Positions 1 to 64,000 of a DNA stretch of 64,000 nucleotides are shown piece by piece. A program made the translations under genes and the position numbers. The DNA is from Acidobacteriota bacterium (GTDB taxonomy: Bacteria > Acidobacteriota > UBA890 > WLXD01). The stretch covers positions 372,001 to 436,000 of the forward strand of contig WLXD01000001.1 of the NCBI GenBank assembly GCA_012103255.1, given 5' to 3'. Numbering within the stretch: position 1 is the stretch's first letter; every line of letters begins with the position of its first letter. The notes under the pieces were generated by a model that saw only the letters and a program-made list of their open reading frames with translations, was not told where the DNA came from and did not search any database.

Positions 1-690
1 TCGCAGGCACTCGGCCGCGAGTGCCTCGGGGGTTCCGCTGAGAAGCGGCCACGTTCCGTAGTGCATCGGTACGACGCGTCGCACGTTCAACAGTTCACAG
101 GCCAGTGCCGCCTCGCGCGGACCCATGGTGAATCGGTCGCCGATTGGCAGGAGGGCAATTGTGGGCTCGTAGAGCTCGGCGATCAGACGCATGTCGCTGA
201 ACACGCACGTATCACCAGCGTGGTAAACGCGCCTCCCGTCCTCGAAACCAAGGATGAGGCCGGCGGCCTCACCGGCAACGAGGTCGCCTTCCGGGCCAGG
301 GATGGAACTCGAGTGTTGCGCGTGAACCATCGTGACGTCGATGTCGTGCAGTCGCACGGTGCCGCCCTTGTTCATCGCGATGAGCTTGTCTTCGGGTACC
401 CCCGAGCGCTGCAACCAACCGGCAACTTCAACCATCGCAGCGGTCAACGGGGCGTGGCGCGTGCAGATCGAAACGGCGTCGGCCACATGGTCCTCATGCC
501 CATGCGTAATCGCCACGCAATCAAGCCGCTCCAGCGTCCGATATTCAGGCGGGCAACTGGGGTTGCTATCCACGAAGGGGTCCACGAGCAATTGCGTGCC
601 CGACGGCGCGGACATCAAGAACGTCGCGTGACCCAGCCAGGTGATCTCAGTGCCGTTCGGGCTCGCCGTAGAAGCCATGTTCGTCTCCAT
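1..690 (-). CDS. UPF0173 family metal-dependent hydrolase (metallo-beta-lactamase fold), 3' end outside window
   Basis: The minus frame from ATG at 690 stays open to the left edge for 230 codons, about the usual full length of UPF0173 (YtkL-type) hydrolases, so probably only a few C-terminal residues are lost. The metal-binding pattern is clear: GHA at residues 20-22, the HGHEDH motif at 63-68, HAQHSSS at 123-129 and YHAGDT at 156-161, with PMHYGTWP near the C-terminus. These residues bind two metal ions in this fold. The physiological substrate of the family is not settled. A second ATG at 678 is an alternative start. The gene lies 54 bases downstream of ygfZ on the same strand and may be read with it. 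Confidence 0.88.
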   Translation of the reverse strand, partial: METNMASTASPNGTEITWLGHATFLMSAPSGTQLLVDPFVDSNPSCPPEYRTLERLDCVAITHGHEDHVADAVSICTRHAPLTAAMVEVAGWLQRSGVPEDKLIAMNKGGTVRLHDIDVTMVHAQHSSSIPGPEGDLVAGEAAGLILGFEDGRRVYHAGDTCVFSDMRLIAELYEPTIALLPIGDRFTMGPREAALACELLNVRRVVPMHYGTWPLLSGTPEALAAECLR

Positions 691-744
691 GGGCAGCCTG
701 GTGTGCGTGATCAGCGGCGCGCCGCTGCCCAGTACGAGTTGATT

Positions 745-1632
745 CTATGGATCTGACGGTCCGTTTGTCGTGCCGGACCGAGTCTCCACGTTGGCAACGA
801 CCTCGACCTGGCCCCCGGTCTCGTCCACCAGCACCGCGCCGGGCGCGGCTGCCGCGCGGGACAACAGCGCGAGTGCGATCGACCCTCCCGAGGACATCCC
901 CGCAGCGCTGCTTATCCGGCCCACCGGCGAGTCGCCGTCCAGCAAATCCCCGCCGACATCGAGCCGATGGTCCGCCCGCACCGTGGCAAGGAGGCGATTT
1001 ACTTGACCACGATAGTGAATCCGCGCCACCGTTTCCTGTCCCAGGTAGCACCCTTTCTCGAAGTCCACCGCATCCACGAGTCCAAGCTCCTGCGGGAACT
1101 CTGCGCCCGTGATCTCGGCATCATGCGCGGGCTCGCAAGCCATCACGCGCGCCACCCGCCAGGCTTCGCCGTCGACTTCCGCTGCGCCGGCAGCAACCAG
1201 ACCGTCGCGAACCGCTTCGGGCGCAGGGCACGCGATCTGGGCGAGATCCCCGTCGCAGGCCACGACCGAATCGTCGGGAAGCTCTGTTCTGGAGATCAGG
1301 TCGTCGAGCTTCGGGCCACGAAGGCCTACGACAGCGGCCTCACTCACCTCGAACGCGACGTCAGCGCCGAGCACGTAGCGTTGCAGGGTCGTCACAACGG
1401 TTTCGATCGCCCGTTTGTTAGCAAAGCTGACGATCGCGTCACCGGTCGCCGTCATCTTCATCAGGGCCTGAACGCGGCCCTTGGTGTCGAGCAGGAGACA
1501 CTGCCGGGAGGTGCCGCGCCCCAGTGTCGCCACGTCGGCTGTCAGGAGGCGATGCAGGAAGTTGAGTCGATCCTCGCCAGAAATCCGGAGCACGCCAGTA
1601 TCGCGCTGGCAGTGCGCGATAGGTGCCGTCAT
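745..1632 (-). CDS. ygfZ: Folate-binding protein YgfZ (GcvT-like), Fe-S cluster maintenance
   Basis: The 295-residue protein has the YgfZ signature K-G-C-Y-x-G-Q-E at residues 193-200, with the conserved cysteine at 195, in a GcvT-like fold. YgfZ proteins bind tetrahydrofolate and support assembly or repair of certain Fe-S enzymes such as MiaB; they lack aminomethyltransferase activity. The N-terminal part (about residues 10-90) reads like the first GcvT-type domain. The start codon overlaps the stop of the upstream lipoprotein gene as ATGA (1629-1632), which suggests translational coupling. The pairing with a CcmI-like lipoprotein is unusual, but both have links to metal or haem cofactor biology in their families. 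Confidence 0.9.
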   Translation of the reverse strand: MTAPIAHCQRDTGVLRISGEDRLNFLHRLLTADVATLGRGTSRQCLLLDTKGRVQALMKMTATGDAIVSFANKRAIETVVTTLQRYVLGADVAFEVSEAAVVGLRGPKLDDLISRTELPDDSVVACDGDLAQIACPAPEAVRDGLVAAGAAEVDGEAWRVARVMACEPAHDAEITGAEFPQELGLVDAVDFEKGCYLGQETVARIHYRGQVNRLLATVRADHRLDVGGDLLDGDSPVGRISSAAGMSSGGSIALALLSRAAAAPGAVLVDETGGQVEVVANVETRSGTTNGPSDP

Positions 1633-2132
1633 GGACCGTCGATCGGCGCCGGGCCCAGGACGATCTCGATCGTGTCGCCGATTGCCACCGGGCCGACACT
1701 CCCCTGCAGATCGCCAGGCTGAACCGTGAAAGCGTCGCCATCCTGGTCGACTCGAATCGTCACGTCCATGCCGTCCACCAACGGGGTGCCTGGAATCATC
1801 GAGTCGGCCGATGTCACGACGAAATCGGTCGGCAATTCCACAGGCAGCCGCTTTACCGCCAGGGGCGGCCCGCCCGCGCGGCCGGCCACGCGCACGATCA
1901 CGTACAGCACGCCGTCAGGGGCGCTCGCGATTTCGTCGCCAAGTCGCACGCTGCCGGTGAACCCTGGATCAGCCACAACCCGATTGGCGCGCTCCTCGGC
2001 CGACAACGGCTCGGGCGGCGCCTCCATCTGCGCGGCTTCCTCATCGTCGATTCTCTCGACGTTCCTCGATACACACGAGACGGCCGTCACGAGCAGGATG
2101 ATTGCGAAGAAATACAGTCGGCGGGAACGCAC
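1629..2132 (-). CDS. Lipoprotein resembling the C-terminal beta-sandwich domain of cytochrome c biogenesis factor CcmI/CycH
   Basis: This 167-residue protein starts at a GTG and has a short basic N-terminus, a hydrophobic stretch and a possible lipidation cysteine at residue 20 (TAVSC, an imperfect lipobox). The mature part has GGPPLAVKRLP at 87-97 followed by a DSMIPG turn at 110-115, the pattern I associate with the C-terminal domain of CcmI/CycH. In full-length CcmI that domain follows two membrane helices and TPR repeats and works in apocytochrome c chaperoning. Here the domain stands alone as a probable lipoprotein. No other ccm genes are in view, so the role is open. The stop overlaps the ygfZ start (ATGA). 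Confidence 0.6.
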   Translation of the reverse strand: MRSRRLYFFAIILLVTAVSCVSRNVERIDDEEAAQMEAPPEPLSAEERANRVVADPGFTGSVRLGDEIASAPDGVLYVIVRVAGRAGGPPLAVKRLPVELPTDFVVTSADSMIPGTPLVDGMDVTIRVDQDGDAFTVQPGDLQGSVGPVAIGDTIEIVLGPAPIDGP

Positions 2133-2206
2133 GAGAGAAACGTCCTTGGACCGGCTGGAGTGCCGGGCGAGCGGGATTGCGGCTGAATGCCGTGACTCTC
2201 GTCAGT

Positions 2207-3430
2207 CTACCGCAGGGGCGCGGCGCACAACTCGCGGTACAGGTCCATGAATGCGATGCCCACACGCTCCCAGCTGAAGTCGCGGCCCACGATCATTCGG
2301 CCGCGTGAACCAAACTCCGCCTTCGGCGCGTGGACCGCGGCGCACAGGCCAACCGCCAGCGCCTCCACGGAGCTCGGCTCAACAAGCAGTCCGGATCGAC
2401 CATCTTCGATCTTGTCCGGCAGCCCACCGGCGCGAGTACCCAATACAGGCAAACCATGCGCCATCGCCTCGAGGGTCACGAGACTCGAACCCTCGAATCG
2501 GGTGGGGTGCACGAACCAGTCGGCCGTGGCGAGCAAGCCGTGTTTCGTTTCGTCGTCCACGCGTCCTGTGAACAACACTCGATCAGCGATACCCGCCGCC
2601 ACCACCGCCGCCTCGATTGCGCTGCGCTGCGGACCATCGCCGACAAGAACCCAGGCCCAATCTCCGAGTTCGTCCTTCGCGTCGCCGAGCGCCTCGGCCA
2701 GCAGGTCGAACCCCTTGTTCGCCTCGAATCGTCCCAGAGACACGAAGATGCACTCGCGCTCCCCCTGACCGCCGGCCACGAGGGTCGCTCTGGCCTTGCC
2801 AACATCCGCGGTTTGCGGACCCGCCTCGGGATGAATCGCATTCGGGATCACACAGGTCCGGTCGGCGCTTATGCCAAGGGCTCCGGCCACGACCGGCATC
2901 AGAACGCGGTCTGTCACGACGACCCGATCCACCGCTGCGCCAATCCGACGCATTCCTGCTCGGAACGGGCCGTACATCAGATGCTTCAATCCCCTGCCGA
3001 GGAACTCCTCCATTCCGTGCGCGGTGAGAACCAGCGGCACCGTCTGAGCGCCGCGGGCCCTGCGCTCGGCAACGCCGAGTCCTGCAAGGCCATGCACGTG
3101 AATCACGTCGGCAGGAGGCGCCATGGTCTTGGCGACGCGACGCGCCCAGATCGGATAGTTCGTGATCCGATCGAGCACGACGGTGCCGCGCATCCCGCCC
3201 AGAGGCAGTGGACCGGGCGCGACCCAGTGCAACGTGGCCGCGTCCTCGAAATCCGCTTCCGCAGCCCGCTGTCGAGCTGGCTCCGGCGTTTCCGTCCACA
3301 GATCCACGCGCGCGCCCGCCTTGGCCAATTCGTGGACCTGCTCCCGAACGGCGGTTTCAAGTCCGCCCGGGCCATGCGCTGGAGCTACGCGACGGCTTAT
3401 GACCGCTACCTTCGGTCGGAAGTCGCTCAC
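2207..3430 (-). CDS. Family 4 glycosyltransferase (GT-B fold)
   Basis: The 407-residue protein has the two-domain GT4 layout. A glycine-rich loop (HGPGGLE, 19-25) opens the acceptor domain. The donor domain carries VIPNAI (194-199), the GRFEANKG segment (233-240) and the retaining-transferase acidic pair E313 and E321 (E-x7-E), followed by a G-T-R-A-G-G-L-P loop. Donor and acceptor sugars cannot be read from the sequence. The GTG start at 3430 overlaps the stop of the upstream glycosyltransferase as GTGA (3427-3430), so the two are probably co-translated. It is the last glycosyltransferase of the polysaccharide locus; a 74-base gap separates it from the CcmI-like lipoprotein gene. Confidence 0.88.
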   Translation of the reverse strand: MSDFRPKVAVISRRVAPAHGPGGLETAVREQVHELAKAGARVDLWTETPEPARQRAAEADFEDAATLHWVAPGPLPLGGMRGTVVLDRITNYPIWARRVAKTMAPPADVIHVHGLAGLGVAERRARGAQTVPLVLTAHGMEEFLGRGLKHLMYGPFRAGMRRIGAAVDRVVVTDRVLMPVVAGALGISADRTCVIPNAIHPEAGPQTADVGKARATLVAGGQGERECIFVSLGRFEANKGFDLLAEALGDAKDELGDWAWVLVGDGPQRSAIEAAVVAAGIADRVLFTGRVDDETKHGLLATADWFVHPTRFEGSSLVTLEAMAHGLPVLGTRAGGLPDKIEDGRSGLLVEPSSVEALAVGLCAAVHAPKAEFGSRGRMIVGRDFSWERVGIAFMDLYRELCAAPLR

Positions 3431-4692
3431 GCTGTTGTCGCCGCCCGCGCCTCGCGATAGACCGCGAGCAACTGATCCAGGACGATTTCCGGCGCGAAGC
3501 GTCTCTCGCAGGCCCGCAGCGCGGCGCGGCCCAAAGCCGCAGCGCGGTCATCGTCCTCCAGAGAATCCAGTGCTTCTCGCAAGCCAGGCGTGTCGGTGTA
3601 GAGAAACCCGTCGACGCCATGCTCAATGGCCTCGGGGCTGCCACCCGTCACGCGGGCCACGGCTGGTGTGCCCACGGACATCGACTCGAGAATCACTCGC
3701 GGCAGCGCATCCTCTAGGACGCTTGGCACGATCACGGCGCGCGCCTCGCGGGCGGCGCGAAGCAATGAATCTCCGTTGGTCCAACCGAGCTGGACCAACT
3801 GTAGACCCGCGCGCCGCGCGGTGGCGTCCATGGCTGACTCCAGCGGCCCGGACCCAGCCACCACCAAGGGCCAGCGACAACCCGCAGCCGCGAGTTCGTC
3901 CACCAGAAGGTCGAATCCCTTGGTTGAGTTCAATTTCCCGGCCGCAAACAGGTATGGCCCCACCACGCCGGCGACTGGCTCGCCCCGATCGGCGGACTCC
4001 GCCGATCGCTCAGTGCTGATCATGTTCGGAACGACAACCAACTCGGCGGCCACGTGCACCGCGAGCCGGCGGCGGACAGCCTCGCTAACGCAGATCACGC
4101 GCTGGCACATCTCGAGCGAGCGCTGTCGCACGCGGAGTCGACGCACGCCCTGCCCCGCCGCGAGGCTCGCCAGAACCGGATGCACGCCGAACCCACGAAC
4201 GAGCGCCCTCCCTGCCAAACGCCGTTGCGAGACAGTGTCCTCAGTCTCGTCCGGCCAGGCGACGCTATCGAGCCGAATCGGCCACATATCGCGGATGGTC
4301 ACGACCGCCGCGCGCCCTGTGTCACGCGCGGCCCATGCGGCGCCTGGGCCGCTATGTAGATGCTGACCATGCACTAAACCGATGTCGGGTCGGCCCTCCA
4401 GGAAAGCCCGGACGCCGCTCCGCACCGGCGCTAGCGAGAAGTCCGCCGTTCGGAGATGACGCCTGGCCACGCGATGGCGACCGATCGGCAGCGTCTCGAT
4501 CCGCACGCCATCGAACTCGCGCATCAGCGGCGGGCCCGCGTCACGGGTCTCGACCTGCAGGACAGCCACCGGTTGTCCGGCTTCCTTGAGCTGCGCAACC
4601 AGCGCGTGCGTACTCCAACCGCTCCCGCCACAGTCAGGCGGGTACGCATCCGTAACGATGAGTACAGTGGACTCGCCGTCGGCCAAATTCAC
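3427..4692 (-). CDS. Family 4 glycosyltransferase (GT-B fold)
   Basis: I place the start at GTG 4692, giving 421 residues, because this codon overlaps the upstream stop as GTGA (4689-4692). A longer frame to 4749 would run 61 bases into the preceding gene and adds no family-like residues. The N-terminus then reads VLIVTDAYPP with a GGSG loop, typical of GT4 enzymes. The donor domain has VPNMI (221-225), GKLNSTKG (252-259) and an acidic pair D328 and E336 within EDALPRVILE. Both ends of the gene overlap their neighbours, as is common in this locus. Substrate unknown. Confidence 0.87.
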   Translation of the reverse strand: MNLADGESTVLIVTDAYPPDCGGSGWSTHALVAQLKEAGQPVAVLQVETRDAGPPLMREFDGVRIETLPIGRHRVARRHLRTADFSLAPVRSGVRAFLEGRPDIGLVHGQHLHSGPGAAWAARDTGRAAVVTIRDMWPIRLDSVAWPDETEDTVSQRRLAGRALVRGFGVHPVLASLAAGQGVRRLRVRQRSLEMCQRVICVSEAVRRRLAVHVAAELVVVPNMISTERSAESADRGEPVAGVVGPYLFAAGKLNSTKGFDLLVDELAAAGCRWPLVVAGSGPLESAMDATARRAGLQLVQLGWTNGDSLLRAAREARAVIVPSVLEDALPRVILESMSVGTPAVARVTGGSPEAIEHGVDGFLYTDTPGLREALDSLEDDDRAAALGRAALRACERRFAPEIVLDQLLAVYREARAATTA

Positions 4693-6080
4693 GACGACTC
4701 TCGGGGGGAATTCTCCACCAGGGACCAGCGATCCGTGAAGAATCGCCACAGAACGTTGGCGCCACGCCGTGGCACTTCGGTGAACTGGTTGACAGCAATC
4801 GTCGTCATTGCGACCGGCTGGTCACGAGGGATCATCCCGGTGGCATACTGAATCGCCAAGCCGAAGTTCCAGATGATCAGGAACGCGATGGTCGCCGTAG
4901 CATGCCGGCGCTTCGAGGTGGGAACCTCATCAAGAAGCGCGGCCAGACCCAAAGCGAGCAATGGCGTGCAGTTGAGAAACCTGCGCGCACCGAATGCCGC
5001 GCCGCCCCACCACGTCAGATACGAGCCGACCACGAGAACCTGGGCCACGAAGGCCAAGCCAAGGCCCGCGGCCACAACGGGATGGCGACGCCCCACGAAG
5101 TAGAGCCCGGCGGTAGCCAGGAGAGTCACCGGGGTCCATGAATAGAGACCGTGAAAGGCCGAGAACAAGACGTCGAGCGCGAACTGGGGGTACGAGAACT
5201 TCTCCGTCACGAACGGCGTTGGTGAAAACGCACCATGCAGGGCGTTGTAGACAACGAACTGCGGAGCGACCACTACCGCGAGAGAAACGCCGTACGTCGC
5301 GTAGCCGGGCACCCACTCAAACAACCTTCGCGCGTCGCCCGCGCGCAAACGGCCCAGAACTTTCATCGCTTCGTCGAAGAGCAACGGGATCATCATCAAC
5401 CAGTTGAGTTCCCGCACGAGCACCATCAAGCCGGCCGCCGCCCCCAAACCCATCCATTCGCGCACCGTGCGCTGGCGGTCTCGATTCCTGAGCCACAACC
5501 AGGTGAACAGTGCCACCGCGAAGATAGAGTTCGCGTGCGCCATGGGTGGCGTGATGTACAGGTAGAACACCAACGCCGAAGCGAACCAGATTCCGAGCAG
5601 GGCCAACTGAGATGCCCAGCGCCCGAAGAAGAGTCGGCACGCGCGGTAGATCAACGCCAGGCCGATCATTCCCCAGAAAAGCGACCCGATCGAGATCGCC
5701 CAGACGTAGGGCTGGCTGATGCCGTCGCGGGGGATTTCTGAGCCCAGCGCGTTCGCAGCGACCACCACGATGTCGGCCACCAGGTAGAACGGCGCCCACA
5801 GTAGCGGCGCTCCAATCGGGGCGTCGTTCAGAAATCGTCCCGTCTGAGTAGGCGAGTCGGCGAGGCTATGAACCCAGCCGTACGCAACGGGATCGCGTTC
5901 GATGAACAGATAGTAGTCGTTGTCGTATGTCAGATCTCCGTCGAAATAGACCGAACGCAGATGGCTCACATACTTCAACTCGTCCGCGGCATAGAGCCGG
6001 GGAGTGAAGAGCGGTAGGGCGACCAGTGCAGCAATGAGCAGCACACCCCATTCTTTGCGCCATTCGTTTGGAAGCGACAT
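4689..6080 (-). CDS. Polytopic membrane protein, probable GT-C type lipid-sugar-dependent glycosyltransferase
   Basis: Starting at ATG 6080, which avoids overlapping the upstream gene that ends at 6091, the protein has 463 residues. It has one N-terminal membrane segment, a soluble loop, then many hydrophobic helices to the C-terminus. An acidic pair in AADELKYV (residues 33-34) follows the first membrane segment. In GT-C enzymes such as ArnT, PMT and other polyprenyl-phosphate-sugar transferases, the catalytic Asp or Glu sits at this place. The position among soluble glycosyltransferases suggests it adds a sugar on the periplasmic face of the membrane. No specific family name can be assigned by eye. 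Confidence 0.65.
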   Translation of the reverse strand: MSLPNEWRKEWGVLLIAALVALPLFTPRLYAADELKYVSHLRSVYFDGDLTYDNDYYLFIERDPVAYGWVHSLADSPTQTGRFLNDAPIGAPLLWAPFYLVADIVVVAANALGSEIPRDGISQPYVWAISIGSLFWGMIGLALIYRACRLFFGRWASQLALLGIWFASALVFYLYITPPMAHANSIFAVALFTWLWLRNRDRQRTVREWMGLGAAAGLMVLVRELNWLMMIPLLFDEAMKVLGRLRAGDARRLFEWVPGYATYGVSLAVVVAPQFVVYNALHGAFSPTPFVTEKFSYPQFALDVLFSAFHGLYSWTPVTLLATAGLYFVGRRHPVVAAGLGLAFVAQVLVVGSYLTWWGGAAFGARRFLNCTPLLALGLAALLDEVPTSKRRHATATIAFLIIWNFGLAIQYATGMIPRDQPVAMTTIAVNQFTEVPRRGANVLWRFFTDRWSLVENSPRESS

Positions 6081-6090
6081 CGCGTCGAGT

Positions 6091-7254
6091 TTACTGCGCT
6101 GAGGCGATAGCGCGGAGCAGGTCGGCGGCGCCATGATCCCAGGTATAGCGGGCATCGACCATGTGGCGGCCCGCATCGCCCGACGACGCCGACCGCCGGG
6201 CGTCGTCCAACGTCCGCACGATGCCCGCCGCCACGGACTCTGGCGTTGCCTCCACCAGGGTGCCCGTGCTCCCCTCTTCGACGTTATCCACGACGCCGCC
6301 CTCGGCCACTGCGATCACGGGGAGGCCGCTGTATGCAGCTTCGATCACCGACAACCCGAACGATTCTTCCCGCGCGGTGTGCAGGTAGCCCCGCGCCGAG
6401 CGATAGCAGGCACCGAGCTGTTCGCCGGGCACGAATCCCGCGAACAGAACTCGATCCGCAACGCCGAGTTCGGCAGCCAGACTCTCGAGGGCGTCCCGCT
6501 CCGGCCCCCCACCTACAATGCGGAGCGTCGGGAGTTCTGCGGAATCGGCAAGCGGCCGCTCCAGACGCGCTAGCGCCCGGATCGCCAGATCCACGCGCTT
6601 GCGCGGGTGCAAGTAGTTCACCGTCACCAGGTCGGTCGGCGAGAACTCACCCTCGGAATCGTCCAGCGCGGCTCGATCGATCCCATGTGTGATCGGCGTC
6701 GCGGAACGTCCGTACACAGCTTCGACGCGATGGGCGGCGTAGGGTCCGGAGGCCGTGATTGCTCCCGGGAATTTGACGAGCCGCTGGTCGATACGCCGGT
6801 ACACGGCCAGCGCCGGGCTCAACACCAACCGGGCAAGGCCTGCCCGACGCAGAACATCAGCGCGGTCTTGATACAGCACGCGCGGAGGCTCGAAGCAGTG
6901 ATACACTGTCGCTCGACCGGCAGCCTCTAGTCCTGGGGCCAGCCGCAGCGCCGGTCCGAACAGGACGACTGCGTCGGCCGTTGCGCCGATGAGGTCTCGG
7001 AGACTGCGCACGCTCTGGTAGTCGAACGCTGCGTTCAGATATCGATTGGAGAACCAGTCCAGACGCTTGCCGCTCGCAACAACGTCGACACCCTCGCGAA
7101 CTAACTCGCGACATGTCTCATCGAACTGATGACAGATGATCCGTGGCTGGTGGCCAGCCCGAACAAGACCTGCAGCAAGTTCCAGGGCGAGCCGCTCCGC
7201 GCCGGACAGCAATTTGAAGCGTGGGAAAACCAGGTCGATGCGCATCGAGGTCAT
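6091..7254 (-). CDS. Family 4 glycosyltransferase (GT-B fold)
   Basis: The ATG at 7254 overlaps the stop of the upstream glycosyltransferase as ATGA (7251-7254). It gives a 387-residue protein beginning MTSMRIDLVFPRF; another in-frame ATG lies at 7245. The acceptor-side loop SGAERLALEL is typical of GT4. The donor domain has HPRKRVDLA (216-224), a GGGPERD turn and the acidic pair E297 and E305 in EESFGLSVIE. It is likely cytoplasmic and membrane-associated, using a nucleotide sugar. Ten bases separate it from the next gene, the GT-C-like protein. Confidence 0.87.
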   Translation of the reverse strand: MTSMRIDLVFPRFKLLSGAERLALELAAGLVRAGHQPRIICHQFDETCRELVREGVDVVASGKRLDWFSNRYLNAAFDYQSVRSLRDLIGATADAVVLFGPALRLAPGLEAAGRATVYHCFEPPRVLYQDRADVLRRAGLARLVLSPALAVYRRIDQRLVKFPGAITASGPYAAHRVEAVYGRSATPITHGIDRAALDDSEGEFSPTDLVTVNYLHPRKRVDLAIRALARLERPLADSAELPTLRIVGGGPERDALESLAAELGVADRVLFAGFVPGEQLGACYRSARGYLHTAREESFGLSVIEAAYSGLPVIAVAEGGVVDNVEEGSTGTLVEATPESVAAGIVRTLDDARRSASSGDAGRHMVDARYTWDHGAADLLRAIASAQ

Positions 7255-8489
7255 GCCTCCGCATTCACCGTACGGTAGACCTGCTCGAACTGCGTCACCG
7301 TCTGTTCCCAATCGAGGTTCGCCGTCGCGTCCGCTCGAGCGCGTTCGCCAAGCTCCTGGCGCAGCGCCGGGTTGGTTGCGAGCTCGCTAAGCAGATCCGC
7401 CAGGGCGTTCTCGTCGCGTTCCGCGAACAGAAGCCCATTGTCGCGGGGTCGGAGGACGTCGGGGATCCCGGCAACTTCACTGGCCACCACAGCCGCTCCG
7501 GACGACAACCCCTCCATCAGCGTGTTGGGCAACCCATCGACGTTCCCCTCAGCATCGTGTACTGAGGGCACCGCGACTACATCGCTCGCCGCGTACAAGC
7601 GAGGAACATCGCGATTGGGCACGGCCCCGACGAGGTGCACCCGATCCCCAACGCCACGGAAGTCTGCAAGCTCGGTGAGCTGGCGCTCGAGCGGTCCCGC
7701 GCCGGCGATCACCACCTCGAGTCCCACACCGCGCTGGGCGGCGATGCCAGCGGCCTTGATCAACACCTCAAAGCCCTTCTTGTAGACCAAACGACCGATG
7801 GCGAACACCCACATGGCTTCAGGATCGAGTCCATGCGCGCTTGCGATCTCGGTGCGGGCCGAAGCCCTGCGCGCCGGGCCCAGCGGCGCAAAGCGGTCAG
7901 TGTCTACCCCGTAGGGAATCCGAACGGCCGCCGCTCCTTCGCCAAAGCGATCGACGCGCCGCGCGAGATCCGCCGAGCACGCAGTCACTGCGCCGGCATG
8001 GCGGTGCACGTAGCGTCCAAGGCGCGCCGCCCATCCGTGTTTCTCGGCGAGGTAGACGCCACTCCCGTGGCATGAAACAACCAGCGGCAGGCCCGTGCCT
8101 CGCCACGCCGAAGCCGCGATCGCGCCATTGGGCAGGAACCAATGTGCATGGAGCAGGTGGTAGTGCCGTTCGCGATGGAGCCGTCGCACCCAGCGACGCC
8201 CGGCCAGAGCTGCCAGAGGAGCGGCAAGATACGCGTCCGGGCGTAGCGCACGATCGGCAGTTAGCGACTGCGCGTAACCCCACGGGTGCCACGCATCGAT
8301 TGGCGAGTATCGAAACCCGGTGACGGTCACACCGCCGGATCGCATCTCCTGCAGCTCAGGATGCCAGGGGACGAGCACGTCGCACTCGTGACCTCGGGCG
8401 GCCAGACCCTCGGCGATCGAGGCAACGAACGTGGCGTTGCTGTCGCCGGGGTGCAGTGGGTACGTCGTGGCGAGATGGAGGATCCGCAT
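7251..8489 (-). CDS. Family 4 glycosyltransferase (GT-B fold)
   Basis: The 412-residue protein starts at ATG 8489 and reads MRILHLATTYP, a typical GT4 first strand. HAHWFLPNG (114-122) and the SCHGSG turn around residue 141 belong to the acceptor domain. In the donor domain, GRLVYKKGFE (232-241), IAGAGPLE and the acidic pair D318 and E326 in DGLPNTLME are characteristic of the PimB/WcaL-like branch. It overlaps the next glycosyltransferase gene by ATGA, and a 48-base gap separates it from the GT2 gene upstream. Confidence 0.88.
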   Translation of the reverse strand: MRILHLATTYPLHPGDSNATFVASIAEGLAARGHECDVLVPWHPELQEMRSGGVTVTGFRYSPIDAWHPWGYAQSLTADRALRPDAYLAAPLAALAGRRWVRRLHRERHYHLLHAHWFLPNGAIAASAWRGTGLPLVVSCHGSGVYLAEKHGWAARLGRYVHRHAGAVTACSADLARRVDRFGEGAAAVRIPYGVDTDRFAPLGPARRASARTEIASAHGLDPEAMWVFAIGRLVYKKGFEVLIKAAGIAAQRGVGLEVVIAGAGPLERQLTELADFRGVGDRVHLVGAVPNRDVPRLYAASDVVAVPSVHDAEGNVDGLPNTLMEGLSSGAAVVASEVAGIPDVLRPRDNGLLFAERDENALADLLSELATNPALRQELGERARADATANLDWEQTVTQFEQVYRTVNAEA

Positions 8490-8537
8490 CAGTCGTCCAA
8501 CGACTCGCCGCGGTCCGCAGCTCGCATCGTAACGACC

Positions 8538-9398
8538 CTACCCGCGACGTTCGAAGCGCATCAGGGCGATCTGTTCCGACACGAGTCCGATGAGGAAGAT
8601 GATCAGCGCCGAGAGGCAAAAGAGTACCGACGTGTTGGTGACGCGCGATTCGTCGAAGATCGTATAGACCCCGTATCCCGCACCCGCCGCGAACAGCGAG
8701 GCCGCAATCGGCAGGAAAATCCTCAGCGGCGAGAAGAGTGAAACGATGCGCAACGCGATCATCACGAACCGGCTGCCGTCACGGATGATCCGAATCTTGC
8801 TCTTGCCGACTCGCTTGCTGACGTTGATGGGCTCGAAATCGACGTTGTAGCCCGCTTTGATCAGAGCCAACGTGCTCGTAATCGGATACGAGAAGCCGTT
8901 GGGGTAGAGCGGGATGAACTCGGCCATGGGCGCCAGGCGCGCAGCTCGGAAACCGGACGTAACATCAAGAATGGGGCGTCGCGCCAGGTAGCTGGCGAGC
9001 CGATTGTAGAACCAGTTGCCAAACCATCGGGTCCACCCGCCGCCGGCGCCGCCACTCCGGTACCCGATGATGAGATCGTGGTCGCCGAGCCGATCGAGTA
9101 GGCGCTGGATCTCGCCAGGATCGTGCTGACCATCGGCGTCGAGCAGGCAGATCTTCTCCCCTCGGGCTGCGCGCAAACCGCTCTTCACAGCTGCGCCATT
9201 CCCCTTGTTGTAGGGATGTCGCACCACACGAGCGCCGGCAGCTTCCGCAGCGTCGCCCGTGCCGTCGTCCGAGCCATCGTCCACGACGAGGATCTCCCAG
9301 GTGTCTCCGGGCGGCGCGACCGCGCGAATCCGTTCGAGAACACTCGCGATCACCGGCGCCTCGTTGTACGCCGGCAGGATGATGCTCACATCAGGCAT
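8538..9398 (-). CDS. Family 2 glycosyltransferase, dolichol-phosphate-mannose-synthase type, with C-terminal membrane helices
   Basis: With ATG 9398 as start (286 residues), the protein opens with MPDVSIILPAYNEA, the usual GT2 N-terminus. It overlaps the upstream GT2 gene by 8 bases. VDDGSDDGT (39-47) binds the nucleotide and DADGQHDP (87-94) contains the DxD metal site. The central part resembles polyprenyl-phosphate hexose synthases. Two hydrophobic segments at the C-terminus probably anchor it in the membrane. The likely job is loading a sugar onto a polyprenyl phosphate carrier, which the GT-C-like proteins of this locus could use as donor. That link is inference. Confidence 0.85.
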   Translation of the reverse strand: MPDVSIILPAYNEAPVIASVLERIRAVAPPGDTWEILVVDDGSDDGTGDAAEAAGARVVRHPYNKGNGAAVKSGLRAARGEKICLLDADGQHDPGEIQRLLDRLGDHDLIIGYRSGGAGGGWTRWFGNWFYNRLASYLARRPILDVTSGFRAARLAPMAEFIPLYPNGFSYPITSTLALIKAGYNVDFEPINVSKRVGKSKIRIIRDGSRFVMIALRIVSLFSPLRIFLPIAASLFAAGAGYGVYTIFDESRVTNTSVLFCLSALIIFLIGLVSEQIALMRFERRG

Positions 9399-10398
9399 CG
9401 CGACTCTCCTCGCGCACGAGAACACCGGGCAGTCCCGCAACGCCGTCAGTACACAGGTCGTCGCCGTCGCGGCGACGCAACCGATAGAGCTGCTCTTCCA
9501 TCAGCTTGCGATTCGCAGCCATGAGGTCGGCTACGAGTCCGAGGCTCAAGAACTGGAAGCCGACGATTGCCAGGATGGCAGCAAGGATCAGAGACTGGAT
9601 GTTCCCGGTACCAGCCGAAGGGCCGAAGTAGAACGACAGGAACCGGATGCCCAGTGCGGCGGCGGTGAGCAAGAAGGCTCCGCCAACGTAGAAAAACACC
9701 TTCATCGGCTCGTACATGGCATAGGCCCGAGCCATCGTGCCGCCGGCGTTCTTCAGATAGTGGAATGTCGTTGGCGCCAGGCGAGACTTCCGCGGGGTGT
9801 GCCGTGCCTGGATCGGGACATCGACAATGCGTAAACGTCGACTCCCGGCCTGGATGAGTGTTTCCAACGTGTACGTGAAGTCATTGGCCACGTTGATGCG
9901 CAGTGCGGCTTCGCGCGTGTAGGCGCGGAAACCGCTGGTGGAGTCCGCGACCGTCGTGCCAGAGAGCTGCCGCATCAACCAGGAACCGAGACGCTGCAGG
10001 AGTCGCTTGGCCGGCGAGAAGTGGGCAAGTGTCCCGGGATCGCGGTCGCCGACGACCATGTCTGCCCGGCCCTCGAGGATCGGTGCGACGAGACCTGGAA
10101 TCTCGCTGCCATCGTACTGATTGTCTCCGTCGGTGTTGACGATCACGTCGGCACCGGCGCGAATCGCAGCATCGATTCCTGCCTTGAAGACCCTGGCCAG
10201 GCCCTGGCGGCGAGGAAACTGCAGAACGGCATCGGCGCCATGCGCCAGCGCGACGTCGACTGTCTGGTCGTCCGACCCGTCGTCTAGGACGAGAATCTCG
10301 ACGCGATCAACACCCGCGACCTGCCGCGGTATCGCGGCAAGGGTGGCCGCCAGGTGGTCGGCTTCGTTGTGACAGGGAATCTGGACGATCAGCTTCAT
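9391..10398 (-). CDS. Family 2 glycosyltransferase with two C-terminal membrane helices
   Basis: The 335-residue protein starts at ATG 10398 and reads MKLIVQIPCHNEA. The GT-A motifs are LDDGSDDQT (around 38-46) and NTDGDNQYDG (88-97), the latter holding the metal-binding acidic residues. A segment with HTPRKSRL follows, and two C-terminal hydrophobic helices are separated by a short loop. It resembles a paralogue of the next GT2 gene, and the two overlap by 8 bases, so a duplication or a paired function is possible. Substrate unknown. Confidence 0.85.
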   Translation of the reverse strand: MKLIVQIPCHNEADHLAATLAAIPRQVAGVDRVEILVLDDGSDDQTVDVALAHGADAVLQFPRRQGLARVFKAGIDAAIRAGADVIVNTDGDNQYDGSEIPGLVAPILEGRADMVVGDRDPGTLAHFSPAKRLLQRLGSWLMRQLSGTTVADSTSGFRAYTREAALRINVANDFTYTLETLIQAGSRRLRIVDVPIQARHTPRKSRLAPTTFHYLKNAGGTMARAYAMYEPMKVFFYVGGAFLLTAAALGIRFLSFYFGPSAGTGNIQSLILAAILAIVGFQFLSLGLVADLMAANRKLMEEQLYRLRRRDGDDLCTDGVAGLPGVLVREESRDA

Positions 10399-10410
10399 GC
10401 CGGCCCGATT

Positions 10411-13008
10411 CTATCCCTCGTCCAGGGCGTCCGTCCTCGCCCAGAACACCTTGTCAACGCGGATTCCCAAGGAGCGCGAGTCGACCTGGTCCGGATCGAG
10501 GTCCCGCAGGCTGACGGTAGGCGCCTCAACACGAAGCCGTCCGACGCCGTCTGCCGGACGGCTCCACTCCGGCGGAATGGCGAATCGCACGTCGGCCCAG
10601 CGCGCTGGTACAGCCGCCTTTCCCAGGTATACGTCGTCCAGCCAGACGTCGACCTCCTGAGGCGGCTGGTACTCGTTCTCGACGATACGCAAGATCACGC
10701 TATCGGCGTCCGTCGGGATACCGGCGAGTAGGAAGCTGGAACTGCCGGACGTCCAGCGGAAATTGTGCTCGGCGGCGTATTCGGGCTGATGCAGCGTGCT
10801 GCCGATCAGGTACGGCTCGTCCCATAGCCCCACGTCGAGCTCGCCCAGAGTGACTCCGTCGGCCTCGCGGATCGGAAGCTCCGCGAGCCCCGCCCCCGGT
10901 AGCAAACGGTAGATGCGCGCTCGGAAACGCATGGGAACCGTCGCTGAGGGCAATCGGATGCGGCGGCCCTGGTCAACTTCGTCGTACACGTAGAATTCCT
11001 CGAGCGAGCCGGTGTCCCACTCGAACATCTCAACGCGCTCGGCACCCAGGTCACCGAGGCCATCGAAGTAGCCCGTCGTCACAAGGTAGGTGTCGCCGTC
11101 TACCCGGCTCCTCTCGCGCGCGATCGTGCTCAGCAAATCGGAATCGATCGTTGGGCCTGGCAAGCGATAGATCGTCGGCCCGTTCACGAGACCCAGCGCG
11201 GCCTCGAATCTCTCGAGCCCTCGCCGGGTCCGCGCTTCGAATAGCACCACATCCTCGGGCCCGAAGAGCTCCGCCAGGCCGCGTGCGGCCTCGGTGGCGC
11301 CCGAGAGCTCGACATGCCTCTTGACGTCCGCTCCTACCGTCGCGTGGTGCCAGACTGCTGGGGCTATGAGCAGTGCGCTCGTCAGCGCGACCGGAACTCG
11401 CCACGCGGCGAGGCGCCGTGCCGTCCAGCCGACGGCAAGCAGCGCCAGAACGTAGTGCACCGGTATCACGATCGGGACGTACCGCCGCAGCGACCACATC
11501 GGCCGCGGGATGATGTTGCGTTCGTACAGGATCAAAGCAGCCAGAACGATCAACAGGAACGCTGCCGCTTCGATTCCGCGGCGGTCGTGTCGATTCGTGA
11601 TGACCAAGGCAGCTCCGACAGCCGCGAGGAACACGAACCAGGGCGATATGCTGAGCCCGAGTTCAACATGATTCGCCATGTTCCAGCTGTCCGTGCCGCG
11701 ATCGACCACATACTGATAGGGGCGCCACCAGTAACCCGCGGCCGTGAGCGCCAGGACGCCGATAGCGGCCATCCACCGCGCCATGCGCCCAGAAACCGTT
11801 TCGCCGGCCAGGAAGGCACGCAGCTGCTCGGCGTTGCTGCGCAGCAGGCGACGCACTGCCATCGCCGTCAAGATCCCTGCGAGCGTTGCTCCCGCAGCGC
11901 CTCCAAGGAAGACCGGAGCGGTCAATCCGTACTGCAGCAGAAGGTCCGAGTAATAGGGCCATAGCCAACCCGTGGCGTGCAGCAGTTGGTGGGCACTCAG
12001 CGCGCTGATCGGAAGCCAGAGAAAGATCAAGTCTCGTACGGTGAACCGCCGCGTCACGATGTCCAGAAAGAAGAGCGCGGCCAACGGAAACAAGACAACG
12101 AGCAGCTCGGCCTTCGCCAGCGGGCATAGTCCGAAACACAGACCTGCAACGAGTGCGTCGACACGCCGTCCCTTCTGCCGATAGCGCAGCAGACCCAGGG
12201 ACCCCGCACATACGGCCACGACGGCCGCGCTCTCCGCAGCACTGAACCGAGCGAACCACCCGGGCACGACCCCCGCCACGAACAGCGGCCCCGCGGCGAG
12301 CCCGATCCGGCCCGCGAACGCTGCGCCAAGGAGGCTGAGCAGGCAACCTCCGATGAGCATGAGGATGGAGGCCACGGCACGGCCTCCGGTAGCGCCTGCA
12401 ATCCAGTGTCCGACGGCGACCCACACCGGGTATACCGGTGATGCCTGGGGAACCACGCGACCGGAATCACGATCCTCAAGGTAGAAGCCGAGATAGCGGG
12501 AGGAGTCATAAGCGCGGTCGGAGCCGGCCTGGGGGAAGAGCTCCAGGCGGGTCGAAGGACTCAACCGCAGGACGGTGTCATCGTTCCACGTGAGGCTGCC
12601 CCGATCGGCGAGCGAACGTCCCGTATGAAAGTACGTCCCCGGATCGCGCGCTTCGAGCTGAACGTCGAAGGCCGGAAAGAAGGCAGCAATCCCGATCGCT
12701 ACTGTCAGTCCCAACGCCAGCACCACGACGGGCTCGGCCCGATACGAACCGGGCCCTGATGAAGGTCGCGCCCACCAAACCGCGGCCAGCAAGGTCATCG
12801 GGGGCCCGACGAAGACCAAGGGCCTGAACTCACCTGATTCAGCCAGCAAGACGCCCCACCAACTGAGCAGCACCCAGCCGACTACGAGCGCCAGCATCGA
12901 ATCTTCGACGCTCCGGCTGCGGCTGGCGAGCAGCCTCCGTATCCCTTCGCCGAGCCCCAAACAAGTCAGCGCCAGGACGAAGACCAGGACGACGCCCAGC
13001 GGGGTCAC
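10411..13008 (-). CDS. Large polytopic membrane protein with C-terminal soluble domain, possible GT-C glycosyltransferase
   Basis: I choose GTG 13008, which overlaps the upstream stop as GTGA (13005-13008), giving 865 residues. The first half has roughly a dozen hydrophobic segments. An acidic DPG in EARDPGTYFHTG (near residue 122) lies just after an early membrane helix, the place of the catalytic Asp in GT-C transferases. The last third is soluble, with beta-rich segments and a terminal region that could be a carbohydrate-binding sandwich. I do not recognise a named family. Its place between glycosyltransferases suggests extracytoplasmic sugar transfer or polymer modification. Confidence 0.6.
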   Translation of the reverse strand: MTPLGVVLVFVLALTCLGLGEGIRRLLASRSRSVEDSMLALVVGWVLLSWWGVLLAESGEFRPLVFVGPPMTLLAAVWWARPSSGPGSYRAEPVVVLALGLTVAIGIAAFFPAFDVQLEARDPGTYFHTGRSLADRGSLTWNDDTVLRLSPSTRLELFPQAGSDRAYDSSRYLGFYLEDRDSGRVVPQASPVYPVWVAVGHWIAGATGGRAVASILMLIGGCLLSLLGAAFAGRIGLAAGPLFVAGVVPGWFARFSAAESAAVVAVCAGSLGLLRYRQKGRRVDALVAGLCFGLCPLAKAELLVVLFPLAALFFLDIVTRRFTVRDLIFLWLPISALSAHQLLHATGWLWPYYSDLLLQYGLTAPVFLGGAAGATLAGILTAMAVRRLLRSNAEQLRAFLAGETVSGRMARWMAAIGVLALTAAGYWWRPYQYVVDRGTDSWNMANHVELGLSISPWFVFLAAVGAALVITNRHDRRGIEAAAFLLIVLAALILYERNIIPRPMWSLRRYVPIVIPVHYVLALLAVGWTARRLAAWRVPVALTSALLIAPAVWHHATVGADVKRHVELSGATEAARGLAELFGPEDVVLFEARTRRGLERFEAALGLVNGPTIYRLPGPTIDSDLLSTIARERSRVDGDTYLVTTGYFDGLGDLGAERVEMFEWDTGSLEEFYVYDEVDQGRRIRLPSATVPMRFRARIYRLLPGAGLAELPIREADGVTLGELDVGLWDEPYLIGSTLHQPEYAAEHNFRWTSGSSSFLLAGIPTDADSVILRIVENEYQPPQEVDVWLDDVYLGKAAVPARWADVRFAIPPEWSRPADGVGRLRVEAPTVSLRDLDPDQVDSRSLGIRVDKVFWARTDALDEG

Positions 13009-14309
13009 GTGACTTGCCAGGCACGAGGACCGGTCGGATCGACACACACGCCGTCGATGGCGTTCGTCACAAGGTCGCGCGTGGACGCGCTCGCGTTGTG
13101 CGGCACGCAGTAGTCCCGCATCAGCGTGCGTGCCAGGTCGTGCGCTCGCGGCGCCTCGCGGCGCACCTCAAACTCGTGCGACGCAGCGTGTTGCCGAAGC
13201 TCGCCGAGCAACGCCGCGGCAGTTTCCTGGGGAGTGACCTCGCCCGCGTGCGCGGACGCTACGCGGCTGATCCCGTGGCAGAGCTCTGGATCATCGACGA
13301 GCGCCAGGAGCGTCTCCCGCAGTCCAGGTTCGCGCTCGCGTCCCGGGTCCACGATCACGACACCGCCCTGCGTCAATGCTTCCCAGGCTGGGGCGCGCAT
13401 GACCACGGCGATCTGTCCGGCCGCCATCGCGCGACGAACAAGCCCTCGGTCGTTCAACGTCGGGTCGCCCGTCGTTGCGATGACCACCTCTGCCGAGTCG
13501 GCCACCTCTCCACGCCATTCAACGCCGTCCTCGATCACCCAGTCGATCTGATCGTCTACGCCGAGCTCAGCAGCCGGGCCGCGCACGCCCGCCTCGAACC
13601 ACTTAATCAAGTGGTAGCGAACCGTGACCTCGGGGCGCGCCTTCAGAAGTGCCCGGAGGCTACGCAACTCCGGCGCTGGCCACGAAAGGTTCGGGGCAAC
13701 CACAGCCACTGTCCGAACGTTGTCGAAATCTCGCCGTTGACGTTCGAGCGCCGCGATGCGAGCGGGTAGTTGAACGATCGGCGGTTCGCCGGTCAGCACG
13801 TCAGCGACGTCGCGCGCCGCCGCGATGAACCGGTTGTCGGCGAGGAGGTGCGGCAAGGGATCCGTCGTCCGGAATACGGCCCGTGTCCCCCAGCCAGCTG
13901 CGATCGCCGCCGCCGTGCGCGGGCCCGCGGGATGACGCGCCAGCTGCACTTTGCCGTAGGCGTCCCAACGCCCGTGCGGCGCCATCCCGCCAACCAGGAC
14001 GTGGTGGGACATCGTGTCGATGAGCCAAAGCACCGACGGGCATCGACGCGCCAGCAAGTAGCCCACTTCATAGGGACGGAAGTCGCGGCCAACGATATGT
14101 AGCGCCGCGTCGAACCGACGGGTCGCGTGGCGCTCTGGCAGGCGGAGGTAGTGGTACCCAGGCCCCGGGAGGTCGCCCTCCATGAGCCGAGTCGACTCGG
14201 CAAAGAACTCGAGGTCAGCGGACTCTGCAAGCGCTGCCGCTGCCGCCTCGATCTGGGCGCGCTCGATCGCTGTGGCCGGAAGACTTGGAAGGCCTACCGC
14301 GAGACGCAC
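13005..14309 (-). CDS. Diverged glycosyltransferase-like protein
   Basis: The 434-residue protein starts at GTG 14309, 4 bases from the upstream gene. The middle (about residues 190-340) follows the order of a GT4 donor domain: a VAVVAPNLSWPAPELRSL start, a distance-keeping segment and a GGVVIVDPG loop where the ribose-contact region would be. The E-x7-E motif is not evident. The first half has no clear acceptor-domain glycine loop. It may be an inactive or highly diverged GT-B protein. The GTGA overlap with the large membrane protein gene suggests coupled synthesis. Confidence 0.6.
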   Translation of the reverse strand: MRLAVGLPSLPATAIERAQIEAAAAALAESADLEFFAESTRLMEGDLPGPGYHYLRLPERHATRRFDAALHIVGRDFRPYEVGYLLARRCPSVLWLIDTMSHHVLVGGMAPHGRWDAYGKVQLARHPAGPRTAAAIAAGWGTRAVFRTTDPLPHLLADNRFIAAARDVADVLTGEPPIVQLPARIAALERQRRDFDNVRTVAVVAPNLSWPAPELRSLRALLKARPEVTVRYHLIKWFEAGVRGPAAELGVDDQIDWVIEDGVEWRGEVADSAEVVIATTGDPTLNDRGLVRRAMAAGQIAVVMRAPAWEALTQGGVVIVDPGREREPGLRETLLALVDDPELCHGISRVASAHAGEVTPQETAAALLGELRQHAASHEFEVRREAPRAHDLARTLMRDYCVPHNASASTRDLVTNAIDGVCVDPTGPRAWQVT

Positions 14310-14313
14310 CCGA

Positions 14314-15369
14314 TCAGTCCAGAGTCGCGGTGAGCGCCGCGAGTGCCTTGTCCCACGACACCCGATCGCACACCCGCTCGCGGCCGGCCAGGCCCATTCG
14401 TTCGCAGCCCGCCCGATCGTTGAACAAGTCGTCGATGCGGCCTGCCAAAGCCGCTGGGTCTGGCGCGACGACGAAACCCGTCACCTCGTCTTCCACCCAC
14501 TCGAGCACGCCGCCGGCGTCCGTGGTGGTGACCACTGGCTTCCCGGCAAAGAACGCTTCGAGCGTGGTGAAGCCGTAGTCCTCGTCGTGCGGCGTGAGCA
14601 CCATTCCCAGGCAGCCCGCCATCAGTTCGAGCACGTCTTCGTCAGACACGAAACCAAGGAACTCCACCCGATCGCTGACGCCCAGGCGTTCCGCCAGTTC
14701 CTTCAGCGCATCCGCGGCCGGCCCGCGGCCCGCAATCTTCAACGTCACGGCCGAACTCGTGGCGGCCAGTGCTTCGATCGTCATGTCGAGACGCTTGATC
14801 GGGTCGAGACGGCCAACGAAGAAGAGATAGTCCCCGTGCGGTCCGCTGCGCAGTTGGTCATGAAGTGGAGGGGGCGCGTAGAGGGGCGTCGCCGGGATGC
14901 CGCAGTATTGCTCCATGCGGCGCGCCGTGTTGCCGCTATTGGTGAACAGCGCCCGGCATTCGAGCAGCGCCTCCATGTCCAACTCGACGAGAGCTTCTCG
15001 GAGCGCAATCTGGTCGTCGGCGAGGCCGAAGTTGCCGAATCCGGTGGGGTGAAGGTCGTAGACCTCGCGTTGCTGATGAAACACCCACGCGATCTTGTTC
15101 GGGTGTCGCGCCAGGTACGACGGGTACTTGGTCGCGATCACGAGATCCACAGCCCCTGGAGCGGCTTCCTCGAAGTTGGCCAGACGCCAGGCCAACGCCT
15201 GGTTCATCGAATCTACTTCTCCGGTCCACGTATACGGCAGCGTGACAAGGTCGACCTCGTGGCCAGCTTTGCGCAACGCGGTCACGGTGAGCTCGGCGTG
15301 AAGTTCGGCGCCGCCGCGCAGAAATGGCACCTGAGGTGCCGCTACCACGACCCGATAACTACGACTCAT
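14314..15369 (-). CDS. Family 4 glycosyltransferase (GT-B fold)
   Basis: Start at ATG 15369, in ATGA overlap with the methyltransferase stop (15366-15369), gives 351 residues. The acceptor loop FLRGGAE is at 16-22. In the donor domain, GRLDPIKRLD (186-195), IAGRGP and the acidic pair E263 and E271 in EDYGFTTLE are all present, as is a GGVLEWV loop. It is a complete, probably active retaining transferase. The tight coupling with the coiled-coil methyltransferase may mean that the two act near the same chain end; this is inference. Confidence 0.88.
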   Translation of the reverse strand: MSRSYRVVVAAPQVPFLRGGAELHAELTVTALRKAGHEVDLVTLPYTWTGEVDSMNQALAWRLANFEEAAPGAVDLVIATKYPSYLARHPNKIAWVFHQQREVYDLHPTGFGNFGLADDQIALREALVELDMEALLECRALFTNSGNTARRMEQYCGIPATPLYAPPPLHDQLRSGPHGDYLFFVGRLDPIKRLDMTIEALAATSSAVTLKIAGRGPAADALKELAERLGVSDRVEFLGFVSDEDVLELMAGCLGMVLTPHDEDYGFTTLEAFFAGKPVVTTTDAGGVLEWVEDEVTGFVVAPDPAALAGRIDDLFNDRAGCERMGLAGRERVCDRVSWDKALAALTATLD

Positions 15370-16913
15370 CGGGCGCGGCGCGTTGCCACGAGCGCGTACT
15401 CCTGTGGCTGACAACAGAGGTCGTCGAGCCGCGAGAGTCGCTCGTTGACGGCCTCGATCGCCGCGGCCAGCCGACGATCATCACCGGCGAGCGCCCCGTC
15501 AACCTGCTCGGGTCGCGCGGTGTCCGGAACGGCTGCTTGATAGTGAACGTCGACCGTCTCGAAGCCCGCGCGACCGGCAAAGAATGAGAGGAGGCCGGCG
15601 TGCACGGGTCGCACGTGGGTTGGGTCCAATACGTAGGCGCGCAGAATTGCGAACATGCTCTCCGGATTGATCGTCTCGACGAGAATCCGGCCGCCCGGCA
15701 TGAGTTTGGCCACCGCGAGCCGGAACAGTCGGGCCCAGTCGGGCGGCGGCAAGTGCTCGATGACCTGCGCGAGAAAGATGCCGCCGAGCGACTCATCGTC
15801 ACGAGCCTCGAGCCACTCGAACAGATCCGCGTGTTCCGCGGTGTAGCCGGCAGCGCGGCAGGCATCCACGTCGGCCTCGTTGATTTCGACACCGACAGCG
15901 TCCACGTCAGCCGCCGAGAGCAATTCGAGGAACTCGCCGCGACCACAGCCGAGGTCCGCAACGAGGCCGGGCGCGTCGGCAAACCGTTCGACGTGAGACT
16001 GCAGTCGGCGCGTGATCTCCTGCTCGTCGCCGCGGAACGTGTCCTGGTGTGCGCGATAGTCCTGGTCGGACATCCATTCGCGTAGCTGGCGCCAGAGAGG
16101 TTGGTCGAAGGGTTGGTGCTCCTCCTTCCCTGCCTCGGCGCCGCCCTCCGGGACCGCTTCGAGCGCACGTGCCAACGCCGTACGCGTCTCGAGAAGCTCG
16201 CTCTTTTCGGGGAGGTCCCCAATGCGATCGAGGCGCTCGGCCAGGTGTGCGAGCGCAGCGTCCTTTTCGTCGAAACGAGTGTCCATCGCCTGGGCGCGTT
16301 GCACGAACCGTACGTCGAAGTCATGCAACGACCGGTGCACTTCCTGCCAGGCCTCTGTGATGCGACCTCGTACTGCCCAGAGTTCCTCCTCCAATGCGTC
16401 GAACAACACGACGTGTCGCTGGCGCAACGTCTCGTCGTACTCGGCCAGGGCCGTATCGAGACGGCTCTCGATTTCGCGCGGCTGCGCGACGCGTTCACAC
16501 AGCGCCGCGTAGACAGCCGCGAGACGTTGCTCCACCAGAACACCATGCGCGTTCAGATGCCGGATGATCTCGGCGTTGAATTTCTCCTGGCGCGCCAGGT
16601 ACGGATCGAGAATCGGCTGCACGAACGGCCGCGCGGCGCGGCGCAAGAGCGAGAGAAGCGGGCCGATCAGCGGAACGTCTGAGCGAATTTCCGTTGGCGC
16701 CGTGATCACCGCGAGCTCGTTCGCGGCCTCGAGGTGCGGCGTCGTATGCAGTGCCGGCTCACCGGGAACCGGGGGCAACTCGTAGTCGTCGAGCGCAGCG
16801 GGACCCGTTGTTCGCGCGCCGTCCGCGAGGTGCGGTGGCGCCTCGACTTCGAGTTCCGCACGAATGCGCTCGCGCAGTTCGGCTAGTCGTTGGGCGACTT
16901 CGTTCTGGTCCAT
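15366..16913 (-). CDS. SAM-dependent methyltransferase with long N-terminal coiled coil, possible chain-capping enzyme
   Basis: The likely start is ATG 16913 (515 residues); a TTG two codons upstream is possible. Residues 1-100 are a variable, partly disordered region. About 110-255 is rich in charged heptads and should form a coiled coil. The C-terminal class I methyltransferase has the SAM motif DLGCGRGE at 320-327, an acidic end of strand 2 (VGVEINEAD) and an AQVIEHLPPPDW motif IV. The family resembles methyltransferases of O-antigen loci. In E. coli O9a, WbdD couples a terminal methyltransferase to a coiled coil that measures chain length, but there the coil follows the catalytic domains; here it precedes them. 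Confidence 0.82.
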   Translation of the reverse strand: MDQNEVAQRLAELRERIRAELEVEAPPHLADGARTTGPAALDDYELPPVPGEPALHTTPHLEAANELAVITAPTEIRSDVPLIGPLLSLLRRAARPFVQPILDPYLARQEKFNAEIIRHLNAHGVLVEQRLAAVYAALCERVAQPREIESRLDTALAEYDETLRQRHVVLFDALEEELWAVRGRITEAWQEVHRSLHDFDVRFVQRAQAMDTRFDEKDAALAHLAERLDRIGDLPEKSELLETRTALARALEAVPEGGAEAGKEEHQPFDQPLWRQLREWMSDQDYRAHQDTFRGDEQEITRRLQSHVERFADAPGLVADLGCGRGEFLELLSAADVDAVGVEINEADVDACRAAGYTAEHADLFEWLEARDDESLGGIFLAQVIEHLPPPDWARLFRLAVAKLMPGGRILVETINPESMFAILRAYVLDPTHVRPVHAGLLSFFAGRAGFETVDVHYQAAVPDTARPEQVDGALAGDDRRLAAAIEAVNERLSRLDDLCCQPQEYALVATRRAR

Positions 16914-16951
16914 GTCCAACTCACCCGATGCGCCCTGACCTGTGCCTTCGG

Positions 16952-18253
16952 TCAGCGGCCCACCGAAGTGTAGTGGAAGTCCTGATCGCGCATGCGGTCG
17001 GGGCTATACACATTGCGGAGATCCACGATCGCCGGGCGTTTCATGATTTCCCGAAGCCGGGCGAAATCGAGGTTGCGGAACTGGTTCCACTCGGTCGCGA
17101 TAACTAGCACGTCCGCATCGGCCGCCGCAGAATAGGTATCTTCCGCATACGTGATCCTGTCGCCCAGGAGGTCGCGGCCCGTTTCCATCGCCGCCGGATC
17201 GAACGCACTCACTGTGGCGCCCGCATCGAGAACTCGTTCGATGATTTCGATCGCCGGACTCTCCCGCACGTCATCGGTATTGGGCTTGAAGGCGAGACCG
17301 AGAAACCCGATTCGCTTGCCTTCGAGGCCATCCGCTGCCGCGCGAATCTTGTCGGTCATGATGTCGCGCTGCCGCTCGTTGGCCTCCAGCGCCGCGCGGC
17401 CCACGAGAAACTCGTAGCCGTTGCGCTCACCGGTCGAAACGAGCGAGGCCACATCTTTGGGGAAGCACGAACCACCGAAGCCTGGTCCCGGGTGCAGGAA
17501 TTTCGGCGAGATGCGGCCGTCGAGGCCCATCGACTTCGCCACGACATGAACGTCGGCGTCGACACGCTCGCAGATGTTCGCGACCTCGTTGATGAACGTG
17601 ATCTTTACCGCCAGGAAGGCGTTCGACGCGTACTTGATCATTTCGGCGCTGGCGACCGACGTGATCACGAAAGGCGTCTCGATCAGGTAGAGCGGTCGAT
17701 AGAGCGCCTTCATCAGGTCGACGGCGCGCGCCGAATCCGCGCCCACGACGATGCGGTCGGGGCGCATGAAGTCGTCAACAGCAGAGCCCTCGCGAAGGAA
17801 TTCCGGATTGCTGACGACGTCGAACTCTGCGTCGGGGCCGGCCTCTTCGATGAGAAGCTCGCGGATACGGGCGCCGGTCTGTGGAGGCACCGTGCTCTTC
17901 GTCGCAATGACCTTGTAGCCGTTCAGGTTGCGACCGATGTCGCGAGCCACCGCCTCGATGTAGGACAGATCCGTTGCCCCGTCCTCGCGCGCCGGCGTAC
18001 CAACCGCAATGAAGACAGCATCCGCTTCCTGGATCGCCGTTCCAACCTCGGTCGAGAACGTCAGCCGTCCGGCGGCCACGTTCTGCTCGATCTTCTCGGA
18101 GAGACCCGGCTCGTAGAACGGGACTTCGCCGCCTTCGAGCATCGCGATCTTGTCTGCGTTGATATCAGCGCAGGTGACGTCGAGACCAAAGTCCGCGAAG
18201 CAAGTGCCGGTTACGAGGCCCACGTAGCCGGTGCCGATCATCGTGACTTTCAT
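16952..18253 (-). CDS. ugd: UDP-glucose 6-dehydrogenase
   Basis: The enzyme oxidises UDP-glucose to UDP-glucuronate with NAD, supplying an acidic sugar donor for the surrounding glycosyltransferases. The start is ATG 18253 with an AAGGA ribosome site 7 bases before it. A longer open frame to 18370 adds a non-family leader. The 433-residue protein has the Rossmann motif GTGYVG at 7-12, SNPEFLREG at 148-156 and the catalytic cysteine C263 in GFGGSCFPKD (258-267), followed by the C-terminal NAD-type domain. A 152-base gap precedes it; GATAAT on the minus strand at 18388-18393 may be a -10 box for an internal promoter, but I see no good -35. Confidence 0.95.
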   Translation of the reverse strand: MKVTMIGTGYVGLVTGTCFADFGLDVTCADINADKIAMLEGGEVPFYEPGLSEKIEQNVAAGRLTFSTEVGTAIQEADAVFIAVGTPAREDGATDLSYIEAVARDIGRNLNGYKVIATKSTVPPQTGARIRELLIEEAGPDAEFDVVSNPEFLREGSAVDDFMRPDRIVVGADSARAVDLMKALYRPLYLIETPFVITSVASAEMIKYASNAFLAVKITFINEVANICERVDADVHVVAKSMGLDGRISPKFLHPGPGFGGSCFPKDVASLVSTGERNGYEFLVGRAALEANERQRDIMTDKIRAAADGLEGKRIGFLGLAFKPNTDDVRESPAIEIIERVLDAGATVSAFDPAAMETGRDLLGDRITYAEDTYSAAADADVLVIATEWNQFRNLDFARLREIMKRPAIVDLRNVYSPDRMRDQDFHYTSVGR

Positions 18254-18405
18254 GGCAATCCTTGTGCGTCCGCGTTTCTTGTTGAGCCGCAAGGCGAAGC
18301 CGGACCCGCTGGGTCGAGGGACGGCCGGTACGGGAGGCGCGAGCGGCCTGACTCCATCCAGCACAGCCACTCCGATTCGACCGCAAGATTATCGTAATCG
18401 CCCCG

Positions 18406-19608
18406 TCACGACGCGACTTTCTTGGCAGCGAGGGCAGCGTTCACAGCGTGTTCCCAGCCTGCTGCCAGGCGCTCAGCCGTGAGGCCAGCCCCAAACGCCT
18501 GAGCCGCATCCGCGGCCTGCTCGCGATGCACGTCGTCTGTCAGCCAGCGACGCAGGTTCTCCCGCAGCGCCGCGCGCTCTTCGTCGGGCGCACCGGTGGG
18601 TACCCGCAGCACCGCCGGCGACGGGATGTCGCGTTGATGAACAAGATCGTGGATCACGGCGGGTGTGCCCACGGACAACATCTGCGCGAGCGGCCCTGAT
18701 GCCGCCCTTGCCGTGGGATATCGGAGGTTCAACCCGAGATCGACGGCGCGCAGCAGGGCCCCGTAGTCGTCGTCATCCACGTGGCCGGTCAAGGTCACGT
18801 GGTCCCGCAGCGACTCCGGCACAGATTCCTCGAACCCCGAAGCCATGCCGCCGACAACGACCAGGCGAACGTCGTGCTGCTCAACCAGTTCGCCCAGCAC
18901 ATCGAAGATGATGTCAACACGGTGCTCGGGACCCAGGTGGCCGAACGTTCCCAGCAATGGACGGCTCGGAGTTGCTCCGAGCCGCTCCCGCCACGCTTCA
19001 ACCGCCGTCGCGCCCGGCTCGGCGACCGACAACCAGAGTGGCGCCGAACTCACACTCGGAGCTGTCCCGGCGTACTCCGCGCGCACGCACTCGGCGAGCA
19101 GTTCGCCGTGTACCAACGTGTGGTGACTGGCATTCATGATGTCGCCGCTCAGTGGGAAGCTCCAGAACAGAGACGGGCCGGCAAGGCCGGCACCAATCAC
19201 CTCGGCAGCCGCCGGACCGAGTTCGGGGTCATCGGCCTCCAGCGCATGCCGATACCTGGTCATGTTCTTCTCGGCCAGGTAGTGGGCGGCGCGCATCGGG
19301 TGCAGCACCACGTCGTGCAGGATCACGAGCCCGGGCCGCTCGAGCGCTCGCTCAACAACGGGCAAGAGCGCGCCGTCATTGCCCAGTTGGTAGATGTCGA
19401 GATCGAACGGGGCGGCTGCGTGACGCTCGGCCCAGGCGTCTACGTCGTGAACTGGACGACCGTCCAGCGACGCCGGCGCACCGGGGACGTCAGCGAAAAG
19501 CTCGATCTCCCAGCTTGCCGGCAGCTGCGGCAACAGCCCCTCGATGTAGCTCGCCAGCCCGGATCGTGCTGGTGGCACCGGCCCAAAGAGCGCGAGACGC
19601 GGCATCAC
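18406..19608 (-). CDS. Family 4-type glycosyltransferase
   Basis: The 400-residue protein reads LALFGPVPPARSGLASYIEGL at its start, typical of GT4 enzymes acting on surface polysaccharides. The donor domain has LLGTFGHLGPEHRVD and VVVGG turns. The region where E-x7-E would be is unusual (YPTARAASGPLAQML), so catalytic assignment is less firm than for its neighbours. GTG 19608 overlaps the uvrA stop as GTGA; an ATG at 19605 follows directly and may be the true start. The overlap makes it the second gene of a transcript headed by uvrA. Confidence 0.78.
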   Translation of the reverse strand: MMPRLALFGPVPPARSGLASYIEGLLPQLPASWEIELFADVPGAPASLDGRPVHDVDAWAERHAAAPFDLDIYQLGNDGALLPVVERALERPGLVILHDVVLHPMRAAHYLAEKNMTRYRHALEADDPELGPAAAEVIGAGLAGPSLFWSFPLSGDIMNASHHTLVHGELLAECVRAEYAGTAPSVSSAPLWLSVAEPGATAVEAWRERLGATPSRPLLGTFGHLGPEHRVDIIFDVLGELVEQHDVRLVVVGGMASGFEESVPESLRDHVTLTGHVDDDDYGALLRAVDLGLNLRYPTARAASGPLAQMLSVGTPAVIHDLVHQRDIPSPAVLRVPTGAPDEERAALRENLRRWLTDDVHREQAADAAQAFGAGLTAERLAAGWEHAVNAALAAKKVAS

Positions 19609-22442
19609 GCGGTGACCGCGGCGGTGCGCTGGAGTACGTCCCGCAGAAACTCGCCTGTGGCTGAGTCGGACTCAGCGATCGTCTCCGGCGGGCCTTCGGC
19701 CACTACGAGGCCACCCGCGGCACCGCCGCCGGGCCCGAGATCGATGATCCAGTCGGCGTACTTGATCACCTCGAGATTGTGCTCGATCACAACCACTGTG
19801 TTCCCCTGCTCGACCAGTGCATCGAGCACTTTCAGCAACCGTGCGACATCCTCGAAATGAAGACCCGTGGTGGGTTCGTCCAGGAGATACAGCGTCTGGC
19901 CGGTAGCTCGCTTCGACAGCTCCCGCGCAAGCTTCAGACGTTGAGCCTCTCCGCCCGACAGGGTTGTAGCTGGCTGGCCGAGGCGCAGGTACCCGAGCCC
20001 TACCTGTTGCAACGTGTCGAGCTTCGGCGCGATCGCCGGTACCGCAGAGAACTCCGTCACCGCGTGGTCGATCGTCATCCCGAGAACGTCCGCGATGCTG
20101 TGCCCACGGAACCTCACCTGCAGCGTCTCGGGGTTGTATCGCTTACCCGCACACTCGTCGCAGGTCGTATAGACGTCGGGCAGGAAGTGCATCTCGATCT
20201 TCTTCACCCCCGCGCCCTGGCACTCTTCGCACCGCCCACCGGCCACGTTGAAGGAGAACCGGCTCGGCCCGTAGCCGCGCACCTTGCTCTCGGGCACCGC
20301 GGCGAACAACTGCCGGATCGTGGTGAAAACACCGGAGTACGTGGCGGGGTTCGAGCGTGGCGTGCGGCCAATCGGATCCTGGGTGATATCGACCACCTTG
20401 TCGATGAACTCCACGCCATCGATCGTGCGATGCAGGCCTGGAGCCGCGGAGGCGCCGTTCAACTCCTTCGCCAGTGCCCGGTAGAGCGTCTGTTCGATCA
20501 GTGTCGACTTCCCGGATCCCGAGACACCACTCACCACTACGAGCTTGCCGAGCGGCAGCTCGACGTCGAGGTTCCGCAGGTTGCGGTGGCGCGCGCCACG
20601 CACCACCAGTCGATCCGTATCGTCGTCCACGGGACGACGGCTGGGCAGTGCGATGACCTTGCGTCCCGAGAGATAGACCCCAGTTGGCGATTCCGAGTCC
20701 TTGGCGATGTCATCGGGCGGGCCTTCCGCCACCAGGTACCCGCCTTGCTCGCCGGCTCCTGGACCCAGGTCCACCACCCAGTCCGCCGCGCGGATGGTCT
20801 CCTCGTCGTGTTCCACGACGATGACCGTGTTGCCGAGGTCGCGGATGGCGCGCAACGCGTCGATCAGCCGCTGATTGGCGCGCGCATGGAGTCCAATACT
20901 CGGCTCGTCCAGCACGTAGAGAACCCCGCGGAGTCGTGTGCCGATCTGCGTCGCGAGTCGAATACGCTGACTCTCGCCGCCGGCCAGGGAACGCGCCGAT
21001 CGGTCGAGGCTCAAGTAGCCGAGGCCGACCTGACTCAGGAAACCCAGTCGCTCGCGAACCTCCTTGAGAATCGGGCGCGCCACCGGCTCCAGGCGTTCCG
21101 GGATGCGCAGCCCGGCGATGGCCGGAACGGCGTCATCGATCGTTAGCTGAGCCAGTTCAGTGATGCTGTGTTCATCCAGGCGCACCGAGAGACTCTCGGG
21201 GCGCAGTCGAGCTCCCAAACACACGGAGCACTCGCCGTCGTAGAGAAACGGTTCGAGTCGTTTCAGAACCCTCGGCGAATCAGCCGTCCGTAGAGCGCGC
21301 TCGAGCCACGCAACCGCGCCGGTGAAACCGCGCTTCAGGCTCTTGTCGATGTAGTCGCCCTTCACCCGGAACTTCATCGGCTCCCCGTCTTCGGGCCCGT
21401 GCAACACCAGGTGACGAAACTCCTCGGGCAACTTGCTCCAGGCAACGTTCGGTCGCTTCACTCCCTCGCGACGGGCGAGCGCCTTCAGAAAAGCAACCGG
21501 ATACGCCGCACCACGCCAGGCCGCGATGGCCCCGTCGAGAAACGACACCTCCGGATCTGGGACAACTCGCTCAGGGTCGATCCGGCGGTCGGTCCCCAGA
21601 CCGTCGCAGGCGGGGCACGCACCGCGCGGGCTATTGAACGAGAAGGATCGTGGTTCGAGATCCGGCACGCTGATCCCGCAGTGCGGGCACGACAGCCGAT
21701 TGGAGAAAAGCCTGTCGCCCTCCCCCACCACGTTCACGATCACGGTGCCGTCGCCGAGCTGGAGCCCTGTGTGCACCGCGGAGAGCAGTCGCTTCTCGAC
21801 TTCCGCGCGCAGCACAACCCGATCGATCACTACTTCGATATCGTGGATCTTGTTGCGCGCCAGGTCGAGCTGCTCGGCGAGTTCATGCACGCGACCGTCG
21901 ATGCGCGCCCGCACGTATCCGCTGCGCGCGAGTCGGGCCAACTCCGCCTTGTGCTCGCCCTTTCGGCCGCGCACCACCGGAGCCAGGATCTGCAACTTGG
22001 ACCGCGACGGCAGCGCCATCACCTGCTTCACGATCTGCCGGCTCGTCTGCGAGGAAACCGCGCGATCACAACGCGGACAATGCGGCACGCCGACACGCGC
22101 ATAGAGGAGGCGTAGGAAGTCGTAGATCTCGGTAACCGTGCCTACCGTCGAACGCGGATTACGACTCGTTGTCTTTTGATCGATTGCGATCGACGGCGAA
22201 AGCCCTTCGACGAGATCGACTTCGGGCCGCTCCATCTGCTCGAGAAACTGGCGTGCGTAGGCCGAGAGCGACTCCACATAGCGACGCTGGCCTTCGGCAT
22301 ACAGCGTGTCGAAGGCGAGCGACGACTTCCCGGACCCGGACGGGCCGGTCACCACGACCATGGCGTACCGCGGTAGGTCGAGGTCCAGGTTTCGGAGATT
22401 GTGTTGCCGCGCTCCACGCACGGCGATGCGATCTATTGGCAC
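19605..22442 (-). CDS. uvrA: Excinuclease ABC subunit UvrA
   Basis: UvrA is the damage-recognition ATPase of nucleotide excision repair. The 945-residue length is normal. It has the first Walker A motif GPSGSGKSS at 33-41 and the second, GVSGSGKST, near residue 640, two ABC signature regions (LAGGESQR and LSGGEAQR) and cysteine pairs for zinc modules (CPHC, CPAC, CEEC, CDEC). The start is GTG 22442. I see no clear Shine-Dalgarno sequence; three near-identical 9-mers fill the last 30 bases before the start. The stop overlaps the start of a glycosyltransferase gene. The coupling factor gene mfd lies 5 kb upstream on the same strand. Confidence 0.98.
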
Positions 22443-22444
22443 CG

Positions 22445-22472
22445 GTATTTACCGTATTTTCCTGTATTTTCC
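22445..22472 (-). promoter_or_regulatory. Three tandem GGWAAATAC 9-mers directly before the uvrA start codon
   Basis: On the plus strand, GTATTTACC (22445-22453), GTATTTTCC (22454-22462) and GTATTTTCC (22464-22472) stand in direct repeat with a 9- then 10-base step, ending two bases from the uvrA GTG. The steps are close to one helical turn, and the array covers the place of the ribosome binding site. It may be an operator or a translational control site. It does not look like a CTG-N10-CAG LexA box. Confidence 0.4.
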
Positions 22473-22608
22473 GATCCGCTCTCTTTTGGAGACGTTCGGA
22501 TCGACAGTCCGAGTAAGATTCGGAGCGTTCGCGCCACACGGCGCTCCCGCGCTCGGATCCCCTTCAGGACTCCGACCAACATCCGCCTAACCGATCCAAT
22601 CTAGCAAA

Positions 22609-23496
22609 GTGCCAGCAGACCGCAAAGCAGGGTGCCTTTACGTCGTGGCGACGCCCATCGGCAATCTAGGCGATATCACCGCCCGGGCGGCGGAAACACT
22701 AGGCAGCGTCGACCGTGTTCTCGCCGAGGACACGCGTCGCACACGCCAGTTACTGTCGCACCTGGGCTTGAACACGCCCCTCAGCGCGCACCATCAACAC
22801 AACGAGGCCGCAGCAACGCCGGGAGTCATCACGGCGCTGCTCGCAGGGGAAGATTTCGCTGTGGTGAGCGATGCCGGTACTCCCGCCATTTCCGACCCTG
22901 GCGAACGGCTCGTGGCCGCCGCCATCGAAGCAGGGGTCCGGGTCGTGCCGATTCCGGGAGCCAGCGCGGTGCTCGCCGCGCTCGTAGCTTCGGGCCTTCC
23001 GGCGGACCGCTTCGTCTTTCTCGGATACCCACCCCGGAAAAAGGGCGAGTTGAAGCGCTTCTTCGAAGGCGAATCGGAAAATCCGGCAACGATGATCATT
23101 CTGGAGTCACCCCGTCGTCTTGCCACCACGATACGGCTCGCCGGTGAAGTCCTCGGGGCCGAACGGCGCGCCTGTGTGGGACGCGAGATCACCAAGCTCC
23201 ACGAGGAGTTCCGGCGCGGCACGCTCGGCGAGCTGCTCGACTCCCTGGAAGACGCCGTCAAGGGCGAGATCACGCTCGTGATCGAGGGCGCAACCGCGTC
23301 CGCGCCGGCACCGGTGTCCGACGACGAGCTCCGCCGACGATACGCGCTCCTCCTCGCCGAGGGCATCGAGGCCGGTGAAGCTCGCCGCCAACTCACTCGC
23401 GCCACCGGAAGGCGTCGCCGCGACGTCTATCGCGCAATACACTTGGCAGACCAGTCTGAACCCGACACTGAACGCACCTCCGGAGCCTCCTCATGA
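22609..23496 (+). CDS. rsmI: 16S rRNA 2'-O-ribose C1402 methyltransferase RsmI
   Basis: RsmI methylates the ribose of C1402 in 16S rRNA using SAM. The 295-residue protein has the family start LYVVATPIGNLGDI after eight residues, then LAEDTRRTRQLL, VSDAGTPAISDPG and PIPGASAVLAAL, all landmarks of the tetrapyrrole-methylase fold of RsmI. The start is GTG 22609 without a strong ribosome site. The gene is divergent from uvrA across 166 bases, and with the next gene forms the only plus-strand pair left of the origin region. Its stop overlaps the next start as ATGA. Confidence 0.96.
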   Translation: MPADRKAGCLYVVATPIGNLGDITARAAETLGSVDRVLAEDTRRTRQLLSHLGLNTPLSAHHQHNEAAATPGVITALLAGEDFAVVSDAGTPAISDPGERLVAAAIEAGVRVVPIPGASAVLAALVASGLPADRFVFLGYPPRKKGELKRFFEGESENPATMIILESPRRLATTIRLAGEVLGAERRACVGREITKLHEEFRRGTLGELLDSLEDAVKGEITLVIEGATASAPAPVSDDELRRRYALLLAEGIEAGEARRQLTRATGRRRRDVYRAIHLADQSEPDTERTSGASS

Positions 23497-23927
23497 AGCG
23501 CGCTGCCCTGGCCCTCCTCATGCTCGCCATCGTCGCACCAGCCTGCAGCCCGCCATCGGCCGACGACCTCGTGCGCGGCGTGATGGAGCAGCGCCGCAAC
23601 TACACCGCCGAGCTGAAGTCATGGGCGCAGCGGGAAGACGGATCGCTCTACCTCGATATCCTGGTCGTCAACAACAATGCGGAAGGGTCTCTCCGGAATC
23701 TCACGGTCCTGGTGCGACAGCTCGACGCTGACGACAACGTGATCGGGGAGAGTCGCGAGTCATTGAACGTCTCCACCCTAACGCCCGGACTCGGTCAGCC
23801 GGTCGGAGTCACCGTCGCCGGCGCATCTGCACGAGTGGAGGGCGCGTACGTCGTCATCGAGCCACAGCCCGAGGAAGCCGAATGGTCCGACTTCCCCGAG
23901 TTCGACGCCGTCCGCCCCCGCGTCTAA
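23493..23927 (+). CDS. Small putative lipoprotein, FxLYD-like domain
   Basis: The 144-residue protein starts at ATG 23493, overlapping the rsmI stop (ATGA). It has a lipoprotein-type signal with the likely lipidated cysteine at 18 (APAC). The mature part contains LYLDILVVNNNAEGSLRNL and VRQLDADDNVIGE, a pattern like the FxLYD beta-sandwich seen in exported proteins of unknown role. It is probably periplasmic and anchored to a membrane. No catalytic motif is visible. Its 3' end faces the end of the beta-propeller gene 15 bases away. Confidence 0.7.
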   Translation: MKRAALALLMLAIVAPACSPPSADDLVRGVMEQRRNYTAELKSWAQREDGSLYLDILVVNNNAEGSLRNLTVLVRQLDADDNVIGESRESLNVSTLTPGLGQPVGVTVAGASARVEGAYVVIEPQPEEAEWSDFPEFDAVRPRV

Positions 23928-23942
23928 CGCCAGAGCGAGCCG

Positions 23943-25127
23943 CTAGGACGTCTCAGCCCCGCGCGCCAGCTCCGGCGCCAGGATGATCTCGTACCGACGC
24001 AGCTCGACAACAGGCTCGAATCGCGCGGTGTACAGGTAGCCGTCTGGGCCAACGTCCAGAATCCGCTCAACCTCTTCGAACGCAACCGAACCCAGGTAAC
24101 GCCCCTCGGCGTCGAGTAGGTCGAGGGCGGCAATCCGGGACCGAAAAGCCTCGTTGCCCCCGCTTTCGAGGTACTGGTCCCACTCCAGGCGGTAGTCGTC
24201 GTGGCTCTCGAAGCCTTCGAGGCGCTGGTGGTGCACCAGGTAATGGCCGCTAGGCAGCCGCAACGGCGCCTCGTACTCGCCGAAGTTGGTGCCGGTGCCA
24301 CGATAAGAAATCGGCGGCAACAGTGTCGGAATCGGTCGCGTCCAGACCGTTTCCAGATCCCCAGTCGCGCTATACCGGGCAAGTTGATAGTCCATCGCGT
24401 GGCCGGCGAAAATAGACCCGTCGGAGACTCGCGCCGAGGTCAACCACCCGCCCCAGGCCTCTTCGGTCGCGTCCCGACCCCCCGACGCCTCGAACGAGCT
24501 CAGTGGCTCCCAACCCGTGTCACTCACCGCGAACACCCGCAGACCAACACCATCGCGGCCCGGCAGGCGCTCACCCAGAACGACGCGGCCGGGATCCAGG
24601 AAACCGAAAAGCATGCTCTGGCCGAGCCCGAAGTCGCTCAGCGGCTGCGTTCCCGCGAACGTTCCGTCGAGGGTCCACCAGTCGATCCGACCCCCGTTCT
24701 GGTTGTCGATGTAGATCCGGTCACCGCCGTCCCAGGCTGCGTTGTACGGATGCGACAAGTCTCCAGGTCCCTCACCTTCCGTCTCTTGAGACCAGCGAAA
24801 GGTGCCATCAGCGGCGAACGCGACCATGCGGTGCTTCCAGGAGTCCACGGTATAGACGTTGCCCTCGGCATCCACTGCCGCACCCATGACCGCGTTGAGC
24901 AGACCCGCTTCGGGCCCAGTTTCATCATTCCCGAAGGAGCGGTCGAGTCGCAGCGTGAACGGCTCGCTATCCCCGTCCCACCAGGCCTCCGAGGGATTGA
25001 CCACCCAGGTCACGCCGTCGCGCTCCTCGATAGAGCCTCCCCATTCAGGGCCAGTCGCCTCGGGCTCCGCCGGACTACAGCTCGCCAGAACGCTAGCGAA
25101 TATCAACGCAACGCACGCTCGTTTCAT
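23943..25127 (-). CDS. Lipoprotein with six-bladed (NHL-like) beta-propeller
   Basis: The 394-residue protein starts at ATG 25127 with a GGGGGA ribosome site. It has a signal ending in LASC, so Cys17 is probably lipidated. The mature region carries repeated blades with the NHL-type pattern, for instance VMGAAVDAEGNVYTVDSWKH and WDGGDRIYIDN and GPDGYLYTARFEP. Such propellers usually bind ligands or proteins in the periplasm; some are parts of larger sensors. No active-site motif is evident. It is convergent with the small lipoprotein gene, and the upstream 263 bases contain a large inverted repeat. Confidence 0.75.
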   Translation of the reverse strand: MKRACVALIFASVLASCSPAEPEATGPEWGGSIEERDGVTWVVNPSEAWWDGDSEPFTLRLDRSFGNDETGPEAGLLNAVMGAAVDAEGNVYTVDSWKHRMVAFAADGTFRWSQETEGEGPGDLSHPYNAAWDGGDRIYIDNQNGGRIDWWTLDGTFAGTQPLSDFGLGQSMLFGFLDPGRVVLGERLPGRDGVGLRVFAVSDTGWEPLSSFEASGGRDATEEAWGGWLTSARVSDGSIFAGHAMDYQLARYSATGDLETVWTRPIPTLLPPISYRGTGTNFGEYEAPLRLPSGHYLVHHQRLEGFESHDDYRLEWDQYLESGGNEAFRSRIAALDLLDAEGRYLGSVAFEEVERILDVGPDGYLYTARFEPVVELRRYEIILAPELARGAETS

Positions 25128-25390
25128 CTGATTCCCCCTGAGGTACTCGCCGATAGAACCATCACGCGCCGTCGTTTGCGACGTGATCCGCAGCGCGGGG
25201 CCTGGCGTTACGAAGCGGTTCCGTGACGCGGGGTGTCCCGTCCGGACGTCTTAGTGATCCTGTAACCAGTGCCCAGACGAAGAGACCGCGAAGCGGGCTC
25301 CGAGCGGGCACGCGCCTCGGTGCAAGTTCCGCGTCCGTACGGGACACCCCGCGTCGCGGAACCGCGCTCTACCTGTAGCAACCGAACGCC
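25128..25390. other. Intergenic region with a small hairpin and a large inverted repeat, no gene
   Basis: No open frame here looks coding. A hairpin pairs ATCACG (25161-25166) with CGTGAT (25182-25187) around an inner TCG-TTTG-CGA stem. The rest is mostly the 151-base inverted-repeat element described separately. I see no clear promoter, although the beta-propeller gene to the left must start from here or from further upstream. Confidence 0.6.
25215..25365. repeat. 151-bp element with 34-bp imperfect terminal inverted repeats (MITE- or REPIN-like)
   Basis: The segment 25215-25248 and the reverse complement of 25332-25365 match at 32 of 34 positions. Each arm holds a small CGGG-GTGT-CCCG hairpin. 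The 83-base middle has further short complementarity (GTGCCC with GGGCAC, CCGAG with CTCGG). The element has no open frame. I found no second copy in the window and no clear target-site duplication. It could be a miniature inverted-repeat element, a REP doublet or a structured RNA. Confidence 0.6.
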
Positions 25391-26353
25391 CTAGTTCGGA
25401 TCCGTCAGATTGAGCTCAGCAGCCAACGCCTCGACTGCCTCAACGGCCGCTTCGGACACAATCGCACCGCCGTTCAGGCAGGCCAACAGGTTCGAACACG
25501 CCGGATTGGGATCTTCCAGCTGCACAGCCGCCAGTCGGTCTACCGGAATCTCGCGGGCCAGACGATACGCGTTCACCATGCGCTCGAACCATTCGGGCCC
25601 GAGAATCGGGTCGGCGTTCGTGGGATAGCTCGCGGCCTCGCCCTCGTTGTCGACCAGATACTCGACAGCGCTGGCGAGCGACGCCCGGTACTGTTCGCCG
25701 CTTGATGCGGGGAACTGCCCGGCCGTTTCGCGGATGTAGTCGACTGCCTGGTTCCAGACCGCGTCGTCAATATCGATGAGTTCGTTCTGGGCCATATAGC
25801 CCTCCATCCTGGCAAGCGACTGGCGCCAGCCCTCGGAGGTGTACATCGCGGGGTGCGGCGGCTGATGACACGACGAGCATGCGGCGAGGTAGGCGCGGCC
25901 GCCGTCGGTGCGCAGTCCTGGAAGGTCACTCGTCTGCAGCGTGTTGCGAATGATCGTGGCCCGATAGCGCGACTTGACCTCGTTGGCGATCGCCACGGGG
26001 TCATCGACTCCACCTCGCTCGGCGATGACTTCGCCCGCCATCACAGCCTCATCGAGGCAAACCTGACAGGCGGCGGAGTGCTGCGAGCGATGGCAGTCGG
26101 CCAGAGCACGATGTCCGTAGAGCATGCAGGGGCAATAGCAGGCGATGTTCTCGAGGACCTCGGGGTTGTCCTTCGCCGTGGCGTAGGCCACCGGAATCGT
26201 CTGCAGATACTCGAGGTCCGGGAAATTCTTCTGCAGGCCGCTCGCCGACGTTTCGGGCCCTGGTGACGCGGTTTCCGCCCCCTGGTCGCCAGCGCATGCA
26301 ACGACACCCATCACCAGAAGCAGGACTGCGCCCGCACTCAGTACCCTACGCAT
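25391..26353 (-). CDS. Cys-rich PCYCGC-like lipoprotein with a haem c binding motif
   Basis: The 320-residue protein starts at ATG 26353 and has a lipoprotein signal with Cys20 (VVAC). Residues 72-76 read CYCPC, followed by C87, C96 and C99, much like the PCYCGC domain of unknown function in exported proteins. A second part has CSSCH at 159-163, a covalent haem c site, with a possible methionine ligand at 170 and a YTSEGWRQSLARMEGYM segment like that of small c-type cytochromes. Two further cysteines lie near the C-terminus (CSNLLAC). A metal-handling or redox lipoprotein is likely; partners are unknown. The 46-base gap to the SurA-like gene suggests one transcript. Confidence 0.7.
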   Translation of the reverse strand: MRRVLSAGAVLLLVMGVVACAGDQGAETASPGPETSASGLQKNFPDLEYLQTIPVAYATAKDNPEVLENIACYCPCMLYGHRALADCHRSQHSAACQVCLDEAVMAGEVIAERGGVDDPVAIANEVKSRYRATIIRNTLQTSDLPGLRTDGGRAYLAACSSCHQPPHPAMYTSEGWRQSLARMEGYMAQNELIDIDDAVWNQAVDYIRETAGQFPASSGEQYRASLASAVEYLVDNEGEAASYPTNADPILGPEWFERMVNAYRLAREIPVDRLAAVQLEDPNPACSNLLACLNGGAIVSEAAVEAVEALAAELNLTDPN

Positions 26354-26398
26354 GCGTTCGTATCTCCTTCGGTGCTACAGACTGCCTGGCCGCTCGGC

Positions 26399-27517
26399 CT
26401 ACTGGCCGACGTCCACCTTGGTCTCGACTGTCCCCCAGGCGTTCCGCAGCCTTTCGAGACGCGTATCGAGGATTTCGAGTCGCGTACCTGCGCGAAGCTC
26501 GCCCATATATTCCTGCATTCGCTCCTGCGAGCGAACCCCTAAGAGTCGCTGCCGGATGTTCTCGCGCACGTCGTCGAGTTCCGCGACGGTCTTCTGGGTG
26601 CGCTCGATCACTCTCACGATCGACAGCCCGAAACCCTGGGGGATCGGCTCCGACCACACGCCCGTTTCGAGCCCGGGCACCGCCTCGGCGAGCGCCTCGG
26701 TGAGGTCAGGAATACCGATGAAGGTGTTGGAGTCCGGCACAGGCGTCGCGTCGACGTACTCACCGCCGACTGTCTCCAGATCGGCGCCGCCCTGCAACTG
26801 GGTCGCGGCAGCGGCGGCCTGATCGGCCAACCCGCTCGTGTCTCCGATGAAGACAAGCTGCTCGAGTCGTACCTCTTCCGGATTGCGGAAATCTTCGAGG
26901 TTCTCTTCGAAGTACTCCTGGATGTCCGTATCGGTCACGATGATCGACCGGTTGACCTCTTCGAACACGAGACGCTGCTGCTGCATGCTGCGCCGGCCCT
27001 GCTCACGCAGATCGTCCATCGTCATGCCGAACTTCGCCATTTCCGCCAGAAGGTCCGCCTCACTGGCGAATCCGTTCTGTTCCTGAACGTTGGCGATGTA
27101 ACGGTCGAGGTCGTTGGGGCCGATGATGATCCCGAGCCGGTCGGCCCGCTGCTCCATCATCTTCTCTTCGACCATGCCTTCGAGAACCGCCCACCGGAGG
27201 GCAGGCAACTGCGCCTCGATTTCCGCCTCGGGCAAGCTGACCCGAGCGAGGTCTACGCGCTCATCTACGCGGCTGCGCAGGTCCGACAGGAGGATCGGGT
27301 CGCCGTTGACCCGGATCAGAATCATGTTGATGACTGTCGGTGCCGTCTCGCTCAGGGACGCGAGAGGGTCGGGCCCATCGCCGGCTGGCATCTGTTGGCC
27401 AAGCGCCGGCAGCGACATGCCGGCCGCTGCGCCGGCTGCCACGATGGCGAGTAGCGCACAACGAGTTGAACTGACCGCCGTAGGGCGGCGCGACGAATAC
27501 GTTTCGATCATTGTCAT
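26399..27517 (-). CDS. SurA-like periplasmic chaperone / parvulin-type peptidyl-prolyl isomerase
   Basis: From ATG 27517 the protein has 372 residues; a GTG at 27568 would add 17 more without a better ribosome site. It has a signal peptide ending near a PALGQQ segment, then a SurA-type N-terminal helical domain beginning INMILIRVNGDPILLSDL. The central part contains a parvulin-like region with GGEYVDATP, LTEALAEAVPGLETG and GFGLSIVRV. The C-terminal helices complete the chaperone module. The active-site cluster of parvulins is not fully conserved, so chaperone activity is more certain than isomerase activity. It lies 105 bases downstream of mfd. Confidence 0.82.
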   Translation of the reverse strand: MTMIETYSSRRPTAVSSTRCALLAIVAAGAAAGMSLPALGQQMPAGDGPDPLASLSETAPTVINMILIRVNGDPILLSDLRSRVDERVDLARVSLPEAEIEAQLPALRWAVLEGMVEEKMMEQRADRLGIIIGPNDLDRYIANVQEQNGFASEADLLAEMAKFGMTMDDLREQGRRSMQQQRLVFEEVNRSIIVTDTDIQEYFEENLEDFRNPEEVRLEQLVFIGDTSGLADQAAAAATQLQGGADLETVGGEYVDATPVPDSNTFIGIPDLTEALAEAVPGLETGVWSEPIPQGFGLSIVRVIERTQKTVAELDDVRENIRQRLLGVRSQERMQEYMGELRAGTRLEILDTRLERLRNAWGTVETKVDVGQ

Positions 27518-27622
27518 CTTGGGGTGGGAGCCGTCGGTTTCGAACGCGCGCAGAACCAGAACAAACACTGCAACGACGGGGAAATCGGCCGTAACGACTG
27601 CTCTTCAGAGTACCACGCACCC

Positions 27623-30600
27623 CTAAGCAGATTCAGCGATCTCCAGCGGCAACGCATCGAGCACATCACGGGCTCGGGCAACGAGTTCGGCTGCCGGTCG
27701 CACGCCGGTGGTGACCATGAGCTTGTCCGGCGAGGTGAGGATCCATTCGGGCTTCTCGGCCAGCATCTGCGTAAGCCGGACCATGTCGATCGGCGTTCGC
27801 TCACCGAGCCGCAACGCGAGCCGATCGCCGTTGCGCTCGATTGCCAGAACGCCCAGCTCTTCGGCCACATGGCGTAGCGCCGCGATGGCGAACAACTCGT
27901 CGACGGCCGCGGGGAGGGGACCATACCGGTCGCGGAGCTCGCGCTGGAGCGCTTCGAGCTGGGCTGCGTTGGCGGCCGAGGCAAGCCGCTTGCTGACCAT
28001 GAGACGTTGCAGCGGATCCTCCACGTAGTCCTCCGGCACCTGCAGATCGACACCGACGCTGACCTGGGCGCGCGGACCCGTCTCCACTTCCTCGCCTTTG
28101 AGCTCCTGCACCGCCTCCTCCAGCAACCGGGCGTACATTTCGAAGCCCACCGCAGCGATGTGGCCGTGCTGGCGTTCCCCGAGCAGCGAGCCGGCACCCC
28201 GGATCTCGAGATCCATCGCGGCGAGGCGGAAGCCCGAACCGAGATCGGAGAATTCCTGGATTGCTCGCAGCCGCTTCTTGGCGATCGGCGTCAGGGTGTC
28301 GATGGGCGGCACCACCAGATAGGCGTACGCTCTTCGCGTCGACCGGCCCACGCGCCCTCGCAGCTGGTAGAGCTGCGCCAGACCAAAGGCATCGGCGCGG
28401 TTGATGATGATGGTGTTGGCCATCGGGATGTCGAGACCGTTCTCGACGATCGCGGTGGTGACCAGGACGTCCGCGCGGCCTTCGACAAAATCGAGCATGA
28501 CAGTTTCGAGCTCCGCTTTGGGCAACTGGCCGTGCGCGACTCGATATTCGGCTTCCGGCACCGCTTCCTGCAGCGTGTTCGCGAGCCGGTAGAGCGACTC
28601 GATCCGGTTGTGAACCACGAACACCTGGCCGCCTCGGGACAGCTCTTCACGGATCGCGTCCGCAAGAATCTCGCGATCGAAGGGAACGATATGGGTGGCG
28701 ATTGCGTAGCGGTCGCGCGGCGGCGTCTCGATGACGGAGAGGTCGCGCACACCAAGCAGCGACATCTGTAGCGTCCGCGGAATCGGCGTGGCGGTCATCG
28801 AAAGAACGTCAACGTTCTGCTTGAGCTGTTTGAGGCGCTCTTTCTGCCCCACGCCGAAGCGCTGCTCTTCATCCACAATCAGAAGTCCGAGATCCTTGAA
28901 CGCCACGTCTTTGGCCAGCAGGCGATGCGTGCCGACGGCGAGATCGGCCGTTCCGTCGTTGATCGCTTTGGTGGATACGCGCGTCTCGGCCGCAGTCCGG
29001 AAACGCGACAGCAACTCCACCTTCACGGGGAACGCCGCGAAGCGCGCCTGGAGTGTGCGCCAATGCTGATAGGCCAAGACGGTCGTCGGGGCCAGAATCG
29101 CCACCTGCTTGCCTTCCATGACCGCCTTGAAAGCCGCGCGCATGGCGACTTCCGTCTTGCCGTACCCGACGTCCCCGCACAGGAGTCGATCCATGATCGT
29201 GGGCGACTCCATGTCGCGCTTTACTTCATCGATCGCGCGGAGCTGGTCGGGAGTTTCCTCGTACTCGAACGAGTCCTCGAGTTCGCGCTGCCACGGCGTG
29301 TCCTCGCCAAAAGCGTGGCCACGATCGGTCTTGCGGGCGGCATAGAGCGCGAGAAGTTCCGTGGCCACTTCGCGCAGCGAGTTCTTGACCCGACCCTTGA
29401 CCTTCGACCAGCTGGCGCCACCGAGGCGGTCGATCCGCGGCTTCGAGTCTTCGCCGGCGTTGAACTTCTGCACCATGTACAGCTGATCGAGCGGCAGGTA
29501 GAGACGATCGGTGCCGCGATACTCGACCTCCATGAACTCCTTCGAGGAGTCGCCCACGTCGATCTGCTTCACCCCAACGAAGCGGCCTATGCCGTGCTCC
29601 TCGTGAATGATGTGGTCGCCGGGGGCCAGGTCGCGGAAATCGCCCTTGAAGGCGTCGCCGTGGAACCGCCGGCGGCGGCCTTGCGGGCGCGCCCTACCGA
29701 AGATCTCGGCATCGGTGGCCACCCACAACCCGATCTCGGGAATTCGGAACCCGGCGGACAGGTCAGCGGTCGCGACGTGACACGAGCCGCTGACCAAAGG
29801 CTCCGCGTCGGGATCTGAGTCACGATCCGGATCGAGCTGCAGCGCCGCGCTGATGTCGTAGCCCTCCAGAATTTCTCCGAGGCGCTCGCCCTTGCCGCTG
29901 CGAGAGAGCAGCACGGCCACGCGCTCCCCGGCGGCCAGGTCTGTCTTGAGCGCGTGCGCCAGTTCCGCTAGACGACCTCGATAGCCTGGCGCGGAGGCCG
30001 CCGAGAGATCGTGAGCCCCGTCTTGGCCGGAGACGAACTCCGAGACCGTGACCCGCGGCGACTCCGACCGGATCGCAGCGTCGACTTCGTGCACCAGGTC
30101 GTCGGGTGCCGGGATCGGCGCGTCGCTTCCGGCCGCCACCGCCTGGTGATAGTGCTCGTCGAGGTACTCGTGCCACTTCTCGGCGTTGCGCTCGATTACC
30201 TCGGGCTCGATCACGACCCAGAGAGGCTCGTCTAGATAGTCAGCAAGTGCGGCGTCGAGCTCCTCTACATCGCCATCTTCGCCAGGTTGGTCCGCGGCGC
30301 GGGAAACGGCCGGGGGAAGCTCCAGCTGTTCGACCGCCCGCATGGAACGCTGGTCGCGCGGGTTGAATTCCCGCAGCGACTCGACGTCGTCGCCAAAGAA
30401 CTCGATGCGTACGGGGTGTTCCGGGGTGGGCGGGAAGACGTCGACGATGCCGCCACGCACGGTGAACTCACCCAGTGACTCCACGAGGCTAACGTGCCGA
30501 TAGCCGGCGTCGACCAGGCGTTGGGCAACGCCTTCCGGCGAGATTTCGCTGCCAACTTCAATGGCCACGACGTTGCCACGGAACTGTGTGGGCGACTGCA

Positions 30601-30988
30601 GTCGTTCCATCCAGCAGCGCACGGGCGCCACTAGGAGTTCGGCCTTGCCTCGCGAGCAACGATCAAGCGTCTGCAGTCGCTCTCGCACGATGTCGTCATG
30701 CGCTGGAACACTGCCGTAGGGATTGACGTCGAGCCCTGGGAAGGCCACCACACTTCCCGTTGCCGGATGAAACGCCCGCGTGTCGAGCAGGAGCACATCG
30801 AGGTCGATGTCGGCGGGCACCACCACGGCAATCGGGCGCCCAGTGGAGAGCTGTAGTTCGGCGAGTACGGCCGCCAGATGGGACCCCGAGAGGCCCTCGA
30901 GACGCACTTCCCCCTCCGCGCGCGCGGCGGCCAATGCCTGGCGCAGCACGGGGCGCTCTCTCAGCGTGGCAAGCACGGAATCGAGCAT
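27623..30988 (-). CDS. mfd: Transcription-repair coupling factor Mfd
   Basis: Mfd removes stalled RNA polymerase and recruits UvrA to damage. The 1121-residue length fits. The N-terminal UvrB-like domains are followed by an RNA polymerase interaction region (EVEYRGTDRLYLPLDQLYMV), then the RecG-like translocase with LLCGDVGYGKTEVAMRAAFK (Walker A), DEEQRFGVGQKERLK (motif II) and SMTATPIPRTLQMSLLGVRD. The C-terminal domain that masks the UvrA site is present. The start is ATG 30988. The gene shares the strand of uvrA, 5 kb away, though several unrelated genes lie between. Confidence 0.98.
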   Translation of the reverse strand: MLDSVLATLRERPVLRQALAAARAEGEVRLEGLSGSHLAAVLAELQLSTGRPIAVVVPADIDLDVLLLDTRAFHPATGSVVAFPGLDVNPYGSVPAHDDIVRERLQTLDRCSRGKAELLVAPVRCWMERLQSPTQFRGNVVAIEVGSEISPEGVAQRLVDAGYRHVSLVESLGEFTVRGGIVDVFPPTPEHPVRIEFFGDDVESLREFNPRDQRSMRAVEQLELPPAVSRAADQPGEDGDVEELDAALADYLDEPLWVVIEPEVIERNAEKWHEYLDEHYHQAVAAGSDAPIPAPDDLVHEVDAAIRSESPRVTVSEFVSGQDGAHDLSAASAPGYRGRLAELAHALKTDLAAGERVAVLLSRSGKGERLGEILEGYDISAALQLDPDRDSDPDAEPLVSGSCHVATADLSAGFRIPEIGLWVATDAEIFGRARPQGRRRRFHGDAFKGDFRDLAPGDHIIHEEHGIGRFVGVKQIDVGDSSKEFMEVEYRGTDRLYLPLDQLYMVQKFNAGEDSKPRIDRLGGASWSKVKGRVKNSLREVATELLALYAARKTDRGHAFGEDTPWQRELEDSFEYEETPDQLRAIDEVKRDMESPTIMDRLLCGDVGYGKTEVAMRAAFKAVMEGKQVAILAPTTVLAYQHWRTLQARFAAFPVKVELLSRFRTAAETRVSTKAINDGTADLAVGTHRLLAKDVAFKDLGLLIVDEEQRFGVGQKERLKQLKQNVDVLSMTATPIPRTLQMSLLGVRDLSVIETPPRDRYAIATHIVPFDREILADAIREELSRGGQVFVVHNRIESLYRLANTLQEAVPEAEYRVAHGQLPKAELETVMLDFVEGRADVLVTTAIVENGLDIPMANTIIINRADAFGLAQLYQLRGRVGRSTRRAYAYLVVPPIDTLTPIAKKRLRAIQEFSDLGSGFRLAAMDLEIRGAGSLLGERQHGHIAAVGFEMYARLLEEAVQELKGEEVETGPRAQVSVGVDLQVPEDYVEDPLQRLMVSKRLASAANAAQLEALQRELRDRYGPLPAAVDELFAIAALRHVAEELGVLAIERNGDRLALRLGERTPIDMVRLTQMLAEKPEWILTSPDKLMVTTGVRPAAELVARARDVLDALPLEIAESA

Positions 30989-31071
30989 GTCGGCCCATGC
31001 TAGCGCCTGAGACCGACGCGGATCAGCACCCGCGCGATCACTGGATCGGCGTTACCTCACCGGCGAGGACG

Positions 31072-32481
31072 CTACTCGGACAGAGTCGCGAACTCCTCCG
31101 GCCCGAAGCGCCCGAGGACGACTCGATCACCGGGCGAGCCGGCCGTCGTGACAACGCAGTCACCTTCACGAATCGAACCGCGCGGGACGTCCGGCAACAT
31201 GCCGTAGAGGATCCCCTGGTGGGAGATCAGCACTCGGTTGCCATCGCGCGGGGCCGTCGCAAGAAAGTCCTCTCGCCCCCGCTTCTGCTCGCTGCTGTTT
31301 CCGTACTGCAGAGTCTCTGTCCGAGCCACGCGCCCGAAGGCAAGCTCGGCGGTATCTGCCGTCCGCGCGTATGGACTCGCGTGAACCTCGGCAATCGGGA
31401 CCCTGAGTGACTCGAGCACCTGGCCAAGACGACGAGCTTGCTCGCGGCCGGCCTCGGACAGCACGCGCTGGGTAGAGGGATCGTTCAGACGAACGCGGCG
31501 GGCATCGCCCCGGCTCCGATCTGTGATCGAGTGCCGGCAGGCGAGCACAAGGTCGCCCTTGCGAAGCTCGGCGAGCACCCCCACGCGCGCCGGCGTGGGC
31601 GCGGCCATCAGTGTTACGGCCGTGCCCAGCGTGCCGACCACCATGGTGACGGCCGTCGCCGTTCGAATGACGCGTCGCCGCCCAGCACCCGAAACCGCCG
31701 CGTGGGCGCCAGTCAATATCAAGACGCCCAGAGGCGCTGCGTAGCTCCCCGCGCGCTCCACGAACTCCCAGACGGGCGCGCCGCCGAGCAGGAAAAGCGC
31801 CTCGGTGCCAACCTTCCAGAGAAGGGCCGTGACCAGCAGACCGGGATGCGCGCTCAGCCAGATGGCCGTGCCGAGTGCGATTTCGAACGCGCCGATCAAC
31901 GGCAGCAGTTCGACCTGTGCCGTGACGAGTTGAATATGCTGCTGCAGCAAAGGCTTGCCCAAGGCCGCGAGGGCACCGTGGCCAATCAGAAGAAGCGCTG
32001 TGGTCGCTTGCAGGACGCGGACGACACGAGCCCGACGGTTCGCATCGCCGAGGTCAACGCGCACCCGCGTCACCCAGTCGCGAACACCCGCCTTGCTTGC
32101 CTGGAACCCTGTCGCGACCAAGAACGCCAAGGGCAGGCCGAAGTTTCCTGCCCGTTCGACAGTTTCGAAGAGCGACTCGCCCGCGAGGGGCCTCAGAAGG
32201 GCGGTCCAGGCCGCCCATCCGAACATGTAGACGAGAACCGCCGGCAACGGGACAAACAGAGTCAGGACGCCGGCCAGGATATCCACCGCGCCGACCCAGG
32301 GCATCAACGACACGGCCCAATGTTCGGGAATTCCGACGACGGCAAAGTAGGGAAGCCACGCCTGTTTGCCGAGGAGCCCGAACGCTCCGTGGCCAATGAA
32401 GCAACCCGCCACTCCAACCCTGAAGATGCACTCCAACACACTCGAGGGGGCGACTTTCGCCGCCAGTGATGTTCGCGTCAT
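31072..32481 (-). CDS. Fusion of a tandem DoxX-like membrane region with a histidine-phosphatase-like domain
   Basis: ATG 32481 has an excellent ribosome site (GGAGG, 7 bases before), giving 469 residues; the longer frame to 32574 lacks one. The membrane half is internally duplicated: GHGAFGLLGK at 30-39 recurs as GHGALAALGK at 167-176, and VERAG at 108-112 recurs at 241-245. Each unit resembles the four-helix DoxX family. After a last helix near 275-295 comes a phosphatase-like domain with ACRHSITD (R316, H317), SEAGREQARRLG, HASPYARTADTA (R373) and LISHQG (H421). These match the RHG core, second arginine and late histidine of histidine phosphatases. Topology and substrate are unknown. Confidence 0.75.
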   Translation of the reverse strand: MTRTSLAAKVAPSSVLECIFRVGVAGCFIGHGAFGLLGKQAWLPYFAVVGIPEHWAVSLMPWVGAVDILAGVLTLFVPLPAVLVYMFGWAAWTALLRPLAGESLFETVERAGNFGLPLAFLVATGFQASKAGVRDWVTRVRVDLGDANRRARVVRVLQATTALLLIGHGALAALGKPLLQQHIQLVTAQVELLPLIGAFEIALGTAIWLSAHPGLLVTALLWKVGTEALFLLGGAPVWEFVERAGSYAAPLGVLILTGAHAAVSGAGRRRVIRTATAVTMVVGTLGTAVTLMAAPTPARVGVLAELRKGDLVLACRHSITDRSRGDARRVRLNDPSTQRVLSEAGREQARRLGQVLESLRVPIAEVHASPYARTADTAELAFGRVARTETLQYGNSSEQKRGREDFLATAPRDGNRVLISHQGILYGMLPDVPRGSIREGDCVVTTAGSPGDRVVLGRFGPEEFATLSE

Positions 32482-32572
32482 CACGAGTCCTCCCGCTCCC
32501 ATGGGGGAGCCTGTCGCGGGGAGCGACTCCGCCAACGTATCGGCCTTGTTGGGAGTCCCGCCGGGCGCGCGC

Positions 32573-32586
32573 ACGAACCGGTTCGT
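32573..32586. promoter_or_regulatory. 14-bp perfect palindrome upstream of the DoxX-phosphatase gene
   Basis: ACGAACC is followed directly by GGTTCGT, a perfect palindrome without spacer. It lies about 92 bases before the DoxX-phosphatase start and 5 bases after the LytTR gene end. No T-run follows, so a terminator is unlikely. A dimeric repressor such as a TetR or MarR protein would recognise such a site, but no such regulator is nearby. Confidence 0.3.
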
Positions 32587-32591
32587 CGACG

Positions 32592-33425
32592 CTACGAATG
32601 GCTCCGCAGCGGAAACGATCGGGCGGCGTCTACCCTCGATCCGCCGACGGCTCCGTAGAGCGCGCGGCGACGCGAACGTGACACCTTGAGCCGCACTTTG
32701 TTACGGAGGAGCACAAAGGCCTCGCCCCGAAAATAGGGCTCGATCGCGACGACTCTCTCAAGGTTGACGAGGGTCGAGCGATGAATCCGCTGGAAGCGAT
32801 GTGCAGCGAGGCGACGCTCCAGGTTCTGCATGCGCTCGCGAATCAAGAAGTCGTGTTCGCCGACGTGCAGATGCATGTAGGGCCCGTCAGCAGCAACGTA
32901 GTCCACGTCTCGAATCGGCAGCAACAACGTTCGGTCGCCGCTCTGCACCGGTATCCGTGCTTCAGGATCAGCCGGCGAAGCCACCTGGGGCATCGCGGCC
33001 GCGCCGAAGCTGTCGATCAACTCGCCCATACGGGTGTGTAGTTCATCGAGGTGAGCTAGCCGCAGGTTGTCCTCGCACCGACCGAGCGCCTGCTGGAACC
33101 GCTCGTCGGAGAAGGGCTTGAGGAGGTAGTCGATCGCGAAAGTCTCGAATGCCTGGAGCGCGTACTGGTCGTAGGCCGTCACGAACACAACCGGGCACAT
33201 GTTCTCAACGCCAACCTCGCGAACGACCTCGAAGCCCGTCATCTCGGGCATCTGTACGTCCAGAAAGGCGACGTCCGGCTGGTCCGCACGAATCGCGTCG
33301 ATCGCTGCCGCGCCATGATCCACGGCGCGCGCGACCTCCCACCGGTCGGCATCGGTCAGAAGCTCGATTAGTCGCTGCCGCGCTGGCTCCTCGTCGTCAA
33401 CGACCAGGGCACGAAGCTGTTTCAC
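32592..33425 (-). CDS. LytTR-family response regulator
   Basis: The 277-residue protein has an N-terminal receiver with the acidic pocket VVDDEE (8-13), phospho-acceptor D56 in FLDVQMP and the conserved lysine K103 in LLKPF. The C-terminal LytTR DNA-binding domain (about 155-255) has the typical IPVQSGDRTLLLPIRDVDYV and HRFQRIHRSTLVNL segments. LytTR proteins bind two short direct repeats about two helical turns apart. Its start overlaps the stop of the kinase gene as ATGA (33422-33425), so it pairs with that kinase. Confidence 0.95.
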   Translation of the reverse strand: MKQLRALVVDDEEPARQRLIELLTDADRWEVARAVDHGAAAIDAIRADQPDVAFLDVQMPEMTGFEVVREVGVENMCPVVFVTAYDQYALQAFETFAIDYLLKPFSDERFQQALGRCEDNLRLAHLDELHTRMGELIDSFGAAAMPQVASPADPEARIPVQSGDRTLLLPIRDVDYVAADGPYMHLHVGEHDFLIRERMQNLERRLAAHRFQRIHRSTLVNLERVVAIEPYFRGEAFVLLRNKVRLKVSRSRRRALYGAVGGSRVDAARSFPLRSHS

Positions 33426-34624
33426 GGATGTGCAGGAGCTTCGCGCCGCGCCGCGGGCGCGCCGGCCACTCCGGCAGTGGCGGGCGTGTCCTCGAGTTGC
33501 CCACGTGCTGGCAAGGCGATCGCCACCTCGAAGCCCTGCCCTTCAGCGTTCCGCGCCACCATTTCCGCACCCGGACCATAGAGTTCCTGGAGCCTTGCTT
33601 CCGTGCTGCTCAGTCCGATTCCCCGTGTCAGTTCGTCGGGCGCGCCGGGCCCGTCGTCGAGTACCCGAAGTCTCAGCCGGTCGCCGTCCCGGTGTGCCTC
33701 CACGCGAACCGTGCTGGGGCCGCGTCGCATCGCCGTGCCATGCCGGATCGCGTTCTCCACCAGCGGCTGCAATAGAAAGCTCGGAACAAGCAGGTCGCGC
33801 GCATCCGGCGCGATCGCGAACTCGACGTGCAGCCTCTTGCCGTACCTGCGGCGTTCGATTTCCAGATAGTGCTGGGAAAAGGACAGCTCCTCGCGCAGCG
33901 GAACCTTGGTGGCCGCACCGTGATCAAGCGCACGGCGCAACAACGCGCTCAGAGAAGCAACCGTTTCGCGAGTCCCCGCGGGGTCCGTCGCCGCGAGGGC
34001 AGAGATCGTGTTCAGCGTGTTGAACAGAAAGTGTGGCTCTACCTTGGCCCGCAACGTCTCGTATCGCGCGTCCGCCAGGCTCGCCTGAAGTTGCGCCGCC
34101 TCGGTCAGCCGTTCGCGCGAATCGCGATAGTAGATCCAGGCGGCCGCGATGCCGAGAACGGCCGCATACGTGACGACATCCAGCAAGAGACCACGATGCA
34201 AATTGTCGCGAATGAGCGCCCAGTCGAGATGCCAGCGTGGATCCGGGCGGAAGCCCTCTAGGTGGACGAGCGCATTGTGGAGCGTGGCCGTGTAGGCGGC
34301 AGAGGCGAATACGACGGTCGCCAAGGCGGTTACATGGACGAGGAGCACGCGCGACTCGCGGAGATTCTCGAGTCGCCAGCGCCTGGCCAGCAGCACAAGG
34401 CCAGGGGTGACCAGCGCCCAGAAGATGTAGGGCGGCAAGATGTTTTCTGCCACTTCCGGCAGATGATCGAGAGGTCCGGGGGCGGCCGCACCTGGCGCCG
34501 CGTCGCACGCAACATTCTGCAGGCTGAGCAGGGAGTTGCCCACCGCCACCGCACCCAGAAGTGCCCACGCAGCGAGAATCAGGCCAATGCGGCCAAGCGA
34601 GAGTCGGTATGAACGGAACGCCAA
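33422..34624 (-). CDS. LytS/YehU-type sensor histidine kinase
   Basis: The start is TTG 34624, supported by GGAGG six bases before it. The 400-residue protein has four to five membrane segments in the first 165 residues and a short coiled linker. The His_kinase region then has VEPHFLFNTLN with the likely phosphorylated H198, and the HATPase part has LLQPLVENAIRHG and DDGPGAPDEL. The extracytoplasmic part is small, so the input may come from the membrane or a partner. It is the first gene of the two-gene system with the LytTR regulator. Confidence 0.93.
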   Translation of the reverse strand: MAFRSYRLSLGRIGLILAAWALLGAVAVGNSLLSLQNVACDAAPGAAAPGPLDHLPEVAENILPPYIFWALVTPGLVLLARRWRLENLRESRVLLVHVTALATVVFASAAYTATLHNALVHLEGFRPDPRWHLDWALIRDNLHRGLLLDVVTYAAVLGIAAAWIYYRDSRERLTEAAQLQASLADARYETLRAKVEPHFLFNTLNTISALAATDPAGTRETVASLSALLRRALDHGAATKVPLREELSFSQHYLEIERRRYGKRLHVEFAIAPDARDLLVPSFLLQPLVENAIRHGTAMRRGPSTVRVEAHRDGDRLRLRVLDDGPGAPDELTRGIGLSSTEARLQELYGPGAEMVARNAEGQGFEVAIALPARGQLEDTPATAGVAGAPAARREAPAHP

Positions 34625-34675
34625 GGTCTACCTCCGACGCCGATTACCTCACCTGGACGACGTAACAGGCAAGTG

Positions 34676-34708
34676 CAATGACACGAAGTGAGCGATCAGT
34701 GACACGAA
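34676..34708. promoter_or_regulatory. Direct repeat CARTGACACGAA x2, 21-base period, candidate LytTR operator
   Basis: CAATGACACGAA (34676-34687) and CAGTGACACGAA (34697-34708) match at 11 of 12 positions, with a 21-base step on the same strand. The pair lies 52-84 bases before the kinase start codon. LytTR regulators are known to bind two 9-base direct repeats spaced about 12-13 bases, so the geometry fits well. The exact bases recognised by this protein are not known. Confidence 0.55.
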
Positions 34709-34725
34709 CGGGACGGCGTGGACGA

Positions 34726-37197
34726 CTAGGTGTCGCCCCGGAGCGCGCTCGCCGGATCAACCTGCGACGCCTGCCGGGCGGGCATCAAACTCGCGCCCGC
34801 CGCGGTGACCACAAGCAGCCCGGAAGCCGCGGCGAGTGATACCGGATCGAACGCGTGGATCCCGTGCAGGAAATTCGACATCCACGACGCGCCGACCCAG
34901 GGAGCCAGCGCAGCAACGAGCAGCCCTGCGAGCGCCGATCCAAGGATGCTCAGCCCGAGACCTTCCTTGAGTACTTTCCTCAGCACGCTTCGTGCAGTGG
35001 CTCCGAGCGCCATGCGAACGCTCAGTTCACGACGACGTCCGGCCACCTGGAGAGCGATCACTCCGTAAAGGCCAACCGCCGCCAACACGATCGCAAAGCC
35101 AGCGAACGCCGTGACAATGAAGAGCATGAAGTCATGCATTCCATAGAGTTCCCGATGATGGTCAGCCAGCGCGGCAACTTCCTCGAGCGGCAGTCGATTC
35201 CCCAGATCCCAAACCGTCGCGCGCAAGGGCTCGATCAGTGTCTCGGGCGGCACGTCGGTTTTCAGCATGACGTGCATCAGCCCCTCCTTGCGAGCTTGCG
35301 CAGTAGGGACGAAGACCATCGGCGGCTGCGACCATAGGCCCCACTCCGCCGTGTCCCCGACAACGCCCACGATGCGAATCGGATCGTCGAAACCATCCAG
35401 TCCCCCACCGAAGCTCAGGGACGCGCGGATGGCGGCGCCAATCGCTTCTTTGCCCGCGAGCACCTCTTCCACGAACCGTTGGTTCACAACGCCAACCCTC
35501 TCGCCGCCCTCGACGCTCGAATCGTCAAAGAGGCTGCCGCGCACCACAGGCACGTCCAGGTGTTCGAAGTAGTCGGGGTCAACCCCGCGGTACTGAATCT
35601 CTCGGTTGTACGCGTCGGCTGTCATCGCGCCCGGTGCCGACCCATCCGTCGTCACGGTCACGGGATCGCCGAAGCCTGTCAGCGGCGGGATCGTGCTCAG
35701 CCAGGCTTGCCGAACGCCGGGAAGCGCGTCGAGCTCGTTGGCGAGCGTCCGGTAGAAGGACAGCCGGTTGTCGGGGCCATCTATGTCGGTGAGTACACGC
35801 GCCGTGAGTACGTTCTGGTAGTCAAAGCCGACGTCATAGGTGTACGTCCGAACCATGGATCGGGTCAGAAGGCCTGCCTGGGCGAGCAGAAACACGGCCA
35901 GAATCGTTTGCACGACTACGAGTCCGCGTCGAACTACCAGCTGGCGTCGACCACCCACCGATCGAGCCCCAGCACGCATCGCACCGATGGGATCCGTTTG
36001 CCACGCGGCCATGATCGGAGCCAAGCTCGCCACGAGAACCGTGCCTCCTCCGACTGCTGCGGCAACCATGAAAGCTCGCAGGTTGATCGCGGCCCCGGCC
36101 AGCAACGTGCCGCCCCAGCCACTCGGTGCGACCCGGAGTAGCACCGGGAGCATCGCCGTTGCGAGCACGCCACCGGCGAGGATACCGGCCGTCGCGATGA
36201 GGAAGCCTTCGCCAAGAACTACGGCCGCCACACGACCGCGACTCGCCCCAAGAGCCTTACGCACTGAGAGCTCGTCGAATCTACCCAGACCGCGCGACAG
36301 CATGAGCCCGGCGAGATTGATGCAACCGATCGTGAGCGCCAGTGCGGCCGCGACGGCGAAGATCAGAAGCGCCGGCCGGCGCCATTCAAGCCAGTCCTCT
36401 CGCATCGACACGATCGTCACGCCGCGGTCTTCGTTGGTCTCCGGATACTCCGTGCGCAGGGCCGCGGCCACGCCGTCGAGTTCATCCCGGGCGCCGGCCA
36501 GTTCCTGCCCCGAGGTGAGTCGTCCCACCACGAAGAGGTCCGGCGAGCTCCTGTCAGCTGCTTGCTCTGGGGTGATTGTCAGCGGGCGCCAGACTTCGAT
36601 CGAAGAGGCGAACGGAAACTGAAACTCAGGCGGCATCACGCCGACGATTCGCGTTAGCTCGCGGTCCATGGTGACCTCGCGCCCCACGATGTCGGCGTCG
36701 CGTCCGAAAGCACGTGTCCATAGTCCGTCGCTGATCACTACAACGGCGGCTGCGTCCTTGACGTCCGCCATGTCAATGCCCCTACCCAGGGTGGGGCGAA
36801 CTCCCAACACGTCGAAGAGTCCCCCCGTGACCCGGATGCCACGCGGCCGCAGAGCCGTCGACGCTGTGCTCATCAGCGGTGATGCGTACTCGTACGCCTC
36901 GAGGGCATCGAAGCCTGTCACGGTTGCACGCCAGTCGAGGTAGTTGGCGCGCGACACTGGCCAGCGGTCGATGTCCGGATCCACGAGACTACGCTCGTAG
37001 AGCGCCGCGAGATTGTCCGCGCCGACATAGGGCATCTCGGCGAACGCCACGGCGTCGACGATGCTGAACACCAGCACGCTGCCGCCGATTCCCAGGGCGA
37101 GAGTGAATGTAGCCAGGAACGCGTAGCCGGGGCGTGTCGCCAGCGCGCGGGCAGCAGCGCGCAGATCGTGGGGCACGAGACGTGACAATCTGTCCAT
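34726..37197 (-). CDS. MacB/FtsX-type ABC permease, orphan (ADOP-like)
   Basis: The 823-residue protein starts at ATG 37197 with GGAGG five bases before. It has the layout of duplicated orphan permeases: an N-terminal LRAAARALATRPGYAFLATFTLALGIGG segment (split here only for reading: RPGYAFLAT, TLALGIG), a MacB-type periplasmic core, three membrane helices, then a second periplasmic core and a C-terminal FtsX group with LYGVIALQVAGRRRELSVR and MALGA. No ATPase is adjacent, as is usual for these acidobacterial-type permeases. It lies between the LytTR system and hldE2. Substrate unknown. Confidence 0.85.
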   Translation of the reverse strand: MDRLSRLVPHDLRAAARALATRPGYAFLATFTLALGIGGSVLVFSIVDAVAFAEMPYVGADNLAALYERSLVDPDIDRWPVSRANYLDWRATVTGFDALEAYEYASPLMSTASTALRPRGIRVTGGLFDVLGVRPTLGRGIDMADVKDAAAVVVISDGLWTRAFGRDADIVGREVTMDRELTRIVGVMPPEFQFPFASSIEVWRPLTITPEQAADRSSPDLFVVGRLTSGQELAGARDELDGVAAALRTEYPETNEDRGVTIVSMREDWLEWRRPALLIFAVAAALALTIGCINLAGLMLSRGLGRFDELSVRKALGASRGRVAAVVLGEGFLIATAGILAGGVLATAMLPVLLRVAPSGWGGTLLAGAAINLRAFMVAAAVGGGTVLVASLAPIMAAWQTDPIGAMRAGARSVGGRRQLVVRRGLVVVQTILAVFLLAQAGLLTRSMVRTYTYDVGFDYQNVLTARVLTDIDGPDNRLSFYRTLANELDALPGVRQAWLSTIPPLTGFGDPVTVTTDGSAPGAMTADAYNREIQYRGVDPDYFEHLDVPVVRGSLFDDSSVEGGERVGVVNQRFVEEVLAGKEAIGAAIRASLSFGGGLDGFDDPIRIVGVVGDTAEWGLWSQPPMVFVPTAQARKEGLMHVMLKTDVPPETLIEPLRATVWDLGNRLPLEEVAALADHHRELYGMHDFMLFIVTAFAGFAIVLAAVGLYGVIALQVAGRRRELSVRMALGATARSVLRKVLKEGLGLSILGSALAGLLVAALAPWVGASWMSNFLHGIHAFDPVSLAAASGLLVVTAAGASLMPARQASQVDPASALRGDT

Positions 37198-37292
37198 CGG
37201 AACCTCCGCTCAAGTACCAGGAACTCGGCACTGATCCGAGGCTAGGTGGATGGCGCGGGTGGCGACCGACGCGGTGTCACGGGCGCCGTTAC

Positions 37293-37325
37293 TCGCGACA
37301 CCAAACGGCGCCGCGAGAACACGAA
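37293..37325. promoter_or_regulatory. Weak second copy of the 21-base-period direct repeat, upstream of the orphan permease
   Basis: CGACACCAA (37296-37304) and GAACACGAA (37317-37325) each match TGACACGAA at 7 of 9 positions and keep the same 21-base step and strand as the pair before the kinase gene. They lie about 99-130 bases before the permease start. Individually they are weak; the shared spacing is the argument. Confidence 0.3.
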
Positions 37326-37338
37326 TGGGGGCGCCGCT

Positions 37339-37815
37339 CTAGGCGTCGGAGCGAAGCTTCTCGATGATAGAAGTAGTCGAGTAGCCGCTGACCAGATCGA
37401 TGAAAGCCACGTCGCCGCCATTGGCACGCACGATGTCCGCCTCCGGCAATGGCTTGGCCTCCCAGTCGGCGCCCTTCACGTAGACGTCCGGGCGTAGGGC
37501 CTGCAGCAGGGCCGTGGGTGCGCTGTCCGTGAAGATCACAACATGGTCGACACAGCGCAGCTCGGCGAGCATTTCGGCACGGGCGCCCTCGGACATCACC
37601 GGTCGAGAAGTGCCCTTGAGCTCGCGCACCGATTCATCACTGTTGAGGCCGACCACAAGAATGTCGCCGAGAGCACGGGCCGCACGCAAGCCGGCGATGT
37701 GACCGGGGTGCAGCAGGTCGAAGCAACCGTTGGTGAACACGACCCGCTGGCCGGCGGTACGTGGCTCGGCAAGTGCCGCATTCACGGTGTCGATCGTCTC
37801 GGCGCCCCGCGACAC
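37339..37815 (-). CDS. Heptose 1-phosphate adenylyltransferase-like nucleotidyltransferase (HldE domain II)
   Basis: The 158-residue protein has the nucleotidyltransferase motif FTNGCFDLLHPGH at 27-39 with HPGH at 36-39, GLNSDESVRELKG and a late GYSTTSIIEKL in place of the usual ISTTKI region. This matches the stand-alone second domain of RfaE/HldE, which makes ADP-heptose for LPS core. No kinase domain (HldE1) is nearby. GTG 37815 follows the wzt stop by one base. A related enzyme acting on glycerol phosphate is possible but less likely. Confidence 0.83.
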   Translation of the reverse strand: MSRGAETIDTVNAALAEPRTAGQRVVFTNGCFDLLHPGHIAGLRAARALGDILVVGLNSDESVRELKGTSRPVMSEGARAEMLAELRCVDHVVIFTDSAPTALLQALRPDVYVKGADWEAKPLPEADIVRANGGDVAFIDLVSGYSTTSIIEKLRSDA

Positions 37816-37816
37816 G

Positions 37817-39199
37817 TCAGTCGCCTCTCACCAGGTCCGGATCGCGTTCGCAGTCGATACCACCAAGCTGCTTCCAGCTCACCCCACCGCGGAAGCCCCA
37901 CGTATGCGCCAGACGGGCAACGCCGACGTCGCCGTAGCGAGAATGGACGCGGAAGCTGTAGAGCCCGCGGTGGTAGTCATAGGGTCGGCCGTCTCGCGAG
38001 TGCACGGCCACGTCGAGGTAGTAGGTGCCGATGACCAGGTCGAGCGACGGGATCTGGATCTGCACCGCGCCCTCGCCCTCGAGGGAGCCCGCCTTGAAAC
38101 GCTCCACGTCGGTGTTGGTGCCGTAGCAGGAGACACCGTTGGCGTTGAAGAGGCCAATGCCGAATGCGAAGTCCTTGACCGCCGTCTCGGCGCTCCAGGC
38201 GATCTCCATGGTCATGGCGTCGCCCGTGGCAAACACGTGACCCGCGTGACCCTCCTCGTCGAGGAACCGCACGCCCTCGATGCGCACGGCCTGGTTGCCC
38301 CAGCGCCCGGGTTCGTATGGAGCCTCTTCGCCCTCGGGACCCGTCGGCGCTTCCGTGGCGATCTCCACCTCTTCCTTCGTGTCGCTCCCCTCGCCTGCCT
38401 GTTCGACCCGCTTCTTCTCTACCCGCGTGAGTTCGGCCTCTTCCTGTTCGCCGACCCAGTTGAGATAGCGATCAACCACGCGCATCGGATCGCCCACGGC
38501 TTTCACCTTGCCGTGGTCGATCCAGGCGGCACGGTCGCAGAGTCGGCGCACGGTTTCCATGCCATGCGTCACGAGGAGGATCGTCTTGCCGCGTCGCTTG
38601 AACTCGCCGATCTTGTCGAGGCACTTGTGCACGAACGCCTCGTCACCAACGGCAAGAACTTCGTCGATCACAAGGATGTCCGGGTCGACGTGAATCGCGA
38701 CGGAGAAGCCCAGCCGCATGTACATGCCGGAGGAGTAGTTCTTCACCGGCGCGTCGATGAACTCCTCGAGTTCCGCGAACGCGACGATGTCATCGAATCG
38801 TGCTTCGATTTCCTCGCGCGTGAGCCCGAGCATGATGCCGTTGATGTAGACGTTCTCGCGGCCGGAGATCTCGGGATGGAAGCCGGCGCCCAGTTCGATC
38901 AGCGCGGAGATCTTCCCGTTGAGCTGGACGGTGCCTTCGGTGGGCTTCGTGGTGCCCGCCACGAGCTTCATCAGGGTGCTCTTGCCAGCGCCGTTAGCTC
39001 CGATCAGGCCAAACGTCTCGCCCCGGCCGATCTCGAGATCAACATCTTCGAGCGCGGTGAACACGTCGGATGGATTGAGCAACTTGAAGAGATTGCCGCC
39101 GACGAACGCGCTCTTGAGCGTGAGGAACTTGTGCGACTGCGCCACCCGCCGGTAGCGCTTGGTAACGCCTTTGACTTCAATCGCTGCGGTCTTGCCCAC
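37817..39199 (-). CDS. wzt: Polysaccharide ABC exporter ATPase Wzt with C-terminal recognition domain
   Basis: The 460-residue protein starts at GTG 39199, right after the wzm stop. The ATPase has GANGAGKST at 67-75, NYSSGMYMRLGF with the signature SSG at 156-158, and ILVIDE at 175-180. An acidic linker (about 250-295) leads to a C-terminal beta-sandwich (about 300-450). In E. coli O9a, the Wzt C-terminal domain binds the methylated end of the finished O-chain before export. The long form here suggests that the exporter also reads a chain-end mark. Partner genes for synthesis lie about 18 kb away. Confidence 0.93.
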   Translation of the reverse strand: MGKTAAIEVKGVTKRYRRVAQSHKFLTLKSAFVGGNLFKLLNPSDVFTALEDVDLEIGRGETFGLIGANGAGKSTLMKLVAGTTKPTEGTVQLNGKISALIELGAGFHPEISGRENVYINGIMLGLTREEIEARFDDIVAFAELEEFIDAPVKNYSSGMYMRLGFSVAIHVDPDILVIDEVLAVGDEAFVHKCLDKIGEFKRRGKTILLVTHGMETVRRLCDRAAWIDHGKVKAVGDPMRVVDRYLNWVGEQEEAELTRVEKKRVEQAGEGSDTKEEVEIATEAPTGPEGEEAPYEPGRWGNQAVRIEGVRFLDEEGHAGHVFATGDAMTMEIAWSAETAVKDFAFGIGLFNANGVSCYGTNTDVERFKAGSLEGEGAVQIQIPSLDLVIGTYYLDVAVHSRDGRPYDYHRGLYSFRVHSRYGDVGVARLAHTWGFRGGVSWKQLGGIDCERDPDLVRGD

Positions 39200-39200
39200 G

Positions 39201-40010
39201 TCAGACTTCCTCGGCGAACGAGTCGCGCAAACGATCGAAGAAGTAGTAGCCGAGCACGAAGGTAAGAAGCGCCACGATGCCGGTCACGCCGAACCGTTTC
39301 CAGTTCAGAAGCTCACCGGTGAACATGCTCTTATGGTAAGCCTCGATGATGTGGGTCATCGGGTTCAGTTGCAGCAACATCGTCGCTGGGCTGTCCGGTT
39401 TCGTGTCGGCGAGATGCGTGTAGCTGTAGATCACCGGCGACCCGAAGAACCAGAGCGTCAGGATGTTGGCAAGCAGATCCTTCACGTCTCGGTAGTGCAC
39501 GGTCAGTGCGGCCAGGAAGAAGCCCAGGCCAAGCGTGAACAGGAACTGCACGAGCACGATCAAAGGCAACCACAGCAGCTGAATCGATGCGCCGTCTGGC
39601 TTGAGCCAGAACCAGAACGCGAAGTAAATCGGCAACCCCAGAACGAAGTTCACGCCGTTGTGCAACACGCTTACAGTGGGCAGAACTTCGGCCGGGAAGA
39701 TGATCTTCTTGATCAGGTTGCCGCCCATGAGCAACGAGTTGGCCGACTCCGCGAGCGCCGAGGAGAACCAGGTCCACGGCAGCAGGCCGCAGAACAGGTA
39801 GAGCGCGTAGGGTTCTGTGGTGGGGCCACCGCGGAAAGCTTCGATCACGAAAGTGAACACGAACGTGTACACGCCCAGCAGCATCAACGGATGGATGAAC
39901 GTCCACAAGAAGCCGAGGACGGAGCCGCGGTAGCGCGCAGTTAGCTCGCGCTGCACCAGCGTCTTGATGAGAAGCCGATGATGCAGAAGTCGGCCCATCG
40001 AATGCCACAT
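39201..40010 (-). CDS. wzm: Polysaccharide ABC exporter permease Wzm
   Basis: The 269-residue protein has six membrane helices and the ABC-2 permease start VQRELTARYRGSVLGFLWTF. FCGLLPWTWFSSAL and VHYRDVKDLLANILTLWFF are family landmarks. It exports lipid-linked polysaccharide together with Wzt, which follows directly. The start is ATG 40010 with a GGAG site about 9 bases before; an internal ATG at 39998 is possible. Confidence 0.93.
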   Translation of the reverse strand: MWHSMGRLLHHRLLIKTLVQRELTARYRGSVLGFLWTFIHPLMLLGVYTFVFTFVIEAFRGGPTTEPYALYLFCGLLPWTWFSSALAESANSLLMGGNLIKKIIFPAEVLPTVSVLHNGVNFVLGLPIYFAFWFWLKPDGASIQLLWLPLIVLVQFLFTLGLGFFLAALTVHYRDVKDLLANILTLWFFGSPVIYSYTHLADTKPDSPATMLLQLNPMTHIIEAYHKSMFTGELLNWKRFGVTGIVALLTFVLGYYFFDRLRDSFAEEV

Positions 40011-40051
40011 CAGGCACGCTCCGGGGACTGTGCGGACGCCACGCCCCTGCC

Positions 40052-40070
40052 GGCGCGGCTTTGCCGCGCC
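40052..40070. other. Perfect 8-bp hairpin GGCGCGGC-TTT-GCCGCGCC
   Basis: An 8-base stem with a 3-base loop lies between the LivK-like gene and wzm, about 30 bases after the former ends. No T-run follows on the minus strand, so it is not a standard intrinsic terminator. It may slow transcription, protect a 3' end or be a REP-type palindrome. Confidence 0.35.
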
Positions 40071-40098
40071 CTACGCTCGCAACGGGTGTCGATCGTGA

Positions 40099-41232
40099 CT
40101 ACTCGAGGCGGACGGCTGCTCCGCCCTGGATTCCATACATCGTATGGAACTTGCGCACGTCGCCGTTGTCGTCGAAGTCGGTCGAACCCGTCACGCCCGG
40201 ATACGGGTTCATGATGTTGATATACGACTTCATGTCGATCCCGTCGAGGCCGGCCTGTTCGATTGCGAGAACGATCATCTTCACCGCATCGTAAGCATGA
40301 GCGGCGTACACGTCGGGAGCCGTGCCGTACTTCGCCTCGTAGGCGGACACGAATGCCCTGACGACACCTTCCGTGCTATCGGGATCGAAAGATGCCTGCG
40401 GATAGGAAAGACCTTCCACCGCGTCGCCACCGGCACTCACGAGGTCAGTCGCCAGTACGGCGCCAGTTCCGAACAGGGCAGCGTCGCTGCCCGCGGCGCG
40501 GATCGCGCGAGCCACCATGGCCGTGTCGTCGGTGTAGCCCGCGATGTAGATCGCACCGGGATCACCGTCGAGAAGGCGAGCCACATGGGTCGCGATCTCT
40601 TCGGCCGAAGCGTTCGGCGGATAGCTTTCCTGGCCGAGCGCACGGCCGCCCAACAAACGGAACCGCTGGATAAACGAATTCTTCTGGCCGAGACCAAACT
40701 CGCTCTGCTGCCCGATGATCGCGGCTTCCTGAACGTCCTGGGCGTTGTAGACGAAGTCCGCAGTGTTCAGCGCTTCGAGATCGTCGCTCGGGAAATTACG
40801 ATAGATAAAGTCACCGGCGTCGGTGATCTTGGGCGACGAGCTGGCGGGCGACATCAGCATCACCTCGCGCTCCTGGAAGACAGGGGCAACGGCAAGAGTG
40901 ACATCGCTGACGTCAGCGCCGACCACTGCGACCACGCCTGCATCGATGAGCTCGTTGGCCATCTGGACACCGGTGGCCGGGTTACTCTGCGCGTCGCGAA
41001 CCATCAACACCAGCGGCTTCGCGGTGCTTTCAAAAACATTGACGCCGCCCGCGGCGTTGACTTCTTCGACGGCGAGCTCAACACCACGTTGCACGGAGTT
41101 GCCGTACGGAGCGCCAGCGCCTTGCAATGAAACGATGGCCCCCAACTTCACATCGGGGCTCTCGGCGGGACCGCAGGCGACGGCGCCCAACGTGAGTCCC
41201 ATGACTGCGGCCAGGGTTGTGGCTCGTCGCAT
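40099..41232 (-). CDS. LivK-type periplasmic substrate-binding lipoprotein
   Basis: ATG 41232 is preceded by a strong AGGGAGG site and gives 377 residues. An ATG at 41247 overlaps the atpC stop but has the ribosome site inside it. The signal has a possible lipidation cysteine at 20 (GAVAC). The mature part begins VKLGAIVSLQGAGAPYGNSVQRG, shown here only as KLGAIVSLQGAGAPYGNS, and follows the type I periplasmic binding fold (VVGADVSDVTLAVAP, VYAAHAYDAVKMIV). Family members bind branched-chain amino acids, amides or urea. No permease or ATPase genes are adjacent, so the transporter is elsewhere or the protein acts as a sensor. Confidence 0.85.
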   Translation of the reverse strand: MRRATTLAAVMGLTLGAVACGPAESPDVKLGAIVSLQGAGAPYGNSVQRGVELAVEEVNAAGGVNVFESTAKPLVLMVRDAQSNPATGVQMANELIDAGVVAVVGADVSDVTLAVAPVFQEREVMLMSPASSSPKITDAGDFIYRNFPSDDLEALNTADFVYNAQDVQEAAIIGQQSEFGLGQKNSFIQRFRLLGGRALGQESYPPNASAEEIATHVARLLDGDPGAIYIAGYTDDTAMVARAIRAAGSDAALFGTGAVLATDLVSAGGDAVEGLSYPQASFDPDSTEGVVRAFVSAYEAKYGTAPDVYAAHAYDAVKMIVLAIEQAGLDGIDMKSYINIMNPYPGVTGSTDFDDNGDVRKFHTMYGIQGGAAVRLE

Positions 41233-41243
41233 CGTTCCCTCCC

Positions 41244-41717
41244 TCATTCGTCGTCGGCGCCGGGAATCGGCATCTCGTGCGTGACGATCGGCTGATGTGT
41301 CGGCTTGATACCGCGCGCCTTCGCTACGCGCAACCGTGCAAGGGACTTCTCCATCGCAATGGTTGCCCGTCCGACGTCCGACCCTTCTTCGGGTTCCTTG
41401 AGCCGCGCCTCGGCCCGCTGCAGCGAAGCCTCGGCGCGAGCCACGTCAATTCGAGTCGCGTCCTCGGCAGTCTGGGCGAGCACGCTGACTCGATCCTTGC
41501 TCACCTCGGCGAAGCCGCCGGCGACCGCCAGGATCTCCTTGGCACCGTCCGTGGTCGTGTAGTGCAACTCCCCGACTCCGAGCGCCGTCATGTAGCGCGC
41601 GTGTCGCGGAAGAATACCGAACTGGCCGTCCACACCGGGGGCGATCAGTTCAACCACGTCGGCGTCGACGATTTCGCCGACCGGCGTGACCACGTGCAGT
41701 TGGAAGCTCTCAGCCAT
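41244..41717 (-). CDS. atpC: ATP synthase F1 epsilon subunit
   Basis: The 157-residue protein begins FQLHVVTPVGEI and has VDGQFGILPRHARYMTAL, the conserved N-terminal beta-sandwich of epsilon. The C-terminal helices (about 85-140) are followed by a 20-residue polar tail, making it a little longer than the E. coli subunit. Epsilon links gamma to the c-ring and can inhibit ATP hydrolysis. It follows atpD by 13 bases. Confidence 0.95.
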   Translation of the reverse strand: MAESFQLHVVTPVGEIVDADVVELIAPGVDGQFGILPRHARYMTALGVGELHYTTTDGAKEILAVAGGFAEVSKDRVSVLAQTAEDATRIDVARAEASLQRAEARLKEPEEGSDVGRATIAMEKSLARLRVAKARGIKPTHQPIVTHEMPIPGADDE

Positions 41718-41730
41718 GGTGAGTTACGGC

Positions 41731-44200
<2,470 letters not shown>

Positions 44201-44203
44201 CGT

Positions 44204-46308
<2,105 letters not shown>

Positions 46309-46327
46309 CGTTCCATCTCCGTCCGGT

Positions 46328-47056
46328 TCAAGACACGCTTTCGCCGAGACGATCGAGATACTGGCGTACCAGGCGGTCCTGGTCGGCGCCGCTGAAGTTC
46401 TTCTTCACGAGGTCGGTCGCAATGCCCACGGCGAGGTGCGCCACGTGCGACTGGAGGTCTCGCTCCGCCCGGGCAACTTCGGAACGCATGTCCCGGCTGG
46501 CCCCAGCGCGGATCACCTGCGCCTGAGCATCGGCGTCCTCGATGATTCGCACCTTGTCCTGATCCGCGTTAGTGCGTGCCTGGGCGACGAGTGCGCTCGC
46601 CTCCTCTTCGACCTTTGCCAGTCGCGCTGCGGATTCTTCGATCTCACGTTCCGCCTGTGCGGTCTGCTCCTTGGCCAGGTCGCGCGCGGCAACGATTGCC
46701 TTGCTGCGCTCCGAGATGATGACCTTCAGTCCAGCGAACTCGAAGTTCTCGACCACGAACGCCGGCGGAACTACGAGGAGCCAGTAGAGGAGCGCCGCGA
46801 GCAGCACGAAGTTGATCCACTTGTACACGTACTCACGCGGTGTCGGCACGGCGACGTGATGTTCCTCTTCGCCGTGATCCTCACCGGCCGCGGCGTGATC
46901 GTCGGCCTCTGCATGGTCGTCCTGCGCTGCTGGTTCCTGGTCGGCGTGGTCGTCCTGGAGCGCGAACTCGGTGGCGGCGACATCGAACGGCTGCGCCAAC
47001 AAGAACATCGCGACCGCGACGAGCGCCACGAGTCGGAAGATCTTCGACGACATCAT
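46328..47056 (-). CDS. atpF: ATP synthase Fo subunit b with signal peptide and His/acidic N-terminal extension
   Basis: The 242-residue protein is longer than a usual b subunit (about 156-180). Residues 1-28 look like a cleavable signal peptide. About 30-67 is an acidic, histidine-rich stretch with six histidines (37, 48, 54, 61, 66, 67) and four D-D-H or E-D-H triplets. A membrane helix follows at about 75-95, then the long amphipathic stalk helix and a VGIATDLVKKNF end. The extension would lie outside the inner membrane. ATGATG at 47051-47056 overlaps the stop of the b' gene. Confidence 0.92.
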   Translation of the reverse strand: MMSSKIFRLVALVAVAMFLLAQPFDVAATEFALQDDHADQEPAAQDDHAEADDHAAAGEDHGEEEHHVAVPTPREYVYKWINFVLLAALLYWLLVVPPAFVVENFEFAGLKVIISERSKAIVAARDLAKEQTAQAEREIEESAARLAKVEEEASALVAQARTNADQDKVRIIEDADAQAQVIRAGASRDMRSEVARAERDLQSHVAHLAVGIATDLVKKNFSGADQDRLVRQYLDRLGESVS

Positions 47057-47505
47057 GACTTGCCTCCGTCCGCGTCCACCGGTCGACCGAGAACACGTTC
47101 GGCGATGGACTTGGCCAGAGCGTCGGCGTCCGTCTCGAGCTGAGAGCGGGCCGCGTCGATCTGTTCCTTGATCTCAGCGCGGGCGCCTTCGATCTCCTGC
47201 GCAGCCTCTTCGCGGGCCTCCGCGAGAACGCGATCGCGATGCTCCCGACCTTCACCATGGGCCTGCTCGCGAATCGCGAAGGATTCTTTACGCGACTCGG
47301 CGACTCGAGACTCGACGGCGTCGAGGCGCTCGCTCTGCTTTTGCTGCGCCTCGTCAAAGGCGGCGCGTGCGGCGTCGGTCTCGTTCTGCCGTTGCTCGAG
47401 AATCTGTGAGAGGGGGCCGAAAAGCCAGCGGTTCAGAATGAACACCAGCGCAACGACCGCAGCGCCGACCAGAATGATCGTGGGCGGATGTGGAAAGTTT
47501 TCCAT
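47053..47505 (-). CDS. atpF': ATP synthase Fo subunit b'
   Basis: The 150-residue protein has one N-terminal membrane helix (about 8-25), NRWLFGPLSQILEQRQ and a long charged helix, as in b-type stalk subunits. With the following atpF it forms a b/b' pair, as in photosynthetic and several other bacteria. It is the first gene of the ATP synthase transcript; atpI, atpB and atpE, which usually precede it, are absent. Confidence 0.88.
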   Translation of the reverse strand: MENFPHPPTIILVGAAVVALVFILNRWLFGPLSQILEQRQNETDAARAAFDEAQQKQSERLDAVESRVAESRKESFAIREQAHGEGREHRDRVLAEAREEAAQEIEGARAEIKEQIDAARSQLETDADALAKSIAERVLGRPVDADGGKS

Positions 47506-47808
47506 TGGGTCGATCCGGGACGCTTTCTCTATCCGGCCGGAAGCGCGGAGTGCAGAGAGCGGGCGCGAACGTAGGCTTGGACCGAAGGAAGCGAGGGCCG
47601 ATTCCTTCCGGGGCTGACCGCCGGGCGGTGGCCGTCAGGAGGACTCAACCCGCGAGGCGGAAACTCGGTGAGGCGACACGATTGTCGGGCCGGGATTCTA
47701 ACAGCCGCCTCGAAAGGTCAGCAAGCAAGCGACTGCGCCGGAAAGCCTCGCCCGTCGCGGCTGGAGGCGTCGGGCCTGACCTGTACGCGGGCTTTGCTTC
47801 AGCAGGAC
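47506..47808. other. 303-base intergenic region: atp promoter and leader with hairpins
   Basis: No gene is seen here. On the minus strand, after the promoter near 47695, the leader holds two inverted repeats. One pairs CTGAC with GTCAG (47614-47638) around a CCGCC/GGCGG core. The other pairs GAAGGAA (47584-47590) with TTCCTTC (47602-47608). These could be mRNA folds that affect ATP synthase expression. The part 47722-47808 lies just after mrpG and shows nothing clear. Confidence 0.45.
47695..47721 (-). promoter_or_regulatory. Candidate promoter of the ATP synthase operon
   Basis: On the minus strand an extended -10 reads TGTTAGAAT (-10 hexamer 47695-47700, five of six matches to TATAAT), and CTGACC at 47716-47721 (four of six) could serve as -35 with a short 15-base spacer. 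It lies about 190 bases before atpF'. Confidence 0.45.
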
Positions 47809-48171
47809 TCAAGCGTCGCGCTGTGCGTCTGCCGCCGTTTCTGGAAACGATTCGGCGTCATCCGGACTTGGTGCAGCCGTCACGCTGCGTACTCGGAGGT
47901 GCAGGGCCGCCTTCGCCAGCATGTGCGCACTCACTGGCGCCGTGAGAAACAAGAAACCCGTCACGAGAAGTTCGTGGAGGCTCAGCTCTCCGGCACGGCT
48001 GAAGTGCAACACCGACGCGAGCAAGTGGCCACCCATGCCCAGGGTCGTCGACTTGGTGGGGCCGTGCAGCCGGCTGTAGACGTCACCCAGGCGCACGAGG
48101 CCAATGGAGCCGATCAACACGAAGACGGCGCCGATGACAATCGCGAGCGAAAGAATGGTGTCGAGTATCAC
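47809..48171 (-). CDS. mrpG: Mrp antiporter subunit MrpG/MnhG
   Basis: The 120-residue protein has three membrane helices and the family pattern VFVLIGSIGLVRLGDVYSRLH followed by STTLGMGGHLLASV, quoted here in part: GLVRLGDVYSRLH. Small Mrp subunits are all needed for the cation/proton antiporter. The GTG start at 48171 follows the mrpF stop by one base. It ends the mrp operon. Confidence 0.92.
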   Translation of the reverse strand: MILDTILSLAIVIGAVFVLIGSIGLVRLGDVYSRLHGPTKSTTLGMGGHLLASVLHFSRAGELSLHELLVTGFLFLTAPVSAHMLAKAALHLRVRSVTAAPSPDDAESFPETAADAQRDA

Positions 48172-48172
48172 G

Positions 48173-48442
48173 TCAGTCGATGATCGTGCCGCGGATGATG
48201 TGCTTGCACCATGCGACGGTTCCCACGAAGCCCATCATGGCGATGAGCAGAGCTGCTTCGAAGTACACGGAGTCGTTGAGGCTGATCCCCACAAGGACGA
48301 GCAAACCGATGCCGTTGATGTATAGCGTGTCGAGAGCCATGATCCGGTCAGGAAGGTCGGGACCCACGACAACGCGATAAAGGCAGAGCAGGAGCGAGAG
48401 CGAGATCGCCCCGTAGCCGAAGTAGAGCGCGGCGGTGATCAC
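48173..48442 (-). CDS. mrpF: Mrp antiporter subunit MrpF/MnhF
   Basis: The 89-residue protein has three membrane helices and RVVVGPDLPDRIMALDTLYI, the MrpF landmark (D-R-x-x-A-x-D). MrpF has been linked to cholate resistance and ion movement in other species. GTG 48442 overlaps the mrpE stop as GTGA. Confidence 0.93.
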   Translation of the reverse strand: MITAALYFGYGAISLSLLLCLYRVVVGPDLPDRIMALDTLYINGIGLLVLVGISLNDSVYFEAALLIAMMGFVGTVAWCKHIIRGTIID

Positions 48443-48942
48443 TGGAAGATCTCCTGCAACGGTTGTTCATAGCGGCGCTTGATCGTCTCGACTTCCCCTT
48501 CCGGATCGTCGGTGTCCAGCACGTGCACCAGCAACTCGAGCCGGTCGGCGGTCAATTTCGACGACACCGTCCCTGGTGTCAGCGAGATCATGTTGGCCAA
48601 CACGGCAATCGCGGTGGGATTGCGAAGATCCAGCGGGATGACGATCCACCTCGGTCGGAGCTCGCGCCAGAAGCTGACGATTCGGATCGCCACGGTTACG
48701 TTGGCCACGAACAGGTCCCAGAGGAACACCGCGAACAGCGGCAGCACCGACCGGTAGCGAACGATGTCGAGGGTCTCCGGCCAGAACATCCGCGCCACGC
48801 CCGGGACAGCGACAGCGAGCAGGGTTCCGAGCACGAGATGACCGGGCGCTGCGCTGTTCATTAGCAGAAGCCAACTGCCGAGCAGCCACACGCTCAGCCA
48901 GGGATGTGGCAGCCATCGGTTCGCCATCTTGCGCTCACTCAT
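48439..48942 (-). CDS. mrpE: Mrp antiporter subunit MrpE/MnhE
   Basis: The 167-residue protein has two N-terminal membrane helices and the MrpE segment LANMISLTPGTVSSKLTADR with LLVHVLDTDD, within the soluble half. It starts at ATG 48942, overlapping the mrpD stop as ATGA. Confidence 0.92.
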   Translation of the reverse strand: MSERKMANRWLPHPWLSVWLLGSWLLLMNSAAPGHLVLGTLLAVAVPGVARMFWPETLDIVRYRSVLPLFAVFLWDLFVANVTVAIRIVSFWRELRPRWIVIPLDLRNPTAIAVLANMISLTPGTVSSKLTADRLELLVHVLDTDDPEGEVETIKRRYEQPLQEIFQ

Positions 48943-50480
48943 GGCTGACCGGCCCCGTGTGGCTCCGCGACGACCGCTGGCGGCGGGTCACTGAGCACCG
49001 CGTCGATGTAGACATCCGGGTGTACGAGGCTCGCGCCCACGCGTTGCGTGAACTCAACGATCGGGCCTGCGAACACCGCCATCGCAACGGCAACGCCGAG
49101 CAGAAAACCCACCCCGGCGAGGCGCGCGGCCGAATGCTGCACCGCAACGGGTTTCTCGTCTGTGACGTTCCAGAAAATCATGCTCCCCGCGCGGCTCATG
49201 GCGATAAGCGAGAAGAGGCCACCCGCGAGAACGAGCGCGAAGACCAAGGTAGCTTCGGGCGCTTCGAGGGTGCTGCTCAACACCAACACCTTGCCGATGA
49301 AACCACTGAGTGGCGGCAGCCCGGTCACGGCCACGCCGGCGACCAGGAAGAGTGTGCCGAGCAGCGCAGACTGCGACACCGGGGCGGCCCGCTTCAGCCG
49401 ATCTCCGGTCTGACCGCGCTGTCGAGTGATGAGGTCAATTACCAGGAACAGCGCGGCCAGAACGAACGTGCTGTGCGCCATGTAGTAGAGGGCAGCGCCG
49501 AGACTCTCTGCCGTGCCGAGACCAACTGCCGTGAGCATTGTGCCTACCGACGCAATCACCAGGTAAGCCGCAAGGCCGCGTAGACGGCGGCCCGCAACCG
49601 CCCCGACGGTGGCCACCACGAGCGTGGCGAGACCCACCGGCAACAACCATGGCTGGGCCAGATCCGCCACGGGCCCCCCACCCTGACCGAAGATCAGCGT
49701 GTACACGCGGATGATGGCGTAGACGCCGACCTTGGTCATGATCGCGAACAGGGCAGCAACCGGCGCAGTAGCGGAGCCGTACGTGCGCGGCAACCAGAAG
49801 CCAAGCGGCAACGCCGCGGCCTTGATGGCAAACACGACCAACAGGATCAACGCGCCCGACTGCAGCAGGGTCGCGTCGGCCGGCGCCACCTGCGCCACCT
49901 TCACGGCGAGGTCCGCCATGTTCAACGTTCCCGCCACCCCGTAGATCGTTCCCACCCCGATAAGGAACAGCGCCGAGCCGACGAGGTTGAACACGACGTA
50001 GTGCACCCCGGCGCGAACGCGGTTTCGTCCGCCACCGTGGAGCAGCAGACCGTACGAGGCGATGAGAAGAACCTCGAAGAACACGAACAGGTTGAACACG
50101 TCGCCAGTGAGGAACGCCCCGCACAGCCCCATCATCTGGAACTGGAACATTGCGTGGTAATTCGCTCCGCGGGCATCGCAGCCCGCCACCGCATAGAGCT
50201 GACTTCCGAGCCCCACGATCGCGGTCATGAGGACCATAAATCCGCTGAGACCATCGAGCACGATCACGATGCCGTACGGGGCAACCCAGTTGCCAAGCGC
50301 GTACGCCTCGACCGTACCGTCGGTGACGTGCATGAGCAGTCGAACCGCCACCAGCACGAGCCCGACGCTGGCGCCAAGACTGAGCGTTCGTGCGAGGCGC
50401 AGATTGGCGCGCGCTCCGAGCAGAATCGCAACGCCGGCAAAGGCGGGCAGGATGATAGGGAGAGCGATCAAATGGTTCAC
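48939..50480 (-). CDS. mrpD: Mrp antiporter subunit MrpD/MnhD
   Basis: The 513-residue protein is a complex-I-like proton channel subunit with about 14 membrane helices. Landmarks are FFEVLLIASYGLLLHGG, KAAALPLGFWLPRTYGSATA with the key lysine, and FIGKVLVLSSTLEA. It pumps protons with MrpA. GTG 50480 overlaps the mrpC stop as GTGA. Confidence 0.95.
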   Translation of the reverse strand: MNHLIALPIILPAFAGVAILLGARANLRLARTLSLGASVGLVLVAVRLLMHVTDGTVEAYALGNWVAPYGIVIVLDGLSGFMVLMTAIVGLGSQLYAVAGCDARGANYHAMFQFQMMGLCGAFLTGDVFNLFVFFEVLLIASYGLLLHGGGRNRVRAGVHYVVFNLVGSALFLIGVGTIYGVAGTLNMADLAVKVAQVAPADATLLQSGALILLVVFAIKAAALPLGFWLPRTYGSATAPVAALFAIMTKVGVYAIIRVYTLIFGQGGGPVADLAQPWLLPVGLATLVVATVGAVAGRRLRGLAAYLVIASVGTMLTAVGLGTAESLGAALYYMAHSTFVLAALFLVIDLITRQRGQTGDRLKRAAPVSQSALLGTLFLVAGVAVTGLPPLSGFIGKVLVLSSTLEAPEATLVFALVLAGGLFSLIAMSRAGSMIFWNVTDEKPVAVQHSAARLAGVGFLLGVAVAMAVFAGPIVEFTQRVGASLVHPDVYIDAVLSDPPPAVVAEPHGAGQP

Positions 50481-50815
50481 GCGTCCCCCTCTGGCACCCG
50501 GCCGTCGACGTGGTCGTTACCGAGATCGAAGTTCGCGCGCAGCGCCAGAATCAACACAAACGCGGTCATCGCGAAGCCGATCACGATGGCGGTCAGCACG
50601 AGCGCCTGGGGAATTGGGTCGGGGTATTCGTGCACCCCGTCGCGAACGATCGGCGCCAACCCGGTGCGCAGCCGGCCCATGGCGAAGATGAAGAAATTCA
50701 CGGCGTAGCTGAGCAGCGCGAGGCCCAGAACAACAGGAAACGTCCGCGCCCGGAGGAGCAGATAGACGCCTGCGGCCACCAGGGTCCCGATGCCGCTCGC
50801 AAAGAGGAGTTCCAT
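50477..50815 (-). CDS. mrpC: Mrp antiporter subunit MrpC/MnhC
   Basis: The 112-residue protein resembles NuoK, with three membrane helices and ALVLTAIVIGFAMTAFVL near the C-terminus, a clear MrpC mark. It starts at ATG 50815, two bases after the mrpA stop. Confidence 0.94.
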   Translation of the reverse strand: MELLFASGIGTLVAAGVYLLLRARTFPVVLGLALLSYAVNFFIFAMGRLRTGLAPIVRDGVHEYPDPIPQALVLTAIVIGFAMTAFVLILALRANFDLGNDHVDGRVPEGDA

Positions 50816-50817
50816 GG

Positions 50818-53691
50818 TCAGACCTCCTCCCCGTAGTCGAACGACGCATCTTCGAGCGCCTGTTGCGCGTCGATCTCCGACGTCTCCTGGGCTGCATGCT
50901 GGCGCGCTTTCGCAAGAAGGGCTTCGCGCATGCCGAGCTTCGCCAGGTTCGAGAGCGTAAGCATCACGGCGCCGATGACCGCGAAGTAGACGCCAAGGTC
51001 AAAAAGCGACGCCGTCGCCAGTTCGAAGTCCCCCACCACGGGCAGGTGAAAGTGTCCGAAGGAACTGGTAAGGAACGGTGCGCCGAACCACAGGCTTCCA
51101 AGCCCCGTGAATCCGGCGATAAGAAGTCCGGCGCCGATCATCGGGTGGAAGTCCCTGGGCAGCCGGCGATGTGTCCAACCCACCCCGAACGCAACGTACT
51201 GGACGATCAGGGCGACGCTCGTGACCAATGCCGCGATGAAACCTCCGCCCGGCGCGTTGTGGCCGCGCAAGAAAAGGAACACGGACACAAGTAACGCAAA
51301 CGGCAAAATGAGACGCGCGATGACGCCCAGGATAAGCGGGTGTTGATCCTCATCCTGGAGCTCCGACCGGTCGGGAAACAGGTGCCCTACCCCGAGTCCG
51401 TCGACCAGCGCGTATATGCCGAGACCAGCGATTCCGAGCACCGTGATTTCGCCATAGGTGTCGAAGCCGCGGAAGTCCACCAGAATGACGTTGACCACGT
51501 TGTGGCCGCCGCCGCCCGGCACACTATTGGCGAGGTAGTAGTCGGCGATCGTCTGCAGCGGCCTGGTGAGTACGGCCCACGTGATTCCAGTGACGCCGAC
51601 ACCAGCCAAAGCCGCCAGAACGATGTCGCGGCCCCGACGGCTGCCTGAACTCTCCGCCGGCGTGCGCTCCGGCAACAGATGCAGCGCCATCAAGATAAGG
51701 ACGATCGTGACCACTTCCACCGAAATCTGCGTGAGCGCGAGGTCTGGCGCTGAGAAGTGCACGAAACCCAGCGTGACGACGAGTCCCACCGTACTCAGCA
51801 GCGCGAGTGCTATGAGGCGCCGCCTATGAAAGATCGCCGTGCCGAGGGCCGTCACCACGAGGAGCGTCCAGGCGACGAACGACGGCGTGTCGAATGGTGT
51901 CCGGTTGGGTCCGAGACCGGGAAGGCCTTCCCGGAGGAATGGCGACGCGCCAAGAACCACGGCCGTGCCGAGAAGGAAGGCTACGTAGCGCTGCAGTGAC
52001 CCGTTCTGCAGGGCTCGAGTGAACCCGGCGGACATCGCAAACACCGCCGCAAGACCTCTCTCGTAGAGCGCCTTGGCGGCGATCCGCGGGAGCGCCGCGC
52101 GATGCGCTTTCACGAGTGCGCCGCGCATGGAGTAGAGCGCCGCGCCGCCGAGCAACGCGATGACACTCATGAGGAGTGGCTCGTTGAGCCCGTGCCAGAG
52201 CGCTATGTGATAGCTCGGGAGTGGCTCCGGTGAAACGGCGGCCGCGGCCGTGAGCACCATCGGTTCGGATATCAGGCCCGGCATGAGGCCCACCGCGATG
52301 CAGACCACGACGAGTATCTCCACTGGCAAGCGGAGGCCCCGCGGCGGCTCGTGCGGATGGCCCGGGAACGACTCGGGCTCTGCGCCGAAGAAGGTGTCCC
52401 TGGCAAACCGAATCGAATACGTCACGCTGAGCAGTGCCGCGAAGACGACGATCGCCGGAATGACGAAGCCGGGCACTCCGGCAGCTTGGACGTGCAGGGC
52501 TTCCTCGAAGAGGATTTCCTTGCTCAGGAAACCGTTCAACGGGGGAACGCCCGCCATCGCAGCGGCCGCGATCACCGCGAGCGTCGCCGTGACCGGCATC
52601 GTTCGTCGCAAGCCGCCGAGCAGCCGGATGTCGCGGGTGCCAGCTTCGTGGTCGACGATGCCCGCGGTCATGAACAGCGCGGCCTTGAAGGCGCAGTGAT
52701 TCAGAATGTGGAATACGCCGGCCACGGCCGCCAGCGGCGAGCCGATGCCAAACAACAACGTGATCAGGCCGAGATGACTGATCGTCGAGTAGGCCAGAAG
52801 GCCCTTCAGGTCGTGCTTGAAGAGCGCCCAATAAGCGGCAAGTGTGATCGTCGCCAGGCCGGCGCCGCCAACCCACCACAGCCATGCTTCGGTGCCGGCG
52901 AATACCGGCGACATGCGCGCGAGCAGGAACACACCCGCCTTCACCATCGTCGCCGAGTGGAGGTACGCGCTCACGGGTGTGGGCGCGGCCATCGCATGCG
53001 GCAGCCAGAAGTGGAACGGGAACTGGGCCGACTTCGTGAAGGCGCCTAGCAGAATCAGCACCATCGCCGTTGTCGCGAGCGGGCTTGCCAGAACGAGTTC
53101 TCTCGACGCCAGGATCTCGGACAATTCGTAGGTTCCGGCGATGTTCCCGAGCACGATCGCACCGGCGAGCAGCGCCAGGCCACCGGCACCCGTGACGGCC
53201 AGCGCCATTCGGGCCCCTTCGCGCCCTTCGGGGGCGGACGTGGTGTAGCCGATCAGAAGGAACGAGCTGATGCTCGTCAACTCCCAGAACACCACCAGCA
53301 TCAGGAGGTTGTCAGCGAGAACAACCCCCACCATCGCGCCCATGAATAGGAGCAGGTAAGTGTAGAAGCGGCCGAGGTTGTCGGTGGTCGGGAGGTAGTT
53401 GCGTGCGTAGAGAACGATGAGTGCGCCGATCCCCAGAATGAGACTCGCAAACATCAGTCCCAGGCCATCGAGCATGAAGCTGGCGTTCCAGCCGATCGCG
53501 GGGACCCACGCCCACGATGCTCGAACGACGCTTCCTTCCCAAACGGGTCCGGCCTGGCGGACTAGGAGTACGAGGGCGCCGACCGCGACGCTCGCCGCGT
53601 ACCAGGCCGCGCGATCGCGACCAGCTCGACCAAGCCACACTGGCAGAGCGGCTCCGAAAAGAGGCAACAAGGCGACCAACGCAAGCGTCAT
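50818..53691 (-). CDS. mrpA: Mrp antiporter subunit MrpA fused to MrpB
   Basis: The 957-residue protein has the NuoL-like channel with MVVFWELTSISSFLLIGY, quoted in part as FWELTSISSFLLIGY, KSAQFPFHFWLPHAMAAPTP and GLLAYSTISHLGLI. After the channel come DUF4040-like helices and a C-terminal MrpB part with ARLILPFALLVSVFLFLRGH and NAPGGGFIAALV, the MnhB hallmark. No separate mrpB gene exists, which fits the fused A/B form seen in many Gram-negatives. The complex exchanges Na+ (or other cations) for protons. It is the first gene of the operon, with 100 bases before bactofilin. Confidence 0.95.
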   Translation of the reverse strand: MTLALVALLPLFGAALPVWLGRAGRDRAAWYAASVAVGALVLLVRQAGPVWEGSVVRASWAWVPAIGWNASFMLDGLGLMFASLILGIGALIVLYARNYLPTTDNLGRFYTYLLLFMGAMVGVVLADNLLMLVVFWELTSISSFLLIGYTTSAPEGREGARMALAVTGAGGLALLAGAIVLGNIAGTYELSEILASRELVLASPLATTAMVLILLGAFTKSAQFPFHFWLPHAMAAPTPVSAYLHSATMVKAGVFLLARMSPVFAGTEAWLWWVGGAGLATITLAAYWALFKHDLKGLLAYSTISHLGLITLLFGIGSPLAAVAGVFHILNHCAFKAALFMTAGIVDHEAGTRDIRLLGGLRRTMPVTATLAVIAAAAMAGVPPLNGFLSKEILFEEALHVQAAGVPGFVIPAIVVFAALLSVTYSIRFARDTFFGAEPESFPGHPHEPPRGLRLPVEILVVVCIAVGLMPGLISEPMVLTAAAAVSPEPLPSYHIALWHGLNEPLLMSVIALLGGAALYSMRGALVKAHRAALPRIAAKALYERGLAAVFAMSAGFTRALQNGSLQRYVAFLLGTAVVLGASPFLREGLPGLGPNRTPFDTPSFVAWTLLVVTALGTAIFHRRRLIALALLSTVGLVVTLGFVHFSAPDLALTQISVEVVTIVLILMALHLLPERTPAESSGSRRGRDIVLAALAGVGVTGITWAVLTRPLQTIADYYLANSVPGGGGHNVVNVILVDFRGFDTYGEITVLGIAGLGIYALVDGLGVGHLFPDRSELQDEDQHPLILGVIARLILPFALLVSVFLFLRGHNAPGGGFIAALVTSVALIVQYVAFGVGWTHRRLPRDFHPMIGAGLLIAGFTGLGSLWFGAPFLTSSFGHFHLPVVGDFELATASLFDLGVYFAVIGAVMLTLSNLAKLGMREALLAKARQHAAQETSEIDAQQALEDASFDYGEEV

Positions 53692-53791
53692 AGCAGCGTT
53701 GTTCCTTGTCTTGTCTTCAAATTAAGCCTTTTGTTTACAGTGACTTAGTCGGTTTTCGAGCTTCTCTTTCGGGGAGAGTTCTTCTTCGTCG

Positions 53792-54250
53792 CTAGCTGTC
53801 TTTCTTGTCGCCCCCGGACGACTTGTCTGCTTTGTTGGGCGAGGTCGCGACCTGGGGCGCGGGGCTCGTCGGCTGAGGCGTCTGCTGGGCGGCGGGCGGG
53901 GCGGGCGCCTTCGGCGCCTCCTTCTTGCGCATCTCGCAGCGGCCGTTGAAATGCGCCCCGGGTTCTATCACGAGACTGTGTGTGTCGAGATCCGCGTCGA
54001 CACGGCCGGTGCCATGGATCGTGGCGCGCTGCGCAGCCTTCACCTGGCCGTGCAGGGTCCCGTGAATCTCGATCTCGCCCACTTCAACTTCGCCGTCGAC
54101 AACCGCGTTGGGACCCACGATCAGCGTCGCGGGAGACACAACCTTGCCGACGAACTTCCCGTCGATTCGGACGGAGCCCTCAAAGCGAAGGGTGCCCTTA
54201 ATCTCGATCCCTTCCCCAAGGTGGCCGTCCAGGTTCCGGTTCATTTCCAT
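53792..54250 (-). CDS. Bactofilin
   Basis: The 152-residue protein has the DUF583 beta-helix core (about 5-110): LGEGIEIKGTLRFEGSVRID, then VVGE-type turns such as GEVEVGEIEIHGTLHG, and VIEPGAHFNGRCEM. The tail (about 112-152) is Pro/Ala/Lys-rich and likely disordered. Bactofilins polymerise without nucleotides and organise cell shape or chromosome ends; in Myxococcus they position ParABS. The place 12 bases after parB fits such a link. Confidence 0.9.
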   Translation of the reverse strand: MEMNRNLDGHLGEGIEIKGTLRFEGSVRIDGKFVGKVVSPATLIVGPNAVVDGEVEVGEIEIHGTLHGQVKAAQRATIHGTGRVDADLDTHSLVIEPGAHFNGRCEMRKKEAPKAPAPPAAQQTPQPTSPAPQVATSPNKADKSSGGDKKDS

Positions 54251-54261
54251 GTCGTTAGTCC

Positions 54262-55116
54262 TCAGTTGCCGAGGTCGGTGAGCAGGTCGTAGAGGCGATT
54301 GAGTTCGTCGAGCGAGTTGAAACGGATCTCGAGGCGCCCCTTGTCCTTGCCACGAATGGCAACTGGCGCCCCCAACGTGCGGGACAACCGAGCCTCGGCT
54401 GCCGCAACGTCCGGATCCCGTGGCTTCTTTTCCCGGATCTTGCCGGATTCCTCTTGATCGTTCCGGACGAGCGCTTCGGTCTGGCGCACGGAGAGGCCCT
54501 TCCCGATCACCCGCTCGGCGAAGCGCTGCTGAGCCGCGTGGTCTTCCGTCCCGAGCAAAGCTCGCGCGTGGCCCATACTGAGATCGCCAGAGATCACGGA
54601 CCCCTGCACTGTCGGGGCAAGTTTGAGCAACCGTAGGTAGTTCGCAACGGTCGCCCGGTCGCGCCCGACACGTTCCGCCACCTGCGCCTGCGTCATCGAC
54701 ATCTCGTCAATCAATAGCCGATACGCTTCCGCTTCTTCGATGGCGTTGAGGTCTTCGCGCTGAACATTCTCGATGATCGCGAGTTCTAGCGACTCCTTGG
54801 GGGTCACATCACGCACAACCGCGGGCAGCTTCTCAATGCCCGCACGCTGTGCGCCTCTCCAGCGGCGTTCACCAGCAATCAACTCATAGTTGCCGTCGCC
54901 GAGATCACGCAGAACCACCGGCTGTAGGAGCCCGTGCTCGGCCAGCGACGCCGCGATCGCGTCGATGGCGCTCTCTTCGAAGTGATCACGAGGCTGCTGC
55001 GGGTTCGGCCGGATCTTCTCGATCGCGACTTCTGTGAGCCGTGAACCCGATGGCTCCTCGGGCGCGCGGCTGGGGATCAGGGCGTCAAGCCCTCGACCGA
55101 GTGCCTTTCTTGCCAT
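54262..55116 (-). CDS. parB: Chromosome-partition protein ParB
   Basis: The 284-residue protein has the ParB N-terminal CTPase region with ELIAGERRWRGAQRAG and NVQREDLNAIEEAEAYR, a helix-turn-helix with TQAQVAERVGRDRATVANYLRLL, quoted in part as AQVAERVGRDRATVANY, and a C-terminal dimerisation region. ParB loads at parS sites and slides as a CTP clamp. It starts at ATG 55116, overlapping the end of parA by 32 bases. Confidence 0.97.
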   Translation of the reverse strand: MARKALGRGLDALIPSRAPEEPSGSRLTEVAIEKIRPNPQQPRDHFEESAIDAIAASLAEHGLLQPVVLRDLGDGNYELIAGERRWRGAQRAGIEKLPAVVRDVTPKESLELAIIENVQREDLNAIEEAEAYRLLIDEMSMTQAQVAERVGRDRATVANYLRLLKLAPTVQGSVISGDLSMGHARALLGTEDHAAQQRFAERVIGKGLSVRQTEALVRNDQEESGKIREKKPRDPDVAAAEARLSRTLGAPVAIRGKDKGRLEIRFNSLDELNRLYDLLTDLGN

Positions 55117-55870
55117 TACGGACTACCTCACGCATCAAGGTCAAATAGGCTCGCGCCCCGGCGGAGCGGAGATCATAAAGGATGATGGGCTTGCCGAAGC
55201 TCGGGGCTTCGCCCAGACGCACGTTGCGAGGGATCTCTGCTTCGAAGACCTTGCCGGCGAAGTGCTCGCGAACGTCCGCGACCACCTGCCGCGTCAGGTT
55301 CATGCGCGGATCCACCATCGTCAACAAGATCCCCTCGAGCTCAAGGGCCGGGTTGAGCGCGTCACGCACTCTGTCCAGGGTCTGGAGAACACGGCTCAGA
55401 CCCTCCAGGGCCAGGTATTCGCACTGGATAGGCACGATGACGCTGTCGGCCACGCTGAGCGCATTGACCGTGAGGATCCCCAGGGAAGGCGGACAGTCGA
55501 GCACGATGTAGTCGAACCGATCTCGGGTCGCCTCGAGAGCGTTCCGCAGGTGGAAAGAGCGGTGTTCATCGTTCACCAGCTCGAGTTCGGCACCCACAAG
55601 CTCATAGCTGGCCGGCGCTACTACCAATGAATCCAACTCGGTCGGCTGCAGCGTGTCCGCCAGGTCGACACCGTCAACAAGTGATTCATAGACGGTCGGC
55701 GCACTCTCGTCGACGCGAACGCCCAGGCCACTCGTGGCGTTTGCCTGTGGATCGAGGTCGAGCAGGAGCGTCTTGAGATCAGCGGCAGCAAGACACGCTG
55801 CGAGATTCACCGCAGTCGTGGTCTTGCCGACGCCACCTTTCTGGTTCGCGATTGCGATAACGCGGGCCAT
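55085..55870 (-). CDS. parA: Chromosome-partition ATPase ParA (Soj)
   Basis: The 261-residue protein has the deviant Walker A KGGVGKTT at 11-18, LLLDLDPQANAT and DYIVLDCPPSLGIL. ParA forms ATP-dependent gradients on DNA that move ParB-bound origins. The start is ATG 55870; three parS-like sites lie within the next 200 bases upstream, so ParB could repress its own operon. Confidence 0.97.
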   Translation of the reverse strand: MARVIAIANQKGGVGKTTTAVNLAACLAAADLKTLLLDLDPQANATSGLGVRVDESAPTVYESLVDGVDLADTLQPTELDSLVVAPASYELVGAELELVNDEHRSFHLRNALEATRDRFDYIVLDCPPSLGILTVNALSVADSVIVPIQCEYLALEGLSRVLQTLDRVRDALNPALELEGILLTMVDPRMNLTRQVVADVREHFAGKVFEAEIPRNVRLGEAPSFGKPIILYDLRSAGARAYLTLMREVVRNGKKGTRSRA

Positions 55871-55959
55871 TGCGGATCAGGGTTTTCGGGCGTGGGGTGG
55901 GCGGCCGCGCGGCCGGGGAGCGGGAGATTAGCACACCCCGTGCCTGGTGCACGGGCTGC

Positions 55960-55975
55960 TGTTCCACGTGGAACA
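55960..55975. promoter_or_regulatory. parS site, perfect 16-bp palindrome TGTTCCACGTGGAACA
   Basis: This is a full palindrome matching a known variant of the parS consensus TGTTTCACGTGAAACA. It lies 90 bases upstream of parA. Confidence 0.9.
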
Positions 55976-56007
55976 AGAGATGGCCGCGGGGGGAGAGGTT
56001 CGGGGAC

Positions 56008-56023
56008 TGTTCCACGTGGAACA
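56008..56023. promoter_or_regulatory. parS site, second perfect copy TGTTCCACGTGGAACA
   Basis: It is identical to the first copy, 48 bases away centre to centre. Confidence 0.9.
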
Positions 56024-56053
56024 GGTGTGGCGGCCAACGAGAGCGACCCGGAA

Positions 56054-56069
56054 CGCTCCACGTGGAACG
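56054..56069. promoter_or_regulatory. Degenerate third parS-like site CGCTCCACGTGGAACG
   Basis: It matches the other two at 13 of 16 positions, keeping the central CCACGTGGAAC. It stands 46 bases from the second copy and ends 13 bases before the 3' end of rsmG. Confidence 0.65.
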
Positions 56070-56081
56070 CTAGGGCGAGCG

Positions 56082-56798
56082 CTAGTTTGTCGGCAGTTCC
56101 AGGATCACCAGAAACCCGCGAGAGAGATGGGGCAGGGGGGCGCTACGGCGCATCCACCACCCGGCGGCCGCGGCCGCCTTCCAGTCCGGGCCGGCGCTTG
56201 GCGCCATCTGTTCGCCGCGTGCCAGCTGGCGGCGCAGTGACCGCTCGGTGTCCTCGCCCGTGAGCAAGAGCCCCCGGCCGCCCGGGGCCATCACTGGGGC
56301 CATCATGCCCAGCAGTGGGCCCCAGCCGCTCGTCCAGCCACGCGCGGCGAGGACGTGCACCGGCGCTTCGAGTTCTTCGGTCGCCAACGCGTCTTCGAGC
56401 CGGTTTTCGATGATTCGTACGCGCTTCAAGTCGAGTTCCTCGACGACCTCGTGGAGGAACGTGGCCTTCTTGCCGTGGGCCTCGACGAGCGTCACGTCGC
56501 GCTCGGGGTCCATGATCGCCACCGGGATTCCCGGTACGCCAACGCCAGACCCCGCGTCGACGAGGTGCGGGCCCGCTCCTGCGAGGTGATCCTGAAGCAG
56601 GTAGGGCTCAAACAGGTGTCGGAGAATCGCGGTGGGGCGGTCCCGGATCGCCGTGAGGTTGATCTTGGGGTTCCACCGCTCGGCAAGCTCGAGATAGCGG
56701 CTCAGTTGGTCGAGTTGCTGCTCCGGAAGCTCCATGCGGCGCGCCACGAAGGCACGCTCCACCTGTTGCCGAAGCTCCCCGCCGTCCGTCTCGTCCAT
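56082..56798 (-). CDS. rsmG: 16S rRNA 7-methylguanosine(527) methyltransferase RsmG
   Basis: The 238-residue protein has RWNPKINLTAIRD, VDAGSGVGVPGIPVAI and VEAHGKKATFLHEV, the landmarks of RsmG (GidB). It methylates G527 of 16S rRNA. GTG 56801 directly before the chosen ATG is an equal alternative. In most bacteria mnmE and mnmG stand between jag and rsmG; here they are missing and rsmG follows jag by about 20 bases. Confidence 0.95.
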   Translation of the reverse strand: MDETDGGELRQQVERAFVARRMELPEQQLDQLSRYLELAERWNPKINLTAIRDRPTAILRHLFEPYLLQDHLAGAGPHLVDAGSGVGVPGIPVAIMDPERDVTLVEAHGKKATFLHEVVEELDLKRVRIIENRLEDALATEELEAPVHVLAARGWTSGWGPLLGMMAPVMAPGGRGLLLTGEDTERSLRRQLARGEQMAPSAGPDWKAAAAAGWWMRRSAPLPHLSRGFLVILELPTN

Positions 56799-56817
56799 CA
56801 CGCCTGTCTGCCCCGGA

Positions 56818-57720
56818 CTAGTCGCGACGCCGTGACGGAATGACGTTCACAGCCTTCAAGAAGCCGTTGCCGAGGCTTCTTGTGGTAACGCTCTGGTCGT
56901 CCGCGAGCGCCAGGTGGACAATGCGGCGCTCATAAGGGTTCAGTTCCGAGGTTTGCTGCTCCGAGCCGGTTTCCTTGGCACGGTGCGCGACCTGGAAGGC
57001 GATGTCGCGAATCTCGTCATCCCGCTGAGACCTGAAGTCTCCAGCGTCCACGCGCACGCGCTTGTGTGACCGGTTCGGCCACGCGCGGAACGAGTGGTTG
57101 AGGATCAACTCGAGCGCAGAAAGTCCGCGACCCCGTCCTTCGAGGAGATACTGGTTGTCTTCGCCCGTGATCGCCACATGCATCGTGTCGCCATCGAGCT
57201 TCGCTTCGGCCTCACATTCGAAGCCCATAGTCACAAAGATACGATCCAGAATGGCGATCGCCTCAGCCGTCATGTCCTGGCCTTCGGCGGCAGGCTCCGA
57301 AGTGACCGGCGCTGGCGCGGCGCTGGCGTCCGTGTTGGCGGCGGAGGCTGCGTCAGGGGCGGGCACGTCCGCCGCCGCGACTGGCTCTGGCGCTGACTCT
57401 TGGCTTGCGTCGGCCTCCGGCGCGGAATCTTCCTGCTGTGCCGCCTCTTGCTGAGCCGTAGCCGTGGGCGCGGCCTCGGCGCTCTCGTCGGCAACAAAGA
57501 ACGGGGGGAGGTTCTCGCCGCCGGCTTCGGCAGGTGCAGCGGGCGACTCGTCTTCCGGCACGGTCACAGTAACCGCGTAAACCGTACTCCCGAGGCCCCA
57601 GAAGTCCTCTGACTTCTCTTGCACCTCGTGCTGGAGGTCCGCGGCGTCGGCACCGAGGTCCTGTGCGGCCTGGGCCAGGGCTTCCTCAACAGAACTCGCT
57701 TCGTATGTCTTGGTCGTCAT
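56818..57720 (-). CDS. jag: RNA-binding protein Jag (KhpB) with long acidic linker
   Basis: The start is ATG 57720, right after yidC; the frame stays open into yidC but that part is not family-like. The 300-residue protein has a Jag N-terminal domain (1-54: MTTKTYEASSVEEALAQAA and DFWGLG), an Ala/Glu/Pro-rich linker at about 56-145, a KH domain (about 146-225, LLEGRGRGLSALELILNHS) and an R3H domain (about 235-300, NPYERRIVHLAL). KhpB proteins bind RNA and affect cell division and elongation in some species. The linker is long and likely disordered. Confidence 0.92.
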   Translation of the reverse strand: MTTKTYEASSVEEALAQAAQDLGADAADLQHEVQEKSEDFWGLGSTVYAVTVTVPEDESPAAPAEAGGENLPPFFVADESAEAAPTATAQQEAAQQEDSAPEADASQESAPEPVAAADVPAPDAASAANTDASAAPAPVTSEPAAEGQDMTAEAIAILDRIFVTMGFECEAEAKLDGDTMHVAITGEDNQYLLEGRGRGLSALELILNHSFRAWPNRSHKRVRVDAGDFRSQRDDEIRDIAFQVAHRAKETGSEQQTSELNPYERRIVHLALADDQSVTTRSLGNGFLKAVNVIPSRRRD

Positions 57721-57722
57721 TG

Positions 57723-59477
57723 TCAGTTGCCTCGCTGGGCTTTCGCGGCCTTCTTGGCGGCCTTCTTGGCGGCCTTCTCGGCCTCGATCTGCCGGTCCAT
57801 TGACCGGTTGACGTACAGCTGTTGGCCGATTCCGAGCAGGTTGTTCGACAACCAGTAGAGGACCAGGCCGCTGGGCACGTACAGGAACATGACGGTGAAG
57901 AAGATCGGCATAAAGCGCATCATGCGCATCATGCTGGCCTGCTGTGGGTCGGCCGCCGTCTGAGGAGTGAGCCGCTGCTGGAAGAACATGGAAGCGCCCA
58001 TGAGCAGCGGCAAGACAAGGTAGGGGTCGTGGCTCGACAGGTCGGTCACCCAGAGGAAGAACGGAGCCTGGCGGAGCTCGATTGCGACTGAGAGCAGCGC
58101 GTAGAACGAGAAGAGGATGGGAATCTGCGCCAGCATCGGCAAACAACCGCCCAGCGGCGAGACGCCTTCGCGCTTGTACAGCGCCATGACCTCTTCGTTC
58201 ATCTGTTGGCGCTTCTCGAGATCCTTCGCGCCCTTGTATTTCCCCCGGATCGCAGCCATCTGCGGCTGGAGTTTCTGGGTCTTGCGCATCGAGGTCATCG
58301 CCTTCTGGTTCAGGGGCCAGAAAACGAGGCGGAGTAGCGCCGTGAGCAGGATGATGGCGAGACCGTAGTTCGCCGTGAACGAGTGGATCGTGTTCAGCAC
58401 GAACAGGAGCGGGCGAGAGATGAACCCCCAAATACCGAAATCAATCGCCTGCTCGAGCTCGTGGCCCTGTTGGGTTAGGTAGTCGTACTTCTTCGGCCCG
58501 AAGTAAACCGGCGCCGACAGCCCGAATGACGCGACGCTTGCCGCGATCGCCGGGACCTGGTGCGCTACGGGCGACTGGTCTTCAGCATCAACCGCAGCAG
58601 GCTGCTCAACGTCCACTACGGTGAGCAGGGCGCGTGGTGGCACGGGAGCCTCATCGAGCAGGAATGCGGCCAGGAAGTAGTGGCTCTCCTGTCCAACCCA
58701 TAGGGGCCCGTCGATCGCCACGGGCGTCGCCAGGTCACCTGCCGACCACGTCTCGAGCCCGGCTGGACTGTAGATCAGAGCGCTCTCGGCCAGGTAAGCA
58801 TTGCGGAGACCGGCGGGAACTTGATCCAGACCCGCGCCCAGGCCGAGAAACAGCTCTCCGAATCCGGTGCCGCTGGCGCTCACGTGGATTTGGTTGCCTG
58901 CGCCAGGGAAACGAATGGTCTTCGTCGCGGTTCGGCCGGCCCCGTCGGCCCACGAGTAGGTCACCAACACGGACTCATCGCCCGCAATGGTGCGTTCGTC
59001 GCCGAAGCCGCCGCCGTCCACGGACACCTCGAACAGCTCGTTGTTCAGCGCAGTGGCAGCACTGGCGATGCCGAACCACTCGAGTGGCAAGCGATTGGCC
59101 GTGGTCGCCGATGGGCTGACCAGGTCGAGCTCTGCCCCGGCGTCGTCACGGTACGCCGGCAGCACCATGCTCGTAATTCGACCGCCGCGGTTTGTAAGCG
59201 ACGCCCTGTAATTCTCAGCAATGATGGTGACTTGCGACTCGATCGCCGTGGTCGTCGCCGTCTGCGCCTCAGCGCCCGGCGGCGTCAAACCGCTGTCGTC
59301 CGCTAGCGCTGGAATCGCTTCAGGGGGCCCTTCGGGGGCAACCTGTACCGGCGGCTCGAGTGACGGACGGTCAACTGGTGCCGGCACGAAGAAGAACTGG
59401 TAGGACGCCAGCACGGCCATCGAGAGAATGACCGCGAGAAGCGCTCGCAACTCCATCCGGGGTTCGTCGTTATGCAT
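57723..59477 (-). CDS. yidC: Membrane protein insertase YidC
   Basis: The 584-residue protein has one N-terminal helix, a large periplasmic P1 domain (about 60-350) and the conserved insertase core with [40 protein letters not shown] and [18 protein letters not shown]. The C-terminus is basic ([17 protein letters not shown]), as in forms that bind ribosomes. YidC inserts membrane proteins alone or with Sec. ATG 59477 overlaps yidD by 8 bases; a second ATG at 59456 is possible. Confidence 0.97.
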
Positions 59478-59694
59478 GCGGCGGTGGTACCGGGTCGTAG
59501 CCGCCCGACCTCAGAGGGTGACATCGCAGAACCCTACGTAGGGCAAGCCAAGAGCCTCGCGCCGCGCCGTAGGTTGCGATTGCTTCCCTCGCATAGGAAG
59601 AGCAGGTGGGTTGATAGCGACAGTGCGCCCCGAGATAGGGCGAAATGCAGACTTGGTAGAACCGAATTGTCGTGTCGAGAAGCCGGGCCATCAT
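59470..59694 (-). CDS. yidD: Membrane protein insertion efficiency factor YidD
   Basis: The 74-residue protein has the full YidD pattern: [29 protein letters not shown] and [12 protein letters not shown]. It aids YidC-dependent insertion. ATG 59694 overlaps the rnpA stop as ATGA. Confidence 0.96.
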
Positions 59695-60035
59695 CGGGAG
59701 GCTTCGCTGGCGAGTTGGACCAACTCGGGCGCGAGTTCCCGTGGCTTGGCTCTGAAAATCGTGTGTCGGGCTACAACCACGTAGTCGAACCCCTGGGGCA
59801 GCTCGGGTTGAATGCCTCGGAACGCCTCGCGCACGAGACGCTTGGCCCTGTTGCGCCGCGCCGCCTTGCCGAGCTTCTTCGTGGCCGTGATGCCCAGGCG
59901 CGCCGGTGCGCCCGGCCGGGCCCGTGCGAAAAGGACACAGTGGCGCCCAACGCGTTTGTTTCCAGAGGCATACGCCTCAAGGAAATCAGCACGTCTGCGA
60001 ACCCTGCGGCGCGCAGGATAGCCCTCCGGCTTCAA
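59691..60035 (-). CDS. rnpA: Ribonuclease P protein component RnpA
   Basis: The 114-residue protein has [30 protein letters not shown] and LVREAF, the RNA-binding RNR motif of the RNase P protein. The only plausible start in frame is TTG 60035, 20 bases after the rpmH stop; no ATG or GTG precedes the conserved part. The low-efficiency start may hold down its level relative to rpmH. Confidence 0.95.
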
Positions 60036-60055
60036 CGGCCGAGAACTACAGCTGA

Positions 60056-60193
60056 CTAGGCAGGCGCCAGGCGCTTACGGCCCTTGGCCCGACGACGGCG
60101 GATAATGGCGCGGCCGGCCCGCGAGCGCATGCGCGCCCTGAACCCGTGCACCTTCCTGCGACGACGCCGATTCGGCTGGAACGTTCGTTTCAT
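60056..60193 (-). CDS. rpmH: Ribosomal protein bL34
   Basis: Translating the minus strand from ATG 60193 gives a 45-residue basic protein starting [18 protein letters not shown] and ending GRKRLAPA, a standard L34. It is a part of the 50S subunit and the first gene of the rpmH-rnpA-yidD-yidC-jag group. It faces away from dnaA across the origin region. Confidence 0.97.
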
Positions 60194-60303
60194 TGAACTC
60201 TGGGGGGTTGGGCGCGCCGCCACCACGGGATGGTGTGGGACTTGCGCGCCTTGGGCTAGTGGGGGCGGCTTTCAGATTGCCCCCTTTGAGGTACGAACCG
60301 GGA

Positions 60304-60332
60304 AGGGTAAGCGGAGATCTCACGGCCGTCAA
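60304..60332 (-). promoter_or_regulatory. Candidate rpmH operon promoter
   Basis: On the minus strand, TTGACG (60327-60332, five of six to the -35 consensus) stands 17 bases from TACCCT (60304-60309), a weak -10 with conserved T-A and final T. It lies about 110 bases before rpmH. Confidence 0.35.
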
Positions 60333-60416
60333 ACGGTTTTGCGCTCAAGTGACAAAGATTCTAGCTGCCGAGTGTCGTCGCTGGTCCACTTCTTATCGTC
60401 GCGGTGTCTGGTGGGT

Positions 60417-60425
60417 TTTTCCACA
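60417..60425 (+). promoter_or_regulatory. DnaA box-like TTTTCCACA
   Basis: It has one mismatch to TTATCCACA and lies in the T-rich part of the origin region, about 180 bases from the perfect box. Confidence 0.5.
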
Positions 60426-60471
60426 GCCTTTTGGTCTTATTTACGCCATTTATTTGTTTGGTTTTTGGGCG

Positions 60472-60501
60472 TTGGACGGTCTTCCTGGCCTGTGCTATAT
60501 T
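60472..60501 (+). promoter_or_regulatory. Candidate dnaA promoter with extended -10
   Basis: TGCTATATT at 60493-60501 is an extended -10 (hexamer TATATT at 60496-60501, five of six). TTGGAC at 60472-60477 may be a weak -35 with an 18-base spacer. The AT-rich stretch and the perfect DnaA box lie between it and the dnaA start, which would allow DnaA to affect its own transcription. Confidence 0.45.
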
Positions 60502-60603
60502 CCGCCCCCTTCGCAGCGCGGGTCGCCGCCTCCCTTTCCACGCGCCGCTGCAATCTGTTGCGTAAACGCCCTCGAAAGCTACGGATTATTGATTTTTAAT
60601 AGG

Positions 60604-60612
60604 TGTGGATAA
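60604..60612 (-). promoter_or_regulatory. Perfect DnaA box (TTATCCACA on minus strand)
   Basis: The plus strand reads TGTGGATAA, directly after the AT-rich run at 60585-60601. It is the only perfect box I found in the region. Confidence 0.8.
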
Positions 60613-60688
60613 GTCTGTGAAAATCTGGTCTGGGGTCCGCTTTTAGGCGCGCCCACACCGGAACAGCGGGCCGTGAGTGTCTGTGGTT

Positions 60689-62011
60689 ATGGATACGTGG
60701 GATCAACTGCTCGAGCATCTTGAACGGACGCTCGATCCACAGACCTTCGACACCTGGTTCCGGCCGACTTCCATGTTGGGCACCCAGAGCGGGGTTCTGT
60801 TGATCTCCGTCCCGAATGAGGTGTTCCGGGACTGGTTGACCCAGAAGTACGCCGGCCTGGTTCGCGAGGCTCTGGAGCTGTTCCCCGACAGCCCGGCCGA
60901 CGTGCGCTTCATCGTCGAAGACCAGCACACCGAAATGGCTCCGGCGGTACCTGTCGCCGCAGCCCCGGTTCCAGAATCGGGGCCCTCGGGTGCGACGCTT
61001 AACCCGAAGTACACCTTCGGTTCCTTCGTTGTCGGCGCTTCGAACCAGTTTGCACACGCCGCGGCGCGCGCCGTCGCGGAGGGTCCCAGCCGCTCCTACA
61101 ACCCTCTATTTCTGTACGGCGGCGTTGGACTCGGTAAGACCCACCTCATGCTCGCGATCGGGCACCACATCAGGAACTCGTTGCCAGACCTGCGCATCGT
61201 CTACCTGTCGTCCGAACGATTCATGAACGAGTTGATCAACTCGATTCGCTATGACCGCACGCATGAGTTTCGTGAGCGCTATCGAAACATCGATGTCCTT
61301 CTGATGGACGACATCCAGTTTCTGGCAGGTAAGGAGCGCACGCAGGAGGAATTCTTCCACACGTTCAACGCCCTGCACGAGGAGCAGAAGCAAATTGTCG
61401 TGACGAGCGATGCTCCGCCCAAGGAGATTCCCACCCTCGAGGAACGTCTCCAGTCACGGTTCGAATGGGGCCTGCTCGCAGACATCCAGCCGCCGGACCT
61501 CGAAACCAAGGTCGCCATTCTCAAGAAGAAGGCCGCCGCTGAGGCTCCTTCGAAGCACCTGCCTGACGACGTTCTGCTCTACATCGCGACGGCAAGCAAG
61601 AGCAACATTCGCGAACTCGAGGGTGCTCTGATTCGTCTGCTGGCATACGCGTCGTTGACTGGCGACGAGATCTCTCTAGAGCTCACGAAGACCGTCCTGC
61701 GCGATACGTTGCGGACTGGCGAGACCGCGATCACGATCGACACAATTCAGGACCGTGTCGCAGAGTTCTATGGTCTGCGACCCGGTGAGCTCAATTCCCG
61801 AAGCAATGCTCGCCGGATCACGCGGCCGCGGCAGGTCGCCATGTTCTTGTGCAAGGAACTCACCCCGCACTCACTCCCTGAAATTGGGCGTGCTTTCGGT
61901 GGAAAACACCACAGCACGGTCATCCACTCTGTGCGCAAGGTGAAAGAACAAATGGGCGATGACAACGATCTTCAACGTGGAGTGACGAATCTCCTTGAAT
62001 CCTTCCGATAG
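60689..62011 (+). CDS. dnaA: Chromosomal replication initiator DnaA
   Basis: ATG 60689 gives 440 residues; in-frame GTG codons at 60677 and 60683 are possible starts. Domain I (about 1-80) is followed by a short proline-rich linker, then the AAA+ domain with GGVGLGKTH at 144-152 and LLMDDIQFLAGKERTQEEF, and domain IV with RPRQVAMFLCKELTPHSLPE and FGGKHHSTVIHS, the DnaA-box recognition motif. DnaA opens the origin. It lies to the right of the origin region, with dnaN 214 bases on. Confidence 0.98.
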   Translation: MDTWDQLLEHLERTLDPQTFDTWFRPTSMLGTQSGVLLISVPNEVFRDWLTQKYAGLVREALELFPDSPADVRFIVEDQHTEMAPAVPVAAAPVPESGPSGATLNPKYTFGSFVVGASNQFAHAAARAVAEGPSRSYNPLFLYGGVGLGKTHLMLAIGHHIRNSLPDLRIVYLSSERFMNELINSIRYDRTHEFRERYRNIDVLLMDDIQFLAGKERTQEEFFHTFNALHEEQKQIVVTSDAPPKEIPTLEERLQSRFEWGLLADIQPPDLETKVAILKKKAAAEAPSKHLPDDVLLYIATASKSNIRELEGALIRLLAYASLTGDEISLELTKTVLRDTLRTGETAITIDTIQDRVAEFYGLRPGELNSRSNARRITRPRQVAMFLCKELTPHSLPEIGRAFGGKHHSTVIHSVRKVKEQMGDDNDLQRGVTNLLESFR

Positions 62012-62225
62012 CCTCAAACATGTGGGGTTACAGTAGGGCTGTTAGCGTTCAGTGAAACTGCCGTTCACTTCGATCACTACGCCGCTATCCACAGGACCGC
62101 AACACGCTATCCGAACAGCCTAAGTACTGGGTTTTGATGAACTTCCGGGGTTTTCCGCGATTTCAACAGCACCTACTACTAGTGAGGTACATAAAGAAAC
62201 CAAATGAAAGGCGGATAAGCAGCAG
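62012..62225. other. dnaA-dnaN intergenic region with a DnaA box-like site
   Basis: CTATCCACA at 62085-62093 has one mismatch to the DnaA box. An inverted repeat pairs AGTGAA (62051-62056) with TTCACT (62064-62069). The 10-mer GCCGTTCACT here (62060-62069) also occurs before gyrB. No promoter is obvious; the last 60 bases are AT-rich and hold the dnaN ribosome site region (AAAGGCGG). Confidence 0.45.
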
Positions 62226-63332
62226 ATGAAATTCAGCGTCCAGCGTGAACACCTAGAGAACGAGTTGCAGTTTCTTCAAGGAATCGCCGAGAAGAAAAAG
62301 ACGATTCCCATCCTGTCGAACATTTTGATGTCGGCTGACGTCGAGAATCTCTCCCTGGTTGCAACGGACCTGGAGGTCTCCCTCACAACACGCTGCCCTG
62401 CCTCCGTTGAAGATGCCGGCGGGATCACCGTCAGTTCAAAGAAACTCTCCGAGGTCGTGCGATCCCTCCCTTCGGGCGACATACATATGTCTTCGGACAA
62501 CGGAGAGTGGCTCGAAGTTCGGGCAGGAGACTCATACTTCCGTCTGGTGGCCTTGCCGGTTACGGATTTTCCGGAAGTGCCCAGCACACATTTCGAGGGT
62601 GCGGTCCAGCTTCCCCATGCCATCTTCAGGGAGATGATTCGCCGCACGCTCTTCGCCGTCACCAAGGAGGACGTTCGGTACTCCTTGAATGGAGCACTTC
62701 TCGAGATCGGCGACGGCGTCATCCGCATGGTCGCTACGGATGCTCACCGGCTGGCGTTGGTCGAGAAGACCGACGCCGAGGTGGGAACCCAGGCCCAGGT
62801 ACGAGCCATCATTCCGAAGAAGGCTCTCGCGGAGATCCGCGATCTTGGTGAGCCCGAGACGATGGCGTTCGCCCAGGATGACCATCACCTCTACTTCCAG
62901 ATCGAGCACCGAGTGCTGGCGACGCGCGTCATTGAAGGGCAGTTCCCTGCCTACGAAAAAGTGATCCCGGAAGGCAACCCCGCTTCGGTACGCTTCTCGG
63001 CTGAAGCGATGGCCGCTGCGCTCCGGAGGGTGAGTCTTCTGGCCTCCGAGCGATCACGCGCGGTCAAGTTCTCGTTCGCCACAGGGGGCGCGACGATAAC
63101 TTCGAGCAACCCGGAGATGGGGGAGGCCCGCGAGTCGCTCCCGCTCGCCTACGAGGGCGATGAGATCACCGTGAGTTTCAACGCTCAGTACATCCTCGAT
63201 TTCCTGTCCGTTTCGACTACGGACGAGGTAGACATAGACCTCAAGGACGACTCGAGCCAGGGCCTCATGAAGCCCGTTTCGGACGAGGATGACCTCAAGT
63301 ACAACTACGTCATCATGCCGATGCGGTTATAG
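62226..63332 (+). CDS. dnaN: DNA polymerase III beta subunit (sliding clamp)
   Basis: The 368-residue protein has the three-domain clamp pattern: MKFSVQREHLENELQFLQG, IPILSNILMSADVENLSLVA quoted in part, ATDAHRLALVEK at the end of domain II's first half, and a C-terminal YNYVIMPMRL, the usual end with the hydrophobic pocket M-P-M-R-L. It forms the ring that holds polymerases and other proteins on DNA. Confidence 0.98.
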   Translation: MKFSVQREHLENELQFLQGIAEKKKTIPILSNILMSADVENLSLVATDLEVSLTTRCPASVEDAGGITVSSKKLSEVVRSLPSGDIHMSSDNGEWLEVRAGDSYFRLVALPVTDFPEVPSTHFEGAVQLPHAIFREMIRRTLFAVTKEDVRYSLNGALLEIGDGVIRMVATDAHRLALVEKTDAEVGTQAQVRAIIPKKALAEIRDLGEPETMAFAQDDHHLYFQIEHRVLATRVIEGQFPAYEKVIPEGNPASVRFSAEAMAAALRRVSLLASERSRAVKFSFATGGATITSSNPEMGEARESLPLAYEGDEITVSFNAQYILDFLSVSTTDEVDIDLKDDSSQGLMKPVSDEDDLKYNYVIMPMRL

Positions 63333-63649
63333 TTTCGTAAGTACTTGTAAATAAAAGCCTTATGGCACATAGATAGCCGCCTAACGGGTGGTCTGAACAC
63401 GCCGTTCACTGTATAATCAGTTACGACCGATTCGGGGTGAACAGAGCGTCCGAATGCGTGTTTTCTCTCGCGCATTCTGTGGCTCCTTCAGAGTCCATCT
63501 AGCGGCGCCCTTCTGGAGTGATCGGTCGGGCAATACGGGTTCTGGTTCCGACACAGCCGCGCCGTCGGCTCGCGTCGGACTTGGCCTCCTATGTGGCCGC
63601 ATTTCCGCTGAAATCGGCCCACACTGACCGTCTGATTAAGTCGAGAAGT
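63333..63649. other. 317-base dnaN-gyrB intergenic region
   Basis: No gene is seen. It holds TATAAT at 63412-63417 and the 10-mer GCCGTTCACT at 63401-63410, shared with the dnaA-dnaN gap. GTTCAC (63404-63409) and GTGAAC (63437-63442) flank the TATAAT as an inverted repeat. TAAGTACT occurs at 63338-63345 and also at 62121-62128. The last 200 bases show nothing clear apart from the long leader itself. Confidence 0.45.
63412..63417 (+). promoter_or_regulatory. Candidate gyrB promoter -10 (TATAAT)
   Basis: A perfect -10 hexamer, with no good -35 at the usual distance. It lies 232 bases before gyrB and is flanked by GTTCAC and GTGAAC, so a bound regulator could control it. Confidence 0.45.
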
Positions 63650-64000
63650 ATGAGCTCGAATAAGAAAGCGCCCAAGGACTACGACGCCAGTTCCATCCAG
63701 GTCATCGAAGGCCTGGAGGCCGTACGCAAACGTCCTGCCATGTACATCGGCAGCACGAGCGGAGCTGGACTCCACCACCTGGTCTATGAGGTTGTCGACA
63801 ACAGCGTCGATGAGTCGCTGGCCGGACATTGCGACGACATCACAGTCGTCGTGCACGCCGACAACTCGATCTCGGTGTCGGACAACGGTCGCGGCATACC
63901 GGTGGACATGCACAAGAAGGAGAAGCGTCCGGCGGCCGAAGTCGTCATGACAACACTCCATGCAGGCGGCAAGTTCGACAAGGACAGCTACAAGGTCTCC
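63650..64000 (+). CDS. gyrB: DNA gyrase subunit B, 5' part only
   Basis: The frame from ATG 63650 runs off the right edge after 117 codons. It has [40 protein letters not shown] with the ATP-site Glu-Asn region ([10 protein letters not shown]), and [14 protein letters not shown], all from the GHKL ATPase domain of GyrB. The C-terminal parts that separate GyrB from ParE are not visible, but the place after dnaN makes gyrB likely. Confidence 0.95.

Follow-up and report, generated by a model that had tools for sequence, protein, structure and literature searches.

A tandem DoxX-like membrane protein with alternative phosphatase-type partners and its recurrent fusion to a histidine phosphatase domain

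DoxX-type proteins are widespread and still poorly understood. Histidine phosphatases of branch 1 are recognised by motifs in a set order, namely a catalytic RH pair, a second arginine, a second histidine and an acidic residue. The nearest described analogue of a locus which brings these two kinds of protein together is SaePQRS of Staphylococcus aureus, an operon which encodes a DoxX-type protein (SaeQ), an extracytoplasmic partner (SaeP), a kinase and a regulator (PMC7189620, PMC5083920). SaeQ is predicted to belong to the DoxX family (PMC7189620), with four predicted helices in one account (PMC5083920) and three in the other (PMC7189620), and SaeP and SaeQ form a ternary complex with SaeS, inducing its phosphatase activity (PMC5083920). 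The resemblance to the locus described here is one of gene content, which we found in the window (the whole 64,000-nucleotide stretch of Acidobacteriota DNA that was analysed), in loci L017, L018, L019, L116 and L119 and, with one gene between, in L117, the extracytoplasmic side of the partner being predicted in these cases. The differences are that SaeQ is a single unit, that SaeP is described as a DM13-like lipoprotein rather than a phosphatase, and that no fusion is described there. Among the papers searched, none joins DoxX with histidine phosphatase, PAP2, haloperoxidase, vanadium-dependent haloperoxidase, Gemmatimonadota or TMEM35A.

The features of the locus are collected in Table 1. 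A preliminary description, made from the sequence alone, had read the gene as a duplicated four-helix unit followed by a histidine phosphatase domain, and the analysis bears out both parts of that reading. The motifs on which it relied (GHGAFGLLGK and GHGALAALGK, VERAG twice, RH at residues 316-317, SPYART at 369-374 and SHQG at 420-423) are present, and profiles of the two membrane halves, built from the family alignment, align with each other at 99.6% probability (E 4e-24); on the strength of these profiles, the membrane units represent a genuine duplication. The C-terminal part scores 30.5 bits against Pfam His_Phos_1 (PF00300), above the gathering cut-off of 21.7 (E 3.5e-7), and the top solved match to its AlphaFold2 fold is SixA (1ujb; Z 14.2, 142 residues, 3.2 A), with which the next match, 3f2i, ties. 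The expected catalytic residues (Table 1) are all present, and their equivalents are invariant in 7/7 aligned phosphatase domains, an alignment which does not include L116. Score, catalytic residues and predicted fold agree in assigning the domain to branch 1 of the histidine phosphatase superfamily. The nearest NCBIfam models are PRK06193 (E 2.8e-21) and then PmrG, all below their cut-offs and spanning only the catalytic part of the protein. The AlphaFold2 model of the whole fusion, computed with 40 family rows, has a pLDDT of 87 and a pTM of 0.67, so that the domains are reliable and their mutual arrangement is not; the membrane part alone reaches a pLDDT of 94.6. The domains and the membrane tether proposed earlier are supported.

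Table 1 Positions in the window of the fusion gene, its predicted parts and the neighbouring genes.
Feature	Position	Strand	Basis or remarks
Fusion gene, tandem DoxX-like membrane protein and histidine phosphatase	31072..32481	minus	469 aa, ATG start
DoxX-like unit 1, residues 12-124	32110..32448	minus	AlphaFold2 helices and half-versus-half profile match
DoxX-like unit 2, residues 147-264	31690..32043	minus	AlphaFold2 helices and half-versus-half profiles; NACHO/TMEM35A match over 147-260
Ninth hydrophobic segment, residues 268-293, next to RRR	31603..31680	minus	
Histidine phosphatase domain, residues 301-468	31078..31581	minus	R316, H317, R373, H421, E439
LytTR response regulator	32592..33425	minus	Pfam Response_reg and LytTR; 110 nt upstream of fusion
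Sensor kinase (His_kinase family)	33422..34624	minus	Pfam His_kinase and HATPase_c; start codon provisional
MacB/FtsX-type permease	34726..37197	minus	Pfam MacB_PCD and FtsX
Block of permease, kinase, regulator and fusion	30990..37360		Absent at this site in three relatives

A search for the same architecture in other genomes recovered the fusion in a Gemmatimonadota MAG (L017; 59% identity to the window in the membrane part and 63% in the phosphatase), in a Longimicrobiales MAG (L018; 56% and 52%) and in L116 (4181-5632; 50% and 36%), and in L117 the fusion can be followed as far as the beginning of the phosphatase, at which point the contig runs out. Because the same fused architecture recurs in other genomes, the fusion is, on this sequence evidence, real and not a frame error. 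The preliminary description had allowed that the two halves might always occur as separate genes in relatives and that a frame error had joined them here; in several relatives the halves do occur side by side as separate genes, though not in all of them, and there is no sign of a sequencing error. An artefact of frame or assembly joining two genes is refuted by the open fused copies elsewhere (membrane part 50-59% and phosphatase 36-63% identical), and its probability is close to nil.

Where the phosphatase is a separate gene, it shares about four bases with the end of the membrane gene (L019, L024), lies just upstream of the membrane gene (L120, L124), is parted from it by the kinase and regulator genes (L119) or is found about 1.1 kb away on the opposite strand (L020). 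Several of these separate phosphatases (L019 2868-3695, L119 4941-5948, L120 3799-5139) carry an extra C-terminal part, which had no Pfam match in L119 or in L019, where it is cut by the contig end. In the fusion of L116 an arginine replaces the second catalytic histidine, so that catalysis may not be a property of every member.

Among 395 Gemmatimonadota genomes, for which the best candidates were scored (at most four per genome), 11 have a full match to the tandem membrane part. Two of these hold complete fusions (G409, G529), one a fusion ended by the end of the contig (G757), four a phosphatase on the same contig (G411, G574, G675, G758), three a PAP2-type neighbour (G510, G729, G791) and one neither partner (G470); a twelfth genome, G518, gave a weak partial match only, and in G555 and G745 the match is confined to the phosphatase. 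In the phylum of the window, 15 of 396 genomes match, most of the membrane part being covered only in the window's own genome and in G220, with a short weak membrane-part match in G330. Nine genomes of the window's order and 17 of G220's order gave only the copies already known. No relatives were confirmed in viral contigs, and 23 plasmid records match the phosphatase part only, none covering 80% of the query and the top-ranked one having 34.6% identity over 38% of it.

In order to describe the membrane family, we relied on a scan of genome contigs with the membrane parts of the window and of L005, using two peptide patterns, which confirmed 128 loci, the best 80 of which were fetched with flanks of at most 6 kb, several on short contigs. 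In most family loci the membrane protein stands alone and is about 260-285 residues long. In an alignment of 88 members, Cys27, His31, Lys39, Asp67, Arg97, Glu109, Arg110 and Asn113 are invariant, as are His168, Glu200, Lys223, Glu227, Glu239, Glu242 and Arg243 in the second half. As for the DoxX assignment made earlier, the window protein is below the cut-off for Pfam DoxX_3 (E 0.19, 12.7 bits against 25), as is its membrane part alone (E 0.13), whereas 27 of 40 members (the window and 39 of the best 80 of 128 loci) match DoxX_3 and 22 of 40 match DoxX at E<=0.1, with a best E of 6.9e-6, and the label DoxX-like is fair on account of these matches. The family is like DoxX and DoxX_3 (PF07681, PF13781) in its four-helix units and weak profile matches, and unlike them in having two such units, eight helices in all, and its own set of invariant H, K, D/E and ER motifs.

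The top solved match to one unit is NACHO/TMEM35A (9h9e; Z 8.5, 2.4 A, 113 residues, 17% identity), a human receptor assembly factor which has one unit where the present family has two; the match is modest for a helical protein and is tied with 3dby (Z 8.0, 4.2 A, 213 residues). These two were the only rows at Z>=8, and Foldseek found no match to the eight-helix part at E<=0.001, giving NACHO an E of 0.17 at a probability of 1.00.

The preliminary description had also tied the phosphatase to the redox state of the membrane, and this part found no support: the membrane part of the window protein has no CxxC motif, the block contains no recognisable redox gene, and the top fold match, modest and tied as it is, is to an assembly factor. 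A DoxX-like part that exchanges electrons with the quinone pool and thereby gates the phosphatase would be consistent with Cys27, invariant in 88/88 family rows, with cysteines 315 and 442, a possible disulfide beside the catalytic-site motifs in the window, L017 and L018, and with a lesser structural similarity to vitamin K-dependent carboxylase (Z 6.0-7.4). However, neither L116 nor the aligned separate phosphatases have both cysteines of the 315/442 pair, and Z values of 6-7 are within the noise for helical proteins, and with CxxC and redox genes lacking as well we consider such coupling very unlikely.

In the best 80 of 128 loci, a set dominated by Mucilaginibacter and drawn with two patterns, so that its proportions are not unbiased, the partner is a PAP2-type protein in 58, a histidine phosphatase in 5, both in none and neither in 17, some of the latter being on short contigs. 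The PAP2-type gene lies within 300 nt in 54 of these 80 loci and within 300 nt on the same strand in 51. The usual companion of the two-unit membrane protein is a phosphatase-type enzyme, and two unrelated superfamilies fill one slot beside it: the alternative partner belongs by sequence to the vanadium haloperoxidase/PAP2 family (4cit, class A acid phosphatases), whose enzymes have no relationship to the window's histidine phosphatase. The PAP2-type partner in L028 matches Pfam PAP2 (E 3.3e-16), and the two partners tested against the vanadium haloperoxidase 4cit, those of L028 and L022, gave E 1e-15 and 4.3e-28. In L042, an open frame at 2464-4878 reads as a tandem DoxX-like part fused to a PAP2/vanadium-haloperoxidase-type protein, a mirror of the window, its second part having a lipobox-like start and a PAP2 match (E 3.7e-5) below the cut-off.

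A vanadium-haloperoxidase-type query had no match at E 1e-3 in the four genomes of L017, L018, L019 and L020; in the genome of L022 it found one copy, at the coordinates of the partner neighbour. In the genome of L024, where the partner is a histidine phosphatase, the query gave two weak hits of PAP2 type (E 3.5e-8 and 7.6e-4), and general PAP2-superfamily genes exist in the genomes of the window (four matches) and of L017-L019.

The history of the exchange was followed on a membrane-part tree of 88 rows, comprising the window, 79 of the best 80 of 128 loci and eight of nine further loci; L080, which is incomplete, and L123, apparently one and the same contig with L031, were left out. The histidine phosphatase label needs at least four changes on this tree by parsimony (shuffled mean 10.6), of which well-supported branches force only one, so that, as far as the tree of these sequences goes, repeated partner exchange is likely rather than established. 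In the same tree L051, from a contig labelled Williamsia (Actinomycetota), groups within Bacteroidota, and this contig is probably mislabelled or from a contaminated bin.

Since one platform goes with either partner, the shared task would most simply be the hydrolysis of phosphate esters in the envelope. As the PAP2-type partners resemble vanadium haloperoxidases, the shared activity may also not be that of a phosphatase, and the common chemistry could be an oxyanion- or vanadate-based oxidation, with the histidine phosphatase replacing a haloperoxidase-like activity. The matches of the L028 and L022 partners to solved vanadium haloperoxidases fit this idea, but the L028 partner matches acid phosphatases and LpxE as well, and we know of no natural haloperoxidase role for histidine phosphatases; we rate an oxidation as very improbable and keep envelope phosphate-ester hydrolysis as the working reading.

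Other genes recur around the family. In Mucilaginibacter the order seen in L028 (2733-10920) and similar loci is a small protein, a barrel-like protein without a Pfam match, the PAP2-type protein, the tandem DoxX-like protein and a second barrel-like protein, followed by a RidA-like protein (named by eye), a D-serine dehydratase-like protein and an M19 dipeptidase. A gene for a large FG-GAP/UnbV_ASPIC (CRTAC1-like) protein is found near the tandem DoxX-like gene in L021, L022, L023, L025, L027, L029, L036, L045, L057, L080 and L122, as assigned by Pfam for L022 and by similarity for the others.

Charge was used to judge the orientation of the protein. When the loops are assigned from the modelled helices, the mean net charge per residue comes to 0.008, 0.159, 0.053 and 0.267 for the four inner stretches and to 0.027, -0.128, 0.040 and -0.113 for the four outer ones. 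The conserved acidic E..ER loops fall outside and the short inner loops are basic, but the pattern is not clean, since the remaining pair of outer loops carries a slight positive charge and the N-terminus is neutral. In the window, L017, L116 and L117, basic residues precede the hydrophobic segment that leads into the phosphatase; the end of this segment reads AxA-Q in L018 and takes looser A-Q forms in L116 and L117. The separate phosphatases have a hydrophobic stretch or a lipobox at the N-terminus when judged by eye, with some starts guessed; by a simple hydropathy scan 3/7 pass the threshold there, the same scan detecting only 6/9 expected segments in the window protein. Charge pattern, pre-phosphatase segment and signal-like starts together argue for a phosphatase outside the inner membrane, and we infer that the domain most likely faces the periplasm and that the ninth helix was probably once the signal peptide of a separate phosphatase.

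SixA is located in the cytoplasm, and in principle the phosphatase could likewise be cytoplasmic and act, as a SixA-type phosphohistidine phosphatase, on the kinase next door. It is from SixA, tied with 3f2i, that this idea draws its structural support, but the loop charges and the ninth segment speak for an outward position, as do the lipobox or signal-like starts of the separate relatives, and the window protein scores 23.2 bits against the SixA model TIGR00249 (NCBIfam), far below the cut-off of 74.5. We therefore give this idea very little credence and retain the periplasmic orientation.

Permease, sensor kinase, LytTR regulator and fusion follow one another in the window, all on the minus strand, the kinase gene overlapping that of the regulator by 4 nt. 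There are 11 loci with a histidine phosphatase (the window, L017, L018, L019, L020, L024, L116, L117, L119, L120 and L124). Kinase and regulator genes are directly adjacent in six of them (the window, L017, L018, L019, L119 and, in divergent orientation, L116), and if a one-gene gap is allowed, as in L117, the count becomes 7/11. A weak two-component match lies 2.4 kb off in L024, and no two-component genes were found near L020 (a contig of 3.2 kb), L120 or L124. In contrast, none of the 75 other loci among the best 80 of 128 has a kinase or regulator match within 2.5 kb, the nearest being 2,767 nt away in L021, a comparison in which queries taken from the window and L017 favour the histidine phosphatase loci. 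The pairs of L017, L018, L116 and L117 resemble that of L017 (OmpR-type by eye), and those of the window, L019 and L119 resemble that of the window (LytTR).

Three relatives, two of the same genus and one of the same family, have less than 100 nt between mfd and a nucleotidyltransferase-like gene (named by eye), where the window has 6.4 kb holding the permease, kinase, regulator and fusion genes. The best kinase matches of these relatives are only 34-40% identical, as against 69-86% for mfd, and in the membrane-part tree the window groups with L017 and L018 (99/96). The absence of the block, the low kinase identity and the tree grouping suggest that the block arrived as a unit and that the fusion is akin to those of Gemmatimonadota; alternatively, the three relatives have each lost the block.

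The association with two-component genes raises the possibility that the DoxX-like/phosphatase protein is an accessory of the SaePQ kind, an input or off-switch of the adjacent kinase, with the signal determined by the action of the enzyme on a compound of the envelope. This would account for the adjacency in the histidine phosphatase branch and for the architecture of the window kinase, whose four hydrophobic segments leave scant room for a sensor domain, and it has its precedent in the effect of SaePQ on SaeS. However, two different two-component classes are involved, the two hydrophobic segments of the L017 kinase are parted by a large stretch of sequence, most of the family goes with PAP2-type partners and has no two-component genes close by, the queries came from the histidine phosphatase loci themselves, and adjacency alone would fit simple transcriptional control. 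We regard such an accessory role, taken as the whole explanation, as rather unlikely.

The reading we prefer, which in our judgement stands about an even chance of being correct, is that of a membrane-bound extracytoplasmic phosphatase on a tandem DoxX-like platform or assembly partner, tied to a two-component system in the histidine phosphatase branch. The eight helices of the tandem part would form the platform, and the ninth, derived from the signal peptide of an exported enzyme, would hold the histidine phosphatase on the outer face of the inner membrane. Either partner would hydrolyse a phosphate ester in the envelope. In the histidine phosphatase branch, the sensor kinase and regulator probably control the pair of platform and phosphatase or are tuned by it, by analogy with the tuning of SaeS by the DoxX-family SaeQ and the lipoprotein SaeP. 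A bolder and decidedly doubtful extension is that the tandem DoxX-like protein is a general socket for exported phosphoester enzymes, into which two unrelated phosphatase superfamilies have been recruited, and that the histidine phosphatase branch represents a sensory cassette, acquired by horizontal transfer, whose DoxX-like helices relay the state of the periplasmic enzyme to the adjacent sensor kinase.

The pairing of a DoxX-like protein with either of two unrelated enzyme superfamilies offers a concrete idea of its role beyond redox chemistry, and suggests that some vanadium-haloperoxidase-like genes may act as phosphatases. Beside SaePQRS, the locus would be a second case of DoxX-type proteins tied to two-component systems.
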